A stretch of 64,000 nucleotides of DNA. Origin: Halodesulfovibrio sp. MK-HDV. GTDB lineage: Bacteria > Desulfobacterota > Desulfovibrionia > Desulfovibrionales > Desulfovibrionaceae. The stretch covers positions 1 to 64,000 of the forward strand of contig NZ_WYDS01000013.1 in assembly GCF_009914765.1 (NCBI RefSeq), in the 5' to 3' direction. Positions 1 to 64,000 of this stretch are shown here, one piece after another. The notes under the pieces were generated by a model, which did not search any database, was not told the origin of the DNA, and saw only the letters and a program-made list of their open reading frames with translations. Each line of letters opens with the position of its first letter. Position 1 is the stretch's first letter. The position numbers and the translations under genes are program-made.

Positions 1-82
1 GGGGCGATGATTGTGTTTGAGGTTTGATTAATATTTTTTATTTGGTGCGTACGTGCGGACGTGCGTAGGTGTGTGTGTGGGT

Positions 83-175
83 GCCTCCGGCGGCTCTTCG
101 AGGAGTCTCCGACGGGCAGGCAGGGTTCCACCCTCCTGCACCTCCCGCAAGGGGCTCGCCCCTTGACCCGATTAT
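83..175 (+). repeat. GC-rich dispersed 3'-UTR element, copy 1
   Basis: The stretch starts with CTCCGGCGG, contains CTCCGACGGGCA and ends with CCCGCAAGGGGCTCGCCCCTTGACC. Close relatives lie at about 19041, 31897 and 38683 in the same orientation, and as reverse complements at about 32111 and 38902. A plus-strand gene presumably ends left of the window, which would make this its 3' flank. A 70-codon open frame runs across it but has no ribosome binding site or recognisable protein, so I do not call it coding. The remainder of positions 1-300 holds no gene that I can support. Confidence 0.6.
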
Positions 176-312
176 ACGTGAGTTCAGCACGTAACTTATC
201 TCATTGGAAGCCACGAAGAAGCTACCTCGCTTTTAATAATATTAAAGTATTTTATTATGCGAAGTGGACATAGCTAAATATTCACGTGGCTCGATTCATT
301 ACTTGAATAAAT

Positions 313-355
313 AAAAAAGGCTGTCCCTCATATGAAGGACAGCCTTTTTTTATTT
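313..355. terminator. Bidirectional intrinsic terminator
   Basis: The stem AAAAAAGGCTGTCC pairs with GGACAGCCTTTTTT around a loop of about 10 bases. It has a T tract on both strands, so it can end transcripts from either side. It belongs to the GGCTGTCC terminator family also seen at 19317 and 24827, again between convergent genes. Confidence 0.85.
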
Positions 356-429
356 TACGAAAGGTAATGGAGCATAAGCCGCGAGGTAATCTTAAAAAAA
401 GAAAGACCTCGCAAAACAAAAAGTTTGAA

Positions 430-545
430 AGGGGGTCTGGGGGAAAACTTTTCAAGCTTTAGCCGTTCTCGAGGCACGAGGGATTACGGATAAAGACAGT
501 GAAACAGTTTTCAGCCCAGCCGCCGGAGGCAAAAAAAACTGTCCG
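430..545 (-). repeat. Dispersed 3'-UTR element downstream of cobI
   Basis: Read on the minus strand this follows the cobI stop and starts with GCCTCCGGCGGCTGGGCTGA. Its blocks recur in the same order at 24990-25090 downstream of the RNA helicase gene: GGTCTGGGGGAAA, AGCTTTAGCCGTTCTC, GATTACGGATAAAGACAGT and CAGCCCAGCCGCCGGAGGC. No coding potential is seen. Confidence 0.75.
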
Positions 546-572
546 AGCATGCGTCGTAATCAACGCTCGTAG

Positions 573-1286
573 TTACTTTTCTACAGGCATAAGCATGTGT
601 GAGAAGTAGTGTGGTTTTTCTGGTGCATCATCAATGTTACGTGCGATGATTTCTCCATCCATACCAAGGCGTGAGATAAAGATTGCGGAATCTTTTCTAT
701 TGGTTTCTTGAAGAAGATTTTTAAGCTCTGCAAAGTTTTTATAGGCTTTGAGGATAACGGCGTTATCCACACTGAGCAAAAGTTTTTTGGTGTCTTCGGT
801 TGCACGAACGCCTGATGCGAGGAGCAGGTTTTCGCCGGATTCACAGAGAATTGTTCCGGTGCGTGCAGCTGATGCCTGATAGGACGTGATGCCTGGCACT
901 ACTGAGATGTTGAAGTTTGGATTGATGACTTCGAGAGTGCGCTTCAGGTATCCGAATGTTGAGTATATGAGCGGATCACCTAGGGTTAGGAACGCACAGT
1001 TTTTACCATGCTTGAGAAGGTCAGCAACGATTTTTGCGTTGTGCTCCCATGCTTCCATTAAGACTTTTTCATCGCGTGTCATTGGAAAGCCGAGATGCAC
1101 GACTTCGGCGTCCGCTTGCATGTGCGGTTCTGCAATAGAGAGCGCGGTTGAGTAATCGTTTTTTGTGGATGATGCAGCAAGAACGATATCAACGTTTGCT
1201 AAAACTTTGGCAGCTTTAATAGTAAGCAGATCCGGATCACCGGGACCAACCCCGATGCCGTATAGTGTGCCTAAGGAAGCGGGCAT
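573..1286 (-). CDS. cobI: Precorrin-2 C20-methyltransferase
   Basis: This 237-residue SAM-dependent methyltransferase methylates C20 of (cobalt-)precorrin-2 in anaerobic corrin synthesis. The family signature GVGPGDPDLLTIKA lies near residues 12-25, GDPLIYSTFGYL gives the second SAM-binding region and VVPGITSYQASAA the third. Length fits CobI/CbiL. The start codon overlaps the stop of the upstream binding-protein gene by one base (TAATG), so the two are translationally coupled. It is the last gene of an operon headed by a cobalamin riboswitch, which fits feedback control by B12. Whether it prefers the cobalt-loaded substrate (CbiL) or the metal-free one (CobI) cannot be read from sequence; an anaerobe with a CbiK chelatase favours CbiL. 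Confidence 0.9.
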   Translation of the reverse strand: MPASLGTLYGIGVGPGDPDLLTIKAAKVLANVDIVLAASSTKNDYSTALSIAEPHMQADAEVVHLGFPMTRDEKVLMEAWEHNAKIVADLLKHGKNCAFLTLGDPLIYSTFGYLKRTLEVINPNFNISVVPGITSYQASAARTGTILCESGENLLLASGVRATEDTKKLLLSVDNAVILKAYKNFAELKNLLQETNRKDSAIFISRLGMDGEIIARNIDDAPEKPHYFSHMLMPVEK

Positions 1287-2227
1287 TACATGTCTCCTGA
1301 AATATGGGAAGTAGGTTGCATTCGAGTCGGATGCAGCAACGCTGCCAGCTCTTCCACGGCGGACACGGCTCTAGGGCCGGGCCGTGAGTAGCTTGATTCA
1401 TCAATAATGTAGACGCGGTTGTTTTTCACAGCATTAATGGTGCGAAAATGGGCACGCGTTTTCATCGGTTGCGGATTCGGATTCATGGCACCTTGTTGAA
1501 TAAGGTACACTTCCGGATCACGCTTGATGACTTCCTCTTCGTTTATGCGAACCAATTTTACAGAGGCATCCATAATGTTGGTGCCACCTGCATGGTTGAT
1601 AATATCATTAACAATAGATGCGTTCCCTGCACCGAGAAGGTTGGGGTATCGCACTTCAAAAAATACGGAAGGCTTGTGTTCAACTGTTACAAGTTGTTGC
1701 TGAACCCGAACAAGTCGTTCTTGGAGGGCGTTGCATACAAGCGTCGCTTGGTCTTCGGCATTGGTAAGCGTGCCGAGGCGCTTTATGACGGAAAAAAGTT
1801 CTTCAAACGTAGTTATGGAAAAAAAGGCAACGGGAATATCGAGTTGCTCGAGCATTCGGACAGATTCCAGTGCTTTTTTCCGGCCACCCATTTGGAGTAC
1901 AATGTCTGGTCGCAGTCCTGCCACAAGCTCCGGATTAGGGCGCATGTGTGTTCCAATGGAAGGCTTTGATAGAATAGAAGGCGGCAGGGCGTCGGCCTTA
2001 GTTCGGGCGACGATGGTGTCTTCTTTCTCCAGCTCTGCCAGCATTTCGTTGAATGCTCCATACAGCGCAATTATTCGTGTTGCAGGGCGTTGCAACACAA
2101 TAGTCCTGCCAAGATCATCTGTGATGCTGACAGGTGTAGGGAGACCTTCCGGTGAAGGTTTACTCGCGAAGGCTGTACTAACGAAGAGTAGCAGCAGAAC
2201 CGGGAGTAAAAAATGCTTGAGGTGCAT
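1286..2227 (-). CDS. Periplasmic substrate-binding protein of a FecB/BtuF-type ABC transporter
   Basis: The product is a class III solute-binding protein that would deliver a corrinoid, haem or ferric/cobalt chelate to the adjacent permease. From the chosen ATG it has a signal peptide (MHLKHFLLPVLLLLFVSTAFA), then the entry VSITDDLGRTIVL typical of the family and the motif LRPDIVLQMGG. The open frame extends 13 codons upstream to 2266, with no clear Shine-Dalgarno at either start; I chose 2227 because the signal peptide begins cleanly there. It overlaps the ATPase gene by about 50 bases and is coupled to cobI. The ligand is not resolved; riboswitch control and neighbouring corrin genes favour cobalt or corrinoid uptake. 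Confidence 0.85.
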   Translation of the reverse strand: MHLKHFLLPVLLLLFVSTAFASKPSPEGLPTPVSITDDLGRTIVLQRPATRIIALYGAFNEMLAELEKEDTIVARTKADALPPSILSKPSIGTHMRPNPELVAGLRPDIVLQMGGRKKALESVRMLEQLDIPVAFFSITTFEELFSVIKRLGTLTNAEDQATLVCNALQERLVRVQQQLVTVEHKPSVFFEVRYPNLLGAGNASIVNDIINHAGGTNIMDASVKLVRINEEEVIKRDPEVYLIQQGAMNPNPQPMKTRAHFRTINAVKNNRVYIIDESSYSRPGPRAVSAVEELAALLHPTRMQPTSHISGDM

Positions 2228-2975
2228 TGGTAACCGGATGCTTGAATGTATGGATTGGTGTGTCATAAATTGTCGTCAGGTTTTCGTCTGTAAAAACATC
2301 TTCAACTGTGCCGTCCAGTACTACGCGACCGTGTTTGAGAAACACAAGTCTTGTACAGTAAAGGGCTGCAAGGTTGATGTCATGGATTGCTGCAACGACG
2401 GTGGTACCTGTGTGGTGCCGTTGTTTTAGCAAATCAAATATTTCAATGGTACGTGCGATGTCGAGGCCTGATGTGGCTTCGTCCAGCAGTACTGTTTTGG
2501 CTTGTTGAGCCAGTGCCCGTGCGATTAAAACACGTTGAAATTCTCCACCGGAAAGATCGCGCGCAGACCTGTAGGCAAAGCCTTCGGTGGCTGTTTCTTT
2601 CATACAGGTCAAGGCAACTTCTTTGTCCTCAGCGCTGTATCCTCCGAGGGCAGATATGTACGGGTATCGTCCCATAAGCACAAGGGAGAGAGCTTCAATA
2701 TCCGGCGTTTCACCTGTGTACTGAGGCACGGATGCAATCTGAGCGGCACGCTGTTTTGCTGGAATCTGTAATAGATTCGTATCGTTCAGCGTTACTGAAC
2801 CTTTCAGCGGCTTTCTGATTCCTGAAAGCGACATTAACAGGGTCGTTTTACCGCTCCCGTTCGGCCCCAACAGCCCCACCATTTCTCCTTGCTGAATAGA
2901 AAGAGAAACATCGTGCAGCACTGGTGTACTTGAGTATCCCGCCGAAAGATTTTGTATATTGATTCGAGCGGTCAT
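2178..2975 (-). CDS. ABC transporter ATP-binding protein, FecE/BtuD family
   Basis: This 265-residue ATPase energises the adjacent FecCD-type permease. Walker A is GPNGSGKTTL, the Q-loop region reads SVPQYTGETPD, the ABC signature is LSGGEFQRV and Walker B is AKTVLLDEATSGLD, followed by the switch histidine in AAIHDINLAA. I chose MTARINIQNL as start because this ATG overlaps the permease stop by one base (TAATG), a coupled arrangement repeated in this operon. The frame is open further upstream to 3017 but that extension has no homology-like content. It sits third in the riboswitch-controlled operon. Confidence 0.92.
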   Translation of the reverse strand: MTARINIQNLSAGYSSTPVLHDVSLSIQQGEMVGLLGPNGSGKTTLLMSLSGIRKPLKGSVTLNDTNLLQIPAKQRAAQIASVPQYTGETPDIEALSLVLMGRYPYISALGGYSAEDKEVALTCMKETATEGFAYRSARDLSGGEFQRVLIARALAQQAKTVLLDEATSGLDIARTIEIFDLLKQRHHTGTTVVAAIHDINLAALYCTRLVFLKHGRVVLDGTVEDVFTDENLTTIYDTPIHTFKHPVTNAPQAFFTPGSAATLR

Positions 2976-4042
2976 TACTGGCTGCTCCGTTTCATGGTGC
3001 GATGCAGAAGCATGCAAAAGAAAGGGCCACCGAGTAATGCTGTGACAACACCGACCGGCAGTTCGGCACCTTCAGGAAGAATTGTTCGAGCGAGAACATC
3101 AGACCATAGGAGAAGCAGTCCGCCAATAAGCGCGGAGCTTACGAGTAATGGTCTGTGTTCACCGCCTTGTACAAGACGCACAAGGTGCGGCACGACAAGT
3201 CCGACAAATCCGATAACACCGGAAACCGCGACAGACGCACCGGTGATCATGCTGGCTCCAACAAGCAGCCAGAGACGAACACGGCTGGCATTCATACCTA
3301 ACTGCTGTGCTTGCGTTTCACCAAGTGAAAGGATGTCCAGCTCTCGAGAGAACCGCCAAATGATGGCTACTCCAAGACCATACCAAGGTAAAAGAAGCTG
3401 CACATGCTGCCAGCTTCTTCCCTGCAAGCTTCCCATAATCCAGAATACGATAGATGCGACGGAATCTTCATCGAGTGATTTGATGAGAGATATGAGCGCG
3501 GCAAGAAAGGTTGCAACCACAACACCGGCAAGAACAAGAGCATCGCGTTTAAGCTGGCCGCCCATGCTACCGAGTGTGATGACTGCTCCAAGGGCAAGCA
3601 GTGCACCGGTAAGTGCGGCAAGCGGGACAATGCCAATTCCTGCAAGATATGGAATAGCGCCTGAAAATCCAAAGAAAATGGCGACGGATGCGCCAAAGGC
3701 TGCTCCGCTGGAAACACCGATAGTGAATGGATCTGCAAGCGGGTTGCGTAAAATTCCTTGAAAGACCGTTCCGGAGATAGCAAGGCCGCTACCAATAAGT
3801 AGGGACAGGATAACGCGGCTGAATCTGATTTCCCACACAACAATTGAATTAGTTGTTTCAGCGGGGTGAGTGCTTGGAAAAATATGCTGCACTAACGTAT
3901 TGAATGCCTGCTGGATTGGAATATCCAGTGGACCGTATGCAGAAGCCAGAACAGCAGACACCACACAGACAAAGGCTGTGATGCTGGCAAAAATGACGCA
4001 CCGACGGGCACGGCGCTGAGCGATGTCTGCTGAGCTGATCAT
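2975..4042 (-). CDS. FecCD/BtuC-family ABC transporter permease
   Basis: This 355-residue inner-membrane permease has about nine to ten hydrophobic segments. Family motifs include VVWEIRFSRVILSLLIGSGLAISG and the GNPLADPFTIGVSSGA-like region near residues 95-115, plus the cytoplasmic loop GFVGLVVPHLVRL that contacts the ATPase. It would form the dimeric channel for a metal chelate or corrinoid. The gene starts four bases after the cbiK stop and ends by overlapping the ATPase start. The order chelatase, permease, ATPase, binding protein, methyltransferase ties transport to corrin synthesis. Confidence 0.92.
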   Translation of the reverse strand: MISSADIAQRRARRCVIFASITAFVCVVSAVLASAYGPLDIPIQQAFNTLVQHIFPSTHPAETTNSIVVWEIRFSRVILSLLIGSGLAISGTVFQGILRNPLADPFTIGVSSGAAFGASVAIFFGFSGAIPYLAGIGIVPLAALTGALLALGAVITLGSMGGQLKRDALVLAGVVVATFLAALISLIKSLDEDSVASIVFWIMGSLQGRSWQHVQLLLPWYGLGVAIIWRFSRELDILSLGETQAQQLGMNASRVRLWLLVGASMITGASVAVSGVIGFVGLVVPHLVRLVQGGEHRPLLVSSALIGGLLLLWSDVLARTILPEGAELPVGVVTALLGGPFFCMLLHRTMKRSSQ

Positions 4043-4045
4043 GAT

Positions 4046-4930
4046 TTACAGAGAATTAAATGCTTTTTTCAAGTGCGCGACCCACTGGGCAACAACAACA
4101 TCGTACTCACCGGTGCCTTTAAGCACTGTCTGTACTTTGAAACCTTCTTTTTCAAGAATAGATTTCCAGCTGTCATCTTCCGCACCGGCCATATCATTAC
4201 GTGCGTGGTCGCCAGCAACAGACATCAGCGGCATGAGCCAAACTGTTTTAATGCCTTTAGCTTTCAGCTTAGGAATGATGTTGTCGAGAGCAGGGTAGCC
4301 TTCAACTGTACCAACATAGATGTTGGAATCTTCTTCACTGAGGTAGGTAGCGAGACCCGGGTAGTAAATGTTGCCCGGATCGTGTGTGCCGTGGCCCATA
4401 AAGATAACTGCTTCGTCTTTTTTGCGTTTAGCTGGAACGGTAGCAGGCAAGATTTTTGCCATTGAAGCTACGTCAGCAGGAGAATTCAAAAGCGGTGTGC
4501 CCACAGCAATGTGGCTGATGCTTTTAGGAATGCCATTGAATGCGCTAGCAGTTTTTTTGATGTCTGAAAATTCTTGTCCCGGAATTGTCTGCAGGGACTG
4601 AACTGCAACATGTGTAAAACCTTCATCACCCATCTGCGCGAGAGCAGTAGCGGGGGAAGGAACAATCATGTTTTCTGTGCGTTTGATCTTATTACGAATA
4701 ATGGCAGCAGAGTATGCCCAGCGGATTTCAGTATCCGGAAAAGCTTTGGCAACTTCTTCGCCAATGTTTTCTAAAGATACACGAGCTTCAGGTACGGATG
4801 TACCGAACGCTACGAGCAGGATGCCCTTTTTAGGAGTTTCGACTTGTCCGTGACCAGCAAAAGCAGGGAATGACAAAACGAAAACAAGGACAACAGCGAG
4901 CATGAGTCGTAAAGAACGACTGCGGATCAT
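4046..4930 (-). CDS. cbiK: Periplasmic sirohydrochlorin cobaltochelatase (CbiK-P type)
   Basis: The product inserts Co2+ (or Fe2+) into sirohydrochlorin. The chosen ATG has a strong GGAGG 12 bases upstream and begins a clear signal peptide (MIRSRSLRLMLAVVLVFVLSFPAFA), so the 294-residue protein is exported. The mature part starts with the chelatase motif KGILLVAFGTSVPEAR. The conserved metal histidines lie in FMGHGTHDPG and in SVAGDHARNDM. Desulfovibrio vulgaris is known to have both cytoplasmic and periplasmic CbiK forms, the latter next to an ABC transporter as here. A periplasmic chelatase cannot easily feed cytoplasmic corrin synthesis, so a role in metal or haem handling linked to the transporter is possible. 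It is the first gene after the riboswitch. Confidence 0.93.
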   Translation of the reverse strand: MIRSRSLRLMLAVVLVFVLSFPAFAGHGQVETPKKGILLVAFGTSVPEARVSLENIGEEVAKAFPDTEIRWAYSAAIIRNKIKRTENMIVPSPATALAQMGDEGFTHVAVQSLQTIPGQEFSDIKKTASAFNGIPKSISHIAVGTPLLNSPADVASMAKILPATVPAKRKKDEAVIFMGHGTHDPGNIYYPGLATYLSEEDSNIYVGTVEGYPALDNIIPKLKAKGIKTVWLMPLMSVAGDHARNDMAGAEDDSWKSILEKEGFKVQTVLKGTGEYDVVVAQWVAHLKKAFNSL

Positions 4931-5104
4931 GGCAAAAGCCTCCAACGTTTGGGGCGGGAAATATAACGCTTGGACAGTGCAAAGTACGCACCGATAGCGA
5001 AGTGTGTTTTGCATAACAAGGCCCCGTGCCTGCAAAACGTGCCGAATATTCACAGCCTGCCGAAGTGAAAAGGGGGGAGAGATTCGATGGCAGGTGTGGT
5101 GTGA

Positions 5105-5275
5105 ATATGTACAAAGTATCAGGCAGGTCTTCCGGCTTGTTTCTTTTTCTCCGACCTTCCCAGTAAAACCAGTGGTACAATATGGAGAAAAATTGAATAA
5201 AACTTACGGCGGCGGGACCGCTCCCGATTTAAACGGGATTCCCTATTAGGCTCAATGAGCACCTGAAGTGAGGCA
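5105..5275 (-). promoter_or_regulatory. Cobalamin riboswitch
   Basis: On the minus strand the element has the full consensus order: GGTGCTC...GAGC, TAATAGGGAATCCCGT, then the GCGGTCCCGCCGCCGTAAG block, and finally the B12 box AGCCGGAAGACCTGCCTG. It lies about 180 bases upstream of cbiK. Downstream, CCTGCC near 5090 can pair with GGCAGG near 5055 to form an alternative hairpin. No strong U tract follows, so control could be translational or Rho-dependent. It predicts repression of the whole chelatase/transporter/cobI operon when adenosylcobalamin is plentiful. Confidence 0.95.
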
Positions 5276-5316
5276 CTGTACACGTAATAAAATTGACCGG
5301 TCAAGGAGTGATATTA

Positions 5317-6399
5317 CTAACCGGCAATCCAAAGATACAAGATTGTTACGCAGATGAGGCTGCTGATGCGTAATGCCTGACTCATGAGTAACATCGGGAA
5401 GCCGATCTTAAAAGAGAAGACACCAGTTTGCGATGGCAACTGATGACGCAGTGCGCGGATTGGTGTGGCGACAATTGTTCCAAGAACCAGAGCCAGAACA
5501 AGCTGTGATGTGGTAAGTGCTCCGCCGTCTAAAAGAGCGCCCGCTGCTGCGATACCTGTTGTGAATTCCGCAGCCACTGCAAATACAACAACGCTGACAG
5601 CTTCAACAGGAAGATAGGCAGAAGTAACCCAACCTGCTGCGGCTGTACGAAGATATTCAAACATGCCTGCCTGATTCAAGGCGTAGATGAGGAAATATAC
5701 TGGAGCGGTAATGGTACAGATGCGGATAAATCGTTTACGGAATGCCTGTAAAATTTTGGCAGCGGAAGTTGTTCTATGCGCTGGTTGTTTTTTTATAGGT
5801 GATGTTGTCGCATGGGGCGCGAGTTTTATTCGCGTCCAGATAAGTAGCAGGAGCGTGCGGAGCAGAGCAGCAAAGCCGTTGAGAGAAAGGTATATTATTC
5901 CCGCTGTGCGCGTCATCGGTACAATAATAAAGAATGTGGTCGGGAGATGCAGGAGAAAGACTGGTAGTCCTGTATTGATAAGGTAACTCAGCTTCATTTC
6001 CTGCAGGGAGATCTTTTTTTCTTTCCAGAACGTCATCAGCATGGTGTTTGCAGCTGTTCCTGAAAAAAATGCGGTTGTGAATGCCGCACCGGATTCATCT
6101 TTCAGGTTCCCGAAGCGCATGACAGGACGCACCAACGTGGCAAGAAGTGGTGCCCAGCCCATGCCTTCAACCGCAATACCAACAATAAGGCCAATGCCGA
6201 GAAAGCCGAGCATCCGAAGGAGCGGGCGGAGTAGTCCTGGCCATGCTTTACCCCACGTGAGCAAGCTTGGGTCATTGGAAAGGATGACACCTAGTGCTGT
6301 TAGCGAACAGATAGCGGCAATTACAAGCGCTTTTACTGGGCTTTTGGATTTGCGTTTGCGAGGGGCAGAGGTTGAGATGTTGGTTGATGCGTGTGACAT
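5317..6399 (-). CDS. Gate (nucleoside-recognition) domain integral membrane protein
   Basis: This 360-residue polytopic protein has a basic N-terminus (PRKRKSKSPVK) and roughly eight to nine membrane segments. It contains two Gate-domain-like blocks, with the motifs SGAAFTTAFFSGTAANTML and EFTTGIAAAGALL. Such proteins are related to nucleoside transporters and SpmA-type proteins, and their substrate is usually unknown. The ATG at 6399 has AAGGAG eight bases upstream; an in-frame start 33 bases further upstream has no such site. It ends about 40 bases before the cobalamin riboswitch on the same strand, so metal or corrinoid transport is a reasonable guess but only by position. A terminator-like hairpin sits in its leader. 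Confidence 0.75.
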   Translation of the reverse strand: MSHASTNISTSAPRKRKSKSPVKALVIAAICSLTALGVILSNDPSLLTWGKAWPGLLRPLLRMLGFLGIGLIVGIAVEGMGWAPLLATLVRPVMRFGNLKDESGAAFTTAFFSGTAANTMLMTFWKEKKISLQEMKLSYLINTGLPVFLLHLPTTFFIIVPMTRTAGIIYLSLNGFAALLRTLLLLIWTRIKLAPHATTSPIKKQPAHRTTSAAKILQAFRKRFIRICTITAPVYFLIYALNQAGMFEYLRTAAAGWVTSAYLPVEAVSVVVFAVAAEFTTGIAAAGALLDGGALTTSQLVLALVLGTIVATPIRALRHQLPSQTGVFSFKIGFPMLLMSQALRISSLICVTILYLWIAG

Positions 6400-6537
6400 G
6401 GAATCTCCTTGAGGTGGTGGTACGCCACACAAAAAGTAATTTCAAGTAAGTAAGTTATGCTTGAAATAAGAATATTTATCGATAATTTTCTGGAATAGTA
6501 GCTTGTTATGTAGAAAATAGAGCGCGGAATTTTGTGC

Positions 6538-6571
6538 AAAAAAAATCGCGCCACAGCAAGCTGTAGCGCGC
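6538..6571 (-). terminator. Strong intrinsic terminator or attenuator in the Gate-protein leader
   Basis: A GC-rich stem (CGCGC..ACAGC with GCTGT..GCGCG) is followed on the minus strand by eight T residues. It lies about 140 bases upstream of the Gate-protein start and about 335 bases downstream of the response-regulator stop. It either ends the upstream operon or acts as an attenuator for the Gate-protein gene. A weaker T tract on the other side makes it partly bidirectional. Confidence 0.7.
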
Positions 6572-6905
6572 ATTTTTTCAATCGACATGCGATTAAGGAA
6601 ACCGGGTAGTTTTCGCCGGTCCGAAAAAAGTAGCTTCCCCCAACTTTGTCCGACACATGAGGAAATTTCTTTTCAGGAGTAGACCATTCCTCCTGCACTG
6701 CGCTCTATATATCAAGAAGCGTGCCGTTTGTCATAACCTATTTATAAGAATGTAGAAAATTAGATATGGTTATAAATGATAAGGACATTCAACGGTAAGT
6801 GGTACAAAAAGGATTAGAGTGTCCGAGATTACGGATAAGTAGTCCGCAATCTCGGACGATTTGTGTTTAATGCTGATAGCGAGTCGCGCTTGTGCGAGAA
6901 AAAGA
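6572..6905. other. Non-coding interval with possible structured leader
   Basis: No gene is seen here. On the minus strand, positions 6660-6600 contain a short ACCGG/CCGGT hairpin and two TCGGAC blocks ahead of the terminator at 6571. Positions 6821-6857 hold an inverted repeat (GTCCGAGATT and AATCTCGGAC) just past the regulator gene. Confidence 0.4.
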
Positions 6906-8609
6906 CTACTTTTTTACGGAGTGCTTTTTCAGCAGGTCGTATAGGTAGGAGCGGGAAAGACCGGACAATTGGCAAGCTGTGGCTACTTTTCCATCTGCTA
7001 ACGCCATAAGGTTTTGTAGATATTGTGAGAATGCTTCATCTCTAAATTCAAAAAAAGGCGTGATGGAATCAGGAATTACAAGAGTGTCCGTGATCACGGA
7101 CTGAAGTGATGCCTTGTCCGTGTTCGCGGAATTTTGTGTATGCTGTCCCGTGTCAAACTGTGGCGATATGGGATTGGCAGCCATATCATCAACCTGTGCC
7201 AAAGATGGTGCAGGTCGCGTTGTATTATTGTGTTCGCTCACGGTGTCTGTTGAGGTCTTTATCCCTAACGTATTCGGAGAGTTATCAGGTCGCACAATAA
7301 TCGGAGGTGTCTGTTCCATCGGTGAAGTTGCAAGGCGAGCTGTGTATCCGTCCGTACTGTTTTCCGCTTCTGATAATGTACAGAATGCACCATTGTGTAA
7401 CGGAATATCTTTGTCTTCACGTTGCATTTTGTCAGCAGCGGCTCTGGCAATATTAATACGAATGTGATCCGGTAAGTGGCGGCTGAAAATTTTGGTAGTG
7501 TCTTTAGCGGCAAGTACTGCGCGTTCCAGAGTGTGTATCAGTTCGCGCACGTTCCCCGGCCATGAATATTCATAGGCCACATCGAGCAGGTCTGGAGAAA
7601 TACCTTTTGCTGGCATACCGTATTTGCCACAGAGCTGCTTAACATAGTGCTCAATGAGTCGTGGCAGGTCATCCGTTCTCTCGCGTAAAGGGGGCAATGC
7701 CATAACAACAGTTCGGATTCGGAATAGAAGGTCACTGCGGAATGTGCCGCGGGCAACCATTTCATCAAGGTTTCTGTTGGTAGCGCAGATGAGACGAAAG
7801 TCTGATGTTTTCTCAGTTCTTGCGCCTACTGGACGGAATCGATGCTCTTGCAATACCCGTAGGAAAAATTTCTGAATGGCAAGTGGCAGTTCGCCAACTT
7901 CATCAAGAAAAAGAGTACCGTTGTTGGATTGTGCTACTAGACCTTCCCTGTCTTTATCTGCACCGGTAAACGAACCTTTGCGGTGACCGAACAAGATTGA
8001 GCTTGCAAGAGTACGCGACATTGATGCGCAGTCTACCGCCACAAACGGGCCGGTAGCACGAAGGCTGTTTTCGTGGACAGCTCTTGCAAAAACTTCTTTA
8101 CCAACACCAGTTTCACCAAGCAGCAGGGCGGAAGCATCAGAAGATGCGGCTTCTGCAACAAGCGACAAGCATTTTTTAATACCGGCGCTGTCGCCGATGA
8201 TGCCGCTGCGCTTGAGCTTAACAACTCCGTTTTTAGCTGGGCGTTTACCTCTGTAGTCAATGGCGCGGATAAGTGGAAGCACCATGCGGTCAACGGAGCT
8301 TTGTTTTTCAACATAATCCCAGGCACCATTGCGGATGGCCTTTTCTGCACCGTCAGGTGTCGGGGTACCTGTCACTACAATAATTTCAGGATGCCCGCGC
8401 ATGGCATTCAGCTGCGCGATGGCAAGCAGGCCGTTACCGTCTGGAAGCTGTGTATTAAGATACACAATGTCCGTGTCATGCTTGCGACCCGAGGAAAAAG
8501 CCTCGTTAAGAGATTTAGCTTGTTTGCTGCGGTGTCCGAGACCTGTGACAATGGAGGCCAGAGTTTCGGAAAAAACTTGGTCGTTATCGATGATGAGAAC
8601 GCGAGCCAT
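6906..8609 (-). CDS. NtrC-family sigma-54 activator with substituted receiver phosphosite
   Basis: This 567-residue regulator has an N-terminal receiver (about 1-120), an AAA+ domain (about 138-370), a poorly conserved linker of about 130 residues and a C-terminal Fis-type helix-turn-helix ending SYLYDLLKKHSVKK. AAA+ features are GETGVGKE (165-172), the sigma-54 contact loop GSFTGA (212-217) and Walker B LFLDEVG. The receiver keeps acidic D8/D10 and a late lysine, but the phospho-accepting aspartate is Asn52 (VYLNTQLPDG, codon AAT). It should therefore still act on sigma-54 but not be switched by aspartyl phosphorylation. It starts three bases after the histidine-kinase gene stop, so the two form one operon. 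Confidence 0.9.
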   Translation of the reverse strand: MARVLIIDNDQVFSETLASIVTGLGHRSKQAKSLNEAFSSGRKHDTDIVYLNTQLPDGNGLLAIAQLNAMRGHPEIIVVTGTPTPDGAEKAIRNGAWDYVEKQSSVDRMVLPLIRAIDYRGKRPAKNGVVKLKRSGIIGDSAGIKKCLSLVAEAASSDASALLLGETGVGKEVFARAVHENSLRATGPFVAVDCASMSRTLASSILFGHRKGSFTGADKDREGLVAQSNNGTLFLDEVGELPLAIQKFFLRVLQEHRFRPVGARTEKTSDFRLICATNRNLDEMVARGTFRSDLLFRIRTVVMALPPLRERTDDLPRLIEHYVKQLCGKYGMPAKGISPDLLDVAYEYSWPGNVRELIHTLERAVLAAKDTTKIFSRHLPDHIRINIARAAADKMQREDKDIPLHNGAFCTLSEAENSTDGYTARLATSPMEQTPPIIVRPDNSPNTLGIKTSTDTVSEHNNTTRPAPSLAQVDDMAANPISPQFDTGQHTQNSANTDKASLQSVITDTLVIPDSITPFFEFRDEAFSQYLQNLMALADGKVATACQLSGLSRSYLYDLLKKHSVKK

Positions 8610-8612
8610 TGC

Positions 8613-10208
8613 CTACTCCTGATGGTCTTCTAGTGCGGACTGCACCAGCTGAAAAATGCTGTTTGTGTCGAGCGGCTTATGCGCAAGGGTTGGTACACCG
8701 GCTCCCATAGCAATTTCGCTTGTAATCGGGTCAGTCGGATCTGCACACAGAACAAGGCGGGTTTCCGGATGAACCCCGAGAAGGATTCGAGCAAGTTCCA
8801 GTCCGCTCATCTGCGGCATAGCAAATGTTAGGATAATCAGATCAAACGTATCAGGTGATTCAAGAAACAGGCGTAATGCTTCAACACTGCCGGAAACAGC
8901 TTCAATGCGGTATCCGAGAGGAACAAGCAGGCTGCGCCATTTTCGAATTTCCTGTTCCTCTGGAGATACGAGTAGAATACGCTCGCTACCTAATCTAGGT
9001 GACGGTGCAATTGGTCGCGACTGATCAATTTCCTGTTCATAAAATGGAATGTAGAGGCAGAATGTAGAACCAAGTCCTTCTTCAGAAAGTACGGTGATAC
9101 CCCCGTCGTGAGCGCGGGCAATGCCGTGTGCAACAGCAAGTCCGAGTCCTTGGGCGTCATCTGCCCCACGGGTCGTAAAAAATGGATCAAAAATGCGTGG
9201 AAGTAATTGTTCAGGAACCCCGACGCCAGAATCTTGAACCGTAACGCGAAGGTATTTTCCCGGGATGAGGTCGGCACGAAAAGCACCGGTGCGTTCGTCA
9301 AATTCTACTTCTGCCATGCGCACTGTAATTGTGCCGCTGTCAGTAATGGACAGCCGTGCATTTTCAAGCAGATTGTCGATGATCTGTCTTACCTGTCCGG
9401 CATCTGCCAGAACTGTTCGGTTGTTGGCGCTAATTTCTTCCAGAAGCAGAATATGCGGAGGAAGTATAGAGCGGAAGTCGCTGAGGGCTTCTGCCAAAAC
9501 CGGTTGCAGGGTAGTGGGGCGCATTTCCCCCTGACCTTGTCTGCTGATTGTCTGAAATTTTTTGATGAGAGCCATGGAGCTATTTGCAGCGCCGAGGATT
9601 GTATTCAAGTTGCTCTGTACCTGTTCGTTACCGGAGCTTTGCTTGAGGGCAGATTCTGTGCTGCTTACAATAGGCCGGATGAGCGTACTGAAGTCGGATG
9701 CGATGCCGCCTGCGAGAATGCCGATGGCTTCCATGCGTTGTGACTGGCGAATCTGTTCGTCAATAATCGCCTGTTCAGTCTCTGCATCCTTACGTTCAGT
9801 AATGTCTACAAGAGTTCCTTCGTAAAATTTAATGGAGCCTTTTACGTTATACACAGTGCGTGCGTTTATGAGTACCCACATGAGTAGGCCGTCACGTCTG
9901 CGAAATTGCATTTCGAAATTTTTGACTTCGCCTTTCTTCTTGAGCTCTGTCAGCAGATCTAAAAATCTCCCGGCATCAAGGGTGACGTTGTCCTGATCGA
10001 CAGGAAAATTACGAAGCATTTCTCCGGGGGATGGGTATCCAAAAATTTTAGCCAACGCTGGGTTAGCTAAAATAAAGCGCCCGTTACGAGCTTTGCGGAA
10101 CATTCCCTCGACTGAGTTGTCAAAAAAACTGCGCACGTCAGTTTCGTCCTTCTGGGAAGGGCGTACGTGAATGTGGCGGGAGGATTTGTTGGAATCAGAT
10201 GTAGACAT
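8613..10208 (-). CDS. PAS-HATPase-receiver hybrid histidine kinase lacking both phosphosites
   Basis: From the chosen ATG this 531-residue cytoplasmic protein has a PAS domain (about 25-140), a dimerisation segment (about 155-225), a HATPase_c domain and a C-terminal receiver (about 408-525). The ATP site looks intact: N box DNLLENAR (278-285), G1 DSGVGV, F box FDPFFTT and G2 GLGLAV. However, the H box that normally reads HDFNN is SDFST, putting Ser171 (codon TCC) in place of the phosphorylated His. The receiver reads LIILTFAMPQMSG, with Thr461 (codon ACA) in place of the phospho-accepting Asp, and its acidic pair is also lost. The frame is open to 10238; neither start has a clear Shine-Dalgarno. 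It likely signals by ATP-dependent conformation or binding to the cognate regulator. Confidence 0.9.
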   Translation of the reverse strand: MSTSDSNKSSRHIHVRPSQKDETDVRSFFDNSVEGMFRKARNGRFILANPALAKIFGYPSPGEMLRNFPVDQDNVTLDAGRFLDLLTELKKKGEVKNFEMQFRRRDGLLMWVLINARTVYNVKGSIKFYEGTLVDITERKDAETEQAIIDEQIRQSQRMEAIGILAGGIASDFSTLIRPIVSSTESALKQSSGNEQVQSNLNTILGAANSSMALIKKFQTISRQGQGEMRPTTLQPVLAEALSDFRSILPPHILLLEEISANNRTVLADAGQVRQIIDNLLENARLSITDSGTITVRMAEVEFDERTGAFRADLIPGKYLRVTVQDSGVGVPEQLLPRIFDPFFTTRGADDAQGLGLAVAHGIARAHDGGITVLSEEGLGSTFCLYIPFYEQEIDQSRPIAPSPRLGSERILLVSPEEQEIRKWRSLLVPLGYRIEAVSGSVEALRLFLESPDTFDLIILTFAMPQMSGLELARILLGVHPETRLVLCADPTDPITSEIAMGAGVPTLAHKPLDTNSIFQLVQSALEDHQE

Positions 10209-10261
10209 AGGCGCACAGTACGCACCCAGCAAGCACATGGCAATGGCGTTCTTGCGCGGTG

Positions 10262-11095
10262 TTATGGGCGGTCGATGACCACGCCTGCGTATCCTACAAC
10301 TTGAGAATTGTCTCCGGTTACAGCGCCGGACGATGTATATTCAAGAATATCAGCCCGTGATGCACCAAGTGCCTCACAAGCTATGAGTCCGGCTGTCATA
10401 GGAAGCACGCCGCACATGCTTATGTTGTTGCGGGCAACTGTGGTAAGCAAGCCTTGAGCGTCAACTGACTGAACATAGGAAAGGGCGAGTGTATCAAGCT
10501 CTTTTGCTGCATCGGCAGAAATGTAGTGGCTCATGTCTGAGCTGACGACAATGCTGCTGTCCGGATTTTGTTGCAATGCTCCAGCAAGGACAGTGCCGAC
10601 AAACGCGAGAGTTTCCTGATTGCTCGTGGCAATAGCAATAGGAACAATTGTAGCGTTTGGATTGGTAACTTGGATGAACGGGAGAAGTACTTCAAGCGAG
10701 TGTTCGTTAGTGTGGGCAAGCGTGTCTGCCTCAAAAAAGGAACCTGTTGCGAGAAGTTGTTTTCTAGCTTCAATATTGATTGGCACAACGCCAAGTGGAG
10801 TTTCCCAATCGCCGCCGCTCCATACTGAAACAGGAGCTCCTCGACCCGTGTGATTCGGGCCGAGGAGATATATTGTATTACTAAGATTGCATGAACCAAA
10901 AGTATAGCCGGCAGTTTTACCGGAATACATATAGCCAGCATGGGGAGCCATAGCAAGAAGAGTGCGTGCACTGCGCTTTGTGCCACGTTGAAGGAATACT
11001 TCCACTTCTGCCCGCAGTTTTTGCGGACTGGCAGTGTAGAATTGACCTGCAACAACAGGTGAACGTCGAGCAGCGGTTGTATCTGCTTTCTTCAT
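10262..11095 (-). CDS. amrB: MEMO-family protein (AmmeMemoRadiSam system protein B)
   Basis: The 277-residue product belongs to the MEMO1/DODA-like fold. Visible signatures are RRSPVVAGQFYTASP at the start, APHAGYMYSGKTAGYTF and LLGPNHTGRG, with a later VVSSDMSHYIS; the histidines in these motifs form the metal-like pocket of the family. In bacteria it is often grouped with an AMMECR1 protein and a radical SAM enzyme, but neither is next to it here. GGGGA precedes the ATG. The gene sits between the TPR protein and the kinase, all on the minus strand. Biochemical function is not established. Confidence 0.85.
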   Translation of the reverse strand: MKKADTTAARRSPVVAGQFYTASPQKLRAEVEVFLQRGTKRSARTLLAMAPHAGYMYSGKTAGYTFGSCNLSNTIYLLGPNHTGRGAPVSVWSGGDWETPLGVVPINIEARKQLLATGSFFEADTLAHTNEHSLEVLLPFIQVTNPNATIVPIAIATSNQETLAFVGTVLAGALQQNPDSSIVVSSDMSHYISADAAKELDTLALSYVQSVDAQGLLTTVARNNISMCGVLPMTAGLIACEALGASRADILEYTSSGAVTGDNSQVVGYAGVVIDRP

Positions 11096-11139
11096 GATAT
11101 TCCCCTTACAAAGCGTTTATTGTCTACGGCTCCAGAGAG

Positions 11140-14013
11140 TTACAGACTTCCAGTAGGAGAGAATGATGAAGCATCTTTAGACAAGCCTTGTGTTGTCAGG
11201 TCAGATGTTGCCATTCTTCCGTACAGAGATTTAGGGTCGGCGGTAACCAATTGGTTAAGAATATCTTCCCATTTATTGGTATCGCCGGTCTTCTTGTAAA
11301 GCGAAGCAATTCTGTAACGCATTGCCGGATAGCCCGGATCTTTTTCAGGTACAGCAAGTGCCAGTTCTCTAGCCCATTCAAGAGCTTCTTCAGACCTACC
11401 CGTACGCTCTGTAATATCCATGAGCGAGTTCAATAAATCTCTGATTTTTTCTGTATCTGCTTTTTCAGGATCTTTTCTAGCAAGTTCTTTAAATGAACGA
11501 AGCGCTGCCATACCTAGCTTGTATGCCGGTTCGAAATCTTCGCGACGCTCAGCATCACGGGCAAGGAAGTAATTAATATATGCTTCCTTGGTACGTGGCA
11601 TGTCGTCAATGCTCTTTAAGCGTGTCCACAAGGCCACAGCGTTATCAGGCTGATCGAGGTTTTCGTATGCAAGAGCTACTGCGTAGTCGAGCTGGTTTTT
11701 GCTTTCGCTATTCAGTTCCCAAAGTTCGACACGACGAGTGAGGTCAATAATATCACCCCAGCGTTCGTTGTCTACGTACACGGAAAGAGCAAGGCTAAGC
11801 CCCATTTCTGAATATTCGGGAACTTTGAGTTGCTGGAAAAACGGGTCGAGAACTTCCAACGCTTTTGTAGGCTGGTTCTTTTTCCACATGGAAAGAGCAA
11901 GCGCCACGCGGCTTTCAGGGGTAAGCTTTGGTTCCTGATTATGCACGATAGGGAAGTCATCCCAGATCTGCAGAATTTTCTCGTAGTTTTCTTCTTTAAT
12001 ATTGTTCGCTGTCAGTACGCTGAATGAGCGCATGGCAACTTCTTTGATTCTAGGTACAAGCTCATGATCCGGATGTTTTTCCATAAAGGAAGATGCGGTA
12101 GCCAGAGCTTCCGGATGCTGGTTGTTCCACAGGTACCAGATTGATTTCTTCAATCGGGCAAGTGGTGCAAGTCGGCTATTCGGATATTCCTCAATAATCT
12201 TGGAGTAGATTTCAAGAGGTTTTAAGCTGTATGGCTTATCGAACACAGAGAACATACCGGAAATGGTTGGAGTGTCGTATTTGCCTTCTTCAGCAAGACG
12301 CATGAGTGACACAAGACCACCATCGCGATCTGGGAATTTGCGTACAGCTTCTTCATAGATTTCGCGCGCAGCATCAAATTCTTCTGTTTCAAGGTAGATG
12401 TCGCCGAGGCGAGCAAGAACCATGTCGGCATCGTCGCCGTCCGGATCAATGTTGTAGTACGTCCAGTAATGCATACGGGCTTCATCCGCTTTGCCAAGAC
12501 GATACGCAACATCACCCATTTGACTGAGGAATGGTGGATAGTCGAGGTAGAAGCGTGGCCAGCGTTTTCCAACGTAGTCTACAATCTGGTATGCCTGATC
12601 GTAGTAAGCAAGTTGATACAGGGACTTTGCAAGCCCGACACCAGCTTCGCGAACGAACTTGGTATCTGGAAACTTCTGTACAATGTACTGGAAGTTATCC
12701 GCTGCATTCTGCCAGTCTTTTTCCTTAAAGTAATGCTCGCCCCAATAGTAATAGGTAGCAGGAACGAGATCATCTTTAGGATAATTGCGGCGCAGGATAT
12801 TAAAGTACGCTCCTGCTTCACGGATATTACCAATTTTTAAGTTGGTGTACCCGAGTCGCAACAGATGGCTGGGAACTTTATGGCTTTTAAGATCAAAGTT
12901 CATTGCCTCAGTAGTAGCGGCAATAATTTTTTCGTAGTTGTTAGCAAGATCGTTCTTGCCGGCTGCGTACAGTGTGTCAGCAATGCCGTTAAGCACTTCA
13001 TCACGCTGTTCTTTGGTCAGGGTCGGTACTCGTTTAAGCTCTTTGTATGTATCTAGAGCTTCAGAGTATACTCCGTTGTTCAGAGCTGTTTTTGCAAGTT
13101 TAAGGAGGCGTTCAGGACTTGGCGGCGGTGCCACTTCGTTACCATTTTTATCCACCCATACCACTTCGGTATTTGCATTTTCAGAGCTGACTACTTTTTC
13201 TAATTTTTTTTCAGGAATGGCAACCTTGGCCACTGGTGGCGTAGGTTCTTTCATTGCTGCTGGTGCAGGCTTAGGAACAGGTGTTGGCTGTACCGCGTCA
13301 GGCTGATTAGTTTCAGCTTGCGCAACCAAAGGTGTCTCTGCCTGTGGTTGCTGTACTTGCGGCGCAGGAACCCATGTCTCAGGGCCACCGGTGTTTACAC
13401 GGGAGCGAAACGCATTGTCGGCAGTGAAAAAAGGCTTTTTTCCACCTGTACGGTTAGGTGCTGCTTTAATACGTGATGGAGCAGGCTTCTGCTGAGCAAC
13501 AGGATCTGCTGCACGTTCCGGCTGCTGGTTTGTAACAACTGGTTTTGTGGCAGGTGCCGATTTTTTGGCGGCAGCCTGTTCATTTTTCTTGGCATCAGAA
13601 GGGGAAAATTTTCTTTTGCCGTCAGGGTAAATATCAATAGCGATTTTGTTATTGGCTGCTCTGCTTGTTTTGAAGCGGAATCCATTGAGCTTAGTACGAA
13701 TGCGCAATGTTTTTCCTGCATCTTTAGGAGCAGCAAGGAACTTGGCGTTCCTGATACGTTGCCCGTTGTTTGCGGGCGTAAAAGATTTGACGGCCTGCTC
13801 TATTTGAGGCGTGACAAAAGTTAGCTCATTCTTCCCGGTACGGGAGAGCGTAAAGTTTTTGACTGGGGCGTCAAAAGAAATAACAAGGCGTTCAAACTTT
13901 AGATGTTTGCCCCAATACCAAGATGCAGCCTGTGTTTCTGCGGGTAATGCAACCGACAGATATCCTACCGCCACTATGAGCCAGATCAGTCTGGAACTAT
14001 TATGTTTTATCAC
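11140..14013 (-). CDS. Large exported tetratricopeptide-repeat protein
   Basis: About 957 residues from a GTG start that opens directly on a signal-like segment (LIWLIVAVGYLSVALPAETQA); an earlier GTG at 14058 is an alternative. The first part (about 25-130) resembles an AMIN-like beta domain (FERLVISFDAPVKNFTLSR). It is followed by a Pro/Ala/Gln-rich linker to about residue 290. The rest is a long run of TPR units such as PATYYYWGEHYFKEKDWQNAADNF and RLGDIYLETEEFDAAREIYEEA. It is probably a periplasmic or envelope scaffold. The sigma-54 activator gene upstream is on the same strand about 100 bases away and may be co-transcribed. Function unknown. Confidence 0.8.
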   Translation of the reverse strand: MIKHNSSRLIWLIVAVGYLSVALPAETQAASWYWGKHLKFERLVISFDAPVKNFTLSRTGKNELTFVTPQIEQAVKSFTPANNGQRIRNAKFLAAPKDAGKTLRIRTKLNGFRFKTSRAANNKIAIDIYPDGKRKFSPSDAKKNEQAAAKKSAPATKPVVTNQQPERAADPVAQQKPAPSRIKAAPNRTGGKKPFFTADNAFRSRVNTGGPETWVPAPQVQQPQAETPLVAQAETNQPDAVQPTPVPKPAPAAMKEPTPPVAKVAIPEKKLEKVVSSENANTEVVWVDKNGNEVAPPPSPERLLKLAKTALNNGVYSEALDTYKELKRVPTLTKEQRDEVLNGIADTLYAAGKNDLANNYEKIIAATTEAMNFDLKSHKVPSHLLRLGYTNLKIGNIREAGAYFNILRRNYPKDDLVPATYYYWGEHYFKEKDWQNAADNFQYIVQKFPDTKFVREAGVGLAKSLYQLAYYDQAYQIVDYVGKRWPRFYLDYPPFLSQMGDVAYRLGKADEARMHYWTYYNIDPDGDDADMVLARLGDIYLETEEFDAAREIYEEAVRKFPDRDGGLVSLMRLAEEGKYDTPTISGMFSVFDKPYSLKPLEIYSKIIEEYPNSRLAPLARLKKSIWYLWNNQHPEALATASSFMEKHPDHELVPRIKEVAMRSFSVLTANNIKEENYEKILQIWDDFPIVHNQEPKLTPESRVALALSMWKKNQPTKALEVLDPFFQQLKVPEYSEMGLSLALSVYVDNERWGDIIDLTRRVELWELNSESKNQLDYAVALAYENLDQPDNAVALWTRLKSIDDMPRTKEAYINYFLARDAERREDFEPAYKLGMAALRSFKELARKDPEKADTEKIRDLLNSLMDITERTGRSEEALEWARELALAVPEKDPGYPAMRYRIASLYKKTGDTNKWEDILNQLVTADPKSLYGRMATSDLTTQGLSKDASSFSPTGSL

Positions 14014-14110
14014 AGCTATCTCATTGCAATTAATGTGCAAGAAACGGACGCAATGCACCCTGAAAACCCAATGTTGTATAGGTTGTATCGCAACGCTTTG
14101 GAAAGTTTAA

Positions 14111-15132
14111 TCAATTTTTTTCTTTTTTAAGCTTTTCGATAAGAGTGGTGCGTTTTACGCCTAAGATCTCAGCGGCTTGGTTTTTAATGCCATTCGCTTG
14201 CTGGAGGGCTTCCAATAGCAATTTTTCTTCGACAGCATCGAGGAATTCTTTAAGTGGAAGCTTTTGCTCGTTCAAATCCTGAATGCACGGCCATTGGAAT
14301 CCGGCCTGCTGTGGACGAACGGGTGCTGGTGAAATCGGTTCCGGAAGTTCAGCAATTACTCCTACTTGATCAAGGATCTTGCGAGGCAAGTCTGCCGGAG
14401 TAATGGAATTGGAGTCGCATAAAATAGTCATGCGTTCCATAAAGTTTTCCAACTCGCGGACGTTTCCGGGCCAAGTGTATGCTGCAAGGATTTTGCGAGT
14501 GTCAGGTGATAGTGTAAGTCGTGGACGCTGTTGTTTATCGCCAAATTTTTGTAAAAAATGGTCGCAAAGCAACAGTATATCACCGTCGCGCTCCCGTAGG
14601 GCGGGCAACTGAAGGGGAATAACGTTCAGGCGGTAATAAAGGTCTTCTCTAAAACGTCCGGCAGCAACTTCAACTTCTAAATCGCGGTTGGTTGCTGCTA
14701 CTACTCGTACGTCTACGCTTTTGATGGATGAACCGCCAACGCGTTCGATTTCTTTTTCTTGAAGTACGCGCAATATTTTGACCTGAAGTGTCAGATCCAT
14801 ATCGCCGATTTCATCAAGAAAAATCGTGCCGCCGTCCGCTAGTTCAAAGCGACCGGGACGAGAGCGAATAGCGTGAGTGAACGCGCCTTTTTCATGGCCG
14901 AAGAGTTCGGATTCAAGAAGGTCGCGTGGGATGCTCCGCAGTTAATGGGAACAAAGGGTGCACTGTCTCGGGTGCTGTTTGCATGTAGTGAGCGTACTAG
15001 TAATTCTTTACCAGTACCAGATTCACCAGTTACAAGTACGGTACTATCTGTTGGGGCTACTTTGGCAAGAACGCTGAAGACATCCTGCATGACAGATGAC
15101 TGTCCAATCGTTCCAAGTTTGTTCAGGCTCAT
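14111..15132 (-). pseudogene. Frameshifted sigma-54-dependent activator without receiver domain
   Basis: The N-terminal piece (15132 to about 14932) encodes GQSSVMQDVFSVLAKVAP and Walker A GESGTGKE. After INCGA the reading breaks: the expected continuation [21 protein letters not shown] is encoded in another frame. One missing T at about 14932 (GATGC where GATTGC would restore reading) explains it. The second part has Walker B, the sensor region and a Fis-type helix ending [19 protein letters not shown]. Rejoined, the protein is about 340 residues, an AAA+ plus DNA-binding activator. The sigma-54 contact loop is GAFTHA rather than GAFTGA. It could be a sequencing error or a true loss. The downstream TPR gene is its neighbour and possible target. 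Confidence 0.85.
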
Positions 15133-15823
15133 TTCCTCTCCGATTGATTACGTCCCCCTGCTAACGCATCCCCTTGGACTAATGACTGTCAACTTTATGA
15201 CTTTTAGTCAATAGAAAACTTCCCAACGTATATAGAAGCTTACCTTATTTGAAAATAGAAGTAAGGCAAGTTTTTTGTTGCATCACTAGCAATTTTACTT
15301 ACTGACGAATGTACCATTTAGTTTTTTAGAATGAATAAATAGAAAAAAATTGTACTAAAAATTTAAGTAATTTATTTCAAAAGAAAATCATAAATGGTGT
15401 GTACAGGGTGGATATGGACGATATATAGAGCAGTATACAAAATTGTTTGGTTGAAGATGATGTTGCATTAAGTAAGAGTTCTAATAGTATAATTTGGCGT
15501 ACAACTTGTATTTTTTGCAGTATATTTTGACGGCTCAAAGACAAGTAAAAAAAAACTTTAGAACGGCATTTGCAACTTTAGTAAAAGTAAAAGTAAATTT
15601 TTTCCATACAACAGTGACAAATGTAAATGTTCTTTCTTTGTATTCATCATCAGTTGCGGTGACATTGCTAGTGAACTATGTTCATAAAAAATGCAAGCTT
15701 ATTGGTAATCCTTTATACCCATATGTAGTTTTGCGGTATACATCATACTGTAGTTGCGTTGACAGCAGTTTGAAGGAAAGTATACTTTTTCGAAAACAAT
15801 TCGATAATGTCGAGGAAGAGACT
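15133..15823. other. AT-rich divergent intergenic region
   Basis: This interval separates the minus-strand sigma-54 activator from the plus-strand IclR gene. It is strongly AT-rich with many A and T tracts. A small dyad (TGACT...AGTCA) lies at 15186-15210 close to the activator start. The frame of the IclR gene stays open through 15494-15823, but that stretch has no family resemblance. I see no RNA gene. Confidence 0.5.
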
Positions 15824-16603
15824 ATGTCCCAACAATCTATTGAACGCGCAACCCGAGTACTTGGGTTGTTCACATTTGAAAATCCAAGCTGGCGTGTGAG
15901 TGATATTGCAAAGACACTTGATCTTGCTATCGGCACAACACACGGCATTGTAAAAGCTTTGGCTAACAGTGATTATTTGGCGCAGAATCCTGCGACAAAA
16001 GAATATAAATTAGGTCTGAAGCTTATGGAGCTTGGCTCGTTGCAGTCCGCTACATACGAGCTTAACCGAAAGGCAGCCACGCCTGTTACCTACCTTGCCC
16101 AGCATTCCAATACCATCGGCAGGGTGGGGGTGATGTACCATAATGCAATTTTAACAACATTAAGTACTGATCATCAGGAATGGCATCCTTCCTCATACAT
16201 AGGTCCCACTGTTCCGGCGTATTGCACAGGCATGGGCAGGGCTATCTTGTCTCAGCTTCCTATGCGTGAACTTGTGGAGCACTTGGCAACTGTACAGTTG
16301 CTTCCTTATACCCCTAAAACACTTACCGACCCAGTGGAGTTGCATGAAGAAATTAGTGCAACCCGCGAACGGGGCTATTCGCTAGTTCTTGGTGAAACTC
16401 TTATTCATCTTAATACGATTGGTGCACCTGTTTTTGGTGCAGAAGGTAAGGTCATCGGTGGAATCAGCGTAAGTGGTACCAGCGATATTATTGGTCCGGA
16501 AACAGATATTGTCAGTTTTGCAAACCGGCTCTTAGACGTTGCATCAGAGATTTCTGTGCAGATGGGCTACAGAGCACAGCCGAAATTTGTGGATGAAAGA
16601 TAA
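15824..16603 (+). CDS. IclR-family transcriptional regulator
   Basis: This 259-residue regulator starts at an ATG preceded by GAGGAAGAG. The N-terminal winged helix-turn-helix (QSIERATRVLGLFTFENPSWRVSDIAKTL) is followed by the IclR effector-binding domain with PAYCTGMGRAILSQLP and GYSLVLGETLIHLNTIGAPVFG. It overlaps the acyl-CoA synthetase start by one base (TAATG), so it very probably regulates that enzyme in response to a small organic acid or its CoA ester. The open frame extends more than 300 bases upstream, but the extension is low in coding character and lacks a ribosome binding site. Confidence 0.9.
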   Translation: MSQQSIERATRVLGLFTFENPSWRVSDIAKTLDLAIGTTHGIVKALANSDYLAQNPATKEYKLGLKLMELGSLQSATYELNRKAATPVTYLAQHSNTIGRVGVMYHNAILTTLSTDHQEWHPSSYIGPTVPAYCTGMGRAILSQLPMRELVEHLATVQLLPYTPKTLTDPVELHEEISATRERGYSLVLGETLIHLNTIGAPVFGAEGKVIGGISVSGTSDIIGPETDIVSFANRLLDVASEISVQMGYRAQPKFVDER

Positions 16604-19038
16604 TGCAGAATTACGACGCCTTTTCGCACGCGAAGACTACAGCTCATATTGATTTTGACGCAATTACAGAAATCTTTTCACAGGCGCATATAGAAGGGCG
16701 TACCTCTTTATACGAGCACGAAGTATATCGTGTTATGGAGAGTATCGGTTCCGAAACTCCGCCGCAGGTTAAACTGATTCCACGGGGAACTCGTCCGTCT
16801 GATGATGAACTGATGAGTCTTCCCGGTAAAAAAGTTGTGCTTAAAATTATCTCACCTACTATCGTGCATAAAACGGAAGTGGGCGGAGTACGTATTGTGG
16901 AACGTGAGCCAAGTAAGATTCGTTCTGCGTGGCGCCGTATGATGTACGAAGTACCGGAGAAGTATGCCCGTTGGATCGAGCAGAATCCTGAAGCATCTCC
17001 TGAAGAATACGCCGGACTTTCCGGTAGTGCTTTAGAAGAAGCGATTTCTCTGGATTTGAAAGGTGTGCTGCTTGTACAGTTCATGCCGCCGGATTCTGAT
17101 ACATTCGGCAACGAACTTATTGTCGGTCTAAGAAGAACCCGTGAGTTCGGAATGGTCTTAAGTGCTGGGCTTGGCGGTACTGACGCTGAGTTGTACGCGG
17201 AACGGTTTAAAAAAAGTCAGGCGATTGTTGCAGCATCAACAAAACTGACTGATGGCGAAGCGTTCTTTAATCATTTCAGACAGACTATTTCTTTTGAAAA
17301 ACTAGCCGGACGCACACGCGGTCAGGAACGTATTGTATCTGATGATCAATTGCTGGAATGTTTTGATGCCTGCATTCTGCTGGCGAACTACTATTCCCCG
17401 ACAAATCCTGAAGCTCCATTTATTATAGATGAATTTGAAATCAATCCGTTTGCATTTACAGATTTCCTCATGGTTCCGTTAGACGGTTTGTGCAGATTCT
17501 CCCTGCCGGAGAAGGCTATAACACCCCGTCCTGTTGCTAAAATTAAAAATCTGCTTCATCCGGAGACGATAGGTATCATCGGCGTGTCTGCTTCCCGTGA
17601 AAATTTTGGACGTATCATTCTTCGCAATGTGCTTGCAGAGGGATACCCTAAAGAGCAGGTGCGTATTATCCGTGATGGTTGTGATGAAATTGACGGAGTG
17701 CGTTGCATTCCTTCCGTGGATGCAGAAGGCAAGCTTGATCTGCTCGTTGTGGCTGTCCCTGCCAAACATCTTCCGGCTGTTGTTGATGAAGTTATCGAAA
17801 AAGACGCTGCAAGCAGTGTGATGCTGATTGCTGGCGGACTTGGAGAAACAGAAGAAAGTTACGAACGTGCACAGCAGGTGATTGCGCAAATCAATAAAGC
17901 ACATGAATCCAGCGATGGCGGCCCTGTATTTATCGGGGCAAACTGCATGGGTATCGTCTCTCGTCCGGGTGGGTACAATACATGGTTCATCCCTGAAGAT
18001 AAGTTTCCAAAGAATGGTCTTGGAACGCCGCGTCGTGCCGCACTGGTTAGCCAGAGCGGAGCATTTATGCTTTTCGGACTCAGCCGTTATCCGCACCTTT
18101 CCCCGAATTACATGATTTCAATGGGCAACCAGACCGACCTTACTTTAGGCGATATGGTTACCTACCTTAAAGATGATGACAATGTTGATGTGATCGCTGT
18201 GTATGCAGAAGGATTTAACGATCTTGACGGATTAGCATTTTGTCGTTCCGTGCGTGAAGCAGTGATGGCTGGTAAAGAGGTCGTATTCTACAAAGCCGGG
18301 CGCACACCTGAAGGCAAATCTGCAACCAGTGGACACACTGCATCGCTTGCTGGCGACTACATGGTGGCAGAAAGCTGTGTTCGACAGGCAGGCGCAGTTG
18401 TAGCGCAAACAGTCGAACAATTTCAGGATCTTTTTGTGCTTGCGGAAACACTTCATTCCAAAAAAGTGGAAGGTAACCGTCTTGGCGCGATCAGTGGTGC
18501 AGGGTTTGAAGCTGTAAGCATGGCTGACAGCATCGACGTGGGCACTTTTACCATGAAGCTCGCACCGTTTTCTGAAAAAGCTAACAATGGACTCCGAGCG
18601 TTATTGAAAGAAAAGCGTTTGGAATCCCTTGTGTCTATTTCAAACCCAATGGATATTACTCCAGCAGGGGATGATGAGTTGCACGTGGAAATCGCGAAAA
18701 TCATGCTTGATGAACCTACTGTGGATGCAGTGGTCTTGGCGTTAACTCCGCTCAGCCCAATGATGCAGTCCCTTAATACCGAGAAGGGCGAGCCGTTCAG
18801 CATGCACAATGAAGAGAGCGTGCTGTCTCGTGCGTTGGAATTAGCAAAACAATCCGATAAGCCGCTTGTATGTGCATCTGATGGTGGTATGCTGTTTGAG
18901 CCGATGCGCGAAGCCTTGAATGAAGCAGGGGTTCCTGTTTTTCAAACTGCTGACAGAGCAGTGGCAGCGTTGGCGCGCTATGTTCAGTCACGTTTGCATG
19001 CTAAATCCATCCGTTGTGGTGGGTGTGGTATTCGTTAG
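16603..19038 (+). CDS. ADP-forming acyl-CoA synthetase (ATP-grasp plus CoA-binding domains)
   Basis: This 811-residue enzyme would interconvert acyl-CoA, ADP and phosphate with free acid, CoA and ATP. The ATP-grasp (beta-like) domain comes first (about 20-300; KKVVLKIISPTIVHKTEVGGV). The CoA-binding Rossmann domain follows (IGIIGVSASRENFGRII), then the succinyl-CoA-ligase-like flavodoxin domain. The phosphohistidine motif is SGHTASLAGDY near residue 580. The final part carries SNPMDITPAGDDE. The substrate acid cannot be read from sequence. Coupling to an IclR regulator suggests inducible use of a carboxylic acid or conservation of energy from an acyl-CoA. The 3' end runs directly into a dispersed GC-rich element. 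Confidence 0.9.
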   Translation: MQNYDAFSHAKTTAHIDFDAITEIFSQAHIEGRTSLYEHEVYRVMESIGSETPPQVKLIPRGTRPSDDELMSLPGKKVVLKIISPTIVHKTEVGGVRIVEREPSKIRSAWRRMMYEVPEKYARWIEQNPEASPEEYAGLSGSALEEAISLDLKGVLLVQFMPPDSDTFGNELIVGLRRTREFGMVLSAGLGGTDAELYAERFKKSQAIVAASTKLTDGEAFFNHFRQTISFEKLAGRTRGQERIVSDDQLLECFDACILLANYYSPTNPEAPFIIDEFEINPFAFTDFLMVPLDGLCRFSLPEKAITPRPVAKIKNLLHPETIGIIGVSASRENFGRIILRNVLAEGYPKEQVRIIRDGCDEIDGVRCIPSVDAEGKLDLLVVAVPAKHLPAVVDEVIEKDAASSVMLIAGGLGETEESYERAQQVIAQINKAHESSDGGPVFIGANCMGIVSRPGGYNTWFIPEDKFPKNGLGTPRRAALVSQSGAFMLFGLSRYPHLSPNYMISMGNQTDLTLGDMVTYLKDDDNVDVIAVYAEGFNDLDGLAFCRSVREAVMAGKEVVFYKAGRTPEGKSATSGHTASLAGDYMVAESCVRQAGAVVAQTVEQFQDLFVLAETLHSKKVEGNRLGAISGAGFEAVSMADSIDVGTFTMKLAPFSEKANNGLRALLKEKRLESLVSISNPMDITPAGDDELHVEIAKIMLDEPTVDAVVLALTPLSPMMQSLNTEKGEPFSMHNEESVLSRALELAKQSDKPLVCASDGGMLFEPMREALNEAGVPVFQTADRAVAALARYVQSRLHAKSIRCGGCGIR

Positions 19039-19170
19039 ATTTGCCTCCGGCGGGCAGGCTCTGCCTCCACAAGGGACTGGCGTCCGTAGCACTCGTTCCT
19101 CGTGAACGGCCACTGGCGCAAGCACCCGCAAGGGGACGCCCCCTTGACCGTGATTAAAGGGTTGATTTTT
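19039..19170 (+). repeat. GC-rich dispersed 3'-UTR element downstream of the acyl-CoA synthetase
   Basis: It starts three bases after the stop codon with GCCTCCGGCGGGCAGGCTCTG and continues through CACTCGTTCCTCGTGAACGG and GCACCCGCAAGGGGACGCCCC to CTTGACC. It is nearly co-linear with 31897-32012. The palindromic CGTTCCTCGTGAACG block can form a hairpin. Confidence 0.75.
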
Positions 19171-19314
19171 TGTGGTGCCTACACATAGTTTGTTAAACTT
19201 ATGAATAACTGTTCGATGAAGTTGTTTGGAAGAGTGTTTAAAGCTTTTTATAAGCGATAAGTTGTTGGCATGTTTTCCACGCTTTTGCGGTTTAAGACTA
19301 CATCATATAATGAA

Positions 19315-19360
19315 ACAAAAAAACGGGCTGTCCTATTTAGATAGGACAGCCCGTTTTTTA
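19315..19360. terminator. Bidirectional intrinsic terminator
   Basis: A long stem (AAACGGGCTGTCCTA with TAGGACAGCCCGTTT) is flanked by T tracts on both strands. It sits between the convergent acyl-CoA synthetase and dus genes and shares its GGGCTGTCC stem with the terminators at 313 and 24827. Confidence 0.9.
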
Positions 19361-19429
19361 TATGAAAGGTAGTGAGGCATAAGCCGGAGGCTACGTAAAA
19401 AACGAGCTTAACTCGCAGTTAAAAAATTT

Positions 19430-19530
19430 AGGAGATTCTTAAGAAAGCCCTTTTTAAAGGGTTCTTAAGCCGCCGGAGGCTCGTCGAAGACAAAAGCATA
19501 AAGCGCCTAGGCCGCCGGAGGCAAGTCTCT
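19430..19530 (-). repeat. Dispersed 3'-UTR element downstream of dus
   Basis: Read on the minus strand it carries GCCTCCGGCGGC twice and then an AT-rich hairpin (CTTAAGAACCCTTTAAAAAGGG...TTCTTAAG). It mirrors the element at 19039 across the central terminator. Confidence 0.7.
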
Positions 19531-19566
19531 ATCTCGCAACTAACGGTAACGAGCAAACTTATAAAC

Positions 19567-20589
19567 CTAACGGTTCATCATAAGAGAATTGAGACTCTTA
19601 CCAACTTTCGGGATTGTGTCTCCGAAACAACGTTCAGCGTTTTCGCGCATTTTCTCCATGGAATCGCCAGTAATCAACTGCCCAAAAAGACGGTTGCCGT
19701 AAAAGAAGTTTGCGGCAAAATACATGCAGTATTTTTTGTAGAGCTTGATTGCGCGGGTAGGATCGCACCATTTTTCGATTTGATCCAAAAACATGAAAAG
19801 AGTTTCTTTGTAGGTCTCGGGTGTTGGCTCGAATCCTTCACTGAGTTCTGCAAATATCCACGGCTTAGATATGGCACCACGACCGATGGCAAGACCATCG
19901 CACCCTGTACGCTCCATCATAGATTGTGCTGATGGCACGTCCCATACATCACCGTTTCCAAAAATAGGAATGGAGACGGCTTCTTTTACAAGCCTGATGT
20001 CGTCGATACGCGGACGTTTTGTACGTCTGTCCGGGGCGACTCGTGGATGAAATGTTAGGGCATCCGCACCTGCTTGCTCCAGCATCTTTGCAAAAGCTAC
20101 GGCTGGTCCTGATTCGTTTGTCCAACCTGTACGGAATTTAACAAACAGCGGAATGTCCACAGCTTTGCGCATTTTTTCTACCATCTCGCAGGCTCGGTCA
20201 ACATCTCGCATGAGATCCGCACCGCATTGTTTTCCTACGATTGGCGAAACAGAGCAGCCCATGTTGATATCAACACCAAAGAAATTTTCTTCTTGAATGC
20301 GCTCAGCAGCGATAACCATGTCGTCTGGTGCTGCACCAAAAAGCTGGCATACCAGTTTTGGTAGCTCTTCATCCTGCCAGTTGAATACAGGGGACTTGTG
20401 TCGGTTTTCGGTAGGCACTGCGCGTGCGCTGCACATACCGGTAAACAATAGTCCGTATCCGCCGTAGTGCGCAGCAATTGCGCGATAGGCGACGTGTCCG
20501 AGTCCTGCCATTGGAGCGAGACATAAGCGGTTCTGGATGGTTCTGCCGCGCAGAGTAATAGGCGCAGAGAAAGATTCAGTAGCGTGCAT
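19567..20589 (-). CDS. dus: tRNA-dihydrouridine synthase family protein
   Basis: The 340-residue flavoenzyme would reduce uridines of tRNA to dihydrouridine. The FMN barrel shows LCLAPMAGLGHVAYR at the start, the active-site region VDINMGCSVSP (most family members read GCP), FVKFRTGW for the phosphate and RNA site, and IPIFGNGDVWD followed by DGLAIGRGAISKPWIF. TAGGGG precedes the ATG. It lies eight bases after the YfcE-like gene in the same direction. Which Dus subfamily it belongs to cannot be settled by eye. Confidence 0.88.
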   Translation of the reverse strand: MHATESFSAPITLRGRTIQNRLCLAPMAGLGHVAYRAIAAHYGGYGLLFTGMCSARAVPTENRHKSPVFNWQDEELPKLVCQLFGAAPDDMVIAAERIQEENFFGVDINMGCSVSPIVGKQCGADLMRDVDRACEMVEKMRKAVDIPLFVKFRTGWTNESGPAVAFAKMLEQAGADALTFHPRVAPDRRTKRPRIDDIRLVKEAVSIPIFGNGDVWDVPSAQSMMERTGCDGLAIGRGAISKPWIFAELSEGFEPTPETYKETLFMFLDQIEKWCDPTRAIKLYKKYCMYFAANFFYGNRLFGQLITGDSMEKMRENAERCFGDTIPKVGKSLNSLMMNR

Positions 20590-20597
20590 GCATGCCC

Positions 20598-21143
20598 CTA
20601 CAAAGTTTGTTCAAGAATGCAGGTGTCGTTTAATTCAAAAACGCGGAATGTGTTGTCTTCAAATGTAGCATAGGTAGGACGGTCACTCTGTTTAGGGAGC
20701 GAACAGGAACCCGGGTTCCAAATGTTGATGCCGTTTTCGTCGGTGTATGCTTTAGGACGGTGAACATGACCGTACACAAACGTGTCTCCGGCAGTGAGCG
20801 GAGGCATATTTTCCGGATTCCATAAATGTCCATGTGTCAGGAAGATGCGACGACCGTCTGCTACCAGCCATGAGAAATCAGACATCATTGGAAAGTCGAG
20901 TACCATCTGATCGACTTCAGCATCGCAATTACCGCGCACCGCAATAATTTTGTCTTTGTAGCTGTTCAACAGAACAACAGTTGCCTTAGGGTCGTGTCCC
21001 TCTGGAAGAGGATTACGAGGGCCGTGGTAGAGCAGATCCCCAAGCAATACAATAAAGTCTGGGTTAAAATTTTCTGCCTTGTCCAAAACAGTTTTTGCAC
21101 GGTCGTAAGAACCGTGCAAATCTGAGATAAATAAAATTTTCAT
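20598..21143 (-). CDS. yfcE: YfcE/MJ0936-type metallophosphoesterase
   Basis: This 181-residue calcineurin-like phosphodiesterase carries the metal-binding series ISDLHGS, LGDLLYHGPR, VRGNCDAEVD, LTHGHLW and YGHVHRPK. The closing NPGSCSLPK is typical of YfcE. Length fits a single-domain enzyme. The natural substrate is unknown; YfcE hydrolyses artificial phosphodiesters. It lies downstream of the small heat-shock genes, all on the minus strand. Confidence 0.9.
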   Translation of the reverse strand: MKILFISDLHGSYDRAKTVLDKAENFNPDFIVLLGDLLYHGPRNPLPEGHDPKATVVLLNSYKDKIIAVRGNCDAEVDQMVLDFPMMSDFSWLVADGRRIFLTHGHLWNPENMPPLTAGDTFVYGHVHRPKAYTDENGINIWNPGSCSLPKQSDRPTYATFEDNTFRVFELNDTCILEQTL

Positions 21144-21165
21144 TAAGTGTGTGTCTTTAAATTTT

Positions 21166-21528
21166 TTATAAAACTTCTATTTTTATCCGCTTAGGCGGCG
21201 CTTCTATCCGTTTAGGAAGATAAATCGTGAGCACGCCGTTTTCAAACTTTGCGCTTACTTTCTCTTTGTCCACAAGCTCGCTTACTTCGAACCGCGCGCA
21301 GTACTCCACTTCCCCAAATTCCATGGAGTGTACACGTTCACCGGCGGTGAGTCCGAAATCGGACTTGGCTTGAATCGAGAGTTTGTCGTTTTCAATGTCT
21401 AAAAGCAACTTTTCTTTGTCCACTCCCGGCATATCGAGATAGAGATAGAACCCGTCTTCGCGTTCAACAAAATCTGCCGGTGGTTGTATTCGTGGGCGTT
21501 TTCCCATTATTTTAGGCATCTGCTGCAT
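21166..21528 (-). CDS. Small heat-shock protein (Hsp20), first paralogue
   Basis: About 120 residues forming an alpha-crystallin domain: FYLYLDMPGVDKEKLLLDIEND, then VSAKFENGVLTIYLPK, ending in the IXI-like tail IKIEVL. It acts as an ATP-independent holdase. I prefer ATG 21528 over GTG 21534 because AAGG spaces correctly only for the former. The upstream Hsp20 gene stops within the same few bases, so they are translationally coupled and may form mixed oligomers. Confidence 0.9.
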   Translation of the reverse strand: MQQMPKIMGKRPRIQPPADFVEREDGFYLYLDMPGVDKEKLLLDIENDKLSIQAKSDFGLTAGERVHSMEFGEVEYCARFEVSELVDKEKVSAKFENGVLTIYLPKRIEAPPKRIKIEVL

Positions 21529-21533
21529 AGCCA

Positions 21534-21947
21534 CTACCTTGGTTGAATATGGATTGTGCGCGGCTGCATTGCCGTGGACTTAGGAAGCTGAACAAACAGC
21601 ATACCGGATTTCATGGTGGCAGTAATGCCGTCTTTATGGATTGGTACGTTGATTTTTACCAACCGCTGAAATGACCCTGTCGGGCGCTCCTGCTGGTGGT
21701 ATTTTCCTTGAATTGGCTTCAGATCGCCTTTCAGGACAAGCGTATTGTCTTCAATAATCAACTCGACATCTTCCATTGCAGCACCCGGCAGTAAAGCCCG
21801 CACAAACACGCTTGTGTCATCCTCGCTTATGTACAGCGGGGGAAACGTGGAGCGTCGTGGGGCGGTGAGTTGCGGGTCGTGCAAATCATTCATCAGTTTA
21901 TCAAACAGATGAGGGAAGTCGTAAAACGATCCATAGTTAATAACCAT
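21534..21947 (-). CDS. Small heat-shock protein (Hsp20), second paralogue
   Basis: This 137-residue protein has an alpha-crystallin domain (VFVRALLPGAAMEDVELIIEDN; LVKINVPIHKDGITATMKSGMLFVQLPK). AAGGAG lies nine bases upstream of the ATG. Its N-terminal arm (YDFPHLFDKLMNDL) is hydrophobic, as expected for substrate binding. It is the first gene of the coupled pair and is divergent in sequence from its partner, an arrangement seen in other deltaproteobacterial sHSP pairs. Confidence 0.9.
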   Translation of the reverse strand: MVINYGSFYDFPHLFDKLMNDLHDPQLTAPRRSTFPPLYISEDDTSVFVRALLPGAAMEDVELIIEDNTLVLKGDLKPIQGKYHQQERPTGSFQRLVKINVPIHKDGITATMKSGMLFVQLPKSTAMQPRTIHIQPR

Positions 21948-22046
21948 AATCCGGCTCTCCTTTCAGCATATATCATAAGCAGAGACAGCAATCCGTCAAG
22001 GTACGCAAAGGCACGCAGGTCAACGACTAAACAGTAAGGGAATAGG

Positions 22047-22250
22047 CTACTTGCGTGCGTCGCGTGTTCCGTTGTCCCATGCTTCTTGTGAAACGGCTTC
22101 TTCAACCAGCATCACAGGAATATCTTCACGAATAGGGTATACAACTTTACACTTTGAGCAGGATAGTCCGTCTTTATCTTTAGTAAGTTTCAGTGAATTC
22201 TTACATTTAGGGCAGGCGAGAATATTTAACAAATCAGCTTGAACAGTCAC
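22047..22250 (-). CDS. Trm112-family small zinc-ribbon protein
   Basis: A 67-residue protein with CPKC and CSKC zinc-binding pairs followed by VVYPIREDIPVMLVEEA, the Trm112/YcaR signature. In eukaryotes and archaea Trm112 activates methyltransferases; bacterial members are mostly unassigned. I chose GTG 22250 because AAGGAG lies seven bases upstream; the open frame continues to 22280 but without a ribosome binding site. Confidence 0.88.
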   Translation of the reverse strand: MTVQADLLNILACPKCKNSLKLTKDKDGLSCSKCKVVYPIREDIPVMLVEEAVSQEAWDNGTRDARK

Positions 22251-22501
22251 AGTGGGACTCCTTAAAAAAAATATACACACATAGTGTGCAGAAGGGCTAG
22301 TATACGCAGTTACTGTACGTACAGCAACAGGAAGCGGCGTAGTATAATTTTGAAAAAATATCTAATAAGAATATATAAAATGAGCAGGATACATATCGTC
22401 ATCAATTCGCCATTTGACAAGCCACAAAGCGCAGGCGTAATTAGTATGATGAAAGAAATAAACATACACATTGTTACATAGTTCTATGAATGGAAGGAAT
22501 T

Positions 22502-23368
22502 ATGGCGCGAACATATATTGATTTACATACGCATTCAACAGCTTCTGACGGAAGCGATTCTCCCGAAGAGCTGGTTAGGCTGGCAAAAAAAGGTAATGTA
22601 ACCACACTTGCCTTAACAGATCATGACACCGTAGCGGGTGTTGAAGAAGCTATGGAAACCGGTAAAGAGCTCGGAGTAGAAGTCATTGCCGGTTGTGAGC
22701 TTGGAGTGAAAACAGAGTTCGGCGAAATTCATCTTCTCGGTCTGTGGCTTGATCCCAAGGCTCCCAAGCTGCAATCTATAATGAGTGAGTTGCGCGGGTA
22801 CCGAGCTGAGCGTAACAAAATTATTGTTGAAAAGCTTCAGACTCTCGGTATGAACATTACCTACGAAGAAGTACTTGAAGCAGCAGGCGACGGTTCTGTT
22901 GGTCGTCCACATATTGCTCAGGTTCTCGTTAATAAAAAATATTTCAAAAGCGTGAAAAAAGTTTTTGAAGATATGTTGTGCGATGGTGGCAAAGCATATG
23001 TTCCTAAAAAAGTACTCGATCCTATCGAGGGCGTTAAGTTGCTGAAAGAGGAAGGAGCTACAGTCTCATGGGCGCATATGTGCATTCATCGTCAGTCTAC
23101 AGAGTATCTTAGTGATACAATCGCAACGCTAAAACCACACGGATTGGATGCGTTGGAAGCTTATCACAGCGAGCATGGGGCTGCTTCAACTAGACTTGTT
23201 GTTGAACTTGCAGCCATACATGGACTTGCACTCACCGGCGGTTCGGATTATCACGGCGCGGTGAAGCCTAATATTACGCTTGGTCGTGGTAAGGGTGGAT
23301 TGTATGTGCCGCACAGTGTGCTCGATAACTTAAAAGAACTACGCCGCAAGCAGGGGCTTCCTGTTTAG
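22502..23368 (+). CDS. PHP-domain phosphoesterase (RNase AM / nucleoside bisphosphate phosphatase-like)
   Basis: This 288-residue protein opens with the PHP metal motif DLHTHSTASDGSDSPEELV, followed by LALTDHDTVAGV and the later GGSDYHGAVKP. The middle GRPHIAQVLVNKKY matches the YciV/TrpH group that removes the 3'-phosphate of 3',5'-bisphosphonucleosides or trims 5' RNA ends. The ATG at 22502 is preceded by GGAAGG. It is followed after 11 bases by the U32 peptidase gene, probably in one transcript. Confidence 0.88.
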   Translation: MARTYIDLHTHSTASDGSDSPEELVRLAKKGNVTTLALTDHDTVAGVEEAMETGKELGVEVIAGCELGVKTEFGEIHLLGLWLDPKAPKLQSIMSELRGYRAERNKIIVEKLQTLGMNITYEEVLEAAGDGSVGRPHIAQVLVNKKYFKSVKKVFEDMLCDGGKAYVPKKVLDPIEGVKLLKEEGATVSWAHMCIHRQSTEYLSDTIATLKPHGLDALEAYHSEHGAASTRLVVELAAIHGLALTGGSDYHGAVKPNITLGRGKGGLYVPHSVLDNLKELRRKQGLPV

Positions 23369-23379
23369 CTAAGAATATT

Positions 23380-24618
23380 ATGATTAAAAAATTGCCTGAA
23401 CTGCTTTGTCCAGCAGGAGATATGGACAGACTCGAATCCGCACTGCTTTACGGTGCTGATGCGTGTTATCTTGGTGGAAAGAAACATAGCCTGCGCGCAA
23501 GCTCCGGCGGTTTTGACTGGGAAGAACTGGAAACAGCCTGCGGTAAAGCGCATGCTAAAAATGCTTCCATCTACTATACCCTCAATATTCTGCCGCATGA
23601 ACAGCATCTTGCCGGTGTGGAAGAATCTCTTGAACATCTTGCTGAATCTAGTGTAGACGGGCTCATCATTGCTGACCCCGGTGTGCTTCGTATGGCACGC
23701 CGCATAGCACCGAACAAGTCTATCCATCTTAGCACACAAGCAAACACATCCAACAGTGAAGCTGTAGGATTCTGGCATGATCTCGGAATCGAGCGCGTTA
23801 ACGTAGCACGTGAACTTGGTGCACATGCCATCAGCAAGCTTACAAAAGCATACCCTTCAATGGAATTTGAAGTGTTTGTTCACGGTGCAATGTGTCTAGC
23901 ACTCTCAGGTCGTTGTCTGCTCTCATCTTGGATGAATCAGCGCCCTGCGAATTTAGGTGAATGCACGCATCCGTGCCGGTTCGAATACAAAGGTCTTGAA
24001 GTACAAGACATGCGTTTGACCGTTGAAGAAGGCATGCGCGAAGGGCCAACTTGGGATATAACCCACGAAGGACCACACAGTGCATTCTGGGCACCCGAAG
24101 ATCTTTGTCTTGTAAAATACATGCACTGGTTCCACAAAAACAACGTCGCGTCTCTTAAAATTGAAGGGCGTATGAAGACTCCAAGCTACGTAGCACACGT
24201 AGTGGATGTCTACAGAACCGCCATCAACGACGTTGCCACCAAACAGTTCCGTTACGATGATTACATCCGTGAACTGCAGAACACTGCATCAAGAAATTTA
24301 AGCACAGGCTTCTTCTTACCAAAAGGACACAGAAAATCCGTGTCCCCGTTACCGAAGAGTGACTGTACGCCAATCGTCGCCAAGCTCGTGCAAAAAGAAA
24401 ACGACAGCAAATGGCAAATCGCTGTGCGCTCTCCGTTCCGAGCAGACAGACCAGTGCAAGTGATGGTACCCGGACTTAAACGCCCAGTGTTACCAGTCGG
24501 AAGTTTCCAGCTGGAAAACCATCGCGGTGAAGCTGTCGATGTTGTACATCCCGGTATGTTCGGGTTTATCCGATGCGAAAGTGAGCATTTTTCTGAAGGA
24601 CTTTTCCTGCGCGGATAG
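23380..24618 (+). CDS. Peptidase U32 family protein (RlhA/TrhP-like)
   Basis: The 412-residue product has the U32 signature EVFVHGAMCLALSGRCLLSS around residue 165 and the cysteine cluster LGECTHPCRFEY. LLCPAGDMDRLESALLYGADACYLGG opens the TIM-barrel. Related bacterial proteins hydroxylate tRNA or rRNA cytidine/uridine rather than degrade proteins, so RNA modification is likelier than proteolysis. The C-terminal beta domain (about 320-412) is present, so the protein looks complete. The 3' end is followed by dispersed GC-rich elements. Confidence 0.85.
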   Translation: MIKKLPELLCPAGDMDRLESALLYGADACYLGGKKHSLRASSGGFDWEELETACGKAHAKNASIYYTLNILPHEQHLAGVEESLEHLAESSVDGLIIADPGVLRMARRIAPNKSIHLSTQANTSNSEAVGFWHDLGIERVNVARELGAHAISKLTKAYPSMEFEVFVHGAMCLALSGRCLLSSWMNQRPANLGECTHPCRFEYKGLEVQDMRLTVEEGMREGPTWDITHEGPHSAFWAPEDLCLVKYMHWFHKNNVASLKIEGRMKTPSYVAHVVDVYRTAINDVATKQFRYDDYIRELQNTASRNLSTGFFLPKGHRKSVSPLPKSDCTPIVAKLVQKENDSKWQIAVRSPFRADRPVQVMVPGLKRPVLPVGSFQLENHRGEAVDVVHPGMFGFIRCESEHFSEGLFLRG

Positions 24619-24639
24619 GCCTGCTGTCTTTATTGTACT

Positions 24640-24765
24640 ATTTTATGTCTCCGACGGCGCTTGTCAGCGGGATGCCTCCGGCGAACCTGCGGTGCTTGCC
24701 TCCGGCGGCCAGAGAACCTTTTTAAGTAAAAAGGATTCTCTGGACTCTCCAAAAACTTTTATCTG
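24640..24765 (+). repeat. Dispersed 3'-UTR element downstream of the U32 gene
   Basis: It contains CTCCGACGGCG, GCCTCCGGCG and GCCTCCGGCGGCC, then a long hairpin in which CCAGAGAA and CCTTTTT pair with AAAAAGG and TTCTCTGG (24709-24746). It mirrors 24985-25115 across the central terminator. Confidence 0.7.
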
Positions 24766-24826
24766 CGAGGTCAGCACGTTCTTTACGGAACTTTGCGGCT
24801 TACGCTCCACTACCTTTCTTAAAATG

Positions 24827-24868
24827 AAAAAGGGCTGTCCTACATATTGTAGGACAGCCCTTTTTTTA
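24827..24868. terminator. Bidirectional intrinsic terminator
   Basis: The stem AAAAAGGGCTGTCCTACA pairs with TGTAGGACAGCCCTTTTT, with T tracts on both strands. It lies between the convergent U32 and RNA helicase genes. Confidence 0.9.
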
Positions 24869-24984
24869 TTCAAGTCAGTGGAATTAAGCCGCGAGAAAAA
24901 TAATCTACGGGCGTAACGCGCTAATAAAAGTTTTTGAAGGCCTTTGACCGTTAACGAGTCTTCGAGTTTTACGGACGAAGAGAG

Positions 24985-25115
24985 TGTAACGGGTCTGGGG
25001 GAAACTTTTTACAAAGCTTTAGCCGTTCTCAAAGAATGAGAGATTACGGATAAAGACAGTGGAACAGTTTCAGCCCAGCCGCCGGAGGCATCCCGCTGAA
25101 AAGCGCCGCCGGAGG
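24985..25115 (-). repeat. Dispersed 3'-UTR element downstream of the RNA helicase gene
   Basis: It is co-linear with 430-540, sharing AGCTTTAGCCGTTCTC, GATTACGGATAAAGACAGT and CAGCCCAGCCGCCGGAGGC, with small length differences. An extra GCCGCCGGAGGC follows at 25102. Confidence 0.75.
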
Positions 25116-25143
25116 CAATGGCAATAACTAACCTATCAAAAGC

Positions 25144-26622
25144 CTAGCGTTTGCCACGCGGCTTTGAGCTGCGCGAATTGCTTGGCTTTGAACTACGGGA
25201 ACTGCTCGGTTTAGAGCCGTGTCCGCCAGTTGATTTTTTACCTTGAGAGCTACCCTGTGGCTTGCGTCTAAGGCTTGTCTTGTGTCGGTAATCGATGTTG
25301 ATATTGTTACCGGCAGGTTCGTTGTAGTTGAAGTTGCCGAGTTTGCGCATTGAGAAAGCCTTGCCGATCTCCTGCTCCATCTGGAGCATTTCCATGAGGT
25401 CTTTTTCACCGATTAAGGTAATGGCAGTACCTTTGCGGTATGCACGAGCTGTTCGTCCAACACGGTGAATGTACATGTCTGAATGAGACGGTGCGTCAAA
25501 CTGAACAATGTGCGTGATGTGGTCAAGATCGATACCGCGTGCAACGAGGTCTGTTGCTACGAGTACGCGTGCTTCACCTGACTGCATTTTTGCAAGCATT
25601 TTGTTTCGTTTTGACTGTGACAGGTCACTGTGCAGCGCAGCTACATCGCCAAATCTACCTGAAAGAAAACGTTCGATTTCTCGGCAGGTTTCTTTGGTGT
25701 TAGTAAAAATGATAACACCGCCGTCTTCCTTGGAATGCGGGCTGTGCTCTGCACGTTTCTGTTTGTGTACGAGCTCGTCAGAATCATTAAGCAGCAGCGG
25801 CATCAATGCTAAAAGAAGTTTCTTTTTAAGATGCGGCGCTACGGTGTAAATTTCGTGTGAGATGTCCGGCTTTGCTTCATCTGTGCGTACATCAATAACT
25901 GTAGGGTCTTTGGTGTAGGTGCATGCCAGATGCTCGATAGGCTTCGGCATGGTTGCAGAGAAGAATGCAGTTGTACGCTTGGACGGAATGTGATCCAGAA
26001 TTTTTGTAATTTCAGGCAAGAAACCGAGGTCGAACATGCGGTCTGCTTCATCAATGATGAGCGTATCAACGCCGCCGAGACGGATTTCTTTCTGATTAAT
26101 AAAATCGAGAAGTCGCCCTGGTGTTGCTACAATAATTGTAGACGCAGCTGCGGCTTTTTTTTGTGGCGTGGCACCGGCACCGCCGTAGACAGCTCCGCAA
26201 CGGAAGCCGGTCTGTTGGCCGAGGTCAATGCAGGTTTTCTGAATCTGGAGAGCAAGCTCACGGGTCGGTGCGAGAATGAGCGCACGAATTGGACCGCGCT
26301 TCAGTGCGTCTTCTGCTGCTAAGTGCTGGAGCAAAGGAAGAAGGAACGCTGCTGTTTTGCCTGTACCTGTGTTTGCAAGGGCAATGGTGTCCTGTCTTTT
26401 GAGCAGGGCAGGAATAACAGCCTGCTGAACAGGAGTCGGTCTGGTAAATTTGCAGGCAACTAAGCCTGATCGGATACGCTGATCAAATGAAAACTGATCG
26501 AAGTAGAACTGTTCATAAGAAGGCTGTTCTGTTTCGGTATCAGTTTCAACTTCGGCTTCAATGGTAGTTTCAGCTTCGGTTGCTTTTTCAAGTTCGTCGG
26601 CGTTTATTTCGGGCGTGGTCAT
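25144..26622 (-). CDS. DEAD-box ATP-dependent RNA helicase (RhlE-like)
   Basis: This 492-residue helicase has an acidic N-terminal tail rich in Glu/Thr. The motifs then follow in order: Q motif (FDQRIRSGLVACKFTRPTPVQ), I (ANTGTGKT), Ia (APTRELA), II (IIDEADRM), III (SATMPK) and VI (HRVGRTAR). The C-terminal tail of about 40 residues is Lys/Ser/Arg-rich (SSRSSKPSNSRSSKP), as in RhlE-type enzymes that bind ribosomal or cold-stress RNA. AAGGAC precedes the ATG. A possible promoter lies about 195 bases upstream and shares 19 bases with one before the glycerophosphodiesterase gene. Confidence 0.92.
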   Translation of the reverse strand: MTTPEINADELEKATEAETTIEAEVETDTETEQPSYEQFYFDQFSFDQRIRSGLVACKFTRPTPVQQAVIPALLKRQDTIALANTGTGKTAAFLLPLLQHLAAEDALKRGPIRALILAPTRELALQIQKTCIDLGQQTGFRCGAVYGGAGATPQKKAAAASTIIVATPGRLLDFINQKEIRLGGVDTLIIDEADRMFDLGFLPEITKILDHIPSKRTTAFFSATMPKPIEHLACTYTKDPTVIDVRTDEAKPDISHEIYTVAPHLKKKLLLALMPLLLNDSDELVHKQKRAEHSPHSKEDGGVIIFTNTKETCREIERFLSGRFGDVAALHSDLSQSKRNKMLAKMQSGEARVLVATDLVARGIDLDHITHIVQFDAPSHSDMYIHRVGRTARAYRKGTAITLIGEKDLMEMLQMEQEIGKAFSMRKLGNFNYNEPAGNNINIDYRHKTSLRRKPQGSSQGKKSTGGHGSKPSSSRSSKPSNSRSSKPRGKR

Positions 26623-26992
26623 GGGAGTCCTTTATTATTCGACATTTTTCAGCGTAGGATATGCAGTATTTGCGCTTGAAATGTTTAAGATTGAAGTTAG
26701 CTGAGTGCACGTCATCAGTTTGCGACTGCGCAGCATTCAGCTGTAGGCGCTTTTATGATGTCTTTGGGCAAGTGCCCCTGAGACATATGGCAATATCTCA
26801 CTCTGATGGTCATCGTAGTATAAGAAACGAAGAGCACTCGCAAATGAAATATTTTTAAAATGAAAAGTACTCAGGCTCAGCGACCTTATAATGTCTGCAG
26901 TGTGGGCATCCTCGTATCATATTACGTTAGCACCATTGGGTTGCATAATAATGATATTTTAAGGCTCGCACATAGAAAATGACGGGGGACTT
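26623..26992. other. Divergent intergenic region between RNA helicase and glycogen phosphorylase genes
   Basis: No gene is seen. On the minus strand GCTCTTCGTTTCTTATACT (26817-26835) ends in a good -10 box, TATACT. The plus-strand side upstream of the phosphorylase is AT-rich (ATAATAATGATATTTTAAGG) and a weak GGGGGA precedes its ATG. Confidence 0.45.
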
Positions 26993-29488
26993 ATGCCGAA
27001 AGACGTAAAAGACTATCTACACCTGCTCGATAAACCACTCGACGAATCAGCAGCTCCGGCAGCGCGTAACTCTGCGCTAGGTGAAGATGCTTTGTGGCAC
27101 GTGTTGTATTCGTTGGGACGCGATAATACGCACCCCAGTAAACATAAATGTTATTGGGGGCTTGTGCTGGCAGTTCGTGATCGTATGCTGGAAAAATGGG
27201 CTGCTGTGCAGAAGCAATATTATGAAAACGATGACAAACGATTGTATTATCTTTCGCTTGAGTTTTTACCCGGCAAGTTTTTACGCAGTAACCTGTTGGC
27301 GCTTGGCTTGGAAAATGAAGCGCACGAATTTTTGCGTGATCAGGGGTTCTCGTTAGATGAAATTATTGAGCAAGAATGTGAGCCGGGGCTGGGGAACGGC
27401 GGATTAGGGCGTCTTGCTTCCTGTTATATGGATTCAATGGCGACACTCGGATTGCCTGCATACGGCTATGGTATTCGTTATTCATATGGTTTGTTCAGAC
27501 AAGAAATTCGTAATGGACAGCAGGTTGAACAGCCGGATAACTGGTTGCATGAAGGTAGCCATTGGCTGATTCCACGTCCTCATGGTCTGTATCCGATCCG
27601 TTTTTACGGTAAGGTTCATGAATGGCTGGATGATGATGGTGTGCTGCACCATGACTGGCGCGGCGGGGATATTGTTATGGCTATGGCGAATGATGTGTAT
27701 GTGCCTGGCTATCGCAATGGCCATGTAAACTGCATTCGTTTGTGGGAAGCGCGTCCTCATAAAGAGTTTGTGTTGAGTTCGTTTAATGCGGGTGACTACA
27801 TAGGATCTGTTCAGGAAAAAATTGCAGATGAAAATATTTCTATGGTGCTGTATCCGAGCGATGACGCGCCGGAAGGAAAAACTCTACGACTGAAGCAGCA
27901 GTATTTCTTCGTGGCAGCCACCATGCGAGATTTGATTCGTCGATTTAAAAAGTTAAATAAGCCTTGGGATCAATTAGCGGAAAAAAATGTTGTTCAGCTA
28001 AACGAAACACATCCATCCATTGCCATTCCAGAACTGATGCGAGTGCTGGTAGATGAAGAATTGCTCGGATGGGAAGAAGCATGGTGCATTTGCCAAAAAC
28101 TTTTTGCCTACACCAACCATACAATTCTTCCAGAGGCGTTGGAAACATGGCCAGTGACGCTTGTTGAGCGTCTGCTACCACGCCATATGCAGATCATATA
28201 TGAAATTAACCGACGCTTTCTTGAGGAAGTCCGTCTACATTTCCGCGACGAACCTGACCTTCCTTCTCGTGTTTCGCTCATTTCAGATGGTCCAGAAAAA
28301 ATAGTACGTATGAGTCATTTAGCGATCGTTGGTAGCTTTAGTGTTAACGGTGTTTCAGCATTGCATACGCAAATTTTGCGTGACCGTGTATTTCACGATT
28401 TTATTCGGATATTCCCAGATAGGTTTAATAATAAAACAAACGGCGTAACACCGCGTAGATGGCTGCGGCAGTGTAACGTTGCGTTATCATGGTTACTTGG
28501 TGAACATTTGGGATGCAGCTGGGTGACAGACCTGAATAAACTGGAGCGTATTCGTGAGCTGGCAGAAGTTGAGGAATTTCGCCATGACTGGGATCAGTGC
28601 CGTCTTACAAATAAAAAGCGCCTTGCAGATTATATAGAAAAGGCAAACGGCATTACGATTAATCCGCACAGTATTTTTGATGTGCAGGTAAAGCGTTTCC
28701 ACGAGTATAAGCGCCAGTTGTTGAACGTGTTACACATTATCTCGCTCTACAATAGTATACGGAAAAATCCAGAAGTGAAGATTCAGCCTCGCACGTTTAT
28801 CTTTGGCGGTAAGGCTGCTCCAAGCTACTGGATGGCGAAGGACATCATTTATCTTATTAACTGCGTTGCACGGCGAGTGAATTCTGACCCGCATACACGA
28901 GATTCGTTGAAGGTGGTCTTCCTTGCAAACTACAATGTTACGCTGGCACAGCTTCTTGTTCCTGCGACAGATGTCTCTGAGCAGATCTCAACTGCAGGGT
29001 ATGAGGCATCCGGTACCGGTAATATGAAATTTGCCCTTAACGGTGCATTGACCATCGGTACAAGAGATGGTGCGAATATTGAAATTGCCGAGCGCGTTGG
29101 AGATCCGAATATTTATCTCTTTGGTCTATGCGAGCAGGAAGTTATTGATCTGAAAAAGCGTGGCTACAATCCGTGGGATATATACAAAGACGATAGTGAA
29201 TTGCGGGAAGTTTTGGACATGATCAATTCAGACCAGTTTACACCGGGTAATCCCACAGCCTTTAGTGCGATTTTCGATTCCCTGTTAAGCGGCGGAGATC
29301 GTTTTATGGTGCTTGCTGATTATCGTGCCTATGTGGAAACACACAAGCGCATTGCGCATGAATATGTTGACCGTGAACTTTGGATAAAGAAATCCATTAT
29401 GAACACCGCCGGCATGGGATTCTTCTCCAGCGACCGAGCTGTTCAAGAATATATAGACGGCATCTGGAACATAAAACCAGACGTTTAG
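26993..29488 (+). CDS. glgP: Glycogen/maltodextrin phosphorylase
   Basis: This 831-residue GT35 enzyme releases glucose-1-phosphate from alpha-1,4-glucan. Its length matches the family. Visible features are LGNGGLGRLASCYMDS, NKTNGVTPRRWL, the phosphate and glucan region, and the PLP-site signature EASGTGNMKFALNGALTIGT. The nucleotide-binding region KRFHEYKRQLLN is conserved. It stands alone, with a bidirectional terminator right after it, and implies polyglucose storage in this organism. Confidence 0.95.
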   Translation: MPKDVKDYLHLLDKPLDESAAPAARNSALGEDALWHVLYSLGRDNTHPSKHKCYWGLVLAVRDRMLEKWAAVQKQYYENDDKRLYYLSLEFLPGKFLRSNLLALGLENEAHEFLRDQGFSLDEIIEQECEPGLGNGGLGRLASCYMDSMATLGLPAYGYGIRYSYGLFRQEIRNGQQVEQPDNWLHEGSHWLIPRPHGLYPIRFYGKVHEWLDDDGVLHHDWRGGDIVMAMANDVYVPGYRNGHVNCIRLWEARPHKEFVLSSFNAGDYIGSVQEKIADENISMVLYPSDDAPEGKTLRLKQQYFFVAATMRDLIRRFKKLNKPWDQLAEKNVVQLNETHPSIAIPELMRVLVDEELLGWEEAWCICQKLFAYTNHTILPEALETWPVTLVERLLPRHMQIIYEINRRFLEEVRLHFRDEPDLPSRVSLISDGPEKIVRMSHLAIVGSFSVNGVSALHTQILRDRVFHDFIRIFPDRFNNKTNGVTPRRWLRQCNVALSWLLGEHLGCSWVTDLNKLERIRELAEVEEFRHDWDQCRLTNKKRLADYIEKANGITINPHSIFDVQVKRFHEYKRQLLNVLHIISLYNSIRKNPEVKIQPRTFIFGGKAAPSYWMAKDIIYLINCVARRVNSDPHTRDSLKVVFLANYNVTLAQLLVPATDVSEQISTAGYEASGTGNMKFALNGALTIGTRDGANIEIAERVGDPNIYLFGLCEQEVIDLKKRGYNPWDIYKDDSELREVLDMINSDQFTPGNPTAFSAIFDSLLSGGDRFMVLADYRAYVETHKRIAHEYVDRELWIKKSIMNTAGMGFFSSDRAVQEYIDGIWNIKPDV

Positions 29489-29497
29489 TTTGCTAAT

Positions 29498-29533
29498 AAA
29501 AAAGGCTTCCCGTGAAAAGGAAGCCTTTTTTAT
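29498..29533. terminator. Bidirectional intrinsic terminator
   Basis: The stem AAAAAAGGCTTCC pairs with GGAAGCCTTTTTT around a loop of about 8 bases, between the convergent phosphorylase and EamA transporter genes. Confidence 0.9.
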
Positions 29534-29546
29534 TATGATGCAGTCG

Positions 29547-30434
29547 CTAAATGAAGAGTAACGCAGACCCGCCACATGCTGTAAGAACGCTGAGGACGAC
29601 ACGTCGTGACGGCATTTTTTTATCAACAACGGCAGTAATCATGATGACGGCAAGCGGTGTCATACTAATAAGTGATGCTGCGATTCCGGCTTTTGCATAC
29701 TTCATAGAAAACAAAGCAATCCAGTTACCGATTGTGGTGCCGAAAAAGCTTGCAACAAGTACAATCTTCATCGCCTTTTTCATGTTTTCTTTTTGCTCAA
29801 AAATTTTGTGATACTGACCAAGAGCAGTTGCTGCAATCCAGGCACAGCTTGCAGCGGCGGCAATACGCAAAATACTGCCCATTAGCGGATCAAGTCCGTA
29901 GGAGAGTCCTTTGCGAATGCACACATGCGACAGGCCGAGTGCTAATACTGAAACCAGCACCAGTTTAAACCCATATCGCCACTCTTTGGAGTCTACGGGA
30001 ATATCTGTTTGTTCGTCGTTCTGGTTTGTGATTGATAACACTGAACCGATGATGACAAACATGCCGACAAGGTTGAGGAGTGTCAGTGACTCTCCCAGTG
30101 TGAAAAATGCGATTACAGCAGTAACACAAGGTGTCATCTGCCATAAAATTGAACCGGTTCTTGCCCCGATGCGGGTGCATCCCTCGTAGAAGAGGGTGTC
30201 TGCAACACCAAGTCCAAGAACGCCGGAGAGTAAAATCCAACCGATGGATTGGCTTGGAAATACCCATTCAGCACCGATAATAAGCGCAATGCAAATGTTG
30301 TAAAACAACACTAACGGGGTACGGCATAAGGTGAGTGGCCATGCCCCGATAAGTTTGGCAGCATTTGTATGCATGTAAGTAGAAAGTCCCCATAGGCACG
30401 CTGTGCCCAGTGCTGCGATTTCCCCTACAAACAT
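29547..30434 (-). CDS. EamA/DMT-family membrane transporter
   Basis: This 295-residue protein has about ten transmembrane helices in two EamA repeats (GEIAALGTACLWGLSTYM and the second starting near WRYGFKLVLVSVLALG). DMT exporters carry metabolites or amino acids, and the substrate cannot be predicted. The ATG at 30434 has AAGGAG eight bases upstream; the frame extends 30 codons further but without support. Monocistronic by appearance. Confidence 0.87.
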   Translation of the reverse strand: MFVGEIAALGTACLWGLSTYMHTNAAKLIGAWPLTLCRTPLVLFYNICIALIIGAEWVFPSQSIGWILLSGVLGLGVADTLFYEGCTRIGARTGSILWQMTPCVTAVIAFFTLGESLTLLNLVGMFVIIGSVLSITNQNDEQTDIPVDSKEWRYGFKLVLVSVLALGLSHVCIRKGLSYGLDPLMGSILRIAAAASCAWIAATALGQYHKIFEQKENMKKAMKIVLVASFFGTTIGNWIALFSMKYAKAGIAASLISMTPLAVIMITAVVDKKMPSRRVVLSVLTACGGSALLFI

Positions 30435-30561
30435 TGGTGTCTCCTTGTCGATAGTCGCAAGATGAATATCTGCAACATAACAATCTGTTTTTAAAGAAAA
30501 AATATAGTTCCTCCCTAGGCTCATTTTTTCATTTTCACAATGAATAAAGTGCGCAGAAACA

Positions 30562-30594
30562 AAAAAAGCCCCGTAGCAGCTGCTACGGGGCTTT
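30562..30594 (-). terminator. Terminator of the tyrS transcript
   Basis: A perfect stem (AAAGCCCCGTAGCAGC with GCTGCTACGGGGCTTT) is followed by seven T residues on the minus strand, about 25 bases after the tyrS stop. Confidence 0.9.
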
Positions 30595-30617
30595 GATCTT
30601 TTTATCTCTACAAAACG

Positions 30618-31808
30618 CTATTTAACAAATAATTTGAGGAAGCGTTTTTTACCAAGCTTGATGACATATTCACCAGCAGTAAGAGCATCTTCAGTGCTGC
30701 ATTTTTCTCCATCAATGGAGAGTGCACCCTGTTTCATAAGGCGACGTGCTTCACCGCGGGATTTAGTGAGCTTTGCATCTGTAAGGAATACAGGAGGCAT
30801 GGAAGCGTCACCGGATTCGCAAGTGTATTCCGGCAGATCGTCCGGAAGCTGACCTTTAGCGAATACTGAGTTGAATCCTGCACGAGCTTTAGCTGCTTCT
30901 TCAGCACCGTGGTACTGAGTTACAATATCTTCTGCGAGCTCTTCTTTAGCAATTTTCGGGTGGAGCTCACCAGATTCTACGTTAGCTTTAAGTGCTTTAA
31001 TTTCTTCAAGAGACTTGAGAGAAATGAGTTCGTAGTAGCGCCACATGAGTTCGTCAGAAATAGACATAAGCTTGCCGAACATGTCAGCAGGAGCTTCGTC
31101 AATACCCACGTAGTTACCGTAGGATTTTGACATCTTACGAACGCCGTCGAGGCCTTCAAGAATAGGCATGGTCATGACGCACTGCGGAGCCTGACCTTCC
31201 TGAGACTGGAGGGTACGACCCATAAGTAAGTTGAACTTCTGGTCAGTACCACCAAGTTCGATATCTGATTCGAGTGCAACAGAGTCATAGCCCTGTACAA
31301 GCGGATACAAGAATTCATGGATAGCGATAGGGGTGTTGCCCTTGTAACGCTGCTCAAAATCGTTACGCTCAAGCATACGCGCTACGGTATAGCGGGATGC
31401 AAGACGAATAAAGTCAGCTGCGCCGAATTTGTCGAACCACTCGGAGTTGAAGCGAACTTCGGTTTTTTCAGGATCAAGAATCTTGAAAACCTGTTCTTTA
31501 TATGTCTCTGCGTTAGCGAGAACATCTTCACGAGTAAGCGGAGGACGGGTGTCGGAACGGCCGGACGGGTCACCGATCATACCGGTGAAATCACCGATAA
31601 GGAAGATAACAGTGTGACCGAGTTCCTGAAAATGACGCAGCTTATGGATTGCAACACTATGACCAAGGTGCAAATCTGGAGCTGTTGGGTCAAAACCCAT
31701 TTTTACGCGCAGCGGTTTGCCTTTTTCGAGCTTTTTCTTAAGCTCGTCGGCATCAATAAGTTCAGCACAGCCACGCTGAATGATTTCGAGCTGTTTTTGA
31801 ATATCCAT
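30618..31808 (-). CDS. tyrS: Tyrosyl-tRNA synthetase
   Basis: This 396-residue class I synthetase has the HIGH-type motif HLGHS near residue 45, the tyrosine-pocket region [23 protein letters not shown] and the KMSKS motif ([14 protein letters not shown]). A C-terminal S4 RNA-binding domain ([12 protein letters not shown]) is present, as in TyrRS of the TyrZ-like short-loop type. AGAGAG precedes the ATG at 31808. The frame is open upstream for over 100 codons, but that part overlaps a dispersed repeat and has no homology. Confidence 0.95.
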
Positions 31809-31894
31809 AATTCTCTCTTTTACAAAAAAATATGTTGTAGCTTGGTGTCTGTTACAAAGAATTGATGAATTGTCAAACTTTGCAAAATTGTCAT

Positions 31895-32020
31895 ACAGCC
31901 TCCGGCGGGCAAGGGCTCTGCTTCCGCAGGGGACTGGTCTCCGTAACACTCGTTCCTCGTGAACGGTTACTGGCGCAAGCACCCGCAAGGGGGACGCCCC
32001 CTTGACCTCGATTATGGTGA
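31895..32020 (+). repeat. GC-rich dispersed element in plus orientation without an adjacent plus-strand gene
   Basis: It matches 19041-19165 closely, with GCCTCCGGCGGGCAAGGGCTC, ACTCGTTCCTCGTGAACGG, GCACCCGCAAGGGGGACGCCC and CTTGACC. Here no plus-strand gene ends before it, unlike the other copies. Confidence 0.75.
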
Positions 32021-32104
32021 AGGGGGGCTCTGGAAAGATCTTGGTGGTAAGAATATGTAAGCTACATAAGATTTTTAAGCCGTAATTATTTCGAAAATAA
32101 AATG

Positions 32105-32195
32105 GGTATCGCCTAGTCGCAGTCAAGAGGGCGTCCCTCTTGCGGGGATGCAAGGGGCTGGTCCCTTGCCCCTCGGAGAGTCGCCGAAGGCAATA
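32105..32195 (-). repeat. GC-rich dispersed 3'-UTR element downstream of ymdB
   Basis: The plus strand reads CGCAGTC(A/G)AGAGGGCGTCCCTCT and GCAAGGGGCTGGTCCCTTGCCCC, ending in CTCGGAGAGTCGCCGAAGGC next to the ymdB stop. The first block recurs at 38908 beside pyrC. Confidence 0.7.
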
Positions 32196-32197
32196 CC

Positions 32198-32972
32198 TTA
32201 CTCGCGAATAAGCTCAATAGCTGTGCACAGCCCTGTTTCATCATTGATGTCCATGAACAGACCGTTGATATGCTCAGTGCCTTTTGCAACTTTAAATCGC
32301 TGCGGCAGCCCTGTCATGAATCGTTCAATAATTACTTTTGGTTCCATACCGAGGCAGGATTCTTCGACTCCGCACATACCGGCATCAGTAAGATATCCGG
32401 TACCTTTTTGTAGGATCATCGCGTCTGCGGTTTGCACATGGGTGTGTGTGCCTATGACAGCCGAAACTTTGCCGTCCACATAGAAGGAGAGCGCTTTTTT
32501 TTTCGCTCGTTGCTTCGGCGTGGATGTCAATAATGCGAATAAGCACATCATCTGGAATGGACGCAAGCAGTTCGTCCACTTTCTTGAACGGGCAGTCGAT
32601 GTTGTCCATGAACGTGCGTCCCAGTAGGTTCATTACAGCAACTTTGCTACCGTTTTTAAGCTCATGAATAACGAGACCGCTGCCTGGCGCTCCCTGCGGA
32701 TAGTTAGCAGGGCGGATGAGCCGCGGTTCATTGTTAAGCAGGTTGTACATTTCCTTGTGCTTCCAGATGTGGTTACCGGAAGTAAGAATGTCTATACCTG
32801 CACCAAAAAGTTCGCGCATTGTGTCTCCTGAAAGACCAATGCCGCCGGAGGCGTTTTCCCCGTTAGCAATAACGAGGTCTGCCCCTTTTTCTTCTCTGAG
32901 AGAAGGAAGGCGTTTACGCAGAATAAGTCTGCCCGGTTTGCCTACAATGTCACCGAAGAATAAAATTCGCAT
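32198..32972 (-). pseudogene. ymdB: Frameshifted YmdB-type metallophosphoesterase
   Basis: The N-terminal part reads MRILFFGDIVGKPGR, VIANGENASGG and LTSGNHIWKHKE, the metal motifs of the YmdB/TIGR00282 2',3'-cAMP phosphodiesterase family. After AEATSEKK the frame is broken; the continuation ALSFYVDGKVSAVIGTHTHVQTAD is in the next frame. The break lies in nine consecutive T (32495-32503, A on the coding strand); eight would restore a protein of about 258 residues. Causes could be a homopolymer sequencing error, slippage-prone phase variation or transcriptional slippage. Both halves are otherwise intact. The gene starts 15 bases after the moeA stop. Confidence 0.88.
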
Positions 32973-32987
32973 GACGCTTCCTATAAT

Positions 32988-34226
32988 TTAAAAAAAGAGT
33001 ACGTCAACTGCTGTGCCTTCGTAGATGCCTTCACTGTCTGCGCCAATACGCGCGACACCGTCAGCCTGAAGCATGGTTTTCAGTAAGCCGGATTTTCCGA
33101 GCACAGGGGTTGCGATGGTTTTTCCATTTTTTTCTGTTACGCTGACGCGCACATAATCTTCACGCCCCGGTTTGGAAGCCACGTTGCGGCTAAGTACAGC
33201 TTGCTTGGAAGGCCAGCGGGTTTGATCGAACGCGTTTGTATCCCCACCAAGGTAGCGTAAAAACGGCATGCCGAGAATAAACATGACAACCTGCGCAGAG
33301 GCAACTTGTCCGGGGAGTCCCCATATGGCTTTGTTGCCGCATTTTGCAAGAATGAGCGGTTTACCCGGACTGATGGCTACCCCGTGGTTGATGATCTCTG
33401 CACCTTCGATTTCTTCAATAGCTCCCACTGTGAGATCACGAACACCAACAGAGCTGCCGCCGGAAAGGAATACAACATCGTTTTCCGCAAGGGCATTTTC
33501 AAGCGCTGTTTTGAGTGATTCGAGATTGTCTTCAACAAGGCCGTAGGTTTTCGCAGTCGCACCTGCACGTCGAGCACATGCTGCAAGAGTGTAGCTGTTA
33601 ACGTCGCGTACTTGTCCAACAACAGGTTTTTCCTCAATAGGGATAAGTTCATCACCGGTTGAGATGATGCCTACTCGCGGCGTATTGTTGACTGGGATTT
33701 CCATAACACCGAGCGCTGCCAGCATTCCGACTTCTTGAGGACGGATACGGGTTCCGGCAACAAGAGCTGGATTTCCTGTTGTTGCGTCTTCACCTTTGAG
33801 CATGACGTTTTCGAATGGTGCGAGAGACTTGCGGATTTCCACAGTTCCTGCGCCAAGAGATTCCGTGTGTTCAACCATGACAACTGCGTCTGCACCGTCT
33901 GGAAGAATTCCGCCGGTTACGATTCCGGCGCATTCGCCATTTTGAAGAGTATATGATGCAGGTTGTTCAATATCGATATCACCGACAGATTCGAGATACG
34001 CAGGGTTTGCTTCAGATGCACCGAAGACACTGGACGCATTAATTGCGTAGCCGTCCATACATGAGCGGCTGGCAAGCGGCAGGTCTTCTGCTGCAATAAT
34101 ATCTTCCGCAAGTACACATCCATCTACAGCATCAATAGATACCGTGTGGGCTTGCAACGGGGAAAATGAGTGAAGTGCTTGAATAAATTCCTGCACGCTG
34201 AGTACATTGAAGAAATCTTTTTTCAT
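32988..34226 (-). CDS. moeA: Molybdopterin molybdenumtransferase
   Basis: This 412-residue protein inserts molybdate into adenylylated molybdopterin. Signatures are LPLASRSCMDGYAI near residue 50, GGILPDGADAVVMVEHT, the MogA-like domain VGIISTGDEL and FLSGGSSVG, then HGVAISPGKPLILA. The ATG at 34226 has GAGGAT upstream. Sulfate reducers need the cofactor for formate dehydrogenases. It is followed closely by ymdB. Confidence 0.94.
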   Translation of the reverse strand: MKKDFFNVLSVQEFIQALHSFSPLQAHTVSIDAVDGCVLAEDIIAAEDLPLASRSCMDGYAINASSVFGASEANPAYLESVGDIDIEQPASYTLQNGECAGIVTGGILPDGADAVVMVEHTESLGAGTVEIRKSLAPFENVMLKGEDATTGNPALVAGTRIRPQEVGMLAALGVMEIPVNNTPRVGIISTGDELIPIEEKPVVGQVRDVNSYTLAACARRAGATAKTYGLVEDNLESLKTALENALAENDVVFLSGGSSVGVRDLTVGAIEEIEGAEIINHGVAISPGKPLILAKCGNKAIWGLPGQVASAQVVMFILGMPFLRYLGGDTNAFDQTRWPSKQAVLSRNVASKPGREDYVRVSVTEKNGKTIATPVLGKSGLLKTMLQADGVARIGADSEGIYEGTAVDVLFF

Positions 34227-34724
34227 ATCGTATCCTCGAATCTTAATTAAATGGCGAACAAGCAGAGTAGCCTGTAACCGCAAGTGGTGCAAGGCTGAGG
34301 TGGTTGCGACAGTGTTGGAAATTCTTGGTAATGGGCGCAAAAAAACATCCGTCTGAGCCTGGAGAAAAAGGAAGGTACGAAGTTCTTTTTCTCCGTGTTC
34401 AAACGGATGTGCGGTGCTTTTTAAATGCCCCTTCGGGAAAAGGGGCATTTAATATGGGATAGGACGTGTATTAAACAAATTTCTTCTCTGGAAGCGTAGG
34501 GATTACGCGATGTATTGCTTAATACCGGTACGGGAAAGCTACCAGCGTCCTTGGGGGATCATATTATAAAGCAGACTGCTGACAAACCAGCACATTGCTG
34601 CGTTACTTCAAAAAAATCTGATGCTCACATAGGTCTAACTATGCTTCGCCCCTGACTTTTTCTTGTGCTTTGCACTGCACAAGTTTGTCTCAATCTGTCA
34701 AAAAACAACTTTGTCAGCAAACTC
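34227..34724. other. Non-coding interval with two large hairpins and a repeat-like element
   Basis: No gene is seen. Nested stems (ACATCCGT with ACGGATGT, and GGAGAAAAAG with CTTTTTCTCC) at 34344-34414 end in seven T on the minus strand. A second hairpin (AAATGCCCC with GGGGCATTT) is at 34424-34450. Positions 34589-34607 match 38090-38108 in 17 of 19 bases. Positions 34667-34688 hold CTTGTGC...GCACAAG. Confidence 0.55.
34344..34414 (-). terminator. Nested-stem terminator upstream of moeA
   Basis: On the minus strand a long two-part stem is followed by TTTTTTT. It could end the exporter transcript or act as an attenuator in a moeA leader. Its distance from the exporter stop is about 310 bases. 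Confidence 0.6.
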
Positions 34725-35343
34725 TTATAAAAGAGCTATTCCTTGATTGATGAGCCCTGCGGCAATTAGCCACATGATTGCGCACACCGTGCCATCAAGG
34801 ATTCGCCATGAAGAAGGCTTGCGGAATAATGGTGCAAGTGCCTGTCCTCCAAATGCGAGAGCGCCGAACCAGATTACGGAGGCGCAAACGCCGCCGATCC
34901 AGAAATAAATTCTACCGTCACCGATAAATTGTCCGCCGAGTGAACCCATAAGAACAACTGTGTCCAAATAAGTGTGCGGGTTTAAAAAGGTAACAGCCAG
35001 TGTTGTTAGCACAACATTTCGCAAAGAGCGTGTAGCATCTGAAGATGTTGTCAGTATCCCTGGTTTGCAGGCAGATTTGAAAGCGCGGAATCCGTACCAG
35101 AGTAAAAATGCAGCGCCAAAAAAAAGTGGCAAACAATCTTACGTCAGGTGAGGAAGCGACAATCTGTCCAATACTGAAAACACCAAGTCCGATAAGTAGC
35201 ATGTCGGACACGATGCACATGAGCGCGATAGTAAGATGGTGGTTTTTGCGAACACTCTGAGAGAGTAAAAAGGCATTTTGTGCCCCGATCGCCATAATTA
35301 ATCCACCGCAAGTACCAAAACCTTGAAAAAATGGAGCGAGCAT
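34725..35343 (-). pseudogene. Frameshifted LysE/ArgO-family amino-acid exporter
   Basis: The N-terminal part reads GLIMAIGAQNAFLLSQSVRKNHH, the LysE hallmark. After VRLFATFF the frame breaks and GAAFLLWYGFRAFKSA continues in another frame to ILDGTVCAIMWLIAAGLI. The break is an eight-base A tract (35118-35125, T on the coding strand); seven would restore about 205 residues with six membrane helices. The neighbouring divergent LysR gene is ArgP-like, matching the known ArgP-ArgO pair for arginine/lysine export. I chose ATG 35343 with AAGGAT upstream; a TTG at 35355 is possible. Confidence 0.85.
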
Positions 35344-35577
35344 ATCTGTTCCCAATCCTTAGCTGCATTGTAGCAATAATTCATAGTAATTCAGGTCAAT
35401 ACAGAAGGCGTCCCTTCGGCAGACAATGGGAAGTTCAGTGAGCGCTGTAACAACGGGGTGCGCTCAACACCCCGTCACCACATCTGGAACTTGTTTGCGA
35501 ACACTTATGTAGAAGAAAAATGGTTAGAAGTGAAATTCATTGTTTTGATGTTACATAAGTTTTGCTAATGTGAGCGC

Positions 35578-36465
35578 ATGATCGATTATAAACAGCTCGA
35601 AGCCTTTGCTGCCGTGGTAGAAAATGGTGGCTTTGAAAAAGCGGCAACCGTTCTGCATATTACGCAGTCAGCGGTTTCTCAGCGTATACGGTTGCTTGAA
35701 GATAGAATCGGCGCAATGCTTATTGTGCGCTCCACACCCGTGCAGCCTACTGCCATGGGACAAAAACTGCTTGGGCACTACAAGCAAGTAAGTCTCATGG
35801 AGCAGGACTTGTTTGAAGACACGCTGGGCAAGACGGCAGAAGATTATATTACGGTTCCTGTAGGTATTAATGCAGACAGTCTCGCAACGTGGATTCCCGA
35901 CACGCTGCAAGAACTCCTGACGACTACAAATATTCTTGTAGATATTCGACTGGGGGATCAGGACAAAACACATGATATGCTTAAAAACGGGGAAGTGGTA
36001 GGTTGTGTCAGTTCCCAACCCGGACCCATGCAGGGATGTAAGACTGTCTATCTCGGCAAGATGATCTATGTGTGCTGTGCTACTCCAGAGTTCGCAAGAA
36101 AATGGTTCCCGAATGGATTTTCATCAGATGCTGTTCGCGCTGCGCCTATCCTTACATATGATCGTACAGATGAGATGAACAATGAAATGCTTTCACGGTA
36201 CGGCATCCGTGCCGGTGAGTTCCCGACGCACTATGTACCGGATTCTCATATGTTTGTTGATCTGTGCAAAAAGGGGCTGGGGTACGGAATGATTCCGAGT
36301 TTGCAGATTGAAGAAGAGTTGCGAACAAAGCAGCTTGTACCAATCGTGCAAGGCTATTCTGTGACGGTAAGACTTTACTGGCATTGCTGGAATTTGCAGA
36401 CGCGTCATATCATAATGCTTACTGATGCATTTGAGAAAGTCGCAAAGTTGCATCTTTCTCGATGA
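35578..36465 (+). CDS. argP: LysR-family regulator, ArgP-like
   Basis: This 295-residue regulator has the N-terminal winged helix (YKQLEAFAAVVENGGFEKAATVLHITQSAVSQRI) characteristic of ArgP/IciA, then the effector domain (ILVDIRLGDQDKTHDML, VGCVSSQPGPMQGC, GLGYGMIPSLQIEEEL). It is divergent from the LysE-type exporter across about 230 bases, where its operator is expected. ArgP senses lysine and arginine and activates the exporter gene. The Shine-Dalgarno is weak. Confidence 0.88.
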   Translation: MIDYKQLEAFAAVVENGGFEKAATVLHITQSAVSQRIRLLEDRIGAMLIVRSTPVQPTAMGQKLLGHYKQVSLMEQDLFEDTLGKTAEDYITVPVGINADSLATWIPDTLQELLTTTNILVDIRLGDQDKTHDMLKNGEVVGCVSSQPGPMQGCKTVYLGKMIYVCCATPEFARKWFPNGFSSDAVRAAPILTYDRTDEMNNEMLSRYGIRAGEFPTHYVPDSHMFVDLCKKGLGYGMIPSLQIEEELRTKQLVPIVQGYSVTVRLYWHCWNLQTRHIIMLTDAFEKVAKLHLSR

Positions 36466-36753
36466 GTTTGGATAGACTGGCATTTTTGGCTAGTTTATGT
36501 AGTGTGTGCAGATTCTGAAAAAAGAAGAAAAGTGGTAACACATCTCTGTACAAACAGAGCATTCGTAATTACCAGTATCAGATACATATTGTCACATTAG
36601 AGTGCCAATGCTTATTTGCGTGTATAATGAGCATGTGTTATATTTCACATGCAAGTTGACTTATTAGATTATCAAAACGCTATGTTCTTACTATAGCATA
36701 TTATATGAGACTATGCGGCTCGGTTTATTACCGATTCTGCAATTGGAGGATGA

Positions 36754-38070
36754 ATGACTCAGCCTTTTAAGGATGCCGTAGGCATTTGTAAGACTATTAT
36801 GCGTAACGGATTTGATGCGTATGTTGTAAACGCACAGCTTCAGCGAGAACTGCTTGAGGGCACGGACGAAACTGAACTGGATATTGCATGCGAAGCTCCT
36901 TTCGATGAGATTCTGCGCATGTTCCCTAACGTTTCTAAAGGTACTGAACGCGGTGTTGTTGCTCTGCTGAAAGAAGCGGATATCACGTACCGTTTTTATC
37001 CTACTGATGTAGAAGATGCATCTCATCCTGAAGAAAGCATTGCCCGCATTACTCCTCACTTGCTGAAACGCATGGAAGAGAAGTTCGGCAGCATCCCTAC
37101 TCAGTACGCTTGCCCGTATGTTCCAGGTTCTGAAATGTACGAAGGCTTCGAAGACATCGCCAGCGGTGTAATTAAATTTTCAGGTATTCCGGACGAAACA
37201 TTACGCCGTAACTACCTGCTTGGTATTCGTGCTTTGCGCTTTGCTGCAAACTATGATCTGCCAATCGAAAAGAATACTTGGATTGCTATCGTAAAAGGCA
37301 CCTCCCGTATTCTTGATTACGTGCCTTCCCATAGCATTATGGAAGAATGGCGCAAAGTTGAAGCAGAGAACATGTGGCGCTTTGTTGAGCTTCTGTTCGA
37401 TTCCATGATCCTTCATGGTCTGGTGCCGGAACTTGCAGCACTTTCCCGTTGTACTCAGATTAAAAATGAAGACACCGGTGAAGAACAGACTGTATTCCAG
37501 CACACCATCGACACTATGCGTCATTACCCTGAAGAACTGCCGTTCGACTGGTTCGGTACTTTTGCAGTGCTTTGCAGCAACGTAGGTAAACTCTACACTG
37601 CTGAATTTAGCAACGACTCATGGACCTTCAACCAGTTCTGTCGTGTTGGTGCTAAAGTTACCAGAAAAATTATGGGACGCCTGTCATTCCTTCCACAGGA
37701 TATTGACCTTGTGTGTCACCTTGTAAAACATCATCAGTTTTTCCACAGCATGCTTACCGATAAAGGTATTCGTCGCTTCAAATCTCTTAACGACTACCCG
37801 CGCCTTATGGAAATGGCTCGTGCAGACGTTAAAGGTCGCGGCATTGCCCTTACCGCATTCAACCACAATATGAAGTGGCTTGAGCGCGCTGATATGCCTG
37901 AAGAAATGACTGAGCCGTTCCTTAACGGTAACGAAATCATGGAAGCAACCAGCCTCAAACCTGGTCCTCATGTTGGTATTCTGCGTGATGAGCTTCTTAA
38001 AGCTCAGATCGAAGGCAAAGTTACTTCCGTTGAAGAAGCTATTGCTTTTGTACGCGAATACAAAATGTAA
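36754..38070 (+). CDS. Degenerate CCA-transferase/HD-like protein
   Basis: This 438-residue protein resembles tRNA nucleotidyltransferases in layout. GIRALRFAANYDLPIEKNTWIAI (about 157-179) matches the neck domain and VFQHTIDTM (about 247) matches the HD-domain entry. But the catalytic head is altered: where GGxVRDxLLG...DxD is expected it reads VNAQLQRELLEGTDETELDIA (about 25-45). The HD motif reads LCSNVGK (about 273-279) instead of HDIGK. Catalysis is therefore unlikely, and an RNA-binding or regulatory role is possible. GGAGGA lies upstream of the ATG and a strong terminator follows the stop. Confidence 0.72.
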   Translation: MTQPFKDAVGICKTIMRNGFDAYVVNAQLQRELLEGTDETELDIACEAPFDEILRMFPNVSKGTERGVVALLKEADITYRFYPTDVEDASHPEESIARITPHLLKRMEEKFGSIPTQYACPYVPGSEMYEGFEDIASGVIKFSGIPDETLRRNYLLGIRALRFAANYDLPIEKNTWIAIVKGTSRILDYVPSHSIMEEWRKVEAENMWRFVELLFDSMILHGLVPELAALSRCTQIKNEDTGEEQTVFQHTIDTMRHYPEELPFDWFGTFAVLCSNVGKLYTAEFSNDSWTFNQFCRVGAKVTRKIMGRLSFLPQDIDLVCHLVKHHQFFHSMLTDKGIRRFKSLNDYPRLMEMARADVKGRGIALTAFNHNMKWLERADMPEEMTEPFLNGNEIMEATSLKPGPHVGILRDELLKAQIEGKVTSVEEAIAFVREYKM

Positions 38071-38122
38071 GTTGAGTTTGAGATAAACTAGCACATCGCT
38101 GTGTTACTCAAAAATGCTATTC

Positions 38123-38157
38123 AGGCCGGACAACATATGTTGTCCGGCCTTTTTTTA
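38123..38157 (+). terminator. Intrinsic terminator
   Basis: The perfect stem AGGCCGGACAACA with TGTTGTCCGGCCT is followed by seven T, about 50 bases after the CCA-transferase-like gene. Confidence 0.92.
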
Positions 38158-38275
38158 TGCTGCAATATATCATTTAACTTGCTAGCGAGTTGTCAGATTT
38201 TAGACTAGGACTGTCCGATTTTTTTATTGGCTGTCAGCACAACTGCTGAGGGTAAACTAAGACAGGAAGGTATAA

Positions 38276-38674
38276 ATGAGTACTCGTAGACAATTCATAG
38301 CTGGCGCAGCAATGCTTGCCGGTGTTTCTGTTATTAAGGCTGTTCCGGCGTATGCGTGGGATTTTGCACTGGATAAGGGGATTATCTATACCGATACGCA
38401 GCTTGGAATGTGGGAAGGTAAGCAAGCAACTCATGTGCCACTCGTAGAAACAAATGACATGGAAGTAACTGTAATTACTCCGCACCCAATGAGTGAAGAG
38501 CATTACATAGTGCGGCACACCATTGTAGACGAGAACGGTGAAGTGGTGCATGCAAAGACATTTTCATGGAAAGATGATCCTATGTCCAAAACCATATTGA
38601 AGAAAAAAGGCAAGTTTGTAGCAACAAGCTTCTGTAATCTCCACGATATGTGGATAAAAGAATTTACCATGTAA
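38276..38674 (+). CDS. Tat-exported superoxide reductase (desulfoferrodoxin/neelaredoxin family)
   Basis: The 132-residue protein opens with a twin-arginine signal (STRRQFIAGAAMLAGVSV) and AYA cleavage site. The Fe site is complete: THVP, HPMSEEH and CNLHDMW supply four His and one Cys. There is no N-terminal desulforedoxin FeS4 domain, so it is the one-iron type. It would reduce superoxide in the periplasm, protecting exposed metalloenzymes. The glutamate before the first His is offset (EGKQATH), so the usual EKH triad is altered. It is followed nine bases later by a dispersed element. Confidence 0.9.
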   Translation: MSTRRQFIAGAAMLAGVSVIKAVPAYAWDFALDKGIIYTDTQLGMWEGKQATHVPLVETNDMEVTVITPHPMSEEHYIVRHTIVDENGEVVHAKTFSWKDDPMSKTILKKKGKFVATSFCNLHDMWIKEFTM

Positions 38675-38682
38675 GCTTCTGT

Positions 38683-38755
38683 TGTCTCCGACGGGCAAGG
38701 GCTCTGCCCCTTGCATCCCCGCAAGGGGGTATCCCCCTTGACCCAATTAGGGTTT
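38683..38755 (+). repeat. GC-rich dispersed 3'-UTR element downstream of the superoxide reductase
   Basis: It reads GTCTCCGACGGGCAAGGGCTC, then TGCCCCTTGCATCCCCGCAAGG and CCCCCTTGACCCAATTA. It resembles 83-175 and mirrors 38900-38975. Confidence 0.75.
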
Positions 38756-38806
38756 TGATGATTGGGAAGAGGGTGACAACTATTTGCTTTTCTTAGTTCA
38801 AACGAT

Positions 38807-38856
38807 AAATGGGAGCTGAAAAACTTGGCAATCAAGTTTTTCAGCTCCCATTTTTA
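38807..38856. terminator. Bidirectional intrinsic terminator
   Basis: A 17-base stem (GGGAGCTGAAAAACTTG with CAAGTTTTTCAGCTCCC) with a T tract on the plus side and a shorter one on the minus side, between the convergent superoxide reductase and pyrC genes. Confidence 0.88.
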
Positions 38857-38899
38857 TGTACTTATGTGGCGTAATGACGGGCGAAACTAACAGGGATTG

Positions 38900-38975
38900 T
38901 TAACCTCGCAGTCGAGAGGGCGTCCCTCTCGTGGGGCGCAGGGGCAAAGCCCCGCCCGCCGGAGGCTAAGGTTAA
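38900..38975 (-). repeat. GC-rich dispersed 3'-UTR element downstream of pyrC
   Basis: The plus strand reads CGCAGTCGAGAGGGCGTCC, then GCAGGGGCAAAGCCCCGCC and CGCCGGAGGC, which on the minus strand is GCCTCCGGCGGGC right after the pyrC stop. Confidence 0.72.
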
Positions 38976-38981
38976 CTCTAC

Positions 38982-40247
38982 CTAAACAACACGTGTTCCG
39001 CCAAGCCAGTGAGCTTTGACGCGACCTTTAAGGGAAGTGTTGAGGAACGGAGTATTTTTGCCTTTTGAGAACATGGCGTCTTCGGTCATCTTCCATTCTT
39101 CTTTTGGATCGAAGAGGAAGAAGTCTGCTATGTCACCTTCTGCGAAAGTGTTAAGCGGAAGCTTAAAGATTGCAGCAGGTTTCTCAGCCCACATTTTGAT
39201 GAATTCATCTTCTGTAATGGTGCCGTCTTCTACCTGCGTCCATGTAAGTGCTACCGCGCTGTCCATACCAGAGATACCGTTCGGAGCGCCCTCAATCGGG
39301 TGCTCTTTTTCGTGGTCGGCATGTGGAGCATGGTCGGTTACGAAAATATCGACGGTACCGTCTTTCACAGCCTCCTTCATGGCAAGGCGATCTTCTTCGC
39401 TACGCAATGGAGGGTTTACTTTTGCGGCAGTGGAGTAATTGCTGAGAATTTCATCTGTAAGAATCAGGTAGTGCGGGCAGGTTTCTGCCGTCACTTTTAC
39501 GCCTCTGGTTTTTGCCCAGCGGATAAGATCTACAGATTGTTTGCAGCTTACGTGCGCGAGGTGAACTGGTAAGTCCAGAAATTCTGCGAGCAGAATATCC
39601 CGCGCAACCTGCATGGACTCGGCAACGACTGGCTGTCCTTTTAGACCGATGGCTTCGCTTACTGCGCCTTCGTTCATGTGGCAGTCTTTGGCAAGAGTCG
39701 GATCTTCGCAGTGATCAATGACGGTCAGCCCGAAGGTTGCTGCGTATTCCATGCAATGACGGAACATTTCGGCACCGCCCACTGGTACGCCGTCGTTGGA
39801 TATTGCGACACAACCGGCTTCAGCAAGTTCGCCCATCGGCGCGAGTTCTTTACCTTTCAGGCCGATTGTTGCTGCACCGATAGGGTAGAGATATGGACCG
39901 TTAGGCCATGTCTGCTGTGCACGCTGGAGCATCGCTTCAGTAACGGATGCGCAATCGTTGGTAGGTTTGGTGTTTGCCATAGCCATTACACCGCCGAAAC
40001 CGCCGTGCGCTGCAGCTGCAAGACCGGATTCAATGTCTTCTTTGTATTCAAAGCCCGGTTCACGCAGGTGAACATGGCAGTCGTAAAAGCTTGGGAATAC
40101 GATAAGCCCTGTTGCGTCTACAACTTCGGTATCTTCCGGTGCTGAAATTTCACCGTGTGGTGTGACAGATACGATGGTGGAGCCGGAAACAAGAATATCT
40201 ACGGAAGTTCCACGAAGCAGACCATTGGAGATAAACAAATTGGTCAT
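38982..40247 (-). CDS. pyrC: Dihydroorotase
   Basis: This 421-residue amidohydrolase closes carbamoyl-aspartate to dihydroorotate. The metal motif FYDCHVHLREPG (about 53-64) is followed by the carbamylated-lysine region, VIDHCEDP and FVTDHAPH. It is the type I (PyrC/AllB-like) enzyme. It begins two bases after the pyrB stop, so pyrB and pyrC are one operon and may form an ATCase-DHOase complex, as described in some bacteria with class A ATCase. Confidence 0.95.
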   Translation of the reverse strand: MTNLFISNGLLRGTSVDILVSGSTIVSVTPHGEISAPEDTEVVDATGLIVFPSFYDCHVHLREPGFEYKEDIESGLAAAAHGGFGGVMAMANTKPTNDCASVTEAMLQRAQQTWPNGPYLYPIGAATIGLKGKELAPMGELAEAGCVAISNDGVPVGGAEMFRHCMEYAATFGLTVIDHCEDPTLAKDCHMNEGAVSEAIGLKGQPVVAESMQVARDILLAEFLDLPVHLAHVSCKQSVDLIRWAKTRGVKVTAETCPHYLILTDEILSNYSTAAKVNPPLRSEEDRLAMKEAVKDGTVDIFVTDHAPHADHEKEHPIEGAPNGISGMDSAVALTWTQVEDGTITEDEFIKMWAEKPAAIFKLPLNTFAEGDIADFFLFDPKEEWKMTEDAMFSKGKNTPFLNTSLKGRVKAHWLGGTRVV

Positions 40248-40249
40248 GG

Positions 40250-41203
40250 CTATACTCCTTTGTCTTTACGGGTTGCGTGGAGGTACAGGATCGCCATTCG
40301 AGTGGCTACACCTGCGGATACCTGATTAAGTACACTGCTGTCTTTGCAGTCAGCAAGGTCTGAGGCAATTTCAAGCCCTCTGTTCATAGGTCCCGGGTGA
40401 AGGATTTTAGCACCTTCAGCCGCCATTTCCATATGATTTGAGGTAAGGCAGTACATGCGCGCGTATTCGTTGAGATCAGGCAATAAGCCCGCCTGCTGAC
40501 GTTCCAGCTGCAAGCGAAGACACATTACTGCATCTACGCCTTCAACGGCTTTGGTCAAGTCGTTAAAGACTTCAACAGGCCATGTATGCACGGTTTTAGG
40601 CAACAGGGTACGCGGTGCACATAGTCTAACCTTAACACCCTGACGGGTGAGCAGGTTGATGTTGGAACGTGCAACGCGGCTGTGCTTAACATCGCCGAGA
40701 ATAAGGATGGTTTTTCCTTTGTACTCGTTGTTCCATGCTCTGCGCAGAGTAAAGTTATCCAGAATTGCCTGAGTCGGGTGGGCATGACAGCCGTCACCAG
40801 CATTAACTACAGCGCAGTCCAGACGTTCCGCGATGAACTGTGCTGCGCCGTTTGCTTTGTGGCGCAAAACGATAACATCAGGGTTCATAGCTTCCAGCGT
40901 CAGGGCAGTATCTTTAAGGCTTTCGCCTTTTGTTAGACTTGAACTGCTGCTGGATAGTGAAAAAGTATCGGCAGACAAGCGCTTGCCTGCAACGTCGAAT
41001 GAGGTCTTTGTCCGCGTACTAGGCTCTGCAAAGAAGAGCACAACGCTTTTACCCTTGAGGGTCGGAACCTTCTTAATAGGGCGTTGGTTGATTTCGTGAA
41101 ATTGCTCGGCTGTATCGAGAAGATGAGAGACTTCTTCGAGTGACAGCTGACTAACGTCCAAAAGGTCTTTGTGCGGCCAGATGAAGTGTTTTTCTTGTGG
41201 CAT
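40250..41203 (-). CDS. pyrB: Aspartate carbamoyltransferase catalytic subunit
   Basis: The 317-residue enzyme condenses carbamoyl phosphate with aspartate. The carbamoyl-phosphate loop [13 protein letters not shown] (about 54-66), the second-subunit loop [25 protein letters not shown] and [11 protein letters not shown] are all present. No pyrI regulatory subunit is nearby. It precedes pyrC and follows an aminohydrolase gene by about 46 bases on the same strand. Confidence 0.96.
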
Positions 41204-41249
41204 TTCATTTTCTCTGGTTTGCGGGCAACGCCCATGATGATTTGGAGGA

Positions 41250-42443
41250 CTAAAAGTCTTCCGGCAAAATAGCGTATTGGAATCGTTTGCCTTTCGACAA
41301 CGTTCCTAGTTCATTCGTAATGCCCAGTGCTTTGGCGCCTGCAATAGTAAGCATGCGTAACAATGCACCGGTCGGTATATCGAAATTGTCGCGCAGGTAG
41401 CGCGCTTCATTCCAAAGGTTAAGGTCATGGTTCGAAGCAAGGCTGTCTGTACCAATGGTCAGTTGTAGACCTGCTTCTAGAAAATTGCGTACTGGTGCTG
41501 TACCTACACCTATAAGTTTGTTTGAACGCGGGCACAGGCATACGGTTGTTTCACTTTCTCGAAGAATTTCTATGTCGTCTGGTGTGCAATGCACGCAATG
41601 GACGGCGATAGTGGATTTATCCAGCAGGCCGAGGTGCTTTGCATATGGTACTGCGCGCATTTGAGGCGGTGTAAAATTTTTAGGAAGAACTCTGCGTGAA
41701 AGTTGTTCTTTAAAACGACCGGTACCCTTGGTCAGCAGCTCTTCCTCGCCGGGGTGTTCAGCAAGGTGGACAGAAAAATACCGCTCACTAGAGCGGCACC
41801 ATTGTTTAGCAACAACCAACGCATCAGGGCTGGTAGAGTAGAGAGCGTGACCGGAAAGAGTCATCCATCGTTTTTTGGCTTCGCTTGGTAATTCGTCAGC
41901 AGCAGAAGGGAATAAGTCTTCTGCACTCAAAGTACCGGAGGCAAGGTTTGGAAAATTGTATCCAAACACTTCAAACTGGATATGACAGCTAAGATTGCGA
42001 GCAGTAACAGCATCATACACGGCTTTAGGCGCGCGTCCGTTAACGTCTGCAATATGCGCTGTGCCGCTTTCTGCCATTTCAGAAATTGCGGATTCAAGAC
42101 TTTGAGCATCAACCGGATTTGCCATGAGCGGCAGGGCTGATTCAATCCATGTCTCAAATCCTTCACCAAAGATTGCTTTGCCTTTCAGGTGCGCAAGTTC
42201 CAGATGATTATGGCAGTTAATGAGAGCAGGCATCAGAGTTACATCGCCTAAATCTTCAGCTTCTATTTTGTAGGCTTTTGAAAAGTCGCTGAACGAAAGA
42301 ACGTCCACAATAGTTGAACTACTGTGGACGATAACGCCGTCTTCAATGACATCTGGAAAAGAGTAATACCCCGAATCTGTTCGGGGGGAAGTGTTATGGC
42401 CTTCCATAGTGAGGATGCGACTAGCGCGGATGGCATTGAGCAT
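41250..42443 (-). CDS. Amidohydrolase of the aminohydrolase (SsnA/MtaD-like) family
   Basis: This protein of about 397 residues carries [15 protein letters not shown] for the HxH metal pair, [32 protein letters not shown] and [18 protein letters not shown] for the final aspartate, so the Zn/Fe site is complete. Relatives deaminate S-adenosylhomocysteine, 5'-methylthioadenosine or related nucleosides, and the exact substrate is unknown. I chose [15 protein letters not shown] as start because it matches the family N-terminus; a GTG at 42491 is possible and neither has a good Shine-Dalgarno. It heads the pyrBC transcript. Confidence 0.85.
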
Positions 42444-42491
42444 TGAAAAAATTTGTTGGTTATATGTGGTTAAAATTTGGCGTACCGCCAC

Positions 42492-42892
42492 ACATTCGAA
42501 TCACATATGTTCAGAGCTTTGTAAAGGAGAGAATGGGGTTGTCTGGAATCTCAATTAATTTTTTGTTCTAGCCATTGTAAGCAACATGGCTATTCATCGC
42601 ACGTTAAAAGGAATGTGGAACAATGTTGGGTAGAAACTCTTGGATTGATGGCATTTAGTATTGAGTGTGCAAACACTGTTGGTAAGTAGGTAGTAACTTT
42701 AATTCTCAAAAAAAATTAAGATCATTAAATCTATTGCCGAAATATATGATAAGTAGAGGCACATGATTAATAGTGTTTAATGAAAAATCATCTTGTTTTA
42801 CTCTGTAATTGAAGAGAGTTTACATTGGTATTTGTCAATATGCATTCAAGATTGGTTATGTTTATTAATAAATAGTTATTTTTGGGGGAATA
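42492..42892. other. AT-rich divergent intergenic region
   Basis: The interval lies between the aminohydrolase and the chemoreceptor gene. It is AT-rich with no hairpin followed by T and no open frame that I can support. GGGGG precedes the chemoreceptor ATG. Confidence 0.4.
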
Positions 42893-44986
42893 ATGTTTAA
42901 AAGTATTAAGGCGAAAGTCACCGCCTTGGTTATGATTGCTGCGTTGTCTTCGGTTTTGTTGGTTTTAGTTATTTCAAATGCCATTGTACGCGAAGATGCA
43001 ATAGACTCTTTTGGAGCATCATCAAAAACTGATGCTTTTCTTGTAGAAAATATTGTAAGCAGCTTTTTTTCTGATGCCATAAATACAACAAAAGAGCTTG
43101 CGTTGTTAGAAGAGCTACAAATGGCAACAGGAGCACTGACATTTAACCATACGATTCAGTCTGACATCAATTTTACTTCTAAAGAACTACCGCAGCTTGA
43201 GCGCCGTATTGCAGGTGTACTTTCCAACGCGCGTGCAGCGCATTCAAGTTACGAGCTCGTGTACTATGGCAGTAGTACAGGCGGGTTTATTATGTCCGAT
43301 CCTACGGCATTGCCTGCGAAGTATGATCCTCGTCAGCGCCCGTGGTATAAGGCAGCAGTTGCCTCTTCTTCCGGATCAGCTGTCTCCAAGGCTTATCAGA
43401 GTACAGCCGGTATGCCTGTGGCAAGTACCATGACAGTTGTGCGCGGTCAGCAAGGTGAAGTGCTTGGGGTGGTTGCGATTGATGTTCAGCTTTCTATGCT
43501 GGTACGCATGATGAAGAATATTAAGATTGGTGAAACCGGTCGGGTACTGCTTCTTGAAAATGATGGAACCATTCTAGCCGCTCCGGGCTATGACAACCTG
43601 ATCATGAAACGGATAGGTTCGACCGGAAACGCAGAACTAGACTTCCTCGCAGGTAAACAGGACGGTATGTATGAGGTCAAAGCTGAGAAAGGTCAGCAGT
43701 TGGCACGTATGCATACTGTGTCAGCAACCGGCCACAAGCTACTTGTTATTAAGGATGAAAGTGAAGTCGTCGAGGCTGCTGATGCGAGTTTGCTCGCAAC
43801 GCTAGTTGTAGGTTTTGGCGTGACATTAGTAATTGGCTTAATAGCGTACTTCTTTGTGTTGCGAACGTTGAAGCCGCTATACAGCGTTATTAATTCTGCA
43901 AAAGAAGTAAGCAAAGGGGAATACAACAAAGTTCCTCCAGAGTCTGAATTCTCAGGCGAGTTGCTTGATTTGCACTGTGCTTTAAAAGAAATGGTTGGCA
44001 GCCTTGTAAGCTCAATCCAGATGGCTGATCATAAAACTGAAGAGGCAGAAGAACAGACTTTACGAGCTAGTGAAGCTCTTGATGCAGCCGCAGAGGCACA
44101 AGCACAAGCGGAAGTTGCGCGTAAAGAAGGGTTGAATCAGGCCGCGGGTCAGCTTGAGGCTATCGTTTCTAACATTGGTTCTGTTTCTGAAGAGCTTTCG
44201 TTACTCGTTGAACAAACTCGAAGTGGTACGGAGCGTCAGGCTGCACGTAGCGGTGAAACCGCAACGGCAATGGAGCAGATGAATACTGCCGTGATGGAAG
44301 TTGCACGCAATGCCTCCGATGCTGCTCAGCATTCAGAAGTTATGCATGAAAGTGTTATACATGAAGCAGATGCAGTGATGGAAGTTGTGAGTGCTATTGA
44401 TGATGTTGCAGTTAGGTCTGAAAAAATGATGGAGAGTCTTGGTGCTCTTGGCGAAAATGCACAGGGTATCGGTCAAATTATGGATGTGATTTCAGATATT
44501 GCCGATCAAACAAATCTACTTGCATTAAACGCTGCAATTGAGGCAGCCCGAGCAGGAGAAGCTGGTCGCGGTTTTGCGGTGGTTGCTGATGAAGTACGAA
44601 AACTTGCTGAAAAGACTATGCAGGCAACTTCTGAAGTAGGAAAAGCTGTACATGCTATTCAGCAGGGAACAATCCAGAATATTGATGCTATGAAGCAGAC
44701 AACAGATGTAGTTGTGAACTGTACAAGCCTTGCGAAAGAAGCAGGGGATGCTTTGGCGAATATGACAACTATGATTGAAGGATCAACAGATATGGTTCGT
44801 GTAATAGCTACAGCATCTGAAGAGCAGTCTGCAACGAGTGAAGAAATTAATTCGAGTGTTGAGGAAGTAACTCGTCTGGCTGACGAAATGGCGACCTCTG
44901 CAGGAGACTCCGCGAGGACAATGGCGACATTAGCGAATTTATCGGATGAACTTAATGGCGTGATTGTCACATTAAAGCAGGATTAA
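42893..44986 (+). CDS. Methyl-accepting chemotaxis protein with dCache sensor
   Basis: This 697-residue receptor has TM1 at about 8-28, a periplasmic dCache domain ([21 protein letters not shown] is the typical ligand-pocket stretch), TM2 at about 300-322, HAMP and a coiled signalling domain. The hairpin tip reads [22 protein letters not shown] with [19 protein letters not shown] Glu/Ala-rich coiled coil (about 380-425) precedes the signalling part. dCache receptors usually sense amino acids or small carboxylates. There is no C-terminal CheR-tether pentapeptide. Monocistronic, with a terminator following. Confidence 0.94.
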
Positions 44987-45015
44987 CTCTGCTCAGTCAG
45001 TAACAGTATGAATTC

Positions 45016-45054
45016 AAAAAGAGGCTCTTTCAGGCAGGATGGGGCCTCTTTTTT
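45016..45054 (+). terminator. Terminator of the chemoreceptor gene
   Basis: AAAGAGGC pairs with GCCTCTTT across a loop of about 20 bases that can form further pairs, followed by a T tract. Confidence 0.75.
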
Positions 45055-45255
45055 ATTGCGCTGCCGGCGTATATAATATTTGACTATTATAGATGTGAAA
45101 GGGAAAGTGTGCTCTGAACTCAAATTTTAGTTATGACATTTTTTGCTGCTAGTGTCATAACGCAATTTTATATTTTTATACTACATGCCTTTTTCTGAAA
45201 AGGATGACAGCAAGTACCTTTTTTATGGGGTACGCTGGATATCGCTGGAGGTAGA

Positions 45256-46422
45256 ATGAAGGATCAGATGGCTTTGTTTTCGATAGTTATGACATCAGTA
45301 ATGTTTGTTCTATGGGTAATAATATGTTGGCGCATGATTGCACCACTTACTGTTCGCCGTTCTACAAAAATATTGCTTGCCGCTGCCTTACTTGCCGCTC
45401 TGGTACTGTATTACGTGACACGGTTGTTTGTGAAGGAAGGACTTCCTGTTGAGGTGAACACAACGTTGCGTTGGATAGGCTACCTTTCCCTAGGTTTTAT
45501 TTCCCTTACCATTCCGTTTCTTTTTGTAAAAGAAGTGCTGCAGTTTGGTGGGCGTGTTGTGGGGGATAAGAAAGAACCTGTTGATGGTGCACGCCGCGCT
45601 TTTTTACACAACGCAGGTAATGCAGCCGTGATGGCAGCCGTTCTTCCTACCATGGCCTTTTCGATACAAGAGGCGTTTCAAAAGCCGATTGTTAAAAACA
45701 ATGCTTTGAAGATTGCAGGGCTTCATCCTGATTTGGAAGGAACGACAATCGCGCATATTTCTGATTTGCATGTGGGCTCCATTTTAGATGAAAAATGGCT
45801 CAATGCTCTGATGAGTCAGGTTGGGGAATTGCGTGCAGATATGTTTGTGCTCACGGGAGATGCAATCGACGGTAAAGTTTCCCGTGTAGGTAAGGAACTC
45901 GATTCGCTGTTAAAATTTGAGGCTCCGTTAGGGAAATTTTTTGTGACCGGCAACCATGAATTCTATTCAGGCGTTGATGGTTGGGTTGAGCAAATGCGTG
46001 CACTCAATTTTACTGTATTAAATAATGAACATACTCTTATCCAAAAGGGAGAAGGCAAGCTCTTACTGGCTGGAGTATGGGATTATTCTGGTGAACGCTT
46101 TGGTGAACACTATGCGTCTGATCCTTTTGCAGCGAAAGCTGGTGCACCAGAACATGATTTGTCTATTCTGTTGGCACACCAGCCTAAAAATATTTTTGAA
46201 GCTAGTAGGGCGAAATTCGACATCCAGCTTTCCGGTCACACTCACGGTGGACAATATTTTCCGTGGACATACGCAGTGCACTTGTTCCAACCCTATGTGC
46301 AAGGCTTGCATCAGGTTGATGATAGTTTGTTGTATGTAAATACAGGGACAGGCTTCTGGGGGCCGCCAATGCGCTTCACGGTTCCGCCAGAGATTACATT
46401 ACACACCCTCACTCGCGCTTAG
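45256..46422 (+). CDS. Membrane-anchored calcineurin-like metallophosphoesterase (YaeI-like)
   Basis: The 388-residue protein has three or four membrane segments in the first 160 residues and a cytosolic or periplasmic phosphoesterase domain. Metal motifs are in order: AHISDLHVGSIL, VLTGDAIDG, VTGNHEFYSG, LLAHQPKN and LSGHTHGGQY. RRAFLHNAGNAAVMAAVLP before the catalytic domain resembles a Tat-like region, as found in this family. Relatives hydrolyse UDP-diacylglucosamine or lipid phosphodiesters, and the substrate is not known. GGAGG lies upstream of the ATG. Confidence 0.88.
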   Translation: MKDQMALFSIVMTSVMFVLWVIICWRMIAPLTVRRSTKILLAAALLAALVLYYVTRLFVKEGLPVEVNTTLRWIGYLSLGFISLTIPFLFVKEVLQFGGRVVGDKKEPVDGARRAFLHNAGNAAVMAAVLPTMAFSIQEAFQKPIVKNNALKIAGLHPDLEGTTIAHISDLHVGSILDEKWLNALMSQVGELRADMFVLTGDAIDGKVSRVGKELDSLLKFEAPLGKFFVTGNHEFYSGVDGWVEQMRALNFTVLNNEHTLIQKGEGKLLLAGVWDYSGERFGEHYASDPFAAKAGAPEHDLSILLAHQPKNIFEASRAKFDIQLSGHTHGGQYFPWTYAVHLFQPYVQGLHQVDDSLLYVNTGTGFWGPPMRFTVPPEITLHTLTRA

Positions 46423-46423
46423 A

Positions 46424-47380
46424 CTAGAATTCTCCATCCCATAGATTTTCTATGGTGTATGGTGAATTGTAGAAGGTGAAAACCTTGCCGTCGATAATAC
46501 GGGCTCCCATGTCCAACTCAGCAATGGCAGTCATATCATTTGTGTCGAGATGAATTTCTGTACTTTTGATATTTTCCTGAATGCGTTCTGGCGTGATCGA
46601 TTTTGGAATAGCAATTATGTCTAGGTTCAAAAGCCATGCAATGAGTACCTGAGCGGTCGTGCACCCATGTTTTTTAGCAATGGTCATAATGAGAGGATGC
46701 TTGAGGAGCGGTGGAGGTTTGCAGCCATCTGCCGTTGTTATTGGAGTTCCAATAGAACCTAGCGGGCAATAAGCCGTGAGCCTGATGTCGTGCTTGCGAG
46801 CAAATGCAACTTGTGCGCGTTGCTGTTGGTACGGATGCATTTCTATCTGATTAATTGCAGGCGGAATAGCTGCTGTTGATAACAGTGCTGTAAGTTTTTT
46901 TATGCTGAAATTACTCACGCCAATATTTCGAACGATCTCTCGATCTACACAATCTTCCATGCCTCGCCACGTGTCACGAAGCGGAACTTCTTCCAGCGAA
47001 AAATAGTCATCTCGTTTTCCGGGAAGTCCTACACCGGGTTTTAATGCAACCGGCCAATGCATGAGATACAAATCTAAATATTCCAGTCCCAGATCTTCCA
47101 GTGTTTGCGATAGGGCAGGCAATACTTCCTCCGGCTTATGGGCGTCACACCATAGTTTGGAGGTTATCCATAGCTCTTCGCGTGGAAATAGCTTTAATGC
47201 TTTTTTCAGAGCAGCACCAATTTGTTTTTCGTTACCATAAATTGCTGCACAGTCTATATGTCTGTAGCCAGCTTTTAGTGCAGCTAAAATGGCATGCTCT
47301 ATCTTGTCTGGTGGGCTTAGGTACGTGCCAAGTCCCAATGCCGGAATTTTGTTACCGGTGGGTAATTGAAAGTGTCTCAT
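46424..47380 (-). CDS. Aldo/keto reductase
   Basis: The 318-residue NADPH-dependent reductase carries GLGTYLSPPD, the catalytic Asp/Tyr region GYRHIDCAAIYGNEKQIG, the lysine in WITSKLW, the HWP motif (LMHWPVALKPG), NIGVSNFSIKKL and the cofactor site IPKSITPERIQEN. It would reduce sugar or keto aldehydes. It is convergent with the phosphoesterase gene with a one-base gap between stops, so no terminator fits between them. Confidence 0.92.
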   Translation of the reverse strand: MRHFQLPTGNKIPALGLGTYLSPPDKIEHAILAALKAGYRHIDCAAIYGNEKQIGAALKKALKLFPREELWITSKLWCDAHKPEEVLPALSQTLEDLGLEYLDLYLMHWPVALKPGVGLPGKRDDYFSLEEVPLRDTWRGMEDCVDREIVRNIGVSNFSIKKLTALLSTAAIPPAINQIEMHPYQQQRAQVAFARKHDIRLTAYCPLGSIGTPITTADGCKPPPLLKHPLIMTIAKKHGCTTAQVLIAWLLNLDIIAIPKSITPERIQENIKSTEIHLDTNDMTAIAELDMGARIIDGKVFTFYNSPYTIENLWDGEF

Positions 47381-47624
47381 AGAATGCCTCCGCTATGCAT
47401 CTATAGGGCGAAAGAAAGGACTTTGCTCTAGCATATCAGAGATAGCAGGCATGTAAATATGATGTTGGCTTTGAGTATTTTTGAAAGAAATTTCTCACAT
47501 TATTTTAAATGAAAACAACAAGAAAAATATGAATATAATATAGCATCAATGTGTATGATTTGTTATAAAAACAGAGCGGTTATAAAAGGGGGCTTAGAAA
47601 AAATAAAGTGAGTTCGGAAATCGT

Positions 47625-48662
47625 ATGAAAAATATTCTAGTAACTGGTGGCGCAGGTTATATAGGTAGTCATACTTCAATTGAACTGCTTGAAAGCGGAC
47701 ACAGCGTAATTTGTGTGGATAATTTTTCAAATAGTTCAAAAGAGGTATTTGACGTTATTCATGATCTTACAGGCAAATACGTGACGTGGTACGAAGCTGA
47801 TGTGCGTGACGTTGAAGTGTTGCGCGACATTACGAAAACGCATGACATTGATTGTGTAATTCATTTCGCAGGATACAAGGCTGTAGGTGAGTCTGTTGAG
47901 AACCCACTCATGTATTACCAAAATAATATTGATAGTACGTTAGCTTTGTGTGAAGTTTGTTTAGAAAATTCTATTAATAACATTGTGTTCAGCTCTTCTG
48001 CGACAGTTTATGGAGATCCTCAGTACTTACCTCTTGATGAGAATCATTCCTTGAGTGCGACAAACCCTTACGGCAATTGCAAGTTGTTTATTGAACACAT
48101 ATTAATGGACGTGCAAGTGGCACATCCTGAAATGAACATTGCATTGTTGAGATATTTTAATCCTGTTGGCGCTCACCCTTCTCATAGGCTAGGAGAAAGT
48201 CCTAAAGGTATCCCCAATAATTTAATGCCATATATTTGCCAAACAGCTTCCGGTCTCCGCGGGCAGTTAAGTATTTTTGGTGACGATTATGATACGGTCG
48301 ACGGGACAGGAGTCCGAGACTATATTCATGTTGTTGATTTAGCGAAAGGGCATGTCGCTGCTATTAAAAAACTTACAACTGCTCCCGGCTGTGTTGTTTT
48401 TAATTTGGGAACAGGGAACGGTACAAGCGTACTTGAACTAGTACGTGCATTTATTACAGAAAACAAAGTAGATGTTCCCTTTGCAATTGCCCCTCGACGG
48501 GCAGGAGATATTGCTGAATGTTGGGCGGACCCTTCTAGCGCAAAAGAAGAGCTTGGCTGGGAGGCTCAGTACACTATTGTCGATATGGTTCGCGATAGCT
48601 GGGGAGCTCAGAAAAGAATGAACACGAGTGAAACAGCCGCTTCGATGCCTGAAGCTGTATAG
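47625..48662 (+). CDS. galE: UDP-glucose 4-epimerase
   Basis: The 345-residue short-chain dehydrogenase carries the NAD motif VTGGAGYIGSHT, HFAGYKAVGESV, SSSATVYGDP and the catalytic YGNCK. RYFNPVGAHPSHRLGE and WADPSSAKEELGW are GalE-specific. It supplies UDP-galactose for cell-surface glycans, in keeping with the glycan genes at 51-53 kb. Monocistronic with its own terminator. Confidence 0.95.
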   Translation: MKNILVTGGAGYIGSHTSIELLESGHSVICVDNFSNSSKEVFDVIHDLTGKYVTWYEADVRDVEVLRDITKTHDIDCVIHFAGYKAVGESVENPLMYYQNNIDSTLALCEVCLENSINNIVFSSSATVYGDPQYLPLDENHSLSATNPYGNCKLFIEHILMDVQVAHPEMNIALLRYFNPVGAHPSHRLGESPKGIPNNLMPYICQTASGLRGQLSIFGDDYDTVDGTGVRDYIHVVDLAKGHVAAIKKLTTAPGCVVFNLGTGNGTSVLELVRAFITENKVDVPFAIAPRRAGDIAECWADPSSAKEELGWEAQYTIVDMVRDSWGAQKRMNTSETAASMPEAV

Positions 48663-48689
48663 TTTAAATAAATATTTTTCGTTAGAATG

Positions 48690-48726
48690 TAAAAAGTCCG
48701 TTTCTTTAGAGAGCGGACTTTTTTAA
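48690..48726 (+). terminator. Terminator of galE
   Basis: AAAAAGTCCG pairs with CGGACTTTTT around a loop of about 13 bases, followed by T residues. Confidence 0.85.
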
Positions 48727-48851
48727 TTATTACATTTTTTGTTTCAATTGGGATGTAGTAGACAATGTGTGATAACTTGACTTATCAATGTTGTTAGCAT
48801 CAAAAAAGTGAAAGTAAAATTTTTCTAAATAGTCACAGTAGGAGACCGTAA

Positions 48852-49784
48852 ATGTCACGCATTGGACTCGATTCTTTGAAACAGCTTTTTAAAAGCAAAA
48901 GTGGTTCAAGGTCTTTAATAGTTATATCAGTTCTTTTGGTTATTGTTGTAGGCTTCAGCATTGTTGGGATCCGTACTCAGGTTGCCGAACAGCCAGTAAT
49001 GCCAATTAATGGTGAGATCAAGGGCGATGCAGACATTGCTCCGTTAGTGTTCAAAGCTGCATATTTTTCTTTAGATAGAGAATTGAATAACTCTACTCTT
49101 GGTTGGCTCCCTAACGACTTGATGATTTCCCCGACATCATGGCTCGACAATAAGAGAAATCTTCAACGCGGTATAATCTTTGCCACTCGTGGTATAATTA
49201 ACGTGTACACCATGAACTTTGCACGTAGCGGTTCTGGCGAGGAAGTGAACAAAGACCTGCTGAAAGCGCAGACATCATCTTTTCCATACGCTGAAGACGT
49301 TTGGATGTTTGCATCATCCGAGAGCAGATACAACGAAGGCATCAAGTCAATTAATTCCTATTTGAAAGATGTTGAAAGCGGCAAAGCTGTATTCAATGTA
49401 AAGACTGACGACTTGTACACCCTCATTGATACTCTTGAGTCACTTATTGAAATGCCTCAGTCTCGTTTGAAGACAGGGGTTGATTCTCATTTTGAAGCTG
49501 ATGATGCTATCTACTTTGCTAAAGGTGTTTGTCTGGTTGTACGTGACGTATTATATACCGTAACTAAGGCATACCCAGAGTTGATGAATCGCGGTGGCGA
49601 ACAGAACATTACTGTTGCTTTGGAGACCCTTGACATTATTGCTAGCTTTAATCCGTTATACGTATTCGCTGGCGGGAATAAAAATGGTGACTCAATGCTT
49701 CCGAACCAGGTGCAGGCCTTGGCCTCTAAGCTTGATATTACAGCAAACCGTTTGCGCGATGTTAAATTAGCATTAGATAAATAG
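48852..49784 (+). CDS. DUF2333-like membrane-anchored protein
   Basis: The 310-residue protein has one N-terminal membrane segment (LIVISVLLVIVVGFSIVGI, about 22-40) and a soluble domain. The stretch LGWLPNDLMISPTSWLDNKRNLQRG matches what I remember of DUF2333, together with LMNRGGEQNITVALETLDIIA. Function unknown. AGGAGA lies upstream of the ATG. It stands alone between two terminators. Confidence 0.7.
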   Translation: MSRIGLDSLKQLFKSKSGSRSLIVISVLLVIVVGFSIVGIRTQVAEQPVMPINGEIKGDADIAPLVFKAAYFSLDRELNNSTLGWLPNDLMISPTSWLDNKRNLQRGIIFATRGIINVYTMNFARSGSGEEVNKDLLKAQTSSFPYAEDVWMFASSESRYNEGIKSINSYLKDVESGKAVFNVKTDDLYTLIDTLESLIEMPQSRLKTGVDSHFEADDAIYFAKGVCLVVRDVLYTVTKAYPELMNRGGEQNITVALETLDIIASFNPLYVFAGGNKNGDSMLPNQVQALASKLDITANRLRDVKLALDK

Positions 49785-49870
49785 AAGACATGAACTAGGT
49801 GGAATTTGAAAGTAAAGACTGTTTCTTATAGACGCTCTTTATTGAAATCTCCCTAGGTTAGAATAAAATA

Positions 49871-49903
49871 GAAAAGCCCGCCTCATTTTGAGGCGGGCTT
49901 TAT
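49871..49903. terminator. Bidirectional intrinsic terminator
   Basis: AAAGCCCGCCTCA pairs with TGAGGCGGGCTTT around a three-base loop, between the convergent DUF2333-like and glpQ genes. Confidence 0.9.
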
Positions 49904-49943
49904 TCGTTTCATAACTAATTGTAAGGAGAATGCTTATAGTAAG

Positions 49944-51038
49944 CTATAAACCCTGACGTTGGTATTCAGCGCGACGCAGGAAATTGACAGCTCGATCAGG
50001 GAAGTCAGTGAAAACGCCGTCAACATCTACTGTGTAGTAGAAGATATCCAGCATGTCTTCAAAGCTTGCTGCATAGGCCGGGATACGGCCATTATCAAGA
50101 CGGAAGGTGTAAGGGTGAACTTCCATGCCATTGGCGTGGGCATCTTTTACCATGTCTGTAATAATGAGATTGTTGCCAGTGGAATCATTTTTAACGAGCA
50201 TTGGTTTCCAAGGACCGATGCCGTCAGCGTATTGAGAAATACGCTCCATTGCGCCTTTTTCAAACATCCAATCATAGTTGTAAGGAACAAATTTTCCGTT
50301 TTTCTTTTCCATGGTTTCGTTCCAGCTGGTTTCAGCGATAAGCTGAACAACTTTAACGTTCATACCGAGTTTAGGAAGAAGATCTTTGCTAATGCGGCGA
50401 GTTTCGATTGGATCAAAGCACTGTACGTATACTTTGTCTTCTTTAGTGGTGTAGCCGTACGCTTTAAGCATGTTTAATGCTGCCATACTAATGTCTTTGC
50501 CTTCAGCACGGTGGAACCAAGGAGCCTTAATCTCAGGGTAAATACCAACGTTTTTACCCGTAGATTTGTTTAAGCCCTGAATGAGCTGGAGTTCTTCTTC
50601 AAAGGTTGGGACTTCGAATGAAGAAGAAAACATTGGAAAGCGAGTGCCGAAGCCCTGAACTTTCTTACCATCTTTGACATTGAACCCTTCGGTAACTTTA
50701 AGAGTTTTAATTTCTGGAAGGGTAAAGTCGATTGCGAACCAGCGTTTTTCACCATTAACCATTCTAAAACGTTTTGGAAATTTTTCCATAACGTCAGTGA
50801 TGCGATCAAGGTAATGATCGTGAAGAACGACAAGCTGGTCATCCTTGGTCATAACCAGATCTTGCTCTATGTAGTCAACGCCCATGAAGTATGCGGCAGC
50901 TTTTGCTTCAAGGGTATGTTCAGGCAGGTAGCCGGAAGCACCACGGTGTGCGATTACAATTTTATTGGCACCTGCAAAGGCAACGCTTGCACTAAGGGCA
51001 ATCAGGGCAATAAGTAAAAATGACAGCAACTTTTTCAT
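49944..51038 (-). CDS. glpQ: Periplasmic glycerophosphodiester phosphodiesterase
   Basis: The 364-residue enzyme has a signal peptide (KKLLSFLLIALIALSASVAFA) and the GDPD motifs IAHRGASGYLPEHTLEA, YIEQDLVMTKDDQLVVLHDH and YPEIKAPWFH. It hydrolyses deacylated phospholipids to glycerol-3-phosphate. GAGGAG precedes the ATG at 51038. A possible promoter lies 197 bases upstream. No transporter or kinase for glycerol phosphate is next to it. Confidence 0.94.
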   Translation of the reverse strand: MKKLLSFLLIALIALSASVAFAGANKIVIAHRGASGYLPEHTLEAKAAAYFMGVDYIEQDLVMTKDDQLVVLHDHYLDRITDVMEKFPKRFRMVNGEKRWFAIDFTLPEIKTLKVTEGFNVKDGKKVQGFGTRFPMFSSSFEVPTFEEELQLIQGLNKSTGKNVGIYPEIKAPWFHRAEGKDISMAALNMLKAYGYTTKEDKVYVQCFDPIETRRISKDLLPKLGMNVKVVQLIAETSWNETMEKKNGKFVPYNYDWMFEKGAMERISQYADGIGPWKPMLVKNDSTGNNLIITDMVKDAHANGMEVHPYTFRLDNGRIPAYAASFEDMLDIFYYTVDVDGVFTDFPDRAVNFLRRAEYQRQGL

Positions 51039-51330
51039 AATAAACTCCTCAAAAAATATTATATGGTTACATATCATAAAAGGTTAGAAAGGCAAGGCTG
51101 ATAGCGCTTACAATTGGTGGGGAAACTCTTGGTTTTTAGCTAGTGTTGTGCTTTAGGTTCATGAGAAATAATTTCATGTTTTTTGGTGAGACGCGTGAAT
51201 GATTCTGCACTCGTTCGTTTCTACTTCATGGAGCAGTATAAGAAACGAAGAGCCATTTGCTGCAACTTCATTGGTAGTTACGAAATGATTGTTACGTGTA
51301 TATATGTCGAAAGTTACAATTCAATACAAA
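51039..51330. other. Intergenic region upstream of glpQ with shared promoter-like 19-mer
   Basis: On the minus strand positions 51253-51235 read GCTCTTCGTTTCTTATACT, identical to 26835-26817 upstream of the RNA helicase gene. The 12-base stem between CTCGTTCGTTTCT (51210) and AGAAACGAAGAG (51241) can form a hairpin here. No gene is seen. Confidence 0.45.
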
Positions 51331-51367
51331 AAAAGGCTGCTCTCATAGTGAGGGCAGCCTTTTGGTT
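51331..51367 (-). terminator. Terminator of the surface-glycan transcript
   Basis: AAAAGGCTGCTCTCA pairs with TGAGGGCAGCCTTTT, with at least eight T on the minus strand, about 20 bases after the ligase-like gene stop. Confidence 0.88.
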
Positions 51368-51387
51368 TTGATTTAGTTTTCTAGAAC

Positions 51388-52657
51388 TTAATTTAGCAAA
51401 GTAAGAATCTTAGTAGTAAATGGTTTCGCTTGGATCTGATCTTCTGAAGTAGTTTTGTTTTTTTGAGATAAGTGTTCAAAAAGAATTGAGCCATATGCAA
51501 GTCCCAATGGGAAGAATAGGATAAAAGCCCCATCATCACTTTTTATTCGAAGCTCTGTAAGTCCATAACCCAAGCTAAAGAATGTCATTAAAAATAAGAA
51601 AGTTTTAATCCGACCTGAAGAGTGGCGGAATGCGGGAATAAATGCACCGATGAGGAGCAGAGTGCCTACAATCCCCCATCCAAATAGTGACCCTAAATAA
51701 AGACTGTGAGGATGAGCCCAACGGCTATCTATAATTAGAATATTTTTATCTACCATTTCTGCACGATGTGCTTCTTTATAGTCGCTGTCATAGTCACTGT
51801 AGGCTCGTAATCCATGACCAAGAATAGGAGCCTCTTTAATTCCTTGTAAGGCTGTGTACCAAATTCCTATACGCTGTTTGGTAGTTCTGTCATGAAGAGG
51901 GGCGGAGAGTGGGTCGATTAAACGTTGTTGTTGCCTCGGCGGTAAGATAGTAAAAATAATAAGGCTGATAAGTACTGCAACGACAACTACCTTAATTAGA
52001 TGCTTAGAACGATAGAATAGTATGTAGGCAGCAATGGCACAGAGTAGGCCAAGGATAGTTGACCGGCTCACTGTCATGAAGATTGCTGTGCCGATAATTA
52101 CAAATAAACAATATACGATAAGCCGCTTCTTTTTTGAGAAGATGCTCAGGTACGTGAACAGTGTGAAGATTGAAAATGCGCCTGCTACCGCTAGTCGATG
52201 TGGATTTCCATACGACAAGATAAGGCGGTCATCAAACATCTCTGGCGCCCAAATGCATGCATAGGTAACACCTATGAAGAGAGTGGTTAAGAACGCTGCA
52301 CACTGTGATAAAAGCACCTTGTGGGTTGCTTTTGAGAAGAAGAATTGAAGAGCAACACCAGCAAATAGCGCACATGCAAATCGCCCTGCCAGTCGTGCAT
52401 CAATGAAAAAAAGTGCCCGGGGAAATAAGTACATAAATAAGAAACAACAAAGGTGCGATGAAGAACGTTGGAATCGAAGGGCGATCCATTTTGAACCACT
52501 CGTAGGTGAGTAGCAACGCGCCACTTATTCCTGCGATGTAGAGAAATATTTTGACGCCTTTATGCATGCCAATGGCTATGAGCAGGGCGTAGAGAGAAAG
52601 AAGCACAAATGTTTTTGCCATACCATAAACATTGGATGATTCGAAAACGTTTTTCAT
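51388..52657 (-). pseudogene. Frameshifted O-antigen ligase-like membrane protein
   Basis: The N-terminal piece from 52657 encodes hydrophobic helices up to LIYVLISPGTFF. Reading then stops, and ALFFIDARLAGRFACALFAG continues in another frame to the end at 51388. An A7 tract at 52406-52412 explains this; six would restore about 422 residues with 10-12 membrane helices. The periplasmic loop YTALQGIKEAPILGHGLRAY...WAHPHSLYLGSLFGWGIVG is typical of Wzy_C/O-antigen ligases, which attach glycan to lipid A core. Surface-glycan genes are classic targets of tract-length phase variation, but a sequencing error is equally possible. Confidence 0.83.
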
Positions 52658-52679
52658 ATTGTTAGTCGCTAGTTATCTA

Positions 52680-53405
52680 TTATCGTTTGAGATGACGAAG
52701 GGAAGTGAGCAGTGTAGCAAGCCTGATGTACGAAATATCAAGTTCTCGAACACATTTTTGGAGCAGTGTTTTTTTACTTTTTACTCGATCCGCAATGGTT
52801 GTTGGACGTGAAGTGTCATGCTCAACAGGCATTGGGAGTAAAACGTAACATGGAACACCGTGATTATATGAGTGGTTCATGTAGACATCAATGGAGTGAA
52901 GAATTTGAGTACAGTGTGCCAAAAGTTTTTTAGCCGCAGCAGGCTGGATTGCATACGCGTTGCTGCAAGTTGTTCCAAAGAAGGAAAGAGCAATCTTATA
53001 CGTATCATTTAGCTCGCGTACAATTTTATGTTTGTTGAGCTTGTTGCCGTAGAGTCTGATGCAACCAAGGTCGTTAATTTGCTGTGCTGCAACGCTTACT
53101 GCTTCGGGGAAGCTATCTTTGAGGATTGCATCATCTTCAAGGACAACAATCGGAGTGTTTAGTTCAACGCATTTTTCCCACAACGTGATGTGCGAAGCAA
53201 AGTTCGCAATTTGTCCCCGTTGTAGCTCTCTTCCTCTCATGAAGAGCCTTTTCTTTGCGTCATACCGATCACTATATAAAAAATTCTTTTCTGAGCCGTC
53301 GACTGCGCTAATGAATTCGTGGGCGAGGTTTAATTCATTGAGGCGAGCTTCCATGCTGGAGCGACGATCAGTTGATCGTTCTAAGTTGATAATAAATATT
53401 TTCAT
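52680..53405 (-). CDS. Glycosyltransferase family 25 (LPS core galactosyltransferase-like)
   Basis: The 241-residue protein opens MKIFIINLERSTDRRSSMEARL, the GT25 hallmark, with FISAVDG, IANFASHITLWEKC and the metal/sugar motif VVLEDDAILKDSF. GSRPTTI-like RPTTIADR is near the end. It would transfer a hexose, possibly galactose made available through GalE, to LPS. It is followed 22 bases later by the ligase-like gene, so the two form a surface-glycan operon. The frame continues upstream by 20 codons without support. Confidence 0.88.
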   Translation of the reverse strand: MKIFIINLERSTDRRSSMEARLNELNLAHEFISAVDGSEKNFLYSDRYDAKKRLFMRGRELQRGQIANFASHITLWEKCVELNTPIVVLEDDAILKDSFPEAVSVAAQQINDLGCIRLYGNKLNKHKIVRELNDTYKIALSFFGTTCSNAYAIQPAAAKKLLAHCTQILHSIDVYMNHSYNHGVPCYVLLPMPVEHDTSRPTTIADRVKSKKTLLQKCVRELDISYIRLATLLTSLRHLKR

Positions 53406-54257
53406 TAAATTCGTTGAAGTTAGAGTTGATAAGTTACCAGTGTAGGAACAGGTGCTGGTAGGCATTAGGGACTGAATCTCTTTGTTACGAAAAATAATTT
53501 TAAACTATAAGTAGCTAGGTGTGGTGGCGTCAACTTTTTTGTTACTAACAAGCGCGAACTATCATGATTTTGGTGTGTTGCGTATTGGAAGTGTTTGTGT
53601 GGTAAAATGCTGTAGTGATCCTTCTTTATGGCAAAAATTGAGATGTTTCGAAAATGCAACAGTGGTGATTTTGGAGCACGGGTTACGGAAAATTTCGTTC
53701 TTTATAAGGGGGTTTGTGAAAAAAAGAATAAATTAAAGCGATAAAGCTATACGGGGGGTTAGGCCCGTTTTGACATGTCAAAGATGCACTATTGCAACGT
53801 AAAGATGGAATGTTGCATAAAAGAGTCGGAGGTACCGGTTCCATTGAACTCAAGGTAGAAGTTGTGTGGTAGTAAATAACATTATTGTGCAGGTGCACAG
53901 TGCAAAGATGGAAGGAAGAAAAAAAGTTATAAAATAAATATTTCCATAACTATATTAAATTAAATAATATTTTCATAAACTCAGTATTCATTTTGTGATG
54001 AGGTAATCAGAACTTGGTTGTTTGCACATTTATTGCTAAATAGAAATGCTTGTTAATTTTCGTACAAAGCGTCTTGCTTTGGCAGAATTACGGCACACAG
54101 TTTTTTTGCTGTGTTTTGCCTGTCGGAACAAACGAATTTGAAGAGCGTATTGAGTCACTGGGGTAGTGACTCGTTCTGGCAGAGCAACAAAAAGGTTTTT
54201 TGGGTTACTAAATTTATTTGGTGCAAACAGCAACTTTCATCACCGGAAGGAATTGAG
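53406..54257. other. Long regulatory interval upstream of the alcohol dehydrogenase
   Basis: No gene is supported. Features are TTGACATGTCAA at about 53769 (12-base palindrome), a candidate sigma-54 site at 54022-54036, a small hairpin ACACAG/CTGTGT at 54095-54114 and a perfect dyad GAGTCACT/AGTGACTC at 54152-54172. The dehydrogenase frame is open back to 54111 but lacks a start with a ribosome binding site there. Confidence 0.45.
54022..54036 (+). promoter_or_regulatory. Candidate sigma-54 promoter for the alcohol dehydrogenase
   Basis: TTGCACATTTATTGC matches TGGCAC-N5-TTGC except for the first G of the -24 GG. It would start a transcript near 54048, leaving a leader of about 210 bases that contains the hairpins at 54095 and 54152. 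Confidence 0.35.
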
Positions 54258-55445
54258 ATGAGCTATCAGCAGACAGTAGCGCCTGTCGAATTTTATATGC
54301 CGTCAGTTACAGTTATCGGTTCTGGCGCAGTTAAAGAGATTCCAGCTAGACTTGCGTCTCTGGGAGGTACCAAGCCTTTGCTCGTAACCGATAAGGGTAT
54401 GACGCAGCTTGGAGTTACCGCTTCTATCGTACAGCTTATGCAAGGTGCAGGCATGCAGTGCGCAATATACGATGAAACTGTTCCTAACCCTACCGACAAA
54501 AATGTTAGCGATGGTCTTGCACAGTACACCGCTAATGGTTGTGACTGCATTGTTACCCTTGGTGGTGGTAGTGCTCATGACTGCGGTAAAGGGATCGGAA
54601 TTGTCGCTACTAACGGCGGCACAATTCATCAGTATGAAGGTGTAAATAAAGCACGTGTGGCGATGCCGCCATTTCTTGCAGTAAATACTACCGCAGGAAC
54701 CGCGTCTGAAATGACTCGTTTCTGCATTATTACCGATACCGCACGTAAAGTTAAAATGGCTCTCGTAGACTGGCGCGTGACTCCAAACATTGCTTTGGAC
54801 GATCCAGAGCTTATGATTGGTATGCCACCAAGCCTTACAGCTGCGACTGGTCTTGATGCACTTACACATGCAGTGGAAGCATATGTTTCTACTGGTGCAA
54901 CACACATGACTGACGCAAACGCAGAAAAAGCAATTAAGCTTATTTCTAAGTACCTGCGTCGTGCAGTTGGTAACGGTCGCAACCTCGAAGCTCGTGAAGC
55001 AATGTGTTATGCGCAGTATCAGGCTGGCATGGCGTTTAACAACGCTGGCCTCGGATATGTTCATGCAATGGCACACCAGCTTGGCGGCTACCTTAACTTG
55101 CCTCATGGTGAGTGTAACGCAATCCTTTTGCCGCACGTATGTGAATTCAACATGCTTGCAGCTATGGACCGCTTTGCAGAAATGGCAGAATTCTTCGGTG
55201 TACAGAGCTCAGCTCGTACACAGCGCGAAGCGGCAGGCAATGTAATTCAGGCAATTCGTGATCTCATGCAGGACGTGAATATTCCAGCCAGCCTTACTAT
55301 GCTTGCAAAGAAATACGGTAAAACCGTAAATCCTGAAGATTTTGAAGTTATGGCAGAAAGTGCAATGAAAGATGCTTGTGCAGTTACAAACCCTCGCGGT
55401 ATGCGCAAAGAAGACATCATCGCAATCTACCGTAAGATTTTATAG
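54258..55445 (+). CDS. Iron-containing alcohol dehydrogenase of the BMC locus
   Basis: This 395-residue group III alcohol dehydrogenase has the NAD region GGGSAHDCGKGIG, NTTAGTASEMTRF, GLDALTHAVEAYVS and the metal site GYVHAMAHQLGGYLNLPHGECNA, with the conserved histidines. The ATG has GGAAGG 15 bases upstream and GAG closer; the open frame upstream is not conserved-looking. No encapsulation helix is visible at either end. Next to BMC genes its expected job is to interconvert an aldehyde and an alcohol with NADH/NAD, either recycling NAD for the acylating aldehyde dehydrogenase or oxidising an alcohol substrate such as ethanol. It has its own strong terminator. Confidence 0.93.
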   Translation: MSYQQTVAPVEFYMPSVTVIGSGAVKEIPARLASLGGTKPLLVTDKGMTQLGVTASIVQLMQGAGMQCAIYDETVPNPTDKNVSDGLAQYTANGCDCIVTLGGGSAHDCGKGIGIVATNGGTIHQYEGVNKARVAMPPFLAVNTTAGTASEMTRFCIITDTARKVKMALVDWRVTPNIALDDPELMIGMPPSLTAATGLDALTHAVEAYVSTGATHMTDANAEKAIKLISKYLRRAVGNGRNLEAREAMCYAQYQAGMAFNNAGLGYVHAMAHQLGGYLNLPHGECNAILLPHVCEFNMLAAMDRFAEMAEFFGVQSSARTQREAAGNVIQAIRDLMQDVNIPASLTMLAKKYGKTVNPEDFEVMAESAMKDACAVTNPRGMRKEDIIAIYRKIL

Positions 55446-55468
55446 TCCTCGAGTTAGATTGAATAGTG

Positions 55469-55503
55469 AAGCGCCTGACAGATTCTGTCAGGCGCTTTTT
55501 TTA
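55469..55503 (+). terminator. Terminator of the alcohol dehydrogenase gene
   Basis: GAAGCGCCTGACAGA pairs with TCTGTCAGGCGCTTT and runs into a T tract, about 25 bases after the stop. Confidence 0.93.
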
Positions 55504-55583
55504 GGTCTATAGAGTGCTGAGCACAAAAGATTTACTGGGTAGTGTTTGGAAGCTGTGAAAGATATTTTTTGAATAACAAAATA

Positions 55584-55860
55584 CCCTGATTTCCTGGCAA
55601 GGGAAATCAGGGCATTTGTGGGAGTGTGCTCCCGTGCCCAGACAAGGCTTGAAAGATGAGGGGACAAAGATAGCTATAAGAAGCGGGGAGAATCTTACTA
55701 GCCGCGCGTGGTACCTGCGCTTATGTCACCTCAAGCAGGGTTCGGAATGGAGTGTTCCGTTAGGTAACCGGAGCAGTAGAACAGCTTTAGAGGCATGATC
55801 AAAGGAGGAGCTGGTCAACCATCCGGTTTAAAAATTTGTTAGCACTGTGTGCTGTATTTT
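55584..55860. ncRNA. Candidate structured non-coding RNA between alcohol dehydrogenase and amidohydrolase genes
   Basis: About 270 bases of unusual, GC-richer sequence packed with local pairings: GGGCA..GGGAG/CTCCC..TGCCC (55610-55639), CCTGC/GCAGG (55714-55738), CGGAA/TTCCG (55743-55759) and CAGCT/AGCTG (55782-55813). Its left edge is a perfect hairpin (CCCTGATTTCC/GGAAATCAGGG) followed on the minus strand by TATTTTGTTATT, so a minus-strand RNA ending there is favoured. On the plus strand, AAGCGGGGAG...GTACCTGC...AGCAGGG faintly recalls an SRP Alu domain, but the SRP S-domain tetraloop motif is missing. No protein frame is convincing. Identity unknown. Confidence 0.35.
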
Positions 55861-55892
55861 CTAGTTGGCGCACCCAGTGGTACGCCAACTAG
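55861..55892. other. Inverted repeat downstream of the amidohydrolase gene
   Basis: CTAGTTGGCG pairs perfectly with CGCCAACTAG around a 12-base loop, but no T tract follows on either strand. It may be a processing or pausing structure rather than an intrinsic terminator. Confidence 0.6.
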
Positions 55893-55920
55893 AAATATAG
55901 AAACTAAGTAAGTAGTGCTA

Positions 55921-56835
55921 CTACTTGCCGAGACGTGCGAGAACTTCGGAAACGATGTCTTTTACGAGATCAGCAGATGCTGCAACGGAAGCTGCAGGAG
56001 CAGTTTCGAGGCCGAGCAGTTTAGCAGCGTTGTCGTGCATTACTTTCTGGCGTACTTCAGGTGTGAATGGAAGGTCACTGTAAGTCTGAAGAGCTTCGCG
56101 GAAATCAATGAACGGGTGTGCAGATGCGTAGATCATCTTGTCAGAAATCATGGTGTTAGCAGCCTGAATGTACGCTTCGGACATAGGGGAGCGTTCGAAT
56201 TCAGAAATTTCGAGGTAAACGTTTTTGTTACGTTCAGCAACGATGATAGCTTCGTTAACCCATGGGTAGCCACCGTGGCTGATAACGATTTTGAGCTCAG
56301 GGAAGTCACGAGCAACAAAGTCGATGTAGCGAGGTGCAACGTGGTCAACTACTGCAGCAGGAACGAGAGTAGCAGGACCAGTTGTGAATACGAGAGGAAT
56401 ATCGAGTTCACAACATTTGGAGTAAATTGGGTAGTACTTTGCGTCGTTCGGGTAGATCTGTGCAAGGTATGGGTCAACAGCAGCACCACGGAGGCCGAGA
56501 GTCTGAACTGCGTGGTTCAGATCGCGGATGCCCTGCATGCCTTTGTGTGGGTCCATACCGAAGAAGCCGATGAATTTTTCAGGATGAGCCTGAACAAAAT
56601 CAATAACGCTCTGGTTGTTAGTCTTAGCACCGTAGGTAGTTTCACAGTCACGACCGGTGATAACAGCGCGAACAACGTTGTTAGCAGTAAGGTCCTGAAC
56701 ACACTCAGCTACGGTCTGAGCCTTCATTTTAGAAAAGTCGATGTGCTGGCAGAGACCTTTGAACATAGAGCTGTTCTGGATTCCGCTCAAAGTTTCCGCA
56801 GTGTTAGGGCGGAAACGGAAGTCAATCACGTTCAT
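55921..56835 (-). CDS. Amidohydrolase-fold protein with BMC encapsulation helix and altered metal site
   Basis: This 304-residue protein belongs to the amidohydrolase-2 (COG2159) fold. The first strand reads VIDFRFRP: Arg7 and Arg9 replace the usual HxH ligands. The position of the metal His after strand 5 reads VFTTGP, and the final Asp motif reads YASAHPF; only the HGGYPWV histidine (187) is kept. Metal-dependent hydrolysis is therefore doubtful. After residue 278 comes an Ala/Ser linker (APAASVAASA) and an amphipathic tail ADLVKDIVSEVLARLGK (288-304), typical of a BMC encapsulation peptide, sharing IVSEVL with the aldehyde dehydrogenase N-terminus. I chose ATG 56835 with AGGGGA upstream. 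A perfect sigma-54 promoter precedes it. Confidence 0.82.
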   Translation of the reverse strand: MNVIDFRFRPNTAETLSGIQNSSMFKGLCQHIDFSKMKAQTVAECVQDLTANNVVRAVITGRDCETTYGAKTNNQSVIDFVQAHPEKFIGFFGMDPHKGMQGIRDLNHAVQTLGLRGAAVDPYLAQIYPNDAKYYPIYSKCCELDIPLVFTTGPATLVPAAVVDHVAPRYIDFVARDFPELKIVISHGGYPWVNEAIIVAERNKNVYLEISEFERSPMSEAYIQAANTMISDKMIYASAHPFIDFREALQTYSDLPFTPEVRQKVMHDNAAKLLGLETAPAASVAASADLVKDIVSEVLARLGK

Positions 56836-56942
56836 TGCAAATCCCCTATGGGTTTTCATCAATCGCCTGAGGCGTAAACAGTATGCTTCAAGGCGTTATT
56901 AAAATAATTGGTAGAATATAAATTACTGCCAGCAGTACAACA

Positions 56943-56957
56943 GCAAGTAGAGTGCCA
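56943..56957 (-). promoter_or_regulatory. Sigma-54 promoter of the amidohydrolase gene
   Basis: On the minus strand TGGCACTCTACTTGC matches TGGCAC-N5-TTGC exactly, with the GG and GC ten bases apart. Transcription would begin near 56931, about 95 bases before the ATG. Confidence 0.8.
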
Positions 56958-57552
56958 GAATTGATCGGAACAACCTTGTGAAAAGAATTTTTTAGTACAT
57001 TTTACGCAATGAAAAGGCTTTAATGCGAGGGATTAACCAAGTGAATCTTTGATGAAATGACAAAGATTGTGCAAAACAGATTGATTAGTTAATCAAAGTT
57101 TTTCTTGAAAAAACACCTAGGTAGGGATGTCTGAGCGTGTTTTTTGGGTGGGTGAATTGATGCGTACTTGCACCATAAAAATGGGAAATAACCTAATTGC
57201 ACGGAATGCAATGCTTTGCGAGAAATAACACTGTGTTGCAAAAGCGCAGCTTCAGTAAAATTGTTACTGACTGTTAGAAAAACTGAAGATTATAACTCGT
57301 TGAAATGATATAACTAGATTATATTATTAATAATCAATATTGATTACAACATGATGGTGCACATTTGCATCTTGTGCATGCAAGAGCATAATAAAACTAT
57401 CGTGCGTTTAGTTTGTGTCGAAAATCACAACAACTTTTCCTGCTCCATATTTTTTCCCCAACCTCTTCCAACATGCAGAAAACCACACTTTATTTCTAAT
57501 CAGCCACATTGATGCGAGTCTTTTAACATTATGTATAGGGTGACGTTCTTTT
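56958..57552. promoter_or_regulatory. Divergent control region of the BMC locus with palindromic operators
   Basis: There is no gene between the amidohydrolase and the cupin gene. Three dyads stand out: AATCTTTG...CAAAGATT (57044-57068, nine-base spacer), TTGATTAGTTAATCAA (57081-57096) and TAATCAATATTGATTA (57331-57346). The last two use the same half-site in opposite arrangement. They lie 90-400 bases upstream of the two outward sigma-54-like promoters, where enhancer-binding activators sit. Confidence 0.5.
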
Positions 57553-57568
57553 GTGCACGGTTGTTGCA
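57553..57568 (+). promoter_or_regulatory. Candidate sigma-54 promoter of the BMC operon
   Basis: GTGCACGGTTGTTGCA resembles TGGCAC-N5-TTGC with two mismatches at the -26/-25 positions; the -24 G and the -12 GC are kept at correct spacing. A start near 57579 leaves a leader of about 118 bases. Confidence 0.4.
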
Positions 57569-57696
57569 AGAGAGCGTAGTGCCTGCTCTCATTTTTTGCA
57601 GGTTATATAAATGTTACGCACAGGTTTTCTCAGCCCGAAAACTTGAGCAAAAGACTGAAAGCCCCATTCAAGAACAGCCAACATTGGAGGTACTGC

Positions 57697-58533
57697 ATGG
57701 GAAAACGGATAGTCACCGAGGCTGATGTTCGCGAAGCCGTTGCTAACGGAACCAAAGCCCTAAGGCTTGCTCTTTGCGATTGCATTATCACTCCACAGGC
57801 CCATGACAAAGCTCTGGAACTTGGAGTCTCTTTCATTGAATCTTCTCTTGAAGATGCTGCGCCTGCACAGGCTTGTAGCGCATCTGCTCCTGAAGCATGT
57901 GTCGCTCCTGCCCCTGCACCAGTATCAGCTCCAGTAGTAGCACCAGCTGCACCGGTTGCCCCAGCAGCGTCTGCTGCTCCCGCACCAGCATCTGAGTGTT
58001 CTGAAGCTGATATCGTTGTATTGCAGGTTTGCGCGCTCCTCCAAGATAAGCTGCCTGCAGGAACAAGTATTGATGTACTTGAAGCTATTGTTCGTCGTGT
58101 TGTTTCCGCTAAGCTTGGCGAAACTGCATGTACAACAAGCACACCTGCATCTGCACCAGTTGTAGCATCTGCACCAGGTGCAGAAACTGCAACATGTAGC
58201 AACGGCGTTTGTTTTATCGACGGTCAGCGTTTGCAAAAGCAGGGTTCCAGCCCTGTAGCTCTTGACGAACAGGTATTCATCGCAGACGCCATTGGCGCAT
58301 GCGATAATGCTAAGCTCGCAGCTGGCTACATGGAATGGGAACGCGCTTCCTTTACCCGTACTGTAGAATCTCCTGAGATCGGCGTCATCCTTGAGGGTGA
58401 ATTGCATCTTACAATCGGCGGCGAAACCAAAATTGGTAAAGCCGGCGACATGATGTACTTCCCTGAAGGTGTTGCTGTTACCTACGGTACTCCATCTTCT
58501 GTACGCATCGCTTGCGTAAACAACATCCAGTAA
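57697..58533 (+). CDS. EutQ-like cupin with BMC-associated N-terminal domain
   Basis: This 278-residue protein is modular. Residues 1-50 ([14 protein letters not shown]...[13 protein letters not shown]) resemble the small helical module found in EutQ and other BMC proteins. An Ala/Pro-rich linker (about 52-100) follows. Next is a helical stretch with [14 protein letters not shown] (127-140) that looks like an encapsulation helix. A second linker leads to a cupin (about 185-278) with [15 protein letters not shown] and PEGVAVTYG. EutQ has been linked to acetate-kinase-like activity and shell assembly. The ATG at 57697 has TTGGAGG ideally placed. First gene of the BMC operon. Confidence 0.82.
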
Positions 58534-58547
58534 TCACGGAGATTGAT

Positions 58548-59528
58548 GTGAGCATTCTGGAACGTTGTAAAGAAGCATGTAGACAGAATCCAAAGACTGT
58601 TGTGTTTCCGGATTGTCTTGATGAGCGTGTGCTCGAAGCCGTTACTCGCCTGAAGGCAGACGGTCTTTGTAATCCAGTGCTTGTTCAGTCACCATTTGCA
58701 GTGCGTAATAAAATGCGCGAAGCAAAAATCCGTACTAACGGTTTTACCGTTGTGGATCACACTAGTCCTACACTGCTTGAAAAAAATGCAACCGAGTTTT
58801 TCGCAATACGCGAAAAAAAAGGTAAAGCAATAACAATGGATGCTGCTGTTAAAGCCATGCGTTGTCCACTTGCTGGTGCTGCTATGATGGTTCGCCGTGA
58901 TGAAGCACAGCTTGGTGTTGCTGGTAACATTTCCTCTACAGGTGATGTTATTCGCGCCGGGTTGCATCTTTTGCCTAAACAGAAAGGTCTTAAAACCGTT
59001 TCTAGTTTCTTTTTCATGATTGCGCCTGAAGGCGGTAAGGACTACATTTTCGCGGACTGTGGCGTTGTACCTGCTCCTAACGCAGCTACACTTGCAGATA
59101 TTGCCATAGCTTCTGCGGATAAAGCCCGAAAACTTCTTGGTGAAGAACCTAGAGTTGCCCTGTTGTCTTTCTCTACCAAAGGTAGTGCAAAGCATGACCG
59201 AGTAACTCTTGTACAAGAAGCTTTGGTAAATGTCCGTGAACGTGAATCTGATCTTCTTATTGATGGCGAATTGCAGCTTGATGCTGCGATTGTACCAAGC
59301 GTTTCTGCATCTAAGGCTCCTGACAGCCCTGTTAAAGGTGAAGCAAACGTACTGGTATTCCCATCTCTTGAAGCAGGAAACATTGCATACAAGCTTGCAC
59401 AGCGCCTTGGCGGTTACACCGCATTAGGCCCGCTTTTGCAGGGCTTTGCTGCTGGTTGGCACGACCTTTCCCGTGGTTGTAGTGCAGATGATATTTATAA
59501 AGTTGCCGTAGTAGGCCAGTGCCTGTAG
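58548..59528 (+). CDS. Phosphate acyltransferase (phosphotransacetylase) of the BMC operon
   Basis: This 326-residue PTA_PTB-family enzyme converts acyl-CoA plus phosphate to acyl-phosphate and CoA, regenerating CoA for the aldehyde dehydrogenase. [18 protein letters not shown] opens the fold and [40 protein letters not shown] and [18 protein letters not shown] are conserved blocks. I chose GTG 58548 with ACGGAG upstream; it avoids overlap with the cupin gene. It is a Pta/EutD-type enzyme, not PduL. The codon usage matches its neighbours. Confidence 0.9.
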
Positions 59529-59584
59529 CACGGCAACCAAAGTGAAACATAAGTCAGTTACTGACTAATTAATTGGAGGATACA

Positions 59585-59857
59585 ATGGACGCATTAGGAA
59601 TGATCGAAACTAAAGGTCTTACCGCTCTTATCGAAGCTTCTGACGCAATGGTAAAAGCTGCACGTGTACAGCTCGTTGGTTACAAGCAGATTGGTGCTGG
59701 TCTTGTTACTGCTATCGTTCGTGGTGACGTAGCTGCTTGTAAAGCTGCTACTGACGCAGGTGCTGCAGCAGCACAGCGTATCGGTGAAGTTGTAGCGGTT
59801 CACGTAATTCCTCGTCCTCACGGCGACCTGGAAGACGTTTTTCCATTTAAGCGCTAG
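59585..59857 (+). CDS. BMC-H shell protein (EutM/PduA-like), copy 1
   Basis: A 90-residue single BMC domain forming hexamers of the shell facet. It opens [21 protein letters not shown] and contains the conserved edge lysine region [29 protein letters not shown], then [15 protein letters not shown]. The pore-region GAG loop is as in PduA/EutM. GGAGG precedes the ATG. It is closely related to the copy at 62237, suggesting duplication. Confidence 0.95.
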
Positions 59858-59895
59858 TCGCTCTTTGTAGCCCTTAACGCACAAAGAAGAATGTC

Positions 59896-61233
59896 ATGGA
59901 CAAAGTAACACTTATCCGTTCGATCCAGAATGCTGGTGTTGTCGGAGAAGGCGGGGCCGGTTTTCCGGCCCACGTCAAATACGACGCACAAGTAGATACG
60001 GTCATTGCCAATGGTTGCGAATGTGAACCATTGCTCCATACTGATCAGTACATCATGAAGTCTCATGCTTCTGACATCATTCGTGCCATGCAAGCTGTTG
60101 TCGCAGCTACAGGGGCTACACGTGGTGTTATCGGCATTAAACGCAAATATACTGATATTGCAGAAATTTTTGCTAAGGGTATGGAAGGTACTGGCCTTGA
60201 GCTTGCACAGCTCGATAACTTTTATCCTGCCGGTGATGAGCAGATTCTGGTTCATGAAGTAACCGGAAAAACCATCCCGCCTTTGGGTCTGCCTAAAGAT
60301 GTAGGCGCTGTAGTTGCTAACGTTGGTACTTTGCACACTGTTGCACAGGCCATGGACGGCAAGCCACTTACCCACAAGGTACTTACAGTCACCGGTGATG
60401 TAGCCAAACCTTCTATTATCCGTGTACCGCTTGGTACTAGCCTTAAAGATTGTCTCGAGTTTTGTGGTGGTGCAACCAACGCAGACCCTGTATACATTCT
60501 TGGCGGCCCGATGATGGGACGTATGTGTGATTCTCAGGCTGCTTTTGAGAATGAAGTAATCACCAAAACAAGCGGCGGTCTTATTGTGCTTCCTCGTGGG
60601 CACTACCTGCACCAGCAGGCAACCGTTGACCTTCACACCATGCAGCGCCGTGCTGCTACTGCTTGTATCCAGTGTCGCATGTGTACAGAGCTTTGCCCGC
60701 GTTACCTCGTAGGTCAGAGTTTTGAAACTCACAAAGTTATGCGTGCATTTGGCGGCGGACAGGATGTAGCAATGGGTGCCACTCAGGCAGCTATGTGTTG
60801 TGAATGTGGTGTTTGTGAACTCTTCAGCTGTCCAATGGGACTTTCCCCACGCCGCATTAACAGCGCGCTGAAAGGTAAGTTCCGTGAACAAGGTGTTCAG
60901 TACACCGGACCGCGCGAAGTTCGTCCCGAGCAGTCTGCAATGCGTCCGTACCGTAAAATTCCGGTACCTCGTCTTGCATCAAAAATCGGCATTGCTGATT
61001 ACATGAATATTCATCCTGAATTTGAAGGCGATTACAAGCCAGCTCAGGTAAGCCTCCCACTTCGCATGCACATTGGAGCACCTTCCGTAGCTCAAGTGAA
61101 AGTAGGGGATACCGTAACAGTTGGTCAGCTCATCGGTGCCGTGCCGGAAGGCGCACTTGGTGCAACCGTTCATGCTTCTATTGCAGGTACTGTAGTAGAA
61201 GTGGGCAACAATATCGTCATTAAAGGAGCATAG
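59896..61233 (+). CDS. PduS-like RnfC-domain flavo-iron-sulfur protein
   Basis: This 445-residue protein resembles RnfC/PduS. VVGEGGAGFPAHVK (15-28) is the NADH/FMN-binding glycine motif. Two 4Fe-4S sites follow: CIQCRMCTELCP (257-268) and CCECGVCELFSCP (301-313). A C-terminal SLBB/biotinyl-like domain (VKVGDTVTVGQLIGAVPEGALG) ends the protein. In Pdu compartments PduS transfers electrons across the shell, probably through the Fe-S cluster of PduT, which is encoded next here. It implies redox exchange of the lumen with the cytosol. Confidence 0.93.
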   Translation: MDKVTLIRSIQNAGVVGEGGAGFPAHVKYDAQVDTVIANGCECEPLLHTDQYIMKSHASDIIRAMQAVVAATGATRGVIGIKRKYTDIAEIFAKGMEGTGLELAQLDNFYPAGDEQILVHEVTGKTIPPLGLPKDVGAVVANVGTLHTVAQAMDGKPLTHKVLTVTGDVAKPSIIRVPLGTSLKDCLEFCGGATNADPVYILGGPMMGRMCDSQAAFENEVITKTSGGLIVLPRGHYLHQQATVDLHTMQRRAATACIQCRMCTELCPRYLVGQSFETHKVMRAFGGGQDVAMGATQAAMCCECGVCELFSCPMGLSPRRINSALKGKFREQGVQYTGPREVRPEQSAMRPYRKIPVPRLASKIGIADYMNIHPEFEGDYKPAQVSLPLRMHIGAPSVAQVKVGDTVTVGQLIGAVPEGALGATVHASIAGTVVEVGNNIVIKGA

Positions 61234-61234
61234 T

Positions 61235-61792
61235 GTGATAACTCAACTCCAGTCTGTTGGAATGATTGAATTTACTTCCATTGCAGCAGGTATTGAAGCA
61301 GCAGATCGCATGATGAAAGCTGCTCTCGTAGAACCTCTCATGCTTAAAACCATCTGCCCGGGCAAATTTGTTGCTGCAGTACATGGTGATGTTGCAGCAG
61401 TTCAGTCTGCTGTAGAAGCTGGTATGAGCGGCGCTGACGGTACTGTTGCAGACCATTTTGTAATCCCTAACATCAATGATGCTGTTGTTTCCGCAATGGC
61501 ATGTGCTACTCCGGAACCTACCGGTTCAGCACTTGGTGTTATCGAAACTTTCTCCGCAGCGTCTTCCATTCTTGCAGCTGATACAGCTGCAAAAACTGCT
61601 GACGTTGATATCGCAGAAGTACGCATCGCAATGGGCCTTGGTGGTAAGGCATTCTGTCTTCTCACCGGTGATGTTGCAGCAGTTAGCATGGCAGTAGAAG
61701 CAGCAGCAAATGTTGTTGCTGAAAGTGCAATGCTGGTTCGCAAGGTCGTAATTCCTAGCGCAGCTCCGGAAGTTTTGCGTAATATTTTGTAG
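61235..61792 (+). CDS. Tandem-domain BMC-T shell protein (PduT-like)
   Basis: The 185-residue protein contains two BMC domains (about 5-85 and 98-180) and forms pseudohexameric trimers. Cys41 in TICPGKFVAA lies at the position that binds a 4Fe-4S cluster at the trimer axis in PduT. GTG start with AAGGAG seven bases upstream, right after the PduS-like stop. Pairing with PduS supports electron transfer through the shell. Confidence 0.93.
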   Translation: MITQLQSVGMIEFTSIAAGIEAADRMMKAALVEPLMLKTICPGKFVAAVHGDVAAVQSAVEAGMSGADGTVADHFVIPNINDAVVSAMACATPEPTGSALGVIETFSAASSILAADTAAKTADVDIAEVRIAMGLGGKAFCLLTGDVAAVSMAVEAAANVVAESAMLVRKVVIPSAAPEVLRNIL

Positions 61793-61841
61793 ACGTTCCC
61801 TTTGGGGTGCGTCGGTTGAAGAACGAAAGGAACGTATCGTT

Positions 61842-62195
61842 ATGAACGACTCTTTAGGTTTAGTTGAAGTTATAGGTCTCATAGCTGCTGTTGAAGCTGC
61901 AGATGCTATGTCCAAAGCAGCTCGCGTACATGTACGTAGCGTAGCTAATGCTGATTCAGGCATGCTTACTGTTATTTGTGAGGGTGACCTTGCTGCAGTT
62001 GCTGCTGCTGTTGACGCTGGTAAAGCTGCTGCTTCCCGTCTTGGCGAGTGCGTTGGTACTAACGTTATCGCTCGTCCGGGTGATGGCCTTGGCGAAATGA
62101 TTGCTAATAAAATTGGTTCTATTTTTGACGAGCCAAAGGCAAAGTCTGCAAAAGCTGAAGAAAAATCTGCTAAGCCGGCTCAAAAGAAAAAATAA
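61842..62195 (+). CDS. BMC-H shell protein with Lys/Ala-rich C-terminal extension
   Basis: A single BMC domain (about 4-88) is followed by an extension of about 30 residues rich in Lys, Ala and Glu, ending in AQKKK. The pore region (RSVANADSGMLTVICEGDLAAV) differs from the other two BMC-H proteins, lacking the VGYxxIGxGLVTA edge and pore block, so its permeability or position should differ. The basic tail could bind nucleic acid, cargo or the shell interior. GAAAGGAACG lies upstream of the ATG. Confidence 0.9.
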   Translation: MNDSLGLVEVIGLIAAVEAADAMSKAARVHVRSVANADSGMLTVICEGDLAAVAAAVDAGKAAASRLGECVGTNVIARPGDGLGEMIANKIGSIFDEPKAKSAKAEEKSAKPAQKKK

Positions 62196-62236
62196 ACCGG
62201 CTTATTCCGGTTGTTGCATATAAATAGGAGATACAC

Positions 62237-62515
62237 ATGGGCGACGCTCTTGGTATTATTGAAGTAAAAGGCATGACTGCTCTTGTTGAAGCATCTGATG
62301 CAATGACTAAGTCTGCACGTGTTGAACTCGTAGGTTACGAGCGCATTGGTGGCGGACTTGTTACTGCCCTTATCCGTGGCGACGTTGCTGCTTGTAAAGC
62401 TGCTATCGATGCTGGTGCTGCTGCAGCACAGCGCGTTGGTGAAGTTGTTGCAGCTCACGTTATCCCACGTCCTCATACTGATCTTGAGGAAGTTTTCCCT
62501 ATTAAGACTAAGTAA
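62237..62515 (+). CDS. BMC-H shell protein (EutM/PduA-like), copy 2
   Basis: The 92-residue shell hexamer protein ([22 protein letters not shown], then [21 protein letters not shown]) differs from copy 1 mainly by the edge residue (E for K), an extra Gly at the pore loop and the C-terminal [13 protein letters not shown]. Having two near-copies suggests facet diversity or dosage. AGGAGA precedes the ATG. Confidence 0.95.
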
Positions 62516-62562
62516 ACTGCCAACGGAAGATTGCTTGGCGGCTATGAATAAGGAGATGCGAT

Positions 62563-62847
62563 ATGGAATTAGGAAGAGTACGAGGACAAGTAGTTGCTAC
62601 TGTTCGTGATCCCGGCGTGCCCCCTGTTACCTTGCTGCTAGTGGATCTTATTACCGCTGACGGTGAAGTTGTTCGTTCTGGACAGGTTGCAGCCGACACC
62701 CTTGGTGCCGGCGAAGGTGAGATGATACTGCTTGTTCGCGGTAGCTCCGCTCGTTTTACTATGAACGATCGACCACCTCTTGACCTGAGTGTAATCGCTA
62801 TTATTGATCAGATTTCCTCACAGGGCGAAACAGTTTACAATAAATAA
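62563..62847 (+). CDS. BMC-P vertex protein (EutN/CcmL family)
   Basis: This 94-residue pentamer-forming protein caps shell vertices. It opens MELGRVRGQVVATVRDPGVPPVTLLLVD, with GEGEMILLVRGSSAR and IDQIS typical of EutN. AAGGAGA precedes the ATG. Its presence shows that the window encodes a closable shell (H, T and P types). Confidence 0.94.
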   Translation: MELGRVRGQVVATVRDPGVPPVTLLLVDLITADGEVVRSGQVAADTLGAGEGEMILLVRGSSARFTMNDRPPLDLSVIAIIDQISSQGETVYNK

Positions 62848-62864
62848 AATAGTTTGGAGCTAAC

Positions 62865-64000
62865 ATGGCTATCGCACGTGAACAGATAGAGTCTATTGTT
62901 TCTGAAGTTCTTACTCAGCTGACAGGCGCTGCACAGACTTCTGCTGCTGCTCCTGCACCTACCGCAGGCGACTGGGGCATTTTTGACGAATTAGATGATG
63001 CTGTAGCAGCTGCTAAAGTTGCACAGAGCAAAATCGGTACTATCGCAATCCGTAACAAGATTATTGATATCATCCGTCGCGCTGCACGTAACAATGCACG
63101 TCGTCTTTCTGAAATGGCTGTTGAAGAAACTGGTATGGGTAACGTTGAAGACAAGATTGCGAAAACTCTTCTTGTTGCAGACCGCACTCCAGGTACTGAA
63201 GCAGTATCTGCAGAAGCAATCACTGGTGACAATGGTTTTACCATGATCGAAAAAGCTCCTTGGGGCGTTATCGCATCTGTAACTCCTTCCACCAACCCTG
63301 GCTCTACTGTTATCAACAACGGCATTAGCATGATCGCTGCTGGTAACTCTGTAGTATTCGCTCCGCACCCAGCTGCTAAGCGTATTACTCAGGAAGCAAT
63401 CAAGATCATCAACAAAGCTGTTGTTGCTGAAACCGGCATTGCGAACCTCGTGGTTGCTGTTAAAGAACCAACCATCGATGCTGCTAAACGTCTCTTTACT
63501 TTTGAAGGCATTAACCTTCTCGTAGTAACCGGCGGTGAAGCTGTAGTTGAAGCTGCTCGTAAAACCACCAACAAACGCCTTATGGCTGCTGGTGCTGGTA
63601 ACCCTCCTGTAGTTGTTGATGAAACTGCTGACATTGCTCGTGCAGCTATCTCCATCTACACAGGTGCATCTTTCGATAACAACCTCATCTGCGCTGACGA
63701 AAAAGAAATTATCGCAGTTGATTCTATCGCTGATGAGCTTAAAGTTGAGATGAAAAAAGTTGGCGCATACGAGTTGACTCTTGAGCAGGCTAACACCATC
63801 GCTCAGACAGTTATTCTCGATTACGGCACTGACAAAGCTCGTGCTAATCCAAAATGGGTTGGTCGTGACGCTAAAAAACTCGCTGCTATCGCTGGCATCA
63901 GCGTACCAGATACCTGCAAGCTTCTCATCGTAGACGCTGGTCGTGACTCTGACTACGTTTTTGCAACAGTAGAGCAGATGATGCCGCTCGTTCCAGTTCT
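62865..64000 (+). CDS. Acylating aldehyde dehydrogenase of the BMC (EutE/PduP-like), cut by window end
   Basis: The first 378 codons are present. Residues 5-20 (REQIESIVSEVLTQLT) form an amphipathic encapsulation helix followed by an Ala/Pro linker (TSAAAPAPTAG). The dehydrogenase body follows with APWGVIASVTPSTNP and the active site YTGASFDNNLICADEK, whose Cys276 is the nucleophile. It would oxidise an aldehyde with CoA and NAD to acyl-CoA, the substrate for the phosphotransacetylase. It runs off the right edge; about 100 residues and the rest of the operon, probably including the signature enzyme, are missing. GGAGC precedes the ATG. Confidence 0.95.
   Translation, partial: MAIAREQIESIVSEVLTQLTGAAQTSAAAPAPTAGDWGIFDELDDAVAAAKVAQSKIGTIAIRNKIIDIIRRAARNNARRLSEMAVEETGMGNVEDKIAKTLLVADRTPGTEAVSAEAITGDNGFTMIEKAPWGVIASVTPSTNPGSTVINNGISMIAAGNSVVFAPHPAAKRITQEAIKIINKAVVAETGIANLVVAVKEPTIDAAKRLFTFEGINLLVVTGGEAVVEAARKTTNKRLMAAGAGNPPVVVDETADIARAAISIYTGASFDNNLICADEKEIIAVDSIADELKVEMKKVGAYELTLEQANTIAQTVILDYGTDKARANPKWVGRDAKKLAAIAGISVPDTCKLLIVDAGRDSDYVFATVEQMMPLVPV

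Follow-up and report, generated by a model that had tools for sequence, protein, structure and literature searches.

The QseE/QseF and LuxU/LuxO systems signal by phosphotransfer to an intact receiver aspartate. Kinases and receivers that lack the residues for this chemistry occur at low frequency: about 0.9% of HisKA domains have no histidine and 2.0% of receivers have no aspartate (PMC12632262), with asparagine a common replacement in aspartate-less receivers (PMC4395418, PMC12632262). A 2025 review describes the switching of such pseudo-receivers on and off as a mystery (PMC12632262). In Desulfovibrio vulgaris Hildenborough, DVU0653 is a response-regulator sigma-54 activator (bEBP) whose listed target, in excerpts of PMC4641369, is a noncoding RNA (ncRNA) downstream of its own gene. 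According to excerpts of PMC3333781, a DAP-chip experiment with DVU0653, done blind and in a binding buffer containing acetyl phosphate, succeeded. According to the same excerpted reports, only a few Desulfovibrio species have orthologues of DVU0653 (PMC3333781, PMC4641369).

We analyzed a window of 64,000 nucleotides from Halodesulfovibrio sp. MK-HDV (contig NZ_WYDS01000013.1, positions 1 to 64,000), in which a kinase gene and a sigma-54 activator gene lie side by side (Table 1). A first-pass annotation had claimed that all three phosphorylation sites of this pair are substituted. Direct reading of the codons confirmed Ser171, Thr461, and Asn52 at the positions expected to hold His, Asp, and Asp. 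Numbering of the two kinase residues begins at the ATG at 10208, the position with which the starts of the more distant (group B) orthologues described below align; counted from the alternative ATG at 10238, they are S181 and T471.

Table 1. Positions within the window of the kinase and activator genes, their substituted phosphosites, and the adjoining sites, promoter, and RNA
Feature	Position	Strand	Remarks
Structured sRNA, about 171 nt	6538-6708	-	Invariant loop GGACAAAGT, terminator hairpin
Sigma-54-like -24/-12 promoter GGCACGCTTCTTGA	6712-6725	-	Position and core conserved in the genus and in g38
Enhancer-like palindrome	6820-6837		3' of activator
Enhancer-like palindrome	6841-6858		3' of activator
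Sigma-54 activator (bEBP)	6906-8609	-	Pseudo-receiver, AAA+ and lid, long variable linker, putative Fis-like HTH
Enhancer-like palindrome	7085-7102		In activator linker-coding DNA, 195 bp before stop
Enhancer-like palindrome	7115-7132		In activator linker-coding DNA, 225 bp before stop
Asn52 codon AAT	8454-8456	-	Replaces activator phospho-Asp; codon read directly
Kinase gene	8613-10208	-	PAS, DHp without His, intact HATPase_c, pseudo-receiver; ORF 8613-10238, alternative ATG at 10238
Thr461 codon ACA	8826-8828	-	Replaces kinase-receiver phospho-Asp; codon read directly
Ser171 codon TCC	9696-9698	-	Replaces kinase H-box His; codon read directly

Domain content points the same way. In a Pfam search, the kinase matched PAS, HATPase_c, and Response_reg, with no match to HisKA, while the activator matched Response_reg, Sigma54_activat (E = 2.7e-60), and AAA_lid. 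The C-terminal segment of the activator, GKVATACQLSGLSRSYLYDLLKK, resembles a Fis-like HTH by eye, without a Pfam HTH match. When the kinase was aligned with the solved CckA-like kinase 5idj, HDFNN paired with SDFST, which places the Ser on the catalytic His, and the ATP-site motifs were kept. Furthermore, the metal pockets of both receivers are damaged, reading VSPEE instead of the usual VDDxE in the kinase and IDND in the activator. The pair has neither the kinase His nor the regulator Asp of a canonical two-component system. Instead, the kinase is a pseudo-histidine kinase, with a DHp-CA core lacking a phosphorylatable His (Ser or Ala in 10/10 genomes), and the kinase receiver and the activator's own receiver are both pseudo-receivers, matching Response_reg without the acceptor Asp. 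The activator is otherwise a bEBP, with an AAA+ sigma-54 interaction domain, Walker motifs, and a G(A/S)FTGA loop. The first-pass annotation had also described the ATP-binding, AAA+, and sigma-54 loop parts as intact, which agrees with the Pfam domains and with main ATP-site motifs that are invariant in orthologues. AlphaFold models of the two proteins (mean pLDDT of 47 for the kinase and 44 for the activator) were too poor and were not used.

Two further observations concern sigma-54 activators in the region. The loop reads GSFTGA in the window activator alone and GAFTGA in the nine other orthologues; D. vulgaris DVU2394, for which a target operon is listed, has GSFTGA as well, according to excerpts of PMC4641369. 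Another sigma-54 activator, with AAA+, lid, and Fis HTH, is encoded at 14111-14800 (-), a few kilobases upstream from the two genes, and its position is the same in relatives (G120 and G079).

The adjacent pair is present in all ten Halodesulfovibrio genomes analyzed, and all three phosphosites are absent in every one. The genomes form two groups. Relative to the window, group A (six genomes) is 89-91% identical in the kinase and about 80-84% in the activator, and group B (four genomes) is 57-59% and 59-70% identical, respectively. In one group B genome (G021, L046), the linker between AAA+ and HTH has expanded: it runs to several hundred residues and contains repeats, for example SRISESSRISEPSR.

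The first-pass annotation overlooked what appears to be the output of the pair, namely enhancers, a sigma-54 promoter, and an sRNA. Clustered palindromes of the pattern TCCG-N6-CGGA occur in group A at fixed spots, at about -225, -195, +50, and +71 relative to the activator stop, and 21 of the resulting 24 positions are exact matches. The half-sites inside the gene are 97-100% conserved, compared with 60% for the surrounding linker DNA, and the residues that they encode vary, so the conservation reflects a DNA element and not a constraint on the protein. A stricter form of the motif has three exact matches genome-wide. Two are here, and the third falls within a transporter gene, with no promoter there. 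In genome G015, none of the four nearest activators has an adjoining palindrome cluster with a matching promoter. The promoter itself reads TGGCAC...TTGG/A in most relatives; its -12 element is thus TTGG or TTGA where the consensus is TTGC, a departure that counts against our main reading. Separately, near-identical promoters (TGGCACG[T/C]TTCTTGG) precede NrfH-like and multihaem cytochrome genes at two other loci (L180 in G000, contig C20; L185 in G142, contig C66). Those cytochrome genes are divergent from a sensor kinase gene, and in G000 an activator gene is nearby.

The RNA downstream of this promoter has a conserved fold. In an alignment built without reference to structure, 17 of 30 consensus pairs were compensated, a value reached in 0/500 shuffles, and sliding the partners abolished the signal. 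A covariance model recovered the sRNA in 10/10 genomes of the genus, adjoining the activator in nine; in the remaining genome, G151, it sits on a contig that starts with the activator end and runs on to CheV. No comparable score was found elsewhere among 199 family genomes, and Rfam gave no match above the gathering score at 6538-6708. The best subthreshold Rfam match was ncS54 (21.9 versus 43 bits), which covers the 3' half of the sRNA with the terminator. With upstream sites, a -24/-12 promoter, and a structured RNA and terminator beside the activator, the locus has the layout of a sigma-54 sRNA module. As judged from this arrangement, the sRNA is likely the activator's target and apparently the only one. 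Sequences complementary to the invariant loop (ACTTTGTCC) show no over-representation, and of two candidate target sites near start codons in G132, the one traced to orthologues was not conserved there; we therefore claim no target for the sRNA. Beyond the sRNA, the window holds a cobalamin riboswitch (Rfam RF00174, 97.8 bits) at 5105-5281 (-), upstream of genes for a CbiK-like cobaltochelatase, a FecCD/ATPase/binding-protein transporter, and a CobI-like protein.

Outside the genus, the kinase and the activator have different distributions. The best kinase matches in other genera are only about 35% identical, and those inspected carry the canonical HDFNN, with one HDFGN. The activator, meanwhile, has orthologues in the sister genus g38, with 55-61% identity over the aligned part. 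Seven of the eight g38 genomes match at a strict cutoff, and the eighth shows the promoter. The acceptor site is Ala in 6/6 aligned g38 activators (LAATLPDGNG). The activator is followed by palindromes about 33 bp apart, by the promoter TGGCACGCTTCTTGG, and by an RNA of several hairpins that contains GUUGGACAA. The Halodesulfovibrio covariance model does not score this RNA, a result that weighs against our main reading, although the g38 and Halodesulfovibrio RNAs are likely homologous. In g38 the genes run U32 peptidase, activator, CheV; the peptidase stands directly before the activator (about 150 bp apart in the locus measured), and no kinase gene separates them. A tblastn search with group A and group B kinases found no kinase orthologue at the g38 activator locus. 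Group B shows a g38-like frame into which the kinase is inserted; the U32 gene precedes the kinase in G021 and G151, and CheV lies beyond the sRNA.

A maximum-likelihood tree of the 16 phosphosite-less activators and 39 readable paralogues placed the 16 in one clade (support 100/99), while leaving the sister canonical paralogue unsettled. The canonical paralogues have Asp in 39/39 readable sequences. One other activator with a replaced receiver Asp, a D-to-G form in G065 of genus g36 (L154/L163), was set aside, having neither palindromes nor an sRNA promoter. At L163 (6508-7951), this NtrC-type activator reads LLGNNLPDG and stands in a different gene setting.

We propose that the locus encodes a pseudo-two-component system, in which a phosphorylation-independent activator is dedicated to one sRNA and, in Halodesulfovibrio, a pseudo-histidine kinase that binds ATP tunes it. 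We regard this reading as probable. The pseudo-receiver of the activator would be unable to take up phosphate, and without it the activator would bind the clustered palindromes that lie in the final stretch of its own gene and immediately beyond. Its intact AAA+ ATPase and sigma-54 loop would then open the promoter at 6712-6725, from which the one structured sRNA would be made. We infer the role of the kinase from its retention in one genus and its absence in the other. In g38 the activator, sites, promoter, and RNA are all kept although no kinase gene adjoins them, so activation cannot depend on the kinase throughout the family. With its constrained ATP-binding fold, it is most likely a noncatalytic partner that restrains or tunes the activator, and this role would run through its PAS and nucleotide-bound states, a form of gating by nucleotide or PAS ligand that the first-pass annotation had raised as a possibility. 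A more specific version is possible and is put forward tentatively: a phosphate-free switch in which the ATP or ligand state of the kinase is passed by contact to the pseudo-receiver, controlling one sRNA with intragenic enhancers.

The main rival, which we consider unlikely, holds that the activator is constitutive and set by its expression level, while the pseudo-kinase acts elsewhere, for example as a phosphatase or in heterodimers with paralogous kinases of the canonical type. The g38 arrangement, in which the other elements persist with no kinase gene alongside, favors this rival. Several canonical kinase/activator pairs in the genome are consistent with heterodimers, and a phosphatase role could draw on the D-x-x-T that follows the lost His in group A; D182 is invariant and T185 nearly so. 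However, the genes flanking the pair differ between groups A and B, and the kinase gene nevertheless adjoins the activator in 10/10 genomes, which argues against a kinase that works elsewhere.

It is also conceivable, if rather improbable, that another activator uses the palindromes and promoter and that the sRNA is not a target of the one in the window. The genomes contain many other sigma-54 activators, and binding of the sites by the window activator is a prediction. Yet the sites lie within and beside the activator's own gene, and activator, sites, and sRNA co-occur in both genera. The window also carries, downstream, CbiK, ABC, and membrane-protein genes, which we take to be the counterparts of DVU0646-0651. 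This shared neighborhood, together with the layout, makes it likely that DVU0653 is orthologous to the window activator. Both are response-regulator-type bEBPs, with GAFTGA in DVU0653 and GSFTGA in the window, and the ncRNA reported as the target of DVU0653, like the sRNA in the window, lies just downstream of the activator gene. The blind success of the DVU0653 DAP-chip, together with the ncRNA listed as its target in excerpts of PMC3333781 and PMC4641369, speaks against a different activator and lends indirect support, by analogy, to activator-dependent transcription of the sRNA. A missing phosphosite, a pseudo-kinase, RNA structure, and intragenic enhancers are not mentioned for DVU0653 in those excerpts.

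The pattern of replacement bears on a third alternative, that the pair is phosphorylated at other residues, whether the substituted Ser or Thr, another Asp, or Asn52 deamidated to Asp. Ser, Thr, and Asn are modifiable in principle, the receiver Lys is retained, and reversion of a receiver Asn to Asp has been discussed (PMC4395418). Nevertheless, we consider this alternative very improbable. The H-box position is Ser in the six group A genomes and Ala in the four of group B, and the kinase-receiver position is likewise Thr in six and Ala in four, so these are losses and not alternative acceptors. The conservation of S/T/N that the first-pass annotation had suggested checking thus held for Asn, present at the activator acceptor site in 10/10 genus orthologues, and failed for Ser and Thr, each kept in 6/10. 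Even the Asn gives way to Ala in g38, and the second metal-binding acid of the activator is N, H, A, G, or S across orthologues.

The remaining domains of the pair are under strong purifying selection. No kinase orthologue departs from N-box Asn293, from the G1, F, or G2 motifs, or from the adjoining D182, and the AAA+ motifs of the activator are likewise invariant. In group A, Nei-Gojobori dN/dS came to 0.029 over the kinase and 0.014 within its DHp region; in the activator, the AAA+ domain gave 0.015 and the linker 0.335. Since dS is saturated (near 2), these ratios are rough and good to an order of magnitude, while dN itself is small. The intended control, a neighboring Memo gene, comprised two sequences only. 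If independent, a random triple loss of phosphosites would have a probability of about 4e-6, yet the combination recurs in 10/10 genomes of the genus. His or Asp, which the first-pass annotation had named as the mark of recent strain-specific decay, occurs at none of the three sites in any of the ten genomes, and its view that the pair is phosphorylation independent and not decaying is well supported. Decay of an ordinary two-component system, whether confined to a strain or still under way, is suggested by the loss of all three phosphosites and by drift in residue identity at two of them but is ruled out by genus-wide fixation, purifying selection (dN/dS about 0.03 with small dN, a strong argument), intact ATPase motifs, and the lack of internal stops in the pair across the ten genomes.

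This lineage offers a natural experiment with two arms, a phosphosite-less activator with an adjacent pseudo-kinase in Halodesulfovibrio versus one without it in g38, both beside an apparent single readout in the form of one sRNA promoter. The locus also provides an RNA family that is supported by covariation and reaches the gathering score of no Rfam model, as well as enhancer-like sites within the linker-coding DNA of an activator. Its components, a pseudo-histidine kinase, a pseudo-receiver, and a sigma-54 sRNA module, are each known. It is the combination, together with genus-wide fixation and the contrast between kinase-plus and kinase-minus genera, that makes the question of pseudo-receiver switching testable.

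Each described system shares part of this arrangement. QseE/QseF-GlmY and LuxU/LuxO-Qrr resemble the window in pairing an NtrC-type sigma-54 activator with a nearby sRNA and upstream sites, and among solved full-length relatives, LuxO (5ep0) is one of the best. QseF-GlmY and LuxO-Qrr keep the phosphate switch, however, whereas the window pair is without any phosphosite. DivL of Caulobacter, like the window kinase, has a histidine-kinase fold with the phosphorylatable His replaced, and it works by protein binding (PMC4211667). DivL carries Tyr and reads the phosphorylated receiver DivK (PMC4211667), whereas the window kinase and its orthologues carry Ser or Ala, and the kinase has an added pseudo-receiver and an adjacent partner with an unphosphorylatable receiver. 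Finally, the aspartate-less receivers of FleQ, RitR, and ChxR, like that of the window activator, lack the acceptor Asp and have partly lost the metal pocket (PMC4395418, PMC12632262). In contrast to these characterized proteins, which are mostly orphans, the window activator has as its gene partner a pseudo-kinase lacking both its own His and its receiver Asp.
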